From a virus: a stretch of DNA of 24,854 bases. The stretch's first letter is position 1, and the number at the start of each line of letters is the position of its first letter. Below are positions 1-24,854 of the stretch, piece by piece. The stretch spans positions 1-24,854 of IMG/VR virus record IMGVR_UViG_3300029309_000116; one strand, 5' to 3'. The translations under genes were made by a program, and so were the position numbers. The notes beneath the pieces are model-generated. The model saw only the letters and a list, made by a program, of their open reading frames with translations. It ran no database searches and was not told where the DNA came from.

Positions 1-1707
1 GGATACATCCTTGTTAGCATCTGCTGTTACAACTTTGCTTGCAACTACTGTGCCTACAGAAGCACCTGTATCGCTGTAGTTGAGTTCTGCTGCTGTAGCA
101 GTAACACCATCAAGAATATTAAGTTCCGATGCCGTAGAAGTGACACCATCAAGAATGTTCAGTTCTGCAGCGGTTGATGTTACGTTAGTCCCACCAATGT
201 CGAGTGTTGTCATTGACACTTCACCAGCCACAGTTAGGACGCCGTTTGCTACCGTCATCAAGTCGGTATCATCTGTGTGACCAATGGTACTACCATTGAT
301 AACAACATCATCAATGTCTAGTGACCCACCAGTGATTAAGCCCGTAGTTGTGATTGTCGAAGAACCAGTGTCAATATTACCAAAACCGCTAGTAATAGAA
401 CCAGAGTTTAATGCGCCTACAGTGGTGATGTTAGAAGTTGTGTCAAGTGCGCTTTCAAAGAATGTCTCAAAGTCAGACAGTGCAACCTGCTTCATCGTAC
501 CGTTGTCGTTTACAATAACACGATCAGCAGCAGCAAGTGTAGTTGAGGTAGCAGACGTATCACCGTCAATAATATTAATTTCTGTTGCTGTGGCAGTTAC
601 ACCGTCGAGGATGTTTAACTCTGCTGCTGTTGAAGTAACATTGGTTCCACCAATATCCAGCGTTGTCATAGAGACTTCGCCAGCTACAGTAACTACACCA
701 TCAGCAACAGTAATCAAGTCAGTGTCGTCAGTGTGGCCGATTGTTGACCCATTAATTACAACATCATCAATATCAAGTGAGCCACCAGTAATGAGGCCAG
801 TAGTTGTAATAGTTGACGAGCCTGTGTCAATGTTACCAAAGCCAGACGTAATAGAACCAGAGTTTAGTGCGCCTACAGTAGTGGCAGCAGTAGTAACGAG
901 ATTAGGCATTGCCGTAATTTCGTCATCAAAGTAGGCGGCAAGGTCAGTGACCGCCACCTGTTTCATGGTTCCGGCATCGTTGAATACAACACGGTCTGCG
1001 TCTGCCACTGTGGTAGAAGATGCAGATGTGTCACCATCCATAATGTTTAGTTCTGTTGCCGTCGCTGTAACACCATCCAAAATGTTCAGTTCAGCAGCAG
1101 TCGATGTCACATTAGTGCCACCAATGTCCAGCGTAGTAACGCTTATCTCACCAGCGACAGTTGCAATACCATCTGCTAGTGTTATCAAATCTGTATCGTC
1201 TGTGTGTCCAATGGTTGCGCCATTTATATTGACATTATCAATAACAGCTTGTGTAATAGCACTGTTAGTACCAAGTGTAACACCATCAATAGAACCACCG
1301 TCAATGTTAGCAGTATCTGCTACAAGTGCATCCGTAGTTACTGTGCCGTCAAAGAAAGCGTTTTTAAACTCAAGTGAACTTGTGCCTAAATCAATGTCGT
1401 TATCTGTGACAGGAACAATAACACCATCTTGGAAACGTATCTGTTCTACGGATGAACCTGCGCCACCTGCATCAAGGAACAAACCTACACGATTGTTTGT
1501 GTCGTCCACTACAACTTTGTTCAGTGGCGTGGCTACTCCGGGGTCGCCAATTAGTCCAATAACCGGACCTTCAGCGGCTGTGCCATCATGCTTGTGTCCA
1601 GACGTGTTTACAAATGCTGCCAGTATCTGATTAAATTCATTGTTACTGTCGGCAGCATTAATAACGTCGCCGTCTGTATAGGATGACTGTCTAGTATAAC
1701 CTGCCAT
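1..1707 (-). CDS. Tail fibre / tail appendage protein, repeat-rich (partial, C-terminus beyond left edge)
   Basis: An open minus-strand frame of 569 codons runs from the ATG at 1707 to the window edge with no stop. The ATG overlaps the stop of the upstream nozzle gene as TAATG. Residues 1-166 form an N-terminal region with SGHKHDGTAAEGPVIG and a DNDIDLGTSSLEFKNAFFDG segment, both of a kind common in marine phage fibres and probably the part that joins the virion. After that the protein is built from long tandem repeats of 157 and 152 residues plus a third incomplete copy. Each carries LDIGGTNVTSTAAELNILDG and TTTGLITGGSLDIDDVVING. Ser/Thr/Gly/Asp-rich beta repeats like these are typical of trimeric fibres. 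It is the last visible gene of the tail cluster. Family-level recognition is good. Receptor specificity and the C-terminal domain cannot be seen. Confidence 0.85.
   Translation of the reverse strand, partial: MAGYTRQSSYTDGDVINAADSNNEFNQILAAFVNTSGHKHDGTAAEGPVIGLIGDPGVATPLNKVVVDDTNNRVGLFLDAGGAGSSVEQIRFQDGVIVPVTDNDIDLGTSSLEFKNAFFDGTVTTDALVADTANIDGGSIDGVTLGTNSAITQAVIDNVNINGATIGHTDDTDLITLADGIATVAGEISVTTLDIGGTNVTSTAAELNILDGVTATATELNIMDGDTSASSTTVADADRVVFNDAGTMKQVAVTDLAAYFDDEITAMPNLVTTAATTVGALNSGSITSGFGNIDTGSSTITTTGLITGGSLDIDDVVINGSTIGHTDDTDLITVADGVVTVAGEVSMTTLDIGGTNVTSTAAELNILDGVTATATEINIIDGDTSATSTTLAAADRVIVNDNGTMKQVALSDFETFFESALDTTSNITTVGALNSGSITSGFGNIDTGSSTITTTGLITGGSLDIDDVVINGSTIGHTDDTDLMTVANGVLTVAGEVSMTTLDIGGTNVTSTAAELNILDGVTSTASELNILDGVTATAAELNYSDTGASVGTVVASKVVTADANKDVS
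283..738 (-). repeat. Second long tandem repeat unit of the tail fibre gene (152 codons)
   Basis: This unit begins at the GHTDDTDL motif (738) and ends at INGSTI (283). It is clearly homologous along its length to the unit at 739-1209 and to the incomplete unit at 1-282. The central part (residues 67-103 or so of the unit) is the most divergent and is five codons shorter than in the first unit. Confidence 0.85.
739..1209 (-). repeat. First long tandem repeat unit of the tail fibre gene (157 codons)
   Basis: This unit starts with GHTDDTDLITLADGIATVAG and ends INGSTI. It shares near-identical blocks with the next unit (LDIGGTNVTSTAAELNILDG, GALNSGSITSGFGNIDTGSS, TTTGLITGG). It carries a five-residue insertion around EITAMPNLVTTAAT relative to the second unit. 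Confidence 0.85.
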
Positions 1708-3215
1708 TAGCGTCTTGCTCCTGCATCAAATTCTAACTGAAAACCTTTAAGTGTATATGGCGCGGATGTTGCATTGTCCACCACACGCATTGCTACTGCA
1801 AATCCACTACCCTCTACAGGCTGTCTAGTAAGTGGGTTAGATTGACCACCGTATGTTGCCGTGCCGTATACTGATGTTCCGTACAGTGCCACGACTGTTG
1901 AACTGTCAAATGGATATGCTTCTGGTCTTGCAGCATCTGGCGACTCGTAGTCGTATCGTAAAAACAAATCAGAGTTTAGTGCGCCTGTTGGTGAATAGTT
2001 AATAATCACACGCTGAAAGTTCTTACGAATACCCGCATCGCCCATTGTCATGTCTGGTGAACGATATCTACCTATTATATTTGCACCATCAAACTGATTA
2101 GTTTGCTCTTGTCTATATACAAATCCGTCAGCAGAACCGTGTAGTACAAATGTTTCACCTTGTGCTGTAAACGAGTCTGTGCAAGAAGGCTTGATGCCTT
2201 TTAGTGTAGCAAACTCATAACCTTGTTGTTTACGAACTGCAATTACCCCTGATGTATTCGCTTCATTAAGTGAGCCAGTTTTAAACAGTCGATACTGCGT
2301 TTTATCTGGGACTATCACACTATCAAATTCATCTACGTCAGTATCGGTAAACAACTCTTTGACATTGCTTGATATAGTTCCTAGTTCAACATCATTAATT
2401 CTTTCAGTGCCAGCAACGGTACGTAAGCCATCTCTGCCTAAGAATAAGATATCTCCAGCAAGTTCTTGGACAGTGAAACCGTTAAGGCAACCAATGTCTC
2501 GTGTAATTGGTTGAAGTACAAAGTCTGCAATTGTGTTTCCTGTCAGTCTATATATACGTTCTTCACCAAATATAATTAGTTCGTTACGAAACGGAAACAG
2601 TGCTGTTATCTGACTGTCAATCCTAAGACTACCCGCACCATTAGCTACGCTAAAATCATTATCAGTAAATGGTGCAGTAAATACAAATTCTTCTTTATTA
2701 GCACTATGCCCTGCAAAAAACAACGCGTCTTTAAAACCTGTCACAAACTTTGGATTAGCTGGTGCGCCCGTAGCATTAAGGTCTGTTACCGTTGTTCCAT
2801 CATACTTTGTTGCGTGATTGGCACCATCAGCCCATACAATATGTTCTGTGCCACCCAAGTTGTAACGATGATGTGTATACTTACCCGCGCTAGTGCGTCC
2901 TGTGTCAATCTCTGTCCATGAACCACTGCCACTAGCCGCTTCAAAAACTTTTGTGCCACGTGCCGCTATTACTTTGTTGTTGCCATCAAAAAATGCGGCC
3001 ATCAAAACTTTTTCAGTAGAAGATGATGTTTGTGGAACAATGTTGCTATTCCACTTTGTAAAGCCGTTGATGCGTCTGTACCCACCACTAACATCAGGCT
3101 CAAAGTTTTCTAGTTCAAGAGCCATGCCCGGTTGCATTTTAAACGTAGGCTGGTCAAGAACCAATCCACCTTCACACGCAAACACGTAAGGACTAAGGCC
3201 AGATTCATCCGCCAT
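1707..3215 (-). CDS. Tail nozzle / stabilisation-type structural protein (P22 gp10-like position)
   Basis: The protein has 502 residues. The start is supported by GAGG five bases before ATG and an 8-base gap from the adaptor stop. The N-terminus (LENFEPDVSGGYRRINGFTKW) and the repeated short beta blocks such as LFPFRNELIIFGEERIYRL suggest a beta-propeller-like fold. Podovirus tail nozzle or packaged-DNA stabilisation proteins (P22 gp10, SU10 nozzle) have this fold and sit directly after the adaptor gene. Its place between adaptor and fibre, with no tape-measure gene around, supports that role. No catalytic motif is seen. The assignment rests on position, size and general pattern rather than a diagnostic signature. 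A generic virion protein is the alternative. Confidence 0.6.
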   Translation of the reverse strand: MADESGLSPYVFACEGGLVLDQPTFKMQPGMALELENFEPDVSGGYRRINGFTKWNSNIVPQTSSSTEKVLMAAFFDGNNKVIAARGTKVFEAASGSGSWTEIDTGRTSAGKYTHHRYNLGGTEHIVWADGANHATKYDGTTVTDLNATGAPANPKFVTGFKDALFFAGHSANKEEFVFTAPFTDNDFSVANGAGSLRIDSQITALFPFRNELIIFGEERIYRLTGNTIADFVLQPITRDIGCLNGFTVQELAGDILFLGRDGLRTVAGTERINDVELGTISSNVKELFTDTDVDEFDSVIVPDKTQYRLFKTGSLNEANTSGVIAVRKQQGYEFATLKGIKPSCTDSFTAQGETFVLHGSADGFVYRQEQTNQFDGANIIGRYRSPDMTMGDAGIRKNFQRVIINYSPTGALNSDLFLRYDYESPDAARPEAYPFDSSTVVALYGTSVYGTATYGGQSNPLTRQPVEGSGFAVAMRVVDNATSAPYTLKGFQLEFDAGARR

Positions 3216-3223
3216 TTAAACCT

Positions 3224-3940
3224 CTAAAATCCAGCTACGTTAACACCATATCGTTGAGAGTGTGGGATATACGTAGACCTAATATAGTCAGCACGATTAA
3301 GCAAAATAGTTTGCATCTGCTTAATGCCATCTTCAAAACGGGCAAAGTTGATACCGTACTGCTGTGCCTCTCCACGATACTGATATGCATAGGCTGTCGC
3401 CCCATCTACAATTACCTGCCTATATTGTTCAGGCACAGTTGGTGCATCTGTTGTTGCTGATAGTGCAGTGGGTTTCTTGTAATACTCGTATTTTAGCTGA
3501 TAAGCCTTGTCTGGATAAGGATACAAACCATAATTATTATCGGGAGTGCGAAAGACATATATAGGAACAGAACCTACATCTGATGTGGTTTCTTGGTCAA
3601 TGTATTTTTGTGTATATTCTTTGTAGTCTAAAATGCGTAGAGTAACTCCCGACACACTCAACGTATCATCCTTGCTAATTCTAAATGTGTCATAGTCAAT
3701 TGATTGCGAATCTGTTGGAATAGTATATCGCGTTTGATTAGCCACCAATGTTTGTGTTTCTGTAGCATGAGTAAAAGGCCAACCAAACTCGCGCTGATTA
3801 ATATAGTTGATAGCATCATTAACAGCATTTTTACACTGTACCTGAAAACCCCTAGCTGTAGAAAAATTAGCTGAAGTGAGAGACACCTCATTCATACGAG
3901 CAAGCACTTCATTAGTGATGTCAAGGTAGTTATACGCCAT
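3224..3940 (-). CDS. Head-tail adaptor protein (SU10-adaptor-like)
   Basis: The protein has 238 residues. Two ATG codons are adjacent (3943 and 3940). The second lies six bases from AAGGA and is preferred over the first at three bases. The body matches the pattern of podovirus adaptor proteins that bind below the portal. It has an N-terminal helical part (LDITNEVLARMNEV), a middle beta part ending in YGLYPYPDKAYQLKYEYYKK, and a C-terminal helical part beginning VPEQYRQVIVDGATAYAY. The neighbours are the decoration gene upstream, separated by a terminator, and the nozzle gene eight bases downstream. No enzyme motif is present. The role is inferred from pattern and gene order. Confidence 0.65.
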   Translation of the reverse strand: MAYNYLDITNEVLARMNEVSLTSANFSTARGFQVQCKNAVNDAINYINQREFGWPFTHATETQTLVANQTRYTIPTDSQSIDYDTFRISKDDTLSVSGVTLRILDYKEYTQKYIDQETTSDVGSVPIYVFRTPDNNYGLYPYPDKAYQLKYEYYKKPTALSATTDAPTVPEQYRQVIVDGATAYAYQYRGEAQQYGINFARFEDGIKQMQTILLNRADYIRSTYIPHSQRYGVNVAGF

Positions 3941-3951
3941 CATATGTCCTT

Positions 3952-3994
3952 AAAAAAAAAGAAAGTGAGGGGGCAAGTTGCCCCGCCCCGTCAC
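3952..3994 (-). terminator. Rho-independent terminator after the decoration gene
   Basis: Read leftward, GTGA and TCAC flank a GC stem whose core is GGGGCAACTTGCCCC, followed directly by TTTCTTTTTTTTT. The stem begins six bases after the TAA of the decoration gene. The T-tract ends just before the AAGGA ribosome-binding site of the adaptor gene, so it should end or reduce transcription between capsid/decoration and the tail genes. Confidence 0.8.
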
Positions 3995-4000
3995 GTTATG

Positions 4001-4495
4001 TTACGCGAGTTGATCGCGGTCTACTTCTTGAGCAGTCATGTCGCCCGGATCATCAACATCCAAGCATACAGCAAACATACGGATTTTACCGCCTGTTGTT
4101 GTGCCTGTCATTGCCTGAATTTCGACATCAATGGTATCGGAAGTGCCACCGATAAGAACAGGAGTTTGTCCTGCCTTAAATCCGTAGTCACCAACAGATG
4201 CACCATCGAAGTCGAAGCCGTCAACAAAGTTGTCCAAGTCACCACCAGTGATACCGAAGTCAAAATCTGTGTCGGTTGAAGTGCCTGTATGAGCAGACGT
4301 TACTTCAAAACCAGCACACATGATGAGGGTATTAGCTGGAATGGTCAGACCGGGAATTACATCGTTGGCAGCGAGGGCAGTACCCTTATCGCTTACCGCC
4401 GTTGCAAAGTTCAACTCTGCAGAAAGCAGGTATGGTTTACGACCACGTGCGTCATTTCCACGTGCTACGGAAGTAGTATTATCACCTAAAGCCAT
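4001..4495 (-). CDS. Probable head decoration or minor capsid protein
   Basis: The protein has 164 residues. GGGAG eight bases before the ATG supports the start. It is small, acidic and Gly/Thr/Asp-rich, with alternating hydrophobic strands (VIPGLTIPANTLIMCAGFEV, TDFDFGITGGDLDNFVDGF, IDVEIQAMTGTTTGGKIRMF) that suggest a beta sandwich. It follows the major capsid gene by 13 bases and is the last gene before a strong terminator. The two genes therefore share one high-output transcript, as expected for a protein that coats the capsid in large numbers. I do not recognise a named family. The role is inferred from position, size and composition. Confidence 0.55.
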   Translation of the reverse strand: MALGDNTTSVARGNDARGRKPYLLSAELNFATAVSDKGTALAANDVIPGLTIPANTLIMCAGFEVTSAHTGTSTDTDFDFGITGGDLDNFVDGFDFDGASVGDYGFKAGQTPVLIGGTSDTIDVEIQAMTGTTTGGKIRMFAVCLDVDDPGDMTAQEVDRDQLA

Positions 4496-4508
4496 AATTC
4501 AATCTCCC

Positions 4509-5567
4509 TTACACTAAACAGAAACGGGCGTTCACAAGAGCCTCTGGACGGAGAATCTTGCGGCCGTACAAATGCATACCGCGAACAATGTCAGCAAAGC
4601 TGTCTGGGTCACGATATGTCTCAGTCTTGTTGATTTGCTCTGCAGTAGCTACAGCAGATGAATGTCCACCAACAATCACACCAAAGTTAGAAGAGTTCGT
4701 ACCACCTGTGGTAGCAGAGCCTGTTCCAATCTCTGGAAGGTTGTTAGAAACATACACTTGGAAGCCGTGCAGATTATTTACAACAAGTCCATTGCGAAGT
4801 CCACCTGTCTCACCGTAGTCTTGGTTCAGAAGTTTTGAATCTTCATCCTTCAAGATTTCCAGAAAGACTGGATTGACAACAAGCCAACGGCCTTGTGTAT
4901 CAACATTTTGCTGGTCTAGCTTACGAGCCATACGAGCAATAATCATGGTTGGGTTAGCATTACCCGAACCCGGTACTGCAGATGCGCCCGGAAGGCGTGG
5001 CTGAATACCAATACCATTGTCGGCAGAGCCGCCAAAGTCATTAGCGTCAACCTGCATCTCAGCAAGCAGTTCGTTTGAACCAGCAGTTGAAATAGCCTTT
5101 GAGCCATTTACTGTTGTGTTGGCAGTATCAGCTACACCATGAAGTGCAGACTGCTTGAAACCACACATGTAACCAAGAACATCTTGGTCAAACTGGTCAG
5201 CCAAACGATACGCAGCACGATCACTAGCAAGTGCTTGGAAGTTCACGTGGCTATGCGCCTCCTCAATGTCATCAACCTTGAAAGCAAAGTAGTTAGCTTT
5301 GTCAATTGTAAGGTTGAAGTCTTCGTCATCAAGGTCTTGCGGGGTGATAGTAGTACCACGGGCGTAAGCCTTGACAGTGATTTCGGGTTCCTTGATGATC
5401 TTAACGGAATCCCCCATTTGAGCAATTTCACCAAAGTAGTCATTATTGGAGATTGCTTCAGCAACAGCACTCTTGCGGAAAGCAAGTTGCACCTGTTTGC
5501 TGTAAATGATTGGGGAGAAGTTACCGTTGGGAAGATTACCGTATCCCGATGCGGTAGTAAATGCCAT
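4509..5567 (-). CDS. Major capsid protein
   Basis: The protein has 352 residues, which fits a HK97-fold coat protein without a large prodomain. The start has AGGAG eight bases upstream. Features include an N-arm (SPIIYSKQVQLAFRKSAVAE), a beta-rich stretch with GDSVKIIKEPEITVKAYARG, a helix with FALKVDDIEE-type composition (here YFAFKVDDIEEAHSHVNF), and a C-terminal segment with RGMHLYGRKILRPEALVNAR. It lies downstream of the scaffold, has its own promoter inside the end of the oxygenase gene, and has a roughly 200-base structured leader. The combination of size, context and promoter strength makes this the coat protein. The exact family was not checked by search. Confidence 0.85.
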   Translation of the reverse strand: MAFTTASGYGNLPNGNFSPIIYSKQVQLAFRKSAVAEAISNNDYFGEIAQMGDSVKIIKEPEITVKAYARGTTITPQDLDDEDFNLTIDKANYFAFKVDDIEEAHSHVNFQALASDRAAYRLADQFDQDVLGYMCGFKQSALHGVADTANTTVNGSKAISTAGSNELLAEMQVDANDFGGSADNGIGIQPRLPGASAVPGSGNANPTMIIARMARKLDQQNVDTQGRWLVVNPVFLEILKDEDSKLLNQDYGETGGLRNGLVVNNLHGFQVYVSNNLPEIGTGSATTGGTNSSNFGVIVGGHSSAVATAEQINKTETYRDPDSFADIVRGMHLYGRKILRPEALVNARFCLV

Positions 5568-5647
5568 TTTTAATTCTCCTAATTAGCATTTTCACAGATG
5601 CAAACTAACTAGACTAATCAGGGGCTGACCTACATGGGTGCGCATCG

Positions 5648-5669
5648 TAGTAAGGTGGCCGCCCTACTA
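5648..5669 (-). promoter_or_regulatory. Stem-loop in the capsid mRNA leader
   Basis: On the minus strand TAGTAGGG and CCTTACTA form an 8-bp stem (one G-U pair) closing a six-base loop, CGGCCA. It lies midway in the untranslated leader, about 80 bases before the capsid start. No T-tract follows, so it is not a terminator. It may stabilise or regulate this abundant message. Confidence 0.5.
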
Positions 5670-5768
5670 TTCAACGGGCCTTGCTTATCAGGTAATCCGT
5701 AAGACTTTGTTGTTTGCTGAATTGACGTAAGCAGGTAGCTAACCGCACTTACACCTTTGTTACATATA

Positions 5769-5796
5769 GTTATACTAAAAAATATCTATATGTCAA
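5769..5796 (-). promoter_or_regulatory. Promoter for capsid and decoration genes
   Basis: Read leftward, a perfect -35 TTGACA (5796-5791) is followed after 16 bases by TATAAC (5774-5769). The -10 and its surroundings (GTATAAC.TATAT) match those of the promoter at 21461-21489. The -35 box lies inside the last codons of the oxygenase gene, whose stop is at 5786. Confidence 0.75.
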
Positions 5797-6454
5797 CACT
5801 TTTTTCTTTAGGTATTTCAATAAAATTCATATTCATACTGAAAGACCTTCTTTCACCCTTCGTATAGAAAGGATATACGCAGTGAAATAGTTGAGATGGG
5901 AAGACATAAAAGTCTCCTACCTGCGGCTTTACTACAAAGTTTGTGCATGTATATCCCGAAGGAGTACCACTAGCAAACTGTATATGCCCGTTGGCAGGAT
6001 GATGATCTTTATAATCTTCTTCCCACTCTTGTTCTATTCCGTCTGGCAATTTTAGATATCCCACACATGACAAACGAGAACCTGTGTGTATGTGTAGAGG
6101 ATTATATTCATTTTCAAATTGACGAACAAACCAACCGGACACTACTTGTAGTCCGTAGTTATACTTTTCATTGTCCATCTTTTTACTGCCCATACTGTTT
6201 CGGTCATCTGTATAGGCTTGATACATGCCTATAAATCTGCCTAAACCCTCTTGGGCAATTTTAATAATGTCATCGTCAAACGCTAATTCTGCAGACACTT
6301 TACCTACTAAATTCTCAGAGTAATCATCTAACTTATCAGACATCTTGTCATTTAAATTATTAATCAACTCTTCGGGCATACGGTAGTATCCCATAGTAGG
6401 TCCAAAGGGAGCAAGAAGATGTATATCTTTTTCAGGTTTGAATATAATACTCAT
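5786..6454 (-). CDS. 2-oxoglutarate/Fe(II)-dependent oxygenase (2OG-FeII_Oxy_5-like)
   Basis: The protein has 222 residues. The ATG overlaps the scaffold stop as ATGA. The C-terminal half carries the oxygenase core. NPLHIHTGSRLSCVGYLKLP (118-137) provides iron ligands around His121/His123. VGDFYVFPSQLFHCVYPF (179-196) provides the distal ligand His191. ERRSFSMNMNF (201-211) provides Arg202 or Arg203 for 2-oxoglutarate. This is the arrangement of the putative 2OG-Fe(II) oxygenases found in cyanophages and other marine phages. The substrate is unknown. The position between scaffold and capsid suggests action on virion proteins or co-production with them, but this is inference. The N-terminal ~100 residues are helical and unassigned. 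Confidence 0.8.
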   Translation of the reverse strand: MSIIFKPEKDIHLLAPFGPTMGYYRMPEELINNLNDKMSDKLDDYSENLVGKVSAELAFDDDIIKIAQEGLGRFIGMYQAYTDDRNSMGSKKMDNEKYNYGLQVVSGWFVRQFENEYNPLHIHTGSRLSCVGYLKLPDGIEQEWEEDYKDHHPANGHIQFASGTPSGYTCTNFVVKPQVGDFYVFPSQLFHCVYPFYTKGERRSFSMNMNFIEIPKEKSVDI

Positions 6455-7329
6455 CGCGCCGACCCTGACACATCATAGATAAATTTGCCACTGCGAATGG
6501 CTTCCATGATTTCATCAGCTTGCTTTTCGTATTGTTGAGGAGACATCTTTTGCACCTCTGATTCTCTTAGGTACGTAGAAGTCTCATCGCCCTGCGGCTT
6601 ACTTGCTTTATTTTTCGGCGCAACTGCCTCTGCTGCACCCTTATCGTTCTTGCTCTTAGACTTCTTGCCAATTCCCCTATCTCCTTTATAGAGGTCAATG
6701 GCTCTCGCTGCTGATCTTGCGTCATTATCATTCTCGTACAGTGCTTCCTGTACCCACTTAGGTTGTTCTTCGGCCCACTCGTGAAAGTCATCACTGTCAC
6801 GAATTTCATCGAAGTCAGGATGCAGACGCATAAGTTCTGCTTCTGCCTTTTCTTTCTTGGCATCGTATTGCATTTCGTCAATTGCCTTCATGCGTTCTTC
6901 CAAGCTATCTGCTTGTTCCTTCGCCTTCTTCATGGCAATAGTTTCTACGATGGCAGCAACGTCAGGATAATTCTTAGCCCAACTTTCTAAGTCTTCGTCT
7001 GACTTAGGTAGCTTCATCTCTTTCTTTGTTGCAGAACTTAGTTGAGATTTTAGTTGTTCAATCTCTTGTTTAAAATCTTCTGCTTGCTTTTGCTGGTGTC
7101 TGCGAAGATCAGAGTAACGCTTCTTAAATGTTTTTTCTTCTGCGTTAGTAGGCTCTTCCTCTTCTGGCTCACTAGCTTCTTGCTCTACTTCACCTCTCTG
7201 TTCTTTGATTAGCTTTTCAAGTTCATCTTCTTCAATCTTACGCTTTTCTTCATTAGTATATTTACGATTTGCAAATGCTACTTTCTTCTGGGGCTTCATC
7301 TCTTCAGCCATGATTTCGGCTTCTGCCAT
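6451..7329 (-). CDS. Capsid scaffolding protein
   Basis: The protein has 292 residues and is highly charged, with long predicted coiled-coil stretches. It has an acidic Glu-rich N-terminal third (residues 25-65), a helix around FKQEIEQLKSQL, a middle with AKKEKAEAELMRLHPDFDEI, and a Lys-rich C-terminal third ending in a helical segment (QQYEKQADEIMEAIRSGKF). The position between portal-associated genes and the capsid gene, the composition and the lack of any globular motif all fit a scaffold that directs procapsid assembly and is then lost. AAGGAG lies nine bases before the ATG. It has its own candidate promoter and an 87-base gap upstream. The stop overlaps the oxygenase start. Confidence 0.75.
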   Translation of the reverse strand: MAEAEIMAEEMKPQKKVAFANRKYTNEEKRKIEEDELEKLIKEQRGEVEQEASEPEEEEPTNAEEKTFKKRYSDLRRHQQKQAEDFKQEIEQLKSQLSSATKKEMKLPKSDEDLESWAKNYPDVAAIVETIAMKKAKEQADSLEERMKAIDEMQYDAKKEKAEAELMRLHPDFDEIRDSDDFHEWAEEQPKWVQEALYENDNDARSAARAIDLYKGDRGIGKKSKSKNDKGAAEAVAPKNKASKPQGDETSTYLRESEVQKMSPQQYEKQADEIMEAIRSGKFIYDVSGSAR

Positions 7330-7360
7330 TTTCTTTTACTCCTTGTTGGGGCCAACGTAG

Positions 7361-7375
7361 CCACCTGTCGGGTGG
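7361..7375. promoter_or_regulatory. Small stem-loop in the scaffold leader
   Basis: CCACC-TGTCG-GGTGG forms a 5-bp stem with a five-base loop in the 87-base gap before the scaffold gene. The gap also carries two direct copies of GGCCAAC. No T-tract follows on the minus strand, so termination is unlikely. Confidence 0.3.
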
Positions 7376-7404
7376 GGGATGGGTAGGCCAACTAATTACA
7401 GACT

Positions 7405-7433
7405 ATTATATTTTGGTTAGTCTGCTAAACCAA
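7405..7433 (-). promoter_or_regulatory. Candidate promoter for the scaffold gene
   Basis: Read leftward, TTGGTT (7433-7428) and a perfect TATAAT (7410-7405) are separated by 17 bases. The -35 region lies in the last codons of the 891-residue gene. TTGGTT also forms an inverted repeat with AACCAA inside the spacer, so the -35 half could be an operator or hairpin. The weak -35 makes this less certain than the capsid promoter. Confidence 0.5.
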
Positions 7434-10092
7434 GAACGTCAGAATCATACGCCGCACCGTATCCACGATCTTCTGTGCCAGCCGCAACATTATCAGAATA
7501 ATCGCTAAAGGAGTAGTCATTTCTACCTCCACCTTTATCGCTTTCATAAACGCCACCACCGCTAGGTTGTTGACCCTGAGATTTTTTATATCTGTTAGCT
7601 TCTGCTTGTGCATACACAGCATCAGATATTTCTTTATCTAGTTGCTCTTGGCTTTTTAGGCGACCTTGTGTAGTGCGTATGTTTATACCAAATTTAGAGG
7701 CTTCGTTCTGTGCATCCTCCAAAGCAATTGCTCTTATGCGATTTCCCTCACCTTGTTTTATGGCCGCGTTTAAAACTTCTCTTTGTAAAGATTTTATGTC
7801 TTTTGTTTTTCCTCTAGCGTCAATTAGAGACACATTAAATCTTTCTGCTTGTTTATTTAATCTTGTATTAATGTCCTGTCTTTTTTCTCTTGCAGTTCTA
7901 ATGGAAGTATTAATTTCATCCTGTGATTTTAATTCAGATACAGCTATTCCTTTTTCATCTTTTAAATAGCTAATAAGTTTTTCAGCAAAAGCACCCCTAA
8001 ATTTATTTTCTTTAAGTCTATTATATTGAGCCGCATTTAAAGTTATGTTTTTGTTTCCTAGAGTTAGAGTAGCTTTGGCATTGTCGGGGATGCCCTTACC
8101 GCTTGCTAGACCCACAGCCGTACCAAGGGCTGTGCCAACACCAGCAAGTCCTCCTTGAGTGTCAAAGGATACACCAACTTTTGTTGCACCTTGAACTCTT
8201 CCGCTAATTTGTCTAGTCTTGACATTATCACCCTCAAATCTAGTCGGACCAACGTAGAGTTCTCCACCTAAAGAAACACGACCTCCACCTGGTCCATACA
8301 TTGCTTCGTCCTCCCCTGCACGATCATCACTTGGATCATCTCTAACTGTTTCTGGTCTAGCTGTAGGCACAGCGGTTTCTTCTGGATCAACGGCCTCAAC
8401 AACATCTGTCTGCACCTCTACAAAACCATCTGGAATAGGATAAATAGGCTGACCATCCACAAACGGAATAGTCATTGTCTGTCCCGTTTCATTATTAATA
8501 TACTCTTTTAACTCATCATATCTGCCAGTCGTTGTAGGCAACAGTTGTTCAAAGGTAGGCACTGTAGTTCCATCAGTTGGGACAGCAGGTGTGGTCAAAG
8601 GTGTAAATCCTGTTTGCAAAGGTTGTTGTTGTTGCATTGGCTGTGCAACAGGTATGACAGGTGCTTGATATGTTGGAGCAAATTGTGACGGCTGTTCCAT
8701 CACGCCAAACTGATTAGGCACTAGACCACCAACCTGAAACTCCATTGGGTCATCTTCCATATCAAGATCATCAAGTGTAAACGGAATGTCATCAGGTATT
8801 GTGGCTTCTTCACTGTTGCCCATCTGGCCCATAGCTTCCATGCGAGCAAGACCTGCTTTCGCTTCTTGTCGCAAGTTCATAAGTTTTTCTAGGCCAATAA
8901 ATCTTACCACATCTGCTGGAAATACAAACTCGCCTTCACTTAGTTGTGCAGGAATGTCATCCCGTACTTCTTCTTGTGTGGAACCGGGAGGTACATCGTT
9001 ACCAGATACGGGGTCCGTTGTACCGCCTTCGTCCATTAGACCTCCGTCTTCAAACATACTCATTTGTCTATCTATAGCCATACCGCCCTCGTTCATTGCT
9101 GGTGGTCTAATTGTTTCTACTTTTAATTCTTTTAACAAGTCTTGTCTAACTTGTTCTTTCTCTGCTTCTCTGTCCTCTGAAGAAAACATGTCCATAAATC
9201 TATCAAACAAGCCAAGTTGCTCTGGTTCGTCAGCAGGAACATCTATTACAGGAATTGCGTCTGTTGTTTCGGGTGCTACATCTGTAGTCTGTATGGATGG
9301 CTTGTCTACTAACAGACTTTCCATCTGTTGTTTCTGTTCGTCCCTATCAGCCGCATCAACACTTTTTTGAAACTCTTCTTGCTCTACCTCTTCTAGCATA
9401 TCAGTAGTGCCGGGTTCTACTACGTCTGCTTCTTTAAACCCTTCTTCAACTTTAGTTGCAGGTTCTACTGTCATATCGCCTACAGTAATAGTTCCAGGTT
9501 TTGTTGTACTATGCAATGACTGAAATTCATAAGTTACAGGTATTGCAGCACCCTCTGACATATTGTATGTCACTTTTGCAGACTTCTGTGGGTTGTCTTG
9601 ATTTATAGCGTCTACACTTATAATAGTAGGAAGATTTAACTCCGTAGCTGCCACATTATAAAACATTGCACGGCGTAATGCAATACCTTTTGTTGGGCGT
9701 TCTCCTTTTCTTTTTGGATCATACGCACCAATTGCATCTAGCGACTCTTTTATTGCGGTTACGTAATTTCCAGATTTAAGTGCATTAAAATAATTTGGTG
9801 CTTTACTATTTAAGCTACCCATATTGAACTGAATGTCTAATGAATTAAATTTCATAGATAAAGGAAGGTTATCCCAATCAATGCCCATCCTTTTTAATTC
9901 GTCTATATTTTTTTGGGCTACAGCTTTTGCAAGACCTTTAGGGTTGCCTTCATAGTCCTCTTCTTTAACACCTAGTAAATCTTTAACGCCATATTCTCTT
10001 GTTGCCATATCAGTGACTGTATCGCCACCTTCAGCACCCTCGCTAGTCTCAAGAGTATTTAGATACGCATCTAAAAACTGATCGTCATCCAT
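7417..10092 (-). CDS. Large multidomain virion / ejection-type protein with lysozyme-like N-terminus
   Basis: The protein has 891 residues. Residues 5-165 look like a remnant or variant of a phage lysozyme fold: helix with LETSEGAEGG, then SLDIQFNMGSLNSKAPNYFN (84-103) and GIALRRAMFYNVAATEL (136-152), which resemble the DMAFNMG and RR..E..L helices of T4-type lysozymes. Residues 333-430 carry EGGMAIDRQMSMFEDGG and DDIPAQLSEGEFVFPADVV, a block I recognise from many marine phage virion proteins. Residues 455-600 are Pro/Gln/Thr-rich and low in complexity. Residues 640-670 hold a Gly/Ala-rich, possibly membrane-active stretch, and 695-840 are helical. The gene lies between portal and scaffold. 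I infer an internal virion protein ejected with DNA. Enzymatic activity is uncertain. Confidence 0.6.
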   Translation of the reverse strand: MDDDQFLDAYLNTLETSEGAEGGDTVTDMATREYGVKDLLGVKEEDYEGNPKGLAKAVAQKNIDELKRMGIDWDNLPLSMKFNSLDIQFNMGSLNSKAPNYFNALKSGNYVTAIKESLDAIGAYDPKRKGERPTKGIALRRAMFYNVAATELNLPTIISVDAINQDNPQKSAKVTYNMSEGAAIPVTYEFQSLHSTTKPGTITVGDMTVEPATKVEEGFKEADVVEPGTTDMLEEVEQEEFQKSVDAADRDEQKQQMESLLVDKPSIQTTDVAPETTDAIPVIDVPADEPEQLGLFDRFMDMFSSEDREAEKEQVRQDLLKELKVETIRPPAMNEGGMAIDRQMSMFEDGGLMDEGGTTDPVSGNDVPPGSTQEEVRDDIPAQLSEGEFVFPADVVRFIGLEKLMNLRQEAKAGLARMEAMGQMGNSEEATIPDDIPFTLDDLDMEDDPMEFQVGGLVPNQFGVMEQPSQFAPTYQAPVIPVAQPMQQQQPLQTGFTPLTTPAVPTDGTTVPTFEQLLPTTTGRYDELKEYINNETGQTMTIPFVDGQPIYPIPDGFVEVQTDVVEAVDPEETAVPTARPETVRDDPSDDRAGEDEAMYGPGGGRVSLGGELYVGPTRFEGDNVKTRQISGRVQGATKVGVSFDTQGGLAGVGTALGTAVGLASGKGIPDNAKATLTLGNKNITLNAAQYNRLKENKFRGAFAEKLISYLKDEKGIAVSELKSQDEINTSIRTAREKRQDINTRLNKQAERFNVSLIDARGKTKDIKSLQREVLNAAIKQGEGNRIRAIALEDAQNEASKFGINIRTTQGRLKSQEQLDKEISDAVYAQAEANRYKKSQGQQPSGGGVYESDKGGGRNDYSFSDYSDNVAAGTEDRGYGAAYDSDVLGLAD

Positions 10093-10303
10093 CTAGTTCA
10101 CTCACTTCATCTCTAAGACGTTGTACTTTACGCAACGCAGTAATAGAACCCTGCGCACGTGATATATCTGTAATGTCACTAGATTGCTCTAATGTTTTAC
10201 GATGCGTGTCAATCATTGCATCAATATAATTACTGAAGTGATTCCATTGGCGGTTGTTGCCCACCAACGGCTTCAGTTTGCTGTACAGTTCCTTGTCCAC
10301 CAT
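10085..10303 (-). CDS. Small protein downstream of portal, unknown function
   Basis: The protein has 72 residues. ATG at 10303 is chosen because AAGGA lies ten bases upstream; a longer frame opens at 10369, deeper inside the portal gene. It overlaps the disordered end of the portal by 74 bases and the next gene by 8. The sequence is helical and charged (QWNHFSNYIDAMIDTHRK, SRAQGSITALRKVQRLRDEV). Small proteins of this pattern often follow the portal gene in marine podovirus-like genomes, but I know no function. A portal-associated or packaging accessory role is only a guess from position. Confidence 0.6.
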   Translation of the reverse strand: MVDKELYSKLKPLVGNNRQWNHFSNYIDAMIDTHRKTLEQSSDITDISRAQGSITALRKVQRLRDEVSELDG

Positions 10304-12365
10304 TTCCACTAAATCCTTGTTCACCCGGCACTGGTACTTGTCCCGTACCCATTGTTCCACCACCTGCACCAGTTGGGTCCATTACATCCGCACCTGCTGG
10401 CGCACCTTGGCCTTCAGGTAGTGGGGCTTGGAACCCTTTCATAATCTCTGCTTGCAGTGCAGCTTCATTCATATCGTTTACAACCTTATCGGGGTCAAGG
10501 TCCATAGACTTTGCAATCTCTGTAATTATATATTGGAATTTAGCAAACGGCGCAAGTGCAGGATTACTTGCAATCTGCAAGAACTGCATAAGACGCTGAC
10601 TGCGTATTTCATTTGCCATCAGGCTTTCAGTGCCACGTGCTTTTACTTCTAGGTCGCCTTTTAGTTCTGGGTCAAAATCAAACTGCATGTTAAATCTAAA
10701 CAAACCTTCGCCAAGAGGACGAAGCAAATAGTCGTCTACGTTTTTGATAACACTCTTGATAGAGCCTTGCGCTGCACCCATAAGCATAGAGATACCTGAT
10801 GCTGTACGTCCTACGCCAGACACACCTGTCTGCCCGTGTGCAAAGGATGGAAAGCCTGTACTCTCATCTGCTAACACCCGTGCTTTGTCAAACATCATCA
10901 TGTTTTCTTGAGATACGTTTGGATACTTTGTACCGAAGATTGCCTGACCAGGTGCGCCACCTTGTCTACGGAATACTTTGCCCGGATATAACGTGAGGTC
11001 TTGTCCCGGCACTAAATTAGTTTCGTCTACCTCAACCAGCAAGTTACCAGACAGCACAGCATTGTCAACCGCCATGCGCATAAAGCCATTCATCAATGTC
11101 TGCGTATCGTCCATATTTTCTGCAATACCGACACCAAAGAATGAATAAGGATTGAGTTCGTAAGGTGCGGCCATGTAAGGAATTTTAGATGGCTTGAATG
11201 GATTGAGTACAAGACGAATTAGTTTGCCGTTACAAATCCATGCGTTAGCTTGTAATTCATCAAAGTCTTTTAACTCATCAGGAATATCTACCTCTTGCTC
11301 AATAAGCATAGATACATCTATCATACCCCAATACTCAAGAACCTCAAAACGATCAATGCCATGCTCTGGTGCATAGTCAGACAGATCATCTTCCCAATAC
11401 TTCTTGGTATAGTTTTCACCAAACGAGATGGCTTCATCAATTACAGAAGACCTAAAGTAAGGACGGCGTTTTAATGAACGCAATTGTGTGCGAGACATCT
11501 TGTGTCGTTCAATTACAAACTGTGCCTCATCCATGTTATTAGCATCAGGATCAGGATAAAAATTCCAAACAGAAACATGTGATATCTGTGGAACTGTTTT
11601 AAATACAGGATCATACTCACCATCGTCATTCCAATTAGGATATTCTTTGTCAACAGCAAATGGACCTTTCATTACTCCGGTTCCAAATAGAGACATTTCA
11701 AATGAAGTGCTACGCAAATACTTAGTTGCACTCGACTCTTCTAGTTGATCATGTATCTTTTTCTGCATTTTCTTAGCCGCAATCATTGCTGGGCTAAATG
11801 TTATAGCAGTTGGAGTTGTGCCTGATCCTTCTTGTAGTTTCTCTTGTACAGGGTCTAACTTCTCTTGAAGTGGACCTAGCTTGTCCATAAGAGTTTTTTC
11901 TGTTGATCCGGCAGGTAAACCTAATCCATCACCAGCAAAGCCATACGGATTTTGCAGATCATCAATACCTACACTATCTTCGGGTGCTTGCGGATCAAAG
12001 TGTACACTATCTACTACACCTTCAGGAAGTGTCGTAGGTTCGATAGAAAGCGGAAAACGATTGTTGGCAAAGAGTACATCGGTAATTTGTCCATATGCTG
12101 CCAGTGTTTTTGTTTTGGTGATTTTAATAAATACACGAGACTTCTCCGTTTCCGTAAACTGCACATCTGGCGAATACAAACCACGGTAGTTGCGATATGC
12201 TCTAAGCCAGCGTTCTTCGTCTTGATATCTATAGTCTTCTGCTTTATAGTATCTACCCTCAATAAAGCCAATGATTGAAGACACGTTAGCATCTTCAGTT
12301 GCACTATCATCTGTATCATCTAGTGCAATTGAATCATCTTCCATTAAAATTTCTTCTTCAGCCAT
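10230..12365 (-). CDS. Portal protein
   Basis: The protein has 711 residues, a size typical of large podovirus portals. The start at 12365 is preferred over one at 12395: AAAGGAAG lies 4-6 bases upstream and the ATG overlaps the preceding stop as TAATG. The N-terminal third has the usual portal region (EERWLRAYRNYRGLY, SRVFIKITKTKTLAAYGQI). The middle contains WNFYPDPDANNMDEAQFVIE and the stem/crown helices (GVGRTASGISMLMGAAQGSI). The last 70 residues are Gly/Pro/Gln-rich and probably disordered. Portals form the dodecameric ring through which TerL pumps DNA. Its position directly after TerL and before scaffold supports the call. Confidence 0.85.
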   Translation of the reverse strand: MAEEEILMEDDSIALDDTDDSATEDANVSSIIGFIEGRYYKAEDYRYQDEERWLRAYRNYRGLYSPDVQFTETEKSRVFIKITKTKTLAAYGQITDVLFANNRFPLSIEPTTLPEGVVDSVHFDPQAPEDSVGIDDLQNPYGFAGDGLGLPAGSTEKTLMDKLGPLQEKLDPVQEKLQEGSGTTPTAITFSPAMIAAKKMQKKIHDQLEESSATKYLRSTSFEMSLFGTGVMKGPFAVDKEYPNWNDDGEYDPVFKTVPQISHVSVWNFYPDPDANNMDEAQFVIERHKMSRTQLRSLKRRPYFRSSVIDEAISFGENYTKKYWEDDLSDYAPEHGIDRFEVLEYWGMIDVSMLIEQEVDIPDELKDFDELQANAWICNGKLIRLVLNPFKPSKIPYMAAPYELNPYSFFGVGIAENMDDTQTLMNGFMRMAVDNAVLSGNLLVEVDETNLVPGQDLTLYPGKVFRRQGGAPGQAIFGTKYPNVSQENMMMFDKARVLADESTGFPSFAHGQTGVSGVGRTASGISMLMGAAQGSIKSVIKNVDDYLLRPLGEGLFRFNMQFDFDPELKGDLEVKARGTESLMANEIRSQRLMQFLQIASNPALAPFAKFQYIITEIAKSMDLDPDKVVNDMNEAALQAEIMKGFQAPLPEGQGAPAGADVMDPTGAGGGTMGTGQVPVPGEQGFSGNGGQGTVQQTEAVGGQQPPMESLQ

Positions 12366-12556
12366 TATACTTCCTTTGCTCCAACTATAGTGCATTTATA
12401 TTTAACAGATTTCCAATTGCCGTCTATAGGCAACTCTTCATGTAATGCTTTCATGGCTATGCATTGATACTTTTCTTCAAACCACTGTACGTCTTGTTGC
12501 ACACAAGATTGACTGTCCATACACGCTGTTAACATTAATGACCAAATAATTTGCAT
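12365..12556 (-). CDS. Small secreted or lipoprotein-like two-cysteine protein
   Basis: The protein has 63 residues. The ATG at 12556 begins two bases after the TerL stop; a TTG at 12568 would add four residues. The N-terminus MQIIWSLMLTAC is hydrophobic and ends in LTAC, which fits a short lipobox. After it come further cysteines: one in DSQSC, one in YQCIAMKALHEE, and a last one in VKYKC. The stop overlaps the portal start as TAATG. The layout (hydrophobic N-terminus, aromatic, Cys, helix, Y-x-Cys) is shared with the proteins at 18108-18299 and 20909-21115. Function is unknown. An envelope role is inferred. Confidence 0.65.
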   Translation of the reverse strand: MQIIWSLMLTACMDSQSCVQQDVQWFEEKYQCIAMKALHEELPIDGNWKSVKYKCTIVGAKEV

Positions 12557-12557
12557 A

Positions 12558-14117
12558 TTAATATCCAAATGTAGAATCTGCTACTCGCATACCCGTACCC
12601 GGTCTACCTTGCGGGTCGTAGTCGAAAATACTAAATCGAGGTCTGGACATAATTCCGTACCGTAGGGCGTCATAAAGATGGTCTTCAGACTTTGTATCAA
12701 CGTCTTCTGGATTGCGTTTGTCAAGCGGAAGTGCTGGTAGCTGGGATATAATGTTCGTGCAATTATTAAAGAACACAAGTCTTGGTTCCTCCGTGTACTC
12801 GTCTACTTGTAGCCGTCTATGTATTTCGTTTTTACCAGCTACCCGACTGCCTCTACTTCTATCCGATGGACGCCACCTGCATCCTTTACTAATCATTTGT
12901 TCTGCCAGACTAGGACCAGTATCACCGCGCTTATGCCAAAGAGAACTATCAAGAACACCGTACTTGATGTTGCCATCCCCAGCTTCCAACTCAAGTATTT
13001 GCTCTGCCAAATCTGTCGCCAGAACTTTAGAAACGTAATGCTCCCTGTATACAATAAGCTGTTCAGCAGGACTAACAGCAAACCAAACAACCCCACTGTA
13101 TGAGCCATACCCATAATCACAAGCCCTAAACTTAACCCAATTATTAGGAATGGAGAAAGGATCAACCACGTGAATGTTACGATCAAACTCCGTAAAGGCT
13201 GCACCTTCTTTAATATCCCAATCACCTTCTAATAACTGTCTTCGTTGTTGTTCTGGCATGGATAGAAGCATCGCTTCGTAGTCACCCGACTCTGCCAAGT
13301 AAGGATTGTCAGATAATCTTGCTGGGATAAACCTCCTTTTGAATAGAGGTCTGCCAGCTTTTGCATGTCCTGCGGGATACCGCAAGACCTCTCCTGTTTC
13401 AGAATCTGTCGCATCGAAAGACCTATTATATGGTGCAGGGTCGATGAACATCTTCTTGACCCATTGATGGCCCCTTCCTCCGGGGTTAGTCGTAGCCCTC
13501 ATAAAGATGGGCAAGTCTGGTGCAGTGGACCGTAGACGTGACCGCATGTAATTCCATGCATACGGTGTGGACCATTGAGTCAATTCGTCAAACCCTATCC
13601 AGCTAAATGCTAGACCCTGATAACGCAAGACATCATCATCTCTATCCAGATATGACATCCACAACCTTGCGCCAGATGGTGCGGTCCACTGCATCTTACG
13701 TTCTGACCACTTTATCCCCGGCCAGATTTTTGGGTACAACTCCTGCGACTTGAATATAAGTTCACGCAGTTCCTCTGTTGTATGCCGAAGCAACAGTCCA
13801 CTAAACTGTGGATGCCCCATGTAACGTAGTGGGTCTGCAAGCATGGCGTAGCTTTTACCACCACCTGCACTTCCACCATATAGCACTTCTCGTTCTGCAG
13901 CAGCTAGAAACTCTGTCTGTGGACCCTTGTTTGGTTTAAATAATACATTGGCATGTTCTTCTATTGCCTCTGTTTCATATGAAACATCTTGTATTTCAAC
14001 CGTTGGCTTTGGAGCCGACTCTTTCTTCTTCAAGGGCTTTCGCTTTGGCGATTGCCTTTTCCGCATATTCTGCCCACTTGCGGAGGCTTCTAGCTTGGTT
14101 CTTACGATGTTTTTCAT
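12558..14117 (-). CDS. terL: Terminase large subunit
   Basis: The protein has 519 residues from 14117. An internal ATG at 14066 is an alternative, and neither has a strong ribosome-binding site. Walker A is YGGSAGGGKS (80-89), Walker B is WIGFDE (173-178) with the catalytic Glu, and the coupling motif is ATTNPGGRGHQ (208-218). The nuclease half shows Asp residues in FRACDYGYG, YGVLDSSLWH and KSEDHLYDALRYG, as in RNase H-like terminase nucleases. The enzyme cuts concatemers and drives DNA packaging through the portal. The first 122 bases overlap the end of the upstream HTH gene in another frame. The lysine-rich N-terminus (KRQSPKRKPLKKK) is probably disordered. Confidence 0.95.
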   Translation of the reverse strand: MKNIVRTKLEASASGQNMRKRQSPKRKPLKKKESAPKPTVEIQDVSYETEAIEEHANVLFKPNKGPQTEFLAAAEREVLYGGSAGGGKSYAMLADPLRYMGHPQFSGLLLRHTTEELRELIFKSQELYPKIWPGIKWSERKMQWTAPSGARLWMSYLDRDDDVLRYQGLAFSWIGFDELTQWSTPYAWNYMRSRLRSTAPDLPIFMRATTNPGGRGHQWVKKMFIDPAPYNRSFDATDSETGEVLRYPAGHAKAGRPLFKRRFIPARLSDNPYLAESGDYEAMLLSMPEQQRRQLLEGDWDIKEGAAFTEFDRNIHVVDPFSIPNNWVKFRACDYGYGSYSGVVWFAVSPAEQLIVYREHYVSKVLATDLAEQILELEAGDGNIKYGVLDSSLWHKRGDTGPSLAEQMISKGCRWRPSDRSRGSRVAGKNEIHRRLQVDEYTEEPRLVFFNNCTNIISQLPALPLDKRNPEDVDTKSEDHLYDALRYGIMSRPRFSIFDYDPQGRPGTGMRVADSTFGY

Positions 14118-14397
14118 TACCTAACCGTTTTCTTAATCCTACATGTGAAATGTATCTGTTAGTATTAGCACTCAACCAGTTCGCTACTTCACGGTAGGAG
14201 TATTGATTTACATGCTTCCTTGCTTTCTCTAGCAAGTCTAGTTCAGTTTGTATAGGGTCAAGAAGGTCGGGGTCTTCTTCGTTTACTTTGTATCCAAAAG
14301 GTACAGTCCTAGCAATGCGAGGTATCTGCACCCATACGTTCTGTTCTTTAATGTCTGTCGGCTGTGGTAGCTTCCACTTGCCTACGCTTCTATTCAT
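13996..14397 (-). CDS. Helix-turn-helix protein of the packaging cluster
   Basis: The protein has 133 residues. The ATG overlaps the previous stop as ATGA. Residues 66-92 (YSYREVANWLSANTNRYISH and the following GLRKRL) have the look of a resolvase- or recombinase-type HTH that reads S-Y-R-E-V-A-x-W-L. Residues 98-125 form a basic amphipathic helix rich in Lys/Ala. It sits between TerS-like and TerL genes and overlaps TerL by 122 bases, so a DNA-recognition role in packaging is plausible. It might be the true small terminase instead of, or together with, the protein at 14594-14968. No further domain is seen. Confidence 0.65.
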   Translation of the reverse strand: MNRSVGKWKLPQPTDIKEQNVWVQIPRIARTVPFGYKVNEEDPDLLDPIQTELDLLEKARKHVNQYSYREVANWLSANTNRYISHVGLRKRLGNEKHRKNQARSLRKWAEYAEKAIAKAKALEEERVGSKANG

Positions 14398-14594
14398 TTG
14401 TTTTTGCGGTTGTCCATTGTAGATATAACCATGCCACCTTTACGGAAATCTAAAGAACCAAAACGACTTTTATAGTTTTCCTCCATCTTACCAAGTTGCA
14501 CTTTAACAACTGGACTACGGTCCACGTTTTCTCTAGCTTTTTTAATAGACCTCTTTAATTCTCTTTTATTAAATTTATTATAGTACTCAGACAT
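14394..14594 (-). CDS. Small basic protein of the packaging cluster, unknown function
   Basis: The protein has 66 residues. It is coupled on both sides: TAATG with the TerS-like gene and ATGA with the HTH gene. It is rich in Lys/Arg/Asn with a helical N-terminus (SEYYNKFNKRELKRSIKKAR) and ends in DNRKNK. No domain is recognised. Its place inside the terminase cluster and its charge suggest an accessory DNA- or terminase-binding peptide, as inference only. Confidence 0.6.
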   Translation of the reverse strand: MSEYYNKFNKRELKRSIKKARENVDRSPVVKVQLGKMEENYKSRFGSLDFRKGGMVISTMDNRKNK

Positions 14595-14968
14595 TAGTCA
14601 TCCTCCTCAACCGTAGCTTTAGGTGGCATAAGCATAACACCACCACTTGCCTCTACCTGCATCTTCTCTGTCTTCACCAGACCTACACGGTCAAGTAGTT
14701 CTTTAGCAGCAACCATCTTGTCACGAATACCTAGTTCCGTTGGGTCAACAAGTGCGCCTGTCATAGCCATAGCAGCCCGTGGTGCATTACGTGCCATGTA
14801 CATCTGCGTAGCTTCAAGTATCTCTTCTTTCAATCCCTTGACAATCTCTGCCGTTCCACTTGTGTCTGCGTAACCTGCCATCTTCTTTGCAGTCACCATG
14901 TCACCACCTGCTTCGTCAAAAAGCACTGCAAGAAACTTCTGCTGTTTTTCTGTTAGCTGTCTAGCCAT
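14594..14968 (-). CDS. Terminase small subunit-like protein
   Basis: The protein has 124 residues. The start overlaps the lysozyme stop as TAATG with GGTGAG upstream. The N-terminal LTEKQQKFLAVLFDEAGGDM with KKMAGY fits the helix-turn-helix of small terminases. The middle helix (EEILEATQMYMARNAPRAAM) fits the oligomerisation region. The protein ends in an acidic tail (VEEDD) that could contact TerL. The order lysozyme, TerS, HTH, TerL is consistent. Family similarity is recognised by pattern. pac or cos specificity cannot be deduced. Confidence 0.7.
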   Translation of the reverse strand: MARQLTEKQQKFLAVLFDEAGGDMVTAKKMAGYADTSGTAEIVKGLKEEILEATQMYMARNAPRAAMAMTGALVDPTELGIRDKMVAAKELLDRVGLVKTEKMQVEASGGVMLMPPKATVEEDD

Positions 14969-15453
14969 TATATCTCACCTGTGTGCATAGCATGTGCTAA
15001 TTTTGTTGCCCTTGATTTTACCTGATTTGCCCACCTGCTGTCAAGCATTTCTTTTGCTGCTTCTTCAAAATTATTTTCGTGGATAGCTGCCCACATTTTT
15101 TTGAACTTATTTAATCTTGGTACACCCATATTAAATGCCATGTCTACCAATATAAGCTGACGCACAGAGTCTAACCTGTCCACGCAAGGGTGCGCACGTA
15201 ACAGTTCTTCTTCGACAATCTGTACGTCATTCTCTGCTAGATACATGGCATCAGCTTCGGATATACCATATTCATAAATTATATCCATGTTAGGAATATC
15301 CATCCACGCTAGTTCTTCATCAGTAATGCCACGATCCTCTAGGTTCCTTCCAATACCAATTGTATCAATTCCTAGTGTATCCTTGTATACTTGAAGGCGT
15401 AAACCCTCGTGTGTAATTAATTTATTAACTAAGTCTTCTTTATTATATTTCAT
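14968..15453 (-). CDS. Endolysin, T4-type lysozyme (GH24)
   Basis: The protein has 161 residues, close to T4 lysozyme (164). Catalytic residues keep exact T4 spacing: Glu17 or so in HEGLRLQVYKD, Asp nine residues on, Thr six later in DTIGIGR. Further family marks are LILVDMAFNMG and the C-terminal SRWANQVKSRATKLAHAM. The enzyme cleaves the glycan strands of peptidoglycan at lysis. No signal peptide is seen, so release through a holin is expected, and two holin-like genes lie just upstream. The start overlaps the preceding stop as ATGA, and the stop overlaps the TerS start as TAATG. Confidence 0.92.
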   Translation of the reverse strand: MKYNKEDLVNKLITHEGLRLQVYKDTLGIDTIGIGRNLEDRGITDEELAWMDIPNMDIIYEYGISEADAMYLAENDVQIVEEELLRAHPCVDRLDSVRQLILVDMAFNMGVPRLNKFKKMWAAIHENNFEEAAKEMLDSRWANQVKSRATKLAHAMHTGEI

Positions 15454-15653
15454 TTTTCATGCCCCATCCATACCGCAAATGCACCTGTCATGGCCCCCGT
15501 GACTACACTCACTAGTGCTGCTTGCTGACTTGTTGGTTCTGGTAGTGACATGAACCACTCCACTACCCGCCAAGCCGATAGCGACATCCCAATCATCATC
15601 AGACGGGGAAGTATCTTCCACCGTAGAAATCTCTCCATCGTTACCTCTGCCAC
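15450..15653 (-). CDS. Small holin-like membrane protein
   Basis: The protein has 67 residues if translated from the GTG at 15653, which has GAGGA seven bases upstream. An ATG at 15638 with AGAGG five bases upstream would give 62. There are two predicted membrane segments, about residues 15-33 (LPRLMMIGMSLSAWRVVEWF) and 43-62 (QAALVSVVTGAMTGAFAVWM), with a short PEPTS loop and a charged tail. The size, two-helix hairpin and coupling (ATGA) to the lysozyme start fit a holin or lysis accessory. Marine phages often carry this protein type next to the lysozyme. Pore formation is inferred. Confidence 0.7.
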   Translation of the reverse strand: MAEVTMERFLRWKILPRLMMIGMSLSAWRVVEWFMSLPEPTSQQAALVSVVTGAMTGAFAVWMGHEK

Positions 15654-15713
15654 GATTTATCCTCACTTGTTCTTCTGTAGTTCTCTCTTGCATATTCGAT
15701 ATCGGCACTTGGA

Positions 15714-16097
15714 CTACCCTTTTCCAAATAACCTAGTAGCACTGCGAACACCAAAGCTGGCAGCAACAATAACACCAAGACTATATTGATACCATGTTGG
15801 CATTGCTTGTAGCTGTGCAAAACCGTTTGCAACTACTTCTTCCATACCCGGAACGAACGCAAGAATGAGAGGTATAGAGAACAGAATAGTAAGCCACTCA
15901 TCTTTCCACGATGACCTACTACCTTTAGCCATTTCCAAATCCCAGTCAAGTTCGCCCGTAGCTTTTTTCTCCATGATTGTAGCTTCTGCTTTAGCCCGTG
16001 CAACTTTTGCACCAGTTTCCGCTTTAGACTTTTCAACTTTTCCATTTAACCATGTCCCTGCTAGTTCAGCCACTGGCCCTATTAGTAGATTCAACAT
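15714..16097 (-). CDS. Three-TM holin-like protein (GTA_holin_3TM-like)
   Basis: The protein has 127 residues. CAGGAGAG precedes an ATG that overlaps the previous stop as TAATG. The N-terminus is an amphipathic or membrane segment (LLIGPVAELAGTWLNG), followed by an Ala/Lys-rich helix (residues 20-45). Then WKDEWLTILFSIPLILAFVP starts the first strong membrane helix, and YQYSLGVIVAASFGVRSATR forms the last. This matches the holin family described for gene-transfer agents and many alphaproteobacterial and marine phages. Together with the two-helix protein and lysozyme downstream it forms the lysis cassette. Which of the two membrane proteins is the holin cannot be told. Confidence 0.8.
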   Translation of the reverse strand: MLNLLIGPVAELAGTWLNGKVEKSKAETGAKVARAKAEATIMEKKATGELDWDLEMAKGSRSSWKDEWLTILFSIPLILAFVPGMEEVVANGFAQLQAMPTWYQYSLGVIVAASFGVRSATRLFGKG

Positions 16098-16336
16098 TAT
16101 GCTCTCCTGAATCTTGCTGTCTTTTTAGCAATACCTTTTGGTTGCTTGACAAATTGTTTTCCTTTACGTGTACCTTCCCTCTTAGCTTTGGTTGTAGCCG
16201 CGTATTCCTGCGACGACAAACTTTTGATAGCGGCTGACGGTAAATACCGTTCACCAGTTTTACTGGATGGTTTCCCACTCTTTGTTCTCCAATCCTGCTT
16301 AGTCCATTGTTTGAGACTTTTCTGTGGTGCTTTCAT
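16097..16336 (-). CDS. Small basic protein, DUF5872-like
   Basis: The protein has 79 residues, coupled at both ends by TAATG. It begins with a basic segment (QWTKQDWRTKSGKPSSKTGE), then RYLPSAAIKSLSSQEYAATT, and ends in a Lys/Arg-rich tail (TRKGKQFVKQPKG, IAKKTARFRRA). I associate this pattern with the DUF5872 type found in phages and large algal viruses; the name is from memory. No function is established. The strong positive charge suggests nucleic-acid binding, possibly inside the capsid, but that is inference. Confidence 0.65.
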   Translation of the reverse strand: MKAPQKSLKQWTKQDWRTKSGKPSSKTGERYLPSAAIKSLSSQEYAATTKAKREGTRKGKQFVKQPKGIAKKTARFRRA

Positions 16337-17028
16337 TACTTTCGTGACTTCTCTATAGCTTTAAATGTTTCTCGTAAACTAGGAGGCTTTTCATTTTTAG
16401 GATCATACTTGCATTGTATTTCTTTTGGAAAGTATTCGCTAGTATCTAACCAAACACTATCCACCGTATTGTTAGCACCATGATATATACATAACCTTTC
16501 TTTATCTATAGTCTGGCATCCTTGTAGTCTACATATTACATATTCAGGACTTGCATTAGCGGCTAGACCTTTAAGAAATAATACAAAACCAACAAGAAGA
16601 CCTGCACCAAGTAATGACATTAATATCCATGCCACAATTTCAACAAACTTACGTCTACGTTGTCTTTGCTTATATAGTGTCTCTTGGCGTTGTTTCCTAA
16701 TAGTCCCTTCCATTTTTACGAGTGCATCCCATTTGGACTTACCCATCGTTAAGCCAATCCAGTTTTGCAATTCTCTACGCTGACTTTCTGCCTTTTCTTT
16801 GGCTGCGAATGTCTCCATCGCTTCCTGTTCCACAGACTTACCTGCAAACAGCTTCTTAAAGATAGGCGGGTTCTTCGCCTCTTTCTCAAGCATGTCTAGG
16901 TCGCTAAGTGCGCCCATCCATCTGCCTAAGTCGGATGCCATGCTCTCTATATCACGGCCTACTTGGAAGCCTTTCTTGATAGCACCAAACGCTGCAGACG
17001 CAGTTGCCATCGCACTAATCGGGTCCAT
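16336..17028 (-). CDS. Membrane-anchored protein with cysteine-rich exterior domain
   Basis: The protein has 230 residues. The ATG follows the oxygenase stop directly (TAAATG). The first 110 residues are helical and begin with a Gly/Ala-rich segment (MDPISAMATASAAFGAIKKG). A strongly basic stretch (RKQRQETLYKQRQRRRKF, 111-128) precedes one membrane helix at 130-152. The C-terminal 78 residues hold four cysteines, in VICRLQGCQ, RLCIYHG and IQCKYD. By the positive-inside rule the basic helix would be cytoplasmic and the cysteine domain periplasmic, where disulphides could form. Homologous-looking proteins are common in marine phages without known function. It lies between the Rieske-type gene and the lysis cassette, so a lysis or envelope role is possible. 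Confidence 0.7.
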   Translation of the reverse strand: MDPISAMATASAAFGAIKKGFQVGRDIESMASDLGRWMGALSDLDMLEKEAKNPPIFKKLFAGKSVEQEAMETFAAKEKAESQRRELQNWIGLTMGKSKWDALVKMEGTIRKQRQETLYKQRQRRRKFVEIVAWILMSLLGAGLLVGFVLFLKGLAANASPEYVICRLQGCQTIDKERLCIYHGANNTVDSVWLDTSEYFPKEIQCKYDPKNEKPPSLRETFKAIEKSRK

Positions 17029-18108
17029 TTATGCTGCTTTCTTTATCGGGTTGTCAGCCTCTACTCCCATCCACTTGCTCCACTCAGCGTAGTAGTGTCG
17101 CATTCCTACTTCATCGTGAATGGTTCCATTCTCATGTCTACCATGCAGGATATTACGTGGCTCAGTTCCTTCTCTCATTGTTGTGCCTTGTCCAGCCACA
17201 CCTATTAAGTCTTCGTGTAAGTTACGTCCAAACGGACCCCATATAGAGTTGTGATGCTCAATACGGGTATTACGTTCTTCTGTTGTATCATTCTTTAAGC
17301 CGTATCCTCTAAACTCAATCAATACTTTGTTTGGTCCAAGTGGTGTTACACTGTCACTACGATATGCGCTACCTCGCAGATTAAAGTTGTAGCCAGGAAA
17401 CAAGTCTACCATGTACCACTGATTTGGTGGCAAGTTGGGAAAAGATAACTCGCCTCTGTCTTCAAATCCCTGATACTCTTCATAGTTAACAGTAAAGCTG
17501 CTGACATTAACATGACCATTATCAAAAGGCACGTTCTTTCTGGCAAAGTATTCATCGTTAAATCCAGATACACGATTGAAGTAGTGCATGAAGTCGTGGT
17601 AGAACTCACTGTTAGTGTCGTGCCACAGTTTGTAGTTTGTGTCTATAATAGCTTTGTGGTAGTGAAATACTTCTAGTTCTTCTGTATCAATAGCATCAGC
17701 AATGCAATCAAACGCCCCACAAGTCCACTCCTCCACACTCATGTCTGGGTTTTTATTTAGCGTAACCCAAACCATACCACCGTGTTTTACTTCGCAGTGC
17801 AGTTCACCCCAGTCACGTGCGTGGTAGCACAGAGATATATCATTACCTGCAGGTGACATAACACCTTTGTTTAGAAATGACCTGTAGCCATTGTCAAACT
17901 TTATGGTGATTATATTTTGCCCAGCTATCTGTGCAGTCCTGTAACTTCCTATATGTTGTATTTCACTTTTGTGAAATGCGGGAACCCATACCTTTGAAAA
18001 TATGTTTTCTAGTTCTTCTTCAAACAAACTCTGGTCAGAGTATATAAGAGAGTTTACATACTCTACATTAGGTTCTTTAGTCCAGTTCATATGATTGCGT
18101 GGTGGCAT
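17029..18108 (-). CDS. Rieske-type ring-hydroxylating oxygenase alpha-subunit homologue with degenerate Rieske site
   Basis: The protein has 359 residues, near the usual length for oxygenase alpha subunits (about 350-450). Residues 38-118 follow the Rieske-domain path (KVWVPAFHKSEI, YRSFLNKG, GGMVWVTLNKNP). The first C-x-H pair is replaced by GVMS (82-85), and of the second only C94-Y-H96 remains. The catalytic domain keeps the mononuclear iron site: NYKLWHDTNSEFYHDFMHYF has Glu168, His171 and His175, and HEDLIGVAGQG has Asp300. His-His spacing is three residues, not the usual four. Known family members need electrons from the Rieske cluster, so this protein may use another donor or do something else. 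It lies in the late operon, coupled by TAATG upstream. The substrate is unknown. Catalytic-fold recognition is confident; activity is not. Confidence 0.8.
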   Translation of the reverse strand: MPPRNHMNWTKEPNVEYVNSLIYSDQSLFEEELENIFSKVWVPAFHKSEIQHIGSYRTAQIAGQNIITIKFDNGYRSFLNKGVMSPAGNDISLCYHARDWGELHCEVKHGGMVWVTLNKNPDMSVEEWTCGAFDCIADAIDTEELEVFHYHKAIIDTNYKLWHDTNSEFYHDFMHYFNRVSGFNDEYFARKNVPFDNGHVNVSSFTVNYEEYQGFEDRGELSFPNLPPNQWYMVDLFPGYNFNLRGSAYRSDSVTPLGPNKVLIEFRGYGLKNDTTEERNTRIEHHNSIWGPFGRNLHEDLIGVAGQGTTMREGTEPRNILHGRHENGTIHDEVGMRHYYAEWSKWMGVEADNPIKKAA

Positions 18109-18299
18109 TAATATATCCTTACGTTGCCAGTGTTGATGTATCTGGGGAGGCAGTAAGCAGTAACTAGATTTCCCTGCCTATGTAATGTTTGCGCATACCA
18201 AACACAATCCTGCAAATCCCTAAAGAATAAATCTTTGCTCTCTAGTTTTTTGTCTTCACCAATGCCTACAAATACAAGAAGTAAAAATACATGTTCCAC
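18108..18299 (-). CDS. Small membrane or secreted two-cysteine protein
   Basis: The protein has 63 residues from a GTG at 18299, two bases after the previous stop. An ATG at 18326 is an alternative with a poor ribosome-binding site. The N-terminus MEHVFLLLVFVGIG is a membrane or signal segment. After a charged stretch (EDKKLESKDLFFRDL) come Cys in QDCVWYAQTLHRQ and Cys in VTAYCLPRY. The same layout appears in the proteins at 12365-12556 and 20909-21115. The stop overlaps the Rieske-type gene as TAATG. Small proteins beginning like this are frequent in marine phages, but I know no function. Confidence 0.6.
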   Translation of the reverse strand: MEHVFLLLVFVGIGEDKKLESKDLFFRDLQDCVWYAQTLHRQGNLVTAYCLPRYINTGNVRIY

Positions 18300-18300
18300 T

Positions 18301-18582
18301 TCACGACTTGTAACCTCCACCTGCATCCTTGTAAGCCTTGGCAAGCATCTGGGCTTTTCTCGCCGACCACTGACCGGGTGCGCCACCTTTGCCGCCAGCT
18401 TTGATGCGGTTAAATTGTCGTTTCCTCATTCCGGGCTTAGTATAGTTGCCAGCTTCGTTAACTCTGCTTTTGCTCTTTGCCGCACCACCCGGCGCAAGTT
18501 TAAGCGTTCTAACCTGTTTCTTTTTCGCCCTAGCTTGTGGGGCTTTCTTTTTTGCGGGGGTTTTTTTAGAGACACGAATCAT
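18301..18582 (-). CDS. Small Lys/Arg/Gly-rich basic protein
   Basis: The protein has 93 residues. The N-terminal 35 residues are almost only Lys, Ala, Pro and Arg (KKTPAKKKAPQARAKKKQ), like a histone tail. The C-terminal half is a conserved-looking block with MRKRQFNRIKAGGKGGAPGQ, then WSARKAQMLAKAYKDAGGGY. I recognise this block from several marine phage genomes, without a function. Its charge suggests DNA binding or capsid-interior packing. It belongs to a cluster of similar small basic proteins between 16097 and 20912. Confidence 0.7.
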   Translation of the reverse strand: MIRVSKKTPAKKKAPQARAKKKQVRTLKLAPGGAAKSKSRVNEAGNYTKPGMRKRQFNRIKAGGKGGAPGQWSARKAQMLAKAYKDAGGGYKS

Positions 18583-18592
18583 CTCCTATCTC

Positions 18593-18952
18593 CTATTGTG
18601 CTGGATCATAAAATTCTTCGGCACTGATTGTAATAACAAGAGTGTCTGCTGTACCAGCATCTACAATCAGCTTATCCTCTGCATGTATGTACAACGGTTT
18701 ATCCACAGTGAATATATTAGTTGCAGTCTTTGATGCTAAAGCATGTGTGTCCATAAGTGTGTGCGTTGTATTAGCAGCCTTTTCAAAATATTTAACTGTG
18801 AAGTTTTGACTACCACTGTGATTATTTGAAATCATCATGTTCTCTACATGCGACGAAAAATTTTTAGGCACAACGTAACAATCTGTATCATTGGTTGAAG
18901 ACAACGCTACAACCTTTGTAACAAACTTTGAACCATCAATTAATCTGGGCAT
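18593..18952 (-). CDS. Probable virion surface or tail-associated beta protein
   Basis: The protein has 119 residues from the ATG at 18952, chosen because GGGAG lies seven bases upstream. A longer frame from 18985 would overlap the SET gene by 50 bases instead of 17. The sequence is mostly beta with short strands: KFVTKVVALSSTNDTDCYVV, SSHVENMMISNNHSGSQNFT, and a C-terminal DKLIVDAGTADTLVITISAE. This pattern (strand, SN-x-SGS, strand, AGD-like turn, strand) occurs in small jelly-roll-like virion proteins of marine phages. No enzyme motif is seen. A structural role is inferred. Confidence 0.6.
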   Translation of the reverse strand: MPRLIDGSKFVTKVVALSSTNDTDCYVVPKNFSSHVENMMISNNHSGSQNFTVKYFEKAANTTHTLMDTHALASKTATNIFTVDKPLYIHAEDKLIVDAGTADTLVITISAEEFYDPAQ

Positions 18953-19304
18953 CTCTGCTCTCCCAATAGCTTTCGCCGTAGTCATGTAGTATTTCTTCGT
19001 CTTTTTTTATTTCTGTAAGTGCATAAAACTTAACAAAGAGTTCATCTTCATCGTCTATATCCCACTCTGCATTAGGAGTTTCACTATGGTTATATATCAT
19101 AGCTAACCCTAAAGGAATATAAAAAGTATCTTCTTCTCCTTCATATGGAGAGTAGAACATATAGTCGTGAAGAACACACTCATCGCCTATATCGTTTTCG
19201 TTGGAAATCAGATAAGGACATAGTTCTATAGTATCACCTACAGAATAGTCCTTATCTGCAAAAACGCCAAGACCATGTATTTTAGATTTGGCTACGTGAG
19301 GCAC
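18936..19304 (-). CDS. SET-domain protein (putative protein-lysine methyltransferase)
   Basis: The protein has 122 residues from a GTG that overlaps the previous stop as TAGTG. SET motifs are present in order: KIHGLGVFADKDYSVGDTIE (8-27), LAMIYNHSETPNAEW (67-81) with the NHS..PN cofactor pocket, and IKKDEEILHDYGESYW (99-114) with the catalytic-type Tyr109. The length matches a bare SET domain, like the chlorella-virus vSET, with no pre-SET zinc site. SET enzymes transfer methyl groups from S-adenosylmethionine to lysine side chains. The target is unknown. The many lysine-rich small proteins encoded on both sides are obvious candidates, but that is only inference. Some viral SET proteins may act on host proteins. 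Confidence 0.8.
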   Translation of the reverse strand: MPHVAKSKIHGLGVFADKDYSVGDTIELCPYLISNENDIGDECVLHDYMFYSPYEGEEDTFYIPLGLAMIYNHSETPNAEWDIDDEDELFVKFYALTEIKKDEEILHDYGESYWESRDAQIN

Positions 19305-19459
19305 TAACGTCTTTTCTTTCTGCCCATCTTAGCCATACCGCCGCCCATCATTTTTTTCTTCTTAGCCATTTTAGCCATGCCGCCGCCAGCCATTTTACGT
19401 TTCATCATGCCACCGCCGCGCATTTTCTTCTTAGCCATTTTAGCTTTACCCATTGCCAT
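19304..19459 (-). CDS. Very small Met/Lys/Gly-repeat protein
   Basis: The protein has 51 residues. GGAGA seven bases before the ATG at 19459 supports translation. It overlaps the upstream gene by 14 bases and the SET start as TAGTG. The sequence is an imperfect repeat of MAKKK-type and GGGM-type blocks (MAKMAKKKKMMGGGMAKMG near the end). It has no acidic residue at all. Peptides of this kind are common in marine phages. The function is not known. The charge suggests binding to DNA or RNA. Low complexity means the reading frame could be doubted, but the ribosome-binding site and coupling support it. Confidence 0.7.
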   Translation of the reverse strand: MAMGKAKMAKKKMRGGGMMKRKMAGGGMAKMAKKKKMMGGGMAKMGRKKRR

Positions 19460-19976
19460 TTCTTAATCTCCTTCTGTCAAGAACTAAGGCTTCATATACG
19501 TCTTCTGGAAAGTGTTCGTAGTAGTTAGACTTTTCCAGATACAACGCCGCATCGTCTAGTTTAGATAATAACTGAACAAAGACCATACAGTAAGATAGGC
19601 TGTCATCAGTAACCCCGTCATCTACAAGGAAATCAAGTCCAGCCTCTGTTGCGTCGTAGTCGGGGTGGAACACCATCAGGTGCAAATCAATACCTGCCAC
19701 TGACGCTAACTCATTTACGCCATCACAGTAACCATCTAGGTATTCCATGTCTGGCAAATCTTCTTCTGCCCACACTACTATTTCGTAGTTGTGGTCACTA
19801 AATGAACGGACCTCTTCTATAAGTCCGTCTAGCCCAGTATTAATACTGAACATTACTTTATTATCAGCCCATGCTTTTCTAGCATAGGGGCAAGGCGGTA
19901 GACCATTTAGTTTTGCATTAGGTACTTCTAAAAAGTCTTTTGACCATTTACGTATATCAGCTTCTACGGGATGCAC
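19446..19976 (-). CDS. Conserved-looking protein with LNGLPPCPYARKAW motif, unknown function
   Basis: The protein has 176 residues. It starts MHPVEADIRKWSKDF and then LNGLPPCPYARKAW (23-36), a motif I have seen in marine phage and bacterial proteins with a DUF1415-like N-terminus. Acidic Asp/Glu-rich segments follow (VVWAEEDLPDMEYLDGYCDG), then FHPDYDATEAGLDFLVDDGV and a helical C-terminus with LDRRRLRNGNG. The three cysteines and the Asp-rich regions could bind metal, but no named catalytic site is recognised. It overlaps the upstream basic-protein gene by 20 bases and the Met/Lys/Gly peptide gene downstream by 14. Confidence 0.65.
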   Translation of the reverse strand: MHPVEADIRKWSKDFLEVPNAKLNGLPPCPYARKAWADNKVMFSINTGLDGLIEEVRSFSDHNYEIVVWAEEDLPDMEYLDGYCDGVNELASVAGIDLHLMVFHPDYDATEAGLDFLVDDGVTDDSLSYCMVFVQLLSKLDDAALYLEKSNYYEHFPEDVYEALVLDRRRLRNGNG

Positions 19977-20265
19977 GTTCTTTAGTCTTCCGCTTTTGGG
20001 CTTCTATGAATTTTCTAAATACTGCTGCAGCAGCTTTTTTACCAGCTACTCTCGCACGTTGTTCCATAGCAATAGCAGCTTGCGTCTTATGCGCATGTGA
20101 TCGGCCTGATGCTTTTATCTTACGTACACTAGCTTCCGCATCTTTTACTGTAGCAAACTTTAACCCTTTAATAGTTCCTTTAGGGTCTTCGTCTGTGTAC
20201 AGATCGCTGTGCTTCTTAGACTTTGCGGGTTGGCCTTTTTTTCTTGGCACTCTTGGATTTGCCAT
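19957..20265 (-). CDS. Small basic protein with SHAHKTQAAIAMEQRA block
   Basis: The protein has 102 residues. ATG at 20265 is chosen because AAGGAG lies six bases upstream; an earlier start at 20301 has none. The N-terminus is basic (RVPRKKGQPAKSKKHSDLY). The middle reads TDEDPKGTIKGLKFATVKDA and ASVRKIKASGRSHAHKTQAA. The C-terminus is a helical Lys/Arg/Ala stretch. I recognise the pattern as one found in marine phages. It may resemble DUFs shared with bacterial proteins, but no function is known to me. Nucleic-acid binding is inferred from charge. Confidence 0.7.
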   Translation of the reverse strand: MANPRVPRKKGQPAKSKKHSDLYTDEDPKGTIKGLKFATVKDAEASVRKIKASGRSHAHKTQAAIAMEQRARVAGKKAAAAVFRKFIEAQKRKTKERASRRS

Positions 20266-20371
20266 TGATAACTCCTTGTAAAGTCTTTGCTTGACCCGCA
20301 TGTAATTTAGAGGCTTTCTTCAAACCCTTAACCACTTTCTTTACTTTTGCTTTACTTTGTTTTGAAAGCAT
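20216..20371 (-). CDS. Very small basic protein with KKASKLHAGQAKTL motif
   Basis: The protein has 51 residues. The ATG overlaps the upstream stop as TGATG, and the gene overlaps the next one by 50 bases in another frame. The sequence is a basic helix (VKKVVKGLKKASKLHAGQAK) followed by KSKSAKKKRPTRKV. Small phage proteins with the KKAS..HA.QAK pattern are widespread in marine phages, with no known function. It contains no acidic residue. Confidence 0.65.
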   Translation of the reverse strand: MLSKQSKAKVKKVVKGLKKASKLHAGQAKTLQGVINGKSKSAKKKRPTRKV

Positions 20372-20610
20372 CAGACATCAAAGCCCATATTGCGTACAGC
20401 AGCTTTACCTTTATCTGATTTAGCCAACTGCTTCAAACCTTTGTTTGGCAACTTGTCAGTTACAGAACCACCACCAGAATACATGTGCTTCTTGCCATTA
20501 GCTGTGCCACCCATTGCCATCTCAGCTTTCTTCATTTTCTTTAGTTTGCTTTTAGGCACAGTGCCAACACCGATTGACACAACCATTACGTCATCCTTTT
20601 TCTTAGCCAT
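20371..20610 (-). CDS. Small Lys/Gly-rich protein
   Basis: The protein has 79 residues. The ATG overlaps the upstream stop as TAATG. It starts with MAKKKDDVMVVSIGVGTVPK. Then KKMKKAEMAMGG, ANGKKHMYSGGGSVTDKLPN and LKQLAKSDKGKAAVRNMGF follow. The GGGSVTD.LPNKGL..LA pattern is one I recognise from marine phage proteins that have no assigned role. It is coupled to genes on both sides within the small-basic-protein cluster. Confidence 0.65.
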   Translation of the reverse strand: MAKKKDDVMVVSIGVGTVPKSKLKKMKKAEMAMGGTANGKKHMYSGGGSVTDKLPNKGLKQLAKSDKGKAAVRNMGFDV

Positions 20611-20912
20611 TAGTATTTTCCCTTACGTGATTTAGGACTAGATTGTTTAGGCTTACCTGCCCCACCCCATAAGGTACGACATGCCCAATACCGTGCTGTC
20701 AATATGTCACTGGCTGTGTCACACTTGTGCCTAGCACGAAATGACTTACGGGCTGCAGCACTATAGTTGTGACCATAGCCTGTAGCACCGAAGTGAATTA
20801 GTTTTATCTTGTCACCCTTCTTAGCCAACACCATCTTCTTCTTACCTTCACGGTTAGACTTGATAGGTTTGTTGTAGCCAGGAAATGTAGTGCCACGATA
20901 TTCTACACTCAT
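20610..20912 (-). CDS. Small basic protein, DUF6321-like
   Basis: The protein has 100 residues. The ATG overlaps the upstream stop as ATGA. The C-terminal half has a compact block, SAAARKSFRARHKCDTASDI then LTARYWACRTLWG, with two cysteines ten residues or so apart. It matches a marine phage domain I associate with the name DUF6321 (from memory). The ends are Lys/Arg/Ser-rich and probably disordered. The paired cysteines and charge are compatible with a small DNA-binding fold, but no function is known. Confidence 0.65.
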   Translation of the reverse strand: MSVEYRGTTFPGYNKPIKSNREGKKKMVLAKKGDKIKLIHFGATGYGHNYSAAARKSFRARHKCDTASDILTARYWACRTLWGGAGKPKQSSPKSRKGKY

Positions 20913-21115
20913 GTGGATACGCCCTTTTGCATTTCTTCACATTTAAAATAAAATTGTTTAGGAGTTGGTGGAAGAAGAGGATTAATACTAGTAATCATTT
21001 CTTCTATACGTGCCACACATTCTTTTTGTGTTTTGTACGGACCTTTATTGTCTGTAAACTTTGCACAGTCACCCGGTGTTACTAAGCTGCACACCATTAC
21101 CATTGCTGTCAACAT
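20909..21115 (-). CDS. Small secreted two-cysteine protein
   Basis: The protein has 68 residues. The N-terminus MLTAMVMVCSLVTPGDCAKF is hydrophobic and contains two cysteines, so it could be a signal peptide or lipoprotein signal. After it come GPYKTQKECVARIEEMITSI and a C-terminal FYFKCEE. The order aromatic, Cys, helix, Y/F-x-Cys is shared with the proteins at 12365-12556 and 18108-18299. The gene overlaps the first leftward gene by 47 bases. No clear ribosome-binding site was found, so translation may be coupled. Function is unknown; an envelope location is inferred. Confidence 0.6.
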   Translation of the reverse strand: MLTAMVMVCSLVTPGDCAKFTDNKGPYKTQKECVARIEEMITSINPLLPPTPKQFYFKCEEMQKGVST

Positions 21116-21317
21116 CGTCTGTCCATCCTTCCTTACGCATAGCCCACTCTACGTGTTCAAGTGTGAAAGGACGACCATAATGTGCCTCTACTGCTTTACG
21201 TACGTAGAACACATCACTGTGAGGTATGTGTAATTTATCTAGTGTGTTATTTTTGATAGCATCATAGAATGCTCCAAGTACATCGTCTGTATATAGTTTT
21301 ACAGATTTTTTTGCCAT
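21069..21317 (-). CDS. First gene of the leftward block, unknown small protein
   Basis: The protein has 82 residues from ATG 21317. A TTG at 21323 would add two residues, and neither has a good ribosome-binding site. The sequence MAKKSVKLYTDDVLGAFYDA, then IPHSDVFYVRKAVEAHYGRP and FTLEHVEWAMRKEGW, reads like a small helical domain, possibly winged-helix-like. It is the first gene after the strong leftward promoter at 21461-21489, with a 140-base leader full of short repeats. A regulatory role is possible from this position, but no family is recognised. Confidence 0.6.
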   Translation of the reverse strand: MAKKSVKLYTDDVLGAFYDAIKNNTLDKLHIPHSDVFYVRKAVEAHYGRPFTLEHVEWAMRKEGWTDDVDSNGNGVQLSNTG

Positions 21318-21363
21318 TGTCAACTACTTTTTTGAAAATACAAGATTTAGTCCATATGGGGGG

Positions 21364-21446
21364 TATTAAATGTTTACATTAAATGTCTTTAACATCTTTT
21401 GTTCTTTCATCTAATGTTATTTTAATTAATGTTAGGCATCTAATGT
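21364..21446. repeat. Cluster of short direct repeats, consensus near yATyTAATGT
   Basis: Five related 10-mers lie on the plus strand: TATTAAATGT (21364), CATTAAATGT (21377), CATCTAATGT (21408), TAATTAATGT (21423) and CATCTAATGT (21437). A TAATGT-containing sixth lies at 21761. The cluster fills the leader just downstream of the leftward promoter. They could be protein-binding sites or iterons. Confidence 0.5.
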
Positions 21447-21460
21447 TTTATTATATATAT

Positions 21461-21489
21461 GTTATACCACATGGTAAAAACAGTGTCAA
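21461..21489 (-). promoter_or_regulatory. Main leftward promoter of the late block
   Basis: Read leftward, a perfect TTGACA (21489-21484), a 17-base spacer and TATAAC (21466-21461) form a near-consensus sigma-70 promoter. The -10 with its flank (GTATAAC.TATAT) matches that of the capsid promoter. It lies about 140 bases before the first leftward gene. Confidence 0.8.
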
Positions 21490-21627
21490 GCACAATCGGT
21501 TAAAAACATCATGTGTTTTATGGGTTGCCTATTTTTTAGGCACTGTTGCACATTACTTGTGCATATTAATTTATGAGTTACCCTTGTGGTTAACATTCAA
21601 TTTTCCTAATCTGTGTATTTATTCATA

Positions 21628-21641
21628 TATACGTACGTATA
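21628..21641. repeat. Perfect 14-bp palindrome
   Basis: TATACGTACGTATA is perfectly symmetrical and lies in the gene-free control region. It could be a dimer binding site. Short AT/CG alternation also makes chance occurrence possible. Confidence 0.45.
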
Positions 21642-21716
21642 CCGTACCCGTGGCCCCTGCCTGCCCGTTTGATCTGCGCGGGTTGTGGCGTGTTGGCGAC
21701 ACTTTTTATCTTATTC

Positions 21717-21733
21717 GCGCCAGCGCATGGCGC
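21717..21733. repeat. GC-rich inverted repeat in the control region
   Basis: GCGCCA-GCGCA-TGGCGC gives a perfect 6-bp stem with a five-base loop, in AT-rich surroundings. There is no adjacent T-tract in either direction, so it does not look like a terminator. Confidence 0.45.
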
Positions 21734-22029
21734 AAACGATAAGCCAATCAATAAAAAATGTAATGTTTTCAGCAGCTTAAGACCATACAGTCAAAGCATA
21801 TCCTATGAATTGACCCTAAACCATACGATATTGAATGGCTCACTTTCAAAACAGACACGAAAAACAGAACGGCGATGCTTATAGAATTTACCCCTACCCC
21901 TAAAAAAATGTACCCGTTGGTCTAATCAGAACATTATCTGTCGGTATCAAGATAAAAACTATCTGCCATTCGTTCATTATAAATTTATCGAAGCGAGGCA
22001 AGATGGATTGCCCTAAAGAAAACTAATTA

Positions 22030-22057
22030 ATGACAAGCTACGATACAGTTAGATAAC
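22030..22057 (+). promoter_or_regulatory. Candidate rightward promoter
   Basis: ATGACA (22030-22035), a 16-base spacer and GATAAC (22052-22057) resemble the TTGACA/TATAAC promoters of the left arm. A second weak candidate is TTGACT-17-TAGGAT at 22130-22158. Neither is strong. One of them or a phage-specific promoter must serve the right arm. Confidence 0.3.
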
Positions 22058-22090
22058 CCATAAACGCCAAGGCAACATTGGGCTAACACA

Positions 22091-22194
22091 AGAGACTAAA
22101 ACAGAATACGCCTAACGAATACAAGAGACTTGACTAACCGAATAAAGCAGATTAGGATTTAGAGACTGAAAGAAAACGAAAGGACCAAGAGACC
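22091..22194 (+). repeat. Four AGAGAC repeats at about 30-base spacing
   Basis: AGAGAC occurs at 22091, 22124, 22161 and 22188. The first two copies share a longer ACAAGAGACT preceded by CTAAC. Spacings are 33, 37 and 27 bases. The surroundings are purine-rich, so some chance recurrence is possible. Confidence 0.4.
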
Positions 22195-22233
22195 GGACAT
22201 TCAAAACAAGCTAGGTTTTCATCACCAGCAATA

Positions 22234-22508
22234 GGCCCGAACACACTCAAAAGGTGTAGCCAACAAACGATGACGGATGGACACATGACATCTCCGTGGG
22301 TGGTACAGACCACAATGCACTAGCAGTGCGCCTACATACCTGACCTACCCTAACGCTTATTCCGATTGCAGGGTCAAACCAAGGCGAGAGTATTGGGTAG
22401 GTCGGAGAGTGCCAGGACAGGGGTGGAGTGTAACTATCGGCAGCGGTAGTGTATGCCATGCACAAAGCCCCTATTCTTTAATCAATAACTAAACCAAGGG
22501 GTGACACA
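22234..22508 (+). promoter_or_regulatory. Self-complementary leader before the rightward genes, possible RNA switch
   Basis: Several inverted repeats nest here: GTGGT/ACCAC (22300-22313), GCACT/AGTGC (22317-22329), and a long stem CTGACCTACCC/GGGTAGGTCGG (22340-22350 with 22395-22405) enclosing a smaller stem near 22354-22358/22382-22386. CCCCT at 22468-22472 can pair with the ribosome-binding AGGGG at 22497-22501. It can pair equally well with an upstream AGGGG at 22419-22423. That gives two exclusive folds, one hiding and one freeing the start of the 22509 gene. No known RNA class is recognised. Confidence 0.4.
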
Positions 22509-23108
22509 ATGAGTGTTGAAAATATTCTTGCCACATATAAGATGGCAACACCGGAAGAAAAGCGTGATGGTATTGTGTGGTACGCAGACGCATTGCGAGA
22601 CTGTACACGCATTGCGCTTGATACATGCGTTCCATTGCACATTGTTGTTGGTGTGGTGGCAAGCCTATCACCTAATAACAAGTGGGAACGCAACATTATA
22701 AATGCAAAAAATTTAATCCATGCCCATGTAAATGGGGATGGCATGGATAGCATCAAGGTATCCACATACCACAAGATGAAACAAAAAGCGTGGTCAATAC
22801 TAGAGGCAATGCCTGACCACGATGGCGTCATTGACATACTCAATGGGCAAAAGATTGTTTCATTCTATCGCAACATTGTGGGTGATGATACGTGTACCAT
22901 TGATGGACACGCACGTAATATCGCATATGCTGAACGTGTAGGATTGACAGACGATAAGACCAATATCGGTGTCAAAGAATATAGGACACTACAGGCAGAG
23001 TATGTTCAGGCCGCGAAACGTACAAGAGTTAATGGTCGAGCATTAAAAGCATTTGAATTACAAGCCATCACATGGGTGACATGGCGTAGAATACACAACA
23101 TCAAGTGA
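22509..23108 (+). CDS. First rightward gene, unassigned phage protein (DUF7178-like pattern)
   Basis: The protein has 199 residues. AGGGG lies eight bases before the ATG. Motifs seen are VVASLSPNNKWERNIINAKN (48-67), then ILNGQKIVSFYRNIVGDD, TCTIDGHARNIAYAE and a C-terminal ELQAITWVTWRR. The chain of SP..KWE.N, NG.K..SFY.NI and T.DGHA reminds me of a phage family listed as DUF7178, and loosely of helix-hairpin-helix DNA glycosylase folds. Both comparisons are from memory and uncertain. A DNA-acting enzyme of the early region is therefore possible. The gene sits behind the structured leader. Confidence 0.7.
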   Translation: MSVENILATYKMATPEEKRDGIVWYADALRDCTRIALDTCVPLHIVVGVVASLSPNNKWERNIINAKNLIHAHVNGDGMDSIKVSTYHKMKQKAWSILEAMPDHDGVIDILNGQKIVSFYRNIVGDDTCTIDGHARNIAYAERVGLTDDKTNIGVKEYRTLQAEYVQAAKRTRVNGRALKAFELQAITWVTWRRIHNIK

Positions 23109-23117
23109 GGTGACATA

Positions 23118-23297
23118 ATGAACACGTTAAAGTTTGAACGCAAAGAAAATTGGGGTGAGATTAGGTTCTACCCTAAATGCGATAAATCCAGGTTTCTTGC
23201 GGATTTGTGTGGACGCAAGATATTCTATCGATACGAAGTGCTTGACATTAGAGACAAGCTAGGGTATGAGATAGAACTTACTAACACCACACTGTAA
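23118..23297 (+). CDS. Small protein of unknown function
   Basis: The protein has 59 residues. GAGG lies seven bases before the ATG at 23118, nine bases after the previous stop. It is a charged mixed alpha/beta peptide (MNTLKFERKENWGEIRFYPK, RKIFYRYEVLDIRDKLGYEI). No motif is recognised. The good ribosome-binding site, tight spacing and same strand as its neighbours support it as a real gene. Confidence 0.65.
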   Translation: MNTLKFERKENWGEIRFYPKCDKSRFLADLCGRKIFYRYEVLDIRDKLGYEIELTNTTL

Positions 23298-23318
23298 CCA
23301 ATATGAGGAGACTAAACC

Positions 23319-23552
23319 ATGTTTAAGACTGTATTCACAAAGAAGGTATCAGGTATCACACGCAACCATGTAGGTGTGGAAAATCTGCAAGCCAGACGCA
23401 CCACCAATCGGTATGGTCGCAAGGGTACTATGTTAAGCAAGCGAGTAACCAAGTCACTACTTGCTGTATCACGTGTTGACCAAGGTGGTACTGTAATCAA
23501 TGGCAAAGAATACAAGGGTGGTCAATTCTGCCCACGCCAGAACATTGCGTAA
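23319..23552 (+). CDS. Small basic protein of unknown function
   Basis: The protein has 77 residues. GAGGAG lies eight bases before the ATG. The sequence is basic (KKVSGITRNHVGVENLQARR, YGRKGTMLSKRVTKSLL) and ends KEYKGGQFCPRQNIA. No domain is recognised. The last 53 bases overlap the next gene in another frame. The strong ribosome-binding site makes it the best supported of the three overlapping small genes here. Confidence 0.6.
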   Translation: MFKTVFTKKVSGITRNHVGVENLQARRTTNRYGRKGTMLSKRVTKSLLAVSRVDQGGTVINGKEYKGGQFCPRQNIA

Positions 23553-23715
23553 ACTTACCAGAATAAATCCGGTAGCAAAGGCACTTGCCTTGTCACGACG
23601 TAGGGCAAGTGTCGTACCGGATAAGACAAAATACAACAGAAAGCGAGACAAGAAAGATGTCGAAAAAAATACTTACATATCGCAAGCCAGTAAGGGTCAA
23701 GGCGATAGCGAATAA
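23500..23715 (+). CDS. Small basic protein with NPVAKAL motif
   Basis: The protein has 71 residues. The core RINPVAKALALSRRRASVVP followed by DKTKYNRKRDKKD matches a short phage protein pattern (NPVAK, then a Lys/Arg-rich DK.KY.R) that I recognise from several phages, with no function. The start at 23500 has only a distant GGTGG, so the true start could differ. It overlaps the gene before by 53 bases and the gene after by 59. Overlaps this long are unusual, so one of the frames may not be used. Confidence 0.5.
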   Translation: MAKNTRVVNSAHARTLRKLTRINPVAKALALSRRRASVVPDKTKYNRKRDKKDVEKNTYISQASKGQGDSE

Positions 23716-23791
23716 ACGCAGGAAGCCTGTGGCAGCCATGCGTAAACAACAGCGACAGAACAAACAACAACGACAGAAAATGGGGTACTAG
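23657..23791 (+). CDS. Very small Lys/Arg/Gln-rich protein
   Basis: The protein has 44 residues. AAGAAAG directly precedes the ATG. It is extremely basic (YRKPVRVKAIANKRRKPVAA, MRKQQRQNKQQRQKMGY) with no acidic residue. It overlaps the NPVAK gene by 59 bases and ends three bases before the next ATG. A longer frame from 23585 adds residues with no supporting ribosome-binding site. Translation is plausible but not proved. Confidence 0.45.
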   Translation: MSKKILTYRKPVRVKAIANKRRKPVAAMRKQQRQNKQQRQKMGY

Positions 23792-23794
23792 ATT

Positions 23795-24160
23795 ATGAAC
23801 AGAGCAACAGCAAAAGCATTACGCGACAAACTCAATTCAATTCTTGAAGAGCATGGTATTGAGGGGTATGAGATACACGCAGGTAATGCGTCATTCGATG
23901 ACACACAAGTTACCTTTAAGGTTGAGGTTCGTGAGCAAGGTGCTGGTTCACCAGAAGAACGTGACCTAGAAACTTTTGCCAACATATCTGACATAGACAC
24001 AAACAAGATTGCCAACCAGCAGGGTAAGACATTCTCACTTGTTGGGTACAAGACTAGGGCAAGGAAGAACCCTTGGATTGTGCAGGATATGAAGTCGGGT
24101 ACAAAGTATGTAATCAATGACATGACAGCCAAGCGTTGGTTCGGAAAGGATGTTGCGTAA
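23795..24160 (+). CDS. Phage hypothetical protein of the early region
   Basis: The protein has 121 residues. It starts with a helix (NRATAKALRDKLNSILEEHG), then strands with YEIHAGNASFDDTQVTFKVE, and a C-terminal region QGKTFSLVGYKTRARKNPWI followed by GTKYVINDM. Proteins with this pattern (a helix, an AGN..F....TFK.E strand pair, then VGYK.R..K.P) are widespread in phages and have no known role. GGGG lies nine bases upstream of the ATG. The stop overlaps the methyltransferase start as TAATG. Confidence 0.7.
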   Translation: MNRATAKALRDKLNSILEEHGIEGYEIHAGNASFDDTQVTFKVEVREQGAGSPEERDLETFANISDIDTNKIANQQGKTFSLVGYKTRARKNPWIVQDMKSGTKYVINDMTAKRWFGKDVA

Positions 24161-24854
24161 TGAATGTATTATCATTGTTCGATGGTATGTCGTGCGGTCA
24201 AATCGCACTACAGAAGTCAGGATTCCAGGTTGACAAATATTTTGCCAGCGAGATAGACAAGTACGCTATCAAGGTGGCAAAGGCTAACTATCCTGACATG
24301 GTACATCTAGGTGATGTGCAGGATGTCAAGGCAGATGACTTGCCACAGATTGACCTACTGATTGGTGGCAGTCCATGCCAAGGCTTTAGCTTTGCTGGCA
24401 AGCAACTTAACTTTGATGACCCACGCAGTAAATTGTTTTGGGAATATGTGCGGCTGCTCAAAGAGTGTAAGCCAAAGTATTTCCTTTTGGAAAATGTCAA
24501 GATGAAACAGCAGTCGATGGATGTTATTACTGAGGCACTAGGTGTCGAACCCATATTCATCAACAGTAGACTAGTGTCTGCACAGAATAGGCAACGCTAC
24601 TACTGGACAAACATTCCGGTGGACAAGTTGCCTGACGACAAGGACATCATGCTCAAGGATGTACTAGAGGATGGTCATGTTGACAGAGACAAGGCACATT
24701 GTATTGACGCCAACTATTTCAAGGGTGGCAATCTCAAGTCATACTTTGAGAAGCACAGACGACAGCTAGTGTTCAGCGAAGACGGCTTGTGTCATGTGGG
24801 TGATGCTGACCTCAAGGGTCATGGCTACAATCGCAGGGTGTATCACCCTGATGG
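24160..24854 (+). CDS. DNA cytosine-5 methyltransferase (partial, C-terminus beyond right edge)
   Basis: 231 residues are visible. Motif I is LFDGMSCGQIAL (6-17), which binds S-adenosylmethionine. Motif IV is GGSPCQGFS (69-77) with catalytic Cys73. Motif VI is ENVK (111-114), and motif VIII is QNRQRYYW (142-149). The single-domain start and FDGMSCG form resemble Dnmt3/Dcm-like phage enzymes. It transfers a methyl group to C5 of cytosine in a short target. The target domain and motifs IX-X begin in the visible C-terminal part or lie beyond the edge. The start overlaps the previous stop as TAATG. No restriction enzyme is visible beside it. It could protect phage DNA from host cleavage. Confidence 0.92.
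   Translation, partial: MNVLSLFDGMSCGQIALQKSGFQVDKYFASEIDKYAIKVAKANYPDMVHLGDVQDVKADDLPQIDLLIGGSPCQGFSFAGKQLNFDDPRSKLFWEYVRLLKECKPKYFLLENVKMKQQSMDVITEALGVEPIFINSRLVSAQNRQRYYWTNIPVDKLPDDKDIMLKDVLEDGHVDRDKAHCIDANYFKGGNLKSYFEKHRRQLVFSEDGLCHVGDADLKGHGYNRRVYHPD

Follow-up and report, generated by a model that had tools for sequence, protein, structure and literature searches.

The stretch of marine phage DNA analysed here (the window; 24,854 nucleotides of the 37.7 kb IMG/VR record IMGVR_UViG_3300029309_000116) encodes an MsmA-like protein that has kept the mononuclear iron site of a Rieske oxygenase alpha subunit and lost the Rieske cluster. Judged from sequence comparisons, the phage probably contributes the iron-bearing alpha subunit to a split methanesulfonate (MSA) monooxygenase, the electrons of which would be delivered by a Rieske-reductase subunit of the host. 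An earlier sequence-only reading of the window had proposed that the catalytic iron site is retained, the cluster lost and the electrons obtained from elsewhere, which is now supported by ligand counts, Pfam matches and a candidate partner in SAR116 bacteria. Loss of the Rieske motif in phage HMO-2011 is not new; it was published in 2015, together with its absence from many marine metagenome and virome sequences and from one of the two copies in SAR116 IMCC1322 (PMC4433239). The complementary host partner of the phage subunit, however, appears to be unreported, and searching the literature for Rieske proteins together with phages or marine viruses yielded nothing relevant.

Table 1: Position of the iron-half gene, its key residues and selected neighbours in the window.
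Feature	Position	Strand	Remarks
2OG-Fe(II) oxygenase	5786-6454	(-)	phrog_81, PF13759; between capsid gene and 292-aa gene
Terminase large subunit	12558-14117	(-)	89% identity to HMO-2011, by which the phage type is recognised
Phage lysozyme	14968-15453	(-)	PF00959; relatives in 67 of 81 viral loci with iron half
Downstream neighbour	16336-17028	(-)	230 aa, phrog_32327; same-strand relatives in 25 of 81 viral loci
Clusterless MsmA-like alpha subunit (iron half)	17029-18108	(-)	359 aa; ORF, PF00848, AlphaFold2 pLDDT 86.9
D300, iron ligand	17209-17211	(-)	invariant
H171 and H175, iron ligands	17584-17598	(-)	codons 17596-17598 and 17584-17586; invariant
E168, bridging carboxylate between neighbour's Rieske cluster and mononuclear iron	17605-17607	(-)	invariant
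Residues 76-106, remains of two cluster-binding loops	17791-17883	(-)	31 aa versus 76 aa in true MsmA
Small SET-domain protein	18936-19304	(-)	PF00856, E 1e-11; relatives in 10 of 81 viral loci
DUF7178/phrog_3842 protein	22509-23108	(+)	opposite strand

The Phage Gene and Its Surroundings

The gene fills its region exactly as a minus-strand open reading frame, and the plus strand is interrupted by stop codons. Pfam analysis of the encoded protein identified the catalytic domain Ring_hydroxyl_A (PF00848, E 2.4e-7) and no match to the Rieske domain PF00355; no PHROGs family was given for it. Pfam and PHROGs matches of the neighbouring genes confirmed its location among virion and lysis genes (Table 1), as had been noted from the sequence. 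The 2OG-Fe(II) oxygenase represents a second non-heme iron oxygenase of the same phage.

Loss of the Rieske Cluster

Alignment with true MsmA revealed a 45-residue deletion in the phage protein, by which both cluster loops are gone. The MsmA motif CXH-X26-CXXH with its 26-residue spacer (PMC4433239) is thus deleted, and CxH...CxxH ligands were detected neither in the window protein nor in any of the 30 iron-half sequences checked. The first C-x-H pair is indeed missing, in agreement with the sequence-only reading. That reading had also taken C94-Y-H96 for half of the second pair, which did not hold. The second CxxH of MsmA falls inside the deleted region, and the two residues proved variable in an alignment of 83 sequences (from 80 further viral contigs besides the window, its own record and HMO-2011; one gene is represented by two rows): many phages have T, L, V, I or E in place of C94, and H96 is missing in about 24 of the 83. 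C94-Y-H96 was therefore rejected as a surviving ligand pair; the alignment with MsmA points to a rebuilt loop, and residues 76-106 change rapidly among phages.

Conservation of the Iron Site and Predicted Fold

The four residues E168, H171, H175 and D300, which had been placed correctly from the sequence, are 100% conserved in the 83 aligned sequences, and no homologue lacking either histidine or the aspartate, which would have refuted the sequence-only reading, was present in this set. They are also invariant in a set of 91 sequences that includes general Rieske oxygenases. Mean column conservation in the 83 sequences amounted to 99.9% for residues 158-182 and 98.8% for residues 183-230 versus about 60-63% for residues 61-106. 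Strong purifying selection acts on the catalytic domain of the iron half, with pN values of 0.03-0.07 against pS values of 0.6-0.9 in the catalytic region, and on these values a degenerate relic was rejected. For the old cluster loops, nonsynonymous change reached 0.3-0.6 in most comparisons. The pattern argues for an active and constrained catalytic domain, joined to a region that no longer has to hold a cluster. The His-x3-His spacing, previously regarded as unusual, is real and differs from the x4 spacing of general Rieske oxygenases, but true MsmA regularly shows it, and it was rejected as an indication of new chemistry.

An AlphaFold2 model based on the 91-sequence alignment was obtained with a pLDDT of 86.9 and a pTM of 0.88; this deep alignment was used for the reported model, whereas close relatives alone gave a pLDDT of 48. 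The model matches the alpha chains of terephthalate dioxygenase (TPADO), salicylate 5-hydroxylase (NagGH) and biphenyl dioxygenase with Z scores of about 32, the aligned part covering some 320 residues. The full alpha fold of Rieske oxygenases is predicted, including the helix-grip catalytic domain with its 2-His-1-carboxylate site, the absence of which would have spoken against the original reading. According to the model, the fold of the iron half is intact, the body of the Rieske domain included; residues 176-182 are poorly predicted.

Descent from MsmA

True MsmA proteins in the genome collection (Filomicrobium, Hyphomicrobium, Methylobacterium, Methylocella, and others) comprise about 410-430 aa and carry NVCPHRG-X26-CMFHAW. 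The catalytic domain of the phage protein is 81-84% identical to that of full MsmA and 91% identical to that of the SAR116 iron half, whereas the N-terminal part is 47% identical to full MsmA; over the whole length, an order-wide survey gave 74-76% identity to the SAR116 iron half. In a tree of catalytic domains, phage and SAR116 iron halves group in a single clade (100/99) within alphaproteobacterial MsmA. Together, identities and tree clearly support descent of the iron half from MsmA. Within the clade HMO-2011 branches first, and the SAR116 copies are nested inside the phage copies, so that the iron half of the SAR116 host may come from a phage. The simpler arrangement, a tree in which the phages were forced into one clade, was not rejected (AU p 0.18).

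A Split msm Operon in SAR116

SAR116 genomes carry a clusterless MsmA-like protein of about 362 aa inside an msm operon, which comprises divergent msmE-type transporter genes and genes for a protein of ~800 aa, MsmB, the Rieske ferredoxin MsmC, a 279-aa protein, the iron half and a LysR regulator. The ~800-aa protein, here called the Rieske half, is a paralogue of MsmA in which CPHRG-X26-CMFHAW is intact and the iron site erased; a Pyr_redox_2/Reductase_C (FAD) reductase follows. In most SAR116 loci, iron and Rieske halves are found in one operon with the genes for transporter, beta subunit and Rieske ferredoxin. A sulfite exporter gene is located near the split msm genes. In the single-contig SAR116 genome G092 (2,753,527 bases) the split genes lie together, with dmsABC-like genes inserted (L213:9911-14501).

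The two halves are complementary in their ligands. All eight positions (ligands and bridge) are occupied in 20 of 20 full MsmA sequences. The four Rieske ligands are present in all 12 Rieske halves and the iron triad and bridge in none, whereas the iron half shows the triad and bridge in 30/30 and the Rieske ligands in 0/30. Pfam assignments follow the same division, with PF00848 alone in the iron half, PF00355 plus Pyr_redox_2 and Reductase_C in the Rieske half, and both PF00848 and PF00355 in MsmA. The sequence-only reading had offered three possibilities for the missing electrons, among them the cluster of a neighbouring subunit, which is strengthened by this Rieske-only paralogue fused to a reductase; a new chemistry, also considered there, is not needed.

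Two further observations concern the operon. In one SAR116 genome (L215:16189-18575) the Rieske half and the reductase are encoded by separate open reading frames with an ATGA overlap rather than fused. The 279-aa protein has no Pfam match (L083:7656-8495; L128:15709-16464), and a 30% identical relative is encoded near msmA in Methylobacterium oxalidis.

Distribution in Hosts and Viruses

Among 136 SAR116-order genomes, both halves were present in 12, one half alone in none and full MsmA with neither half in one; the 12 genomes are related and their two genes usually adjacent, and they do not represent 12 independent events. Of the 12 Rieske halves, one is cut at a contig end and one is the split version. 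The single genome with full MsmA, MED-G04, also has MsmB, MsmC and a separate ferredoxin-type reductase. When 17 genomes were chosen for the iron half, the Rieske half was detected in 14; in the other three, the contigs were short or unlike the msm operon.

The phage group concerned is reported to rank with the most abundant ones in marine viromes. Relatives of the iron half occur in at least 599 viral stretches of IMG/VR. The homologue in Puniceispirillum phage HMO-2011 (ADW08429) is 74% identical and carries the annotation methanesulfonate monooxygenase alpha subunit. A scan of viral contigs with exact peptide patterns, which diverged copies could escape, gave no Rieske half; PF00355 above the cut-off was absent from 12 phage records, including complete HMO-2011, and the 81 viral loci contained no relatives of MsmB, MsmC or the 279-aa protein. 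On these grounds a phage-encoded Rieske partner was rejected.

SAR116 is known as host of this phage type through HMO-2011, which infects IMCC1322, and may also be the host of the window phage. Isolated relatives of the phage type infecting roseobacters and SAR11 (terminase 48-83% identical) lack the iron-half gene, which among the isolates is found only in the SAR116 phage HMO-2011. This is to be expected if a SAR116-type partner is needed. On one further contig (L098:10001-11089) the gene is accompanied by genes for ribonucleotide reductase, and nothing there resembles the structural proteins of the window; it perhaps represents a second phage type carrying the iron half.

A Putative Phage-Host Hybrid Enzyme

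In Rieske oxygenases the mononuclear iron is served by a Rieske cluster of the adjacent alpha subunit in the trimer. A conserved acidic bridge is essential for electron transfer from the Rieske cluster to the mononuclear iron (PMC5033481). Since the iron half has kept E168 without a cluster of its own and the Rieske half possesses a cluster without bridge or iron ligands, a mixed oligomer is the simplest reading. During infection, the phage subunit would assemble with the Rieske-reductase subunit of the host, probably joined by host MsmB, and would thereby accompany or replace the host's own iron half. Electrons would pass from NADH to FAD and, probably via MsmC, on to the Rieske cluster carried by the host alpha subunit; E168 would then relay them across the subunit interface to the phage subunit's iron, at which O2 would be activated. 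The alpha trimer, being odd-numbered, would not allow two subunit types to alternate perfectly, which counts against a simple stoichiometry.

The likely reaction is the conversion of MSA to formaldehyde and sulfite. This is the weakest step of the proposal, as MSA is assigned by homology and operon content, and the same split enzyme might act on another small sulfonate or C1 sulfur compound. The dmsABC genes inside the operon of genome G092 would fit such a substrate, as would the warning that true MSA users all have CXH-X26-CXXH in MsmA (PMC4433239). The catalytic domain, however, is 81-84% identical to that of full-length MsmA, and genes for msmE-type transporters and a sulfite exporter lie in the neighbourhood; we regard a substrate other than MSA as unlikely. 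With MSA as substrate, the formaldehyde would feed one-carbon metabolism during phage replication; the gain for the phage might accordingly lie in formaldehyde for one-carbon units, in sulfite or in a kinetic change.

It is improbable that the iron half dispenses with a Rieske alpha partner and takes its electrons directly from a soluble donor, such as MsmC or another ferredoxin, or uses a peroxide shunt. A Rieske ferredoxin is encoded in the same operon and could in principle dock at the site of the lost cluster, but the bridging E168 is invariant and a Rieske-bearing paralogue always accompanies the iron half in SAR116-order genomes. That paralogue has moreover retained every cluster ligand but not its iron site, a pattern that would make no sense if a ferredoxin bypassed it. 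Very unlikely is a decoy or inhibitor that joins the split host enzyme to shut it down or redirect it without adding activity: the phage subunit must indeed compete with a host iron half about 75% identical overall, but a dominant-negative subunit needs neither an intact iron triad nor a nearly invariant catalytic domain.

For the hybrid enzyme, a broader scenario can be drawn, for and against which we see about equal weight: reciprocal decay after gene duplication would have split the redox centres between sister subunits, phages (at least 599 stretches) would carry one half, and the enzyme of the infected cell would be composed of phage and host subunits.

The HMO-2011 gene has been discussed as a complete methanesulfonate-oxidising gene carried by phages (review PMC4928673), but it cannot work alone as annotated. 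A complementary host subunit explains the missing cluster of the phage protein and makes a simple reconstitution test possible. Surveys that recognise msmA by the Rieske motif, or solely by the catalytic domain, arrive at wrong counts for SAR116 and phage genes. If the proposed assembly is correct, nature provides an example in which a phage contributes one of the catalytic halves of a host enzyme, and electron transfer between subunits of Rieske oxygenases could be tested by mixing two separately made halves.

Comparison with Known Systems

The HMO-2011 "MsmA" and the clusterless SAR116 copies belong to the same family as the window protein (74-76% identity) and show the same losses without any difference of substance. 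MsmA of Methylosulfonomonas, Filomicrobium and Methylobacterium shares with the phage protein the fold, the motif NYKLWHDTNxEFYHDFMH with His-x3-His and the C-terminal HED motif; it differs by CPHRG-X26-CMFHAW, where the phage protein lacks 45 residues and has no known Rieske ligand set. The alpha subunits of terephthalate dioxygenase, salicylate 5-hydroxylase and naphthalene dioxygenase resemble the iron half in fold (Z about 30-32 over roughly 316-324 residues) at 15-19% identity, but unlike it, each has its own Rieske cluster.

The nearest precedent is NdmCDE, the caffeine N7-demethylase of Pseudomonas putida CBB5, in which the clusterless catalytic subunit NdmC relies on a Rieske domain carried by the reductase NdmD; it was described as the first such split (PMC4408171). 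The iron half and the Rieske-alpha-reductase fusion of SAR116 show the same arrangement, which is shared in layout and not by descent. NdmCDE additionally needs the GST-like NdmE, the like of which was not seen among the Pfam-tested operon genes of SAR116, the 279-aa operon protein having no Pfam match. In NdmCDE the reductase bears a Rieske domain, whereas in SAR116 the donor role falls to an entire alpha paralogue, the iron site of which is erased and which is joined to a Pyr_redox_2/Reductase_C reductase; the iron half is also carried by a phage. SAR116 appears to have reached an NdmC-like split by another route, the reciprocal decay of two MsmA copies.

Follow-up and report, generated by a model that had tools for sequence, protein, structure and literature searches.

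Background

Elements that affect the stability or processing of early phage messages are exemplified by T7 early mRNA with its RNase III sites and by the lambda N leader. For an RNA that lies behind a phage early promoter and acts alone on host polymerase, the nearest precedent is the put RNA of phage HK022, a cis-acting antitermination RNA (PMC9378689). HMO-2011-type phages have been described as a dominant group with a wide distribution in the ocean (PMC9038755), but the isolates carry no annotation in their early leader regions. A word search of PMC9038755 and PMC6918029 returned no mention of a noncoding RNA, a promoter or a phage intergenic element in such phages.

Here, we analysed a window of 24,854 nucleotides of viral DNA (IMG/VR record IMGVR_UViG_3300029309_000116), which forms part of a 37.7-kb virus record. 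An earlier reading of these letters, referred to below as the original prediction, had proposed that a translational RNA switch lies immediately before the first rightward gene.

Genomic context and predicted transcript start

The nearest relative of the terminase was that of Puniceispirillum phage HMO-2011 (89% identity), followed by those of roseophages of the same type. Leftward structural genes reach position 21323 and rightward early genes begin at 22509, with a gap of ~1.2 kb and no convincing gene inside it between these divergent operons. Unannotated gaps of 0.9-1.5 kb are present at the equivalent position in phages CRP-1, -2, -9, -13, -207, -345 and -603. These isolates and HMO-2011 (loci L375-L381 and L370/L371) carry other sequences there, whose long hairpins stand close to the first early gene or immediately before it; these are possibly further types of such a leader. 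Elsewhere in the window, a homolog of ring-hydroxylating oxygenases (Ring_hydroxyl_A; 17029-18108, minus strand) was seen among the structural-side genes, and an ORF with long internal repeats (TSTAAELNILDGVTAT.., GALNSGSITSGFGNIDTGSSTITTTG..) at 1-1707 (minus strand) probably encodes a fibre-like protein. To the right of the window, near the record end (G000:C1, 35997-37679), there are three stretches of 270-554 nt free of plus-strand ORFs.

A sigma-70-like promoter upstream of the early genes (Table 1) was the sole plus-strand match to the promoter pattern from 21300 to the first early gene, other matches in the 37.7-kb record falling inside operons. Each of ten homologous leaders, designated type 1, likewise begins at TTGAC[T/G]-17/18-TANNNT with a conserved spacer. 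The conserved promoter thus places the predicted transcript start (~22165) upstream of position 22423, as the original prediction had presupposed. Since no other matching promoter was found between the RNA and the genes, we infer that the RNA is the 5' leader of the early operon.

Table 1 Coordinates of leader features and of the first early gene in the window
Feature	Position	Strand	Details
Sigma-70-like promoter, TTGACT-17-TAGGAT	22130..22158	+	-35, spacer (..CGAATA..) and TANNNT kept in relatives
Structured leader RNA (predicted)	22159..22474	+	Predicted start ~22165; 15/50 pairs changed on both sides
Hairpin H1 (GCT-A-GGT...ACC-AGC)	22210..22229	+	Two-sided U-A to G-C change (2 sequences); 85% of cells paired
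Hairpin H2 (GGC/GCC, inner ACAC/GUGU)	22234..22261	+	C-G/G-C exchange; 93-100% paired
Hairpin H3 (CGGA/UCCG)	22273..22297	+	3 pairs changed on both sides
Hairpin H4 (GUGGU/ACCAC)	22300..22313	+	98% of cells paired; only one-sided changes
Hairpin H5 (GCACU/AGUGC), then GCCUA	22317..22329	+	92% paired; similar hairpin duplicated in L090
Stem B, 11 bp	22340..22405	+	Arms 22340-22350 and 22395-22405; 100% of cells paired in 10 sequences; 5/11 pairs double-sided
GUGCCA, conserved unpaired run before end hairpin	22409..22414	+	Related runs precede the end hairpin in most other leader types
Element A (3' hairpin)	22419..22474	+	P1 22419-22424/22467-22472; P2 22428-22432/22459-22463; P3 22433-22439/22444-22450
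Conserved bulge of element A, GUAUGCCA	22451-22458	+	
AAA of element A	22464-22466	+	
CCCCT, P1 3' strand	22468..22472	+	Alternative pairing to ribosome-binding site possible
A/U-rich linker, element A to ribosome-binding site	22475..22495	+	
Ribosome-binding site of first early gene, AAGGGGTGA	22496..22504	+	Before ATG at 22509
First early gene, DUF7178 (PF23802)	22509..23108	+	ATG at 22509; different genes after the same RNA cassette in relatives

Conserved fold of the leader RNA

All of the sequences named in the original prediction are present: AGGGGTG occurs at 22419 and 22497 and nowhere else on the plus strand of the window, CCCCT lies between the two copies, and an 11-bp stem (stem B, CTGACCTACCC/GGGTAGGTCGG) precedes them. 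The stem said to be nested in it is predicted, if weakly, and the two accompanying hairpins (H4 and H5) exist but are located just upstream of the start claimed for the switch. A repeated 7-mer turned up in 60% of shuffled 172-nt sequences, so the repeat alone is no evidence and support must come from relatives. The same applies to folding energy, which had been suggested as a check: minimum-free-energy z-scores were -2.2 for a 191-nt piece and -1.7 for the whole leader, while coding controls of the same phage reached -3.7. As these controls score as well or better, z-scores fail to separate the leader from coding sequence and were not used as evidence.

Relatives were gathered through homologs of the first gene, of the adjacent leftward-running gene and of another first gene, together with pattern scans. 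The RNA is ~300 bases long here and ~150-400 nt across the family, and the ten type-1 leaders could be aligned over its whole length. RNAalifold predicted 59 pairs in this alignment, and in 15 of these both partners had changed. When 50 named pairs were scored, 96% of cells were paired and 15 of the 50 pairs had changed on both sides, compared with 8.1 +- 1.7 double-sided pairs in shuffled alignments (0/500 reaching 15) and 0-2 when the pairing partner was slid by 1-3 columns as a control. Two of the sequences, L090 and L106, were poorly aligned at H1. A double hairpin (GGUGGU..ACC-AUAAUGCA..UGCGCC) was observed twice in the L090 leader (L090:596-948), once in place of the H1 loop. Homologous leaders therefore do contain the compensatory changes that the original prediction called for, and there is very little doubt, as far as comparison of sequences can tell, that the structured RNA of the leader is real and conserved.

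No known RNA class had been recognised in the original prediction, and a search of the window against Rfam 15 agreed, with nothing at or above the gathering threshold. Among 20 related or isolate loci, only a tRNA in L105 reached that threshold, and nothing credible was returned at E<=10. A match to GP20-b RNA (RF03003) in L058 only (18.2 bits against a gathering score of 36.2, E 0.06-0.15) was treated as chance: several model pairs are broken in L058, and the window itself gave no match. A group I intron and a tRNA-like fold were weighed by visual inspection and rejected, and blastn of the leader against phages and plasmids found no relative.

A nearly invariant hairpin at the 3' end

The leader closes with a hairpin, element A, which was present in 22 IMG/VR contigs; a covariance model of this element (22419-22474) was used to find the more distant copies. 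Across 14 sequences, all P1 and P2 cells (100%) were paired and seven of 11 pairs were double-sided (0/500 shuffles), in an alignment which was fitted to the model and thus leans towards structure. An earlier alignment, not fitted to the model, had four pairs and 14 cells double-sided (score 0/500). The bases between the helices (UGGA, GUAUGCCA and AAAG) were nearly invariant in a set of nine sequences. In L043 and L015, where each of the three helices of element A has changed, AUGCCA is still present.

Other subclades have a related closing hairpin where the window's subclade has element A. The element itself was not found in HMO-2011 or in CRP-1/2/9/13/207/345/603, which carry other sequences at that place. 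A broad pattern (GGGGTRGA-N-GTATGCCA) matched at least 119 stretches in viral contigs and at least 116 in genome contigs; those outside the phage family were rejected after a P2 filter, since among the matches listed only that family kept P2 together with a matching P1. A scan with the ribosome-binding-site pattern added a single locus to the family, L471.

Exchange of RNA domains and downstream genes

Comparison of individual loci revealed a mosaic. L093 and the window are identical at 440 of 450 positions from the first P1 base through the gene, and at 12 of 40 in the preceding 40 nt. L082 matches the window at 84% identity as far as 22138 and becomes related again (79%) from 22419. The window RNA and L471 (the same as L421) have only their two ends in common (5', ~19 nt; 3', 57 nt). 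In the sister group of L053, L058, L059 and L075, identity is complete over the final 49-63 nt of the RNA and the upstream parts differ, and several other central domains occur among the relatives. One exchanged module (GGCUAUAGA-stem-CAAA) was seen by eye, with no statistics attached, to contain at least four different complementary stems (ACUAUG/CAUAGU, GCUAUG/CAUAGC, ACCC/GGGU and GUAG/CUAC). It is uncommon for entire RNA domains to be exchanged precisely at the ends of helices, and this pattern suggests that the RNA itself is under selection.

In most contigs the RNA is found directly before the first early gene, and the identity of that gene varies (DUF7178, MSYNLIGV.., MVKCEMC.., MKTK..). 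Three loci depart from a simple arrangement. An insert with a tRNA-Trp (CCA; 10507-10580) separates element A from the DUF7178 gene in L105, a second promoter is located between element A and the next gene in L015, and L096 has an insert holding a short ORF with its own ribosome-binding site, AAGGGGTG. This ORF (17 codons, MKKSTPLTLVGLYQSMSGD) lies just before the gene, and a possible H-type pseudoknot (AAGGGGUGC/GCACCCC) was noted ~100-190 nt after element A of the same locus; L105 shows an AGGGGUG...GCACCCCACUU arrangement similar to the L096 insert. Just upstream of the DUF7178 gene in L006, L009, L015 and L054, a promoter-like site is overlapped by an inverted repeat (e.g. GGGTGTAATG...CATTATACCC) resembling a repressor operator.

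Alternative explanations

The second promoter in L015 and the tRNA-Trp in L105 indicate that the RNA is not strictly coupled to the gene behind it, which leaves room for a stand-alone non-coding RNA acting in trans, for example by host-protein binding or in counter-defence. Element A would then be a 3'-end hairpin and weak terminator, and the early genes would be expressed by read-through or from their own promoters. P1 is G+C-rich and is followed by a U-rich tail (UAUUCUUU, stronger in L026 with GCCCCUGUUUUCU), and the differing central domains of otherwise similar phages suggest diversifying selection, both of which fit an RNA of this kind. However, most members have a poor U tract, which raised no flag in a terminator scan, the window and most relatives have only a 20-70-nt linker between the hairpin and the first ribosome-binding site, and no second promoter was seen in them. 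Judged on these sequence features, we consider a trans-acting RNA the less probable interpretation, albeit one to be taken seriously.

The translational switch of the original prediction would place the 3' strand of P1 (CCCCU) either on the upstream AGGGG, leaving the ribosome-binding site free (on), or on the site itself (off), and binding of something to the element A loops, which are nearly invariant, would stabilise P1. In the window, the mutually exclusive pairings are indeed possible and of similar stability: partition-function calculations paired CCCC with the site at 58% and with the upstream copy at 42% in a 120-nt context, and at 21% and 79%, respectively, in the full leader. What did not hold up is the conservation of pairing to the site, the probability of which was below 2% in most homologs. 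Exceptions were L093 (0.10-0.17) and L095 (0.17, short context), and in the full leader only, L106 (0.88) and L471 (0.86). The site carries mutations in L082 and L108, where GGGG is missing (AAAAGGTGA). In L105 the tRNA insert decouples the gene, which has the ordinary site GAGGTGAC. The window's own site, AAGGGGTGA, is close to this ordinary site, which is used elsewhere in the phage (e.g. at 23107).

Complementarity of the 3' strand to the site extends over 6 nt in the window and in L093, and over 8 nt in L471 despite the change of P1 to AAGGGA/UCCCUU there. Against this, L043, L015, L026 and L054 keep P1 by compensatory change and have a 3' strand without significant complementarity to the site, as does the L053-L077 group (L053 being borderline). 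Across the leaders compared, conservation thus concerns P1 and not its pairing with the site. Nearly all leaders with the gene immediately behind element A have GGGGUGAC as the site; it reads GAGGUGAC in L105, where the gene stands further off, and in several homologs without element A beside the gene. This association of a GGGG site with element A, together with the 8-nt match in L471, would still accommodate a cassette-specific switch, but the GGGGUGAC site travels with the cassette and its conservation may therefore reflect plain descent. Any such switch would be confined to the subclade of the window's cassette rather than constitute a general mechanism, and on the whole we regard it as unlikely.

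A leader serving early-mRNA stability or processing, with element A as a 5'-protective hairpin or nuclease site in analogy to other phages, would explain why a hairpin stands at a short fixed distance before the first gene, whichever gene that is, and why HMO-2011, CRP-1 and CRP-345 have a long perfect hairpin at the equivalent place. A mere protective stem would not, however, need nearly invariant UGGA/GUAUGCCA/AAAG loops, and this role seems improbable. Finally, the position in a ~1-kb gap between divergent operons would suit a replication origin, a protein operator or another DNA element, but G-U pairs in the conserved helices (P2 U-G, P1 U-G and stem B U-G), a promoter pointing into the region and RNA pairing rules holding in 96-100% of cells make this highly implausible.

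Proposed role of the leader

Comparison of relatives established a promoter, a covarying fold, a fixed 3' hairpin, an exchanged centre and a position before the first early gene. The region encodes one of a family of structured RNAs, new to description, in HMO-2011-type marine phages; for the full reading, in which such an RNA acts in cis on early expression, we estimate a probability of roughly 0.5. Most likely, the leader is transcribed and affects early gene expression in cis. The RNA would fold as it emerges; element A, with its nearly invariant internal loops, could provide a fixed platform recognised by a protein of host or phage, by the ribosome or by RNA polymerase. The swapped central domains could represent a variable input or specificity part.

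As to how a cis-acting leader might work, we tentatively favour action on the transcribing host polymerase or on the handling of early mRNA, in the manner of HK022 put RNA, over the P1/ribosome-binding-site switch. It is also conceivable, if speculative, that a mosaic RNA family, widespread in a dominant group of marine phages and built from a constant promoter and 3' hairpin with exchangeable, unrelated central folds, serves as an RNA-only tool of host takeover, by host-polymerase control or counter-defence, and that an arms race drives the swapping. How such phages control host transcription or translation could be approached in a concrete, testable way through a covarying modular RNA located where the early operon begins.

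Comparison with known systems

By sequence comparison, the leader is a new, modular, structured early-operon RNA, of a kind that is known (phage leader or structured noncoding RNA) and with a mosaic build that is unusual. It shares with GOLLD, ROOL and OLE, large multi-helix RNAs some of which occur in phages (PMC12286853), a fold of many helices, but is smaller, has no Rfam match and differs in its leader position and mosaic architecture. The closing helix P1, the conserved internal-loop bases and a 3' strand that could compete for the ribosome-binding site are reminiscent of translational riboswitches; unlike in those, the competition is not kept in relatives, the upstream domains of the leader are freely interchanged and it is followed by different genes. 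As in the lambda N leader with its nut sites, a structured leader follows an early promoter and precedes the first early gene, whereas no N protein or boxA/boxB pair was identified at this locus. The nearest precedent is put. Both are folded RNAs downstream of an early promoter, a position given here by sequence, and the leader would likewise act in cis; both phages would rely on host RNA polymerase and need no adjacent encoded protein partner. In contrast to put, which is ~70 nt long and binds the beta' zinc-binding domain with two stem-loops, the leader described here spans ~300 nt and folds into many helices.
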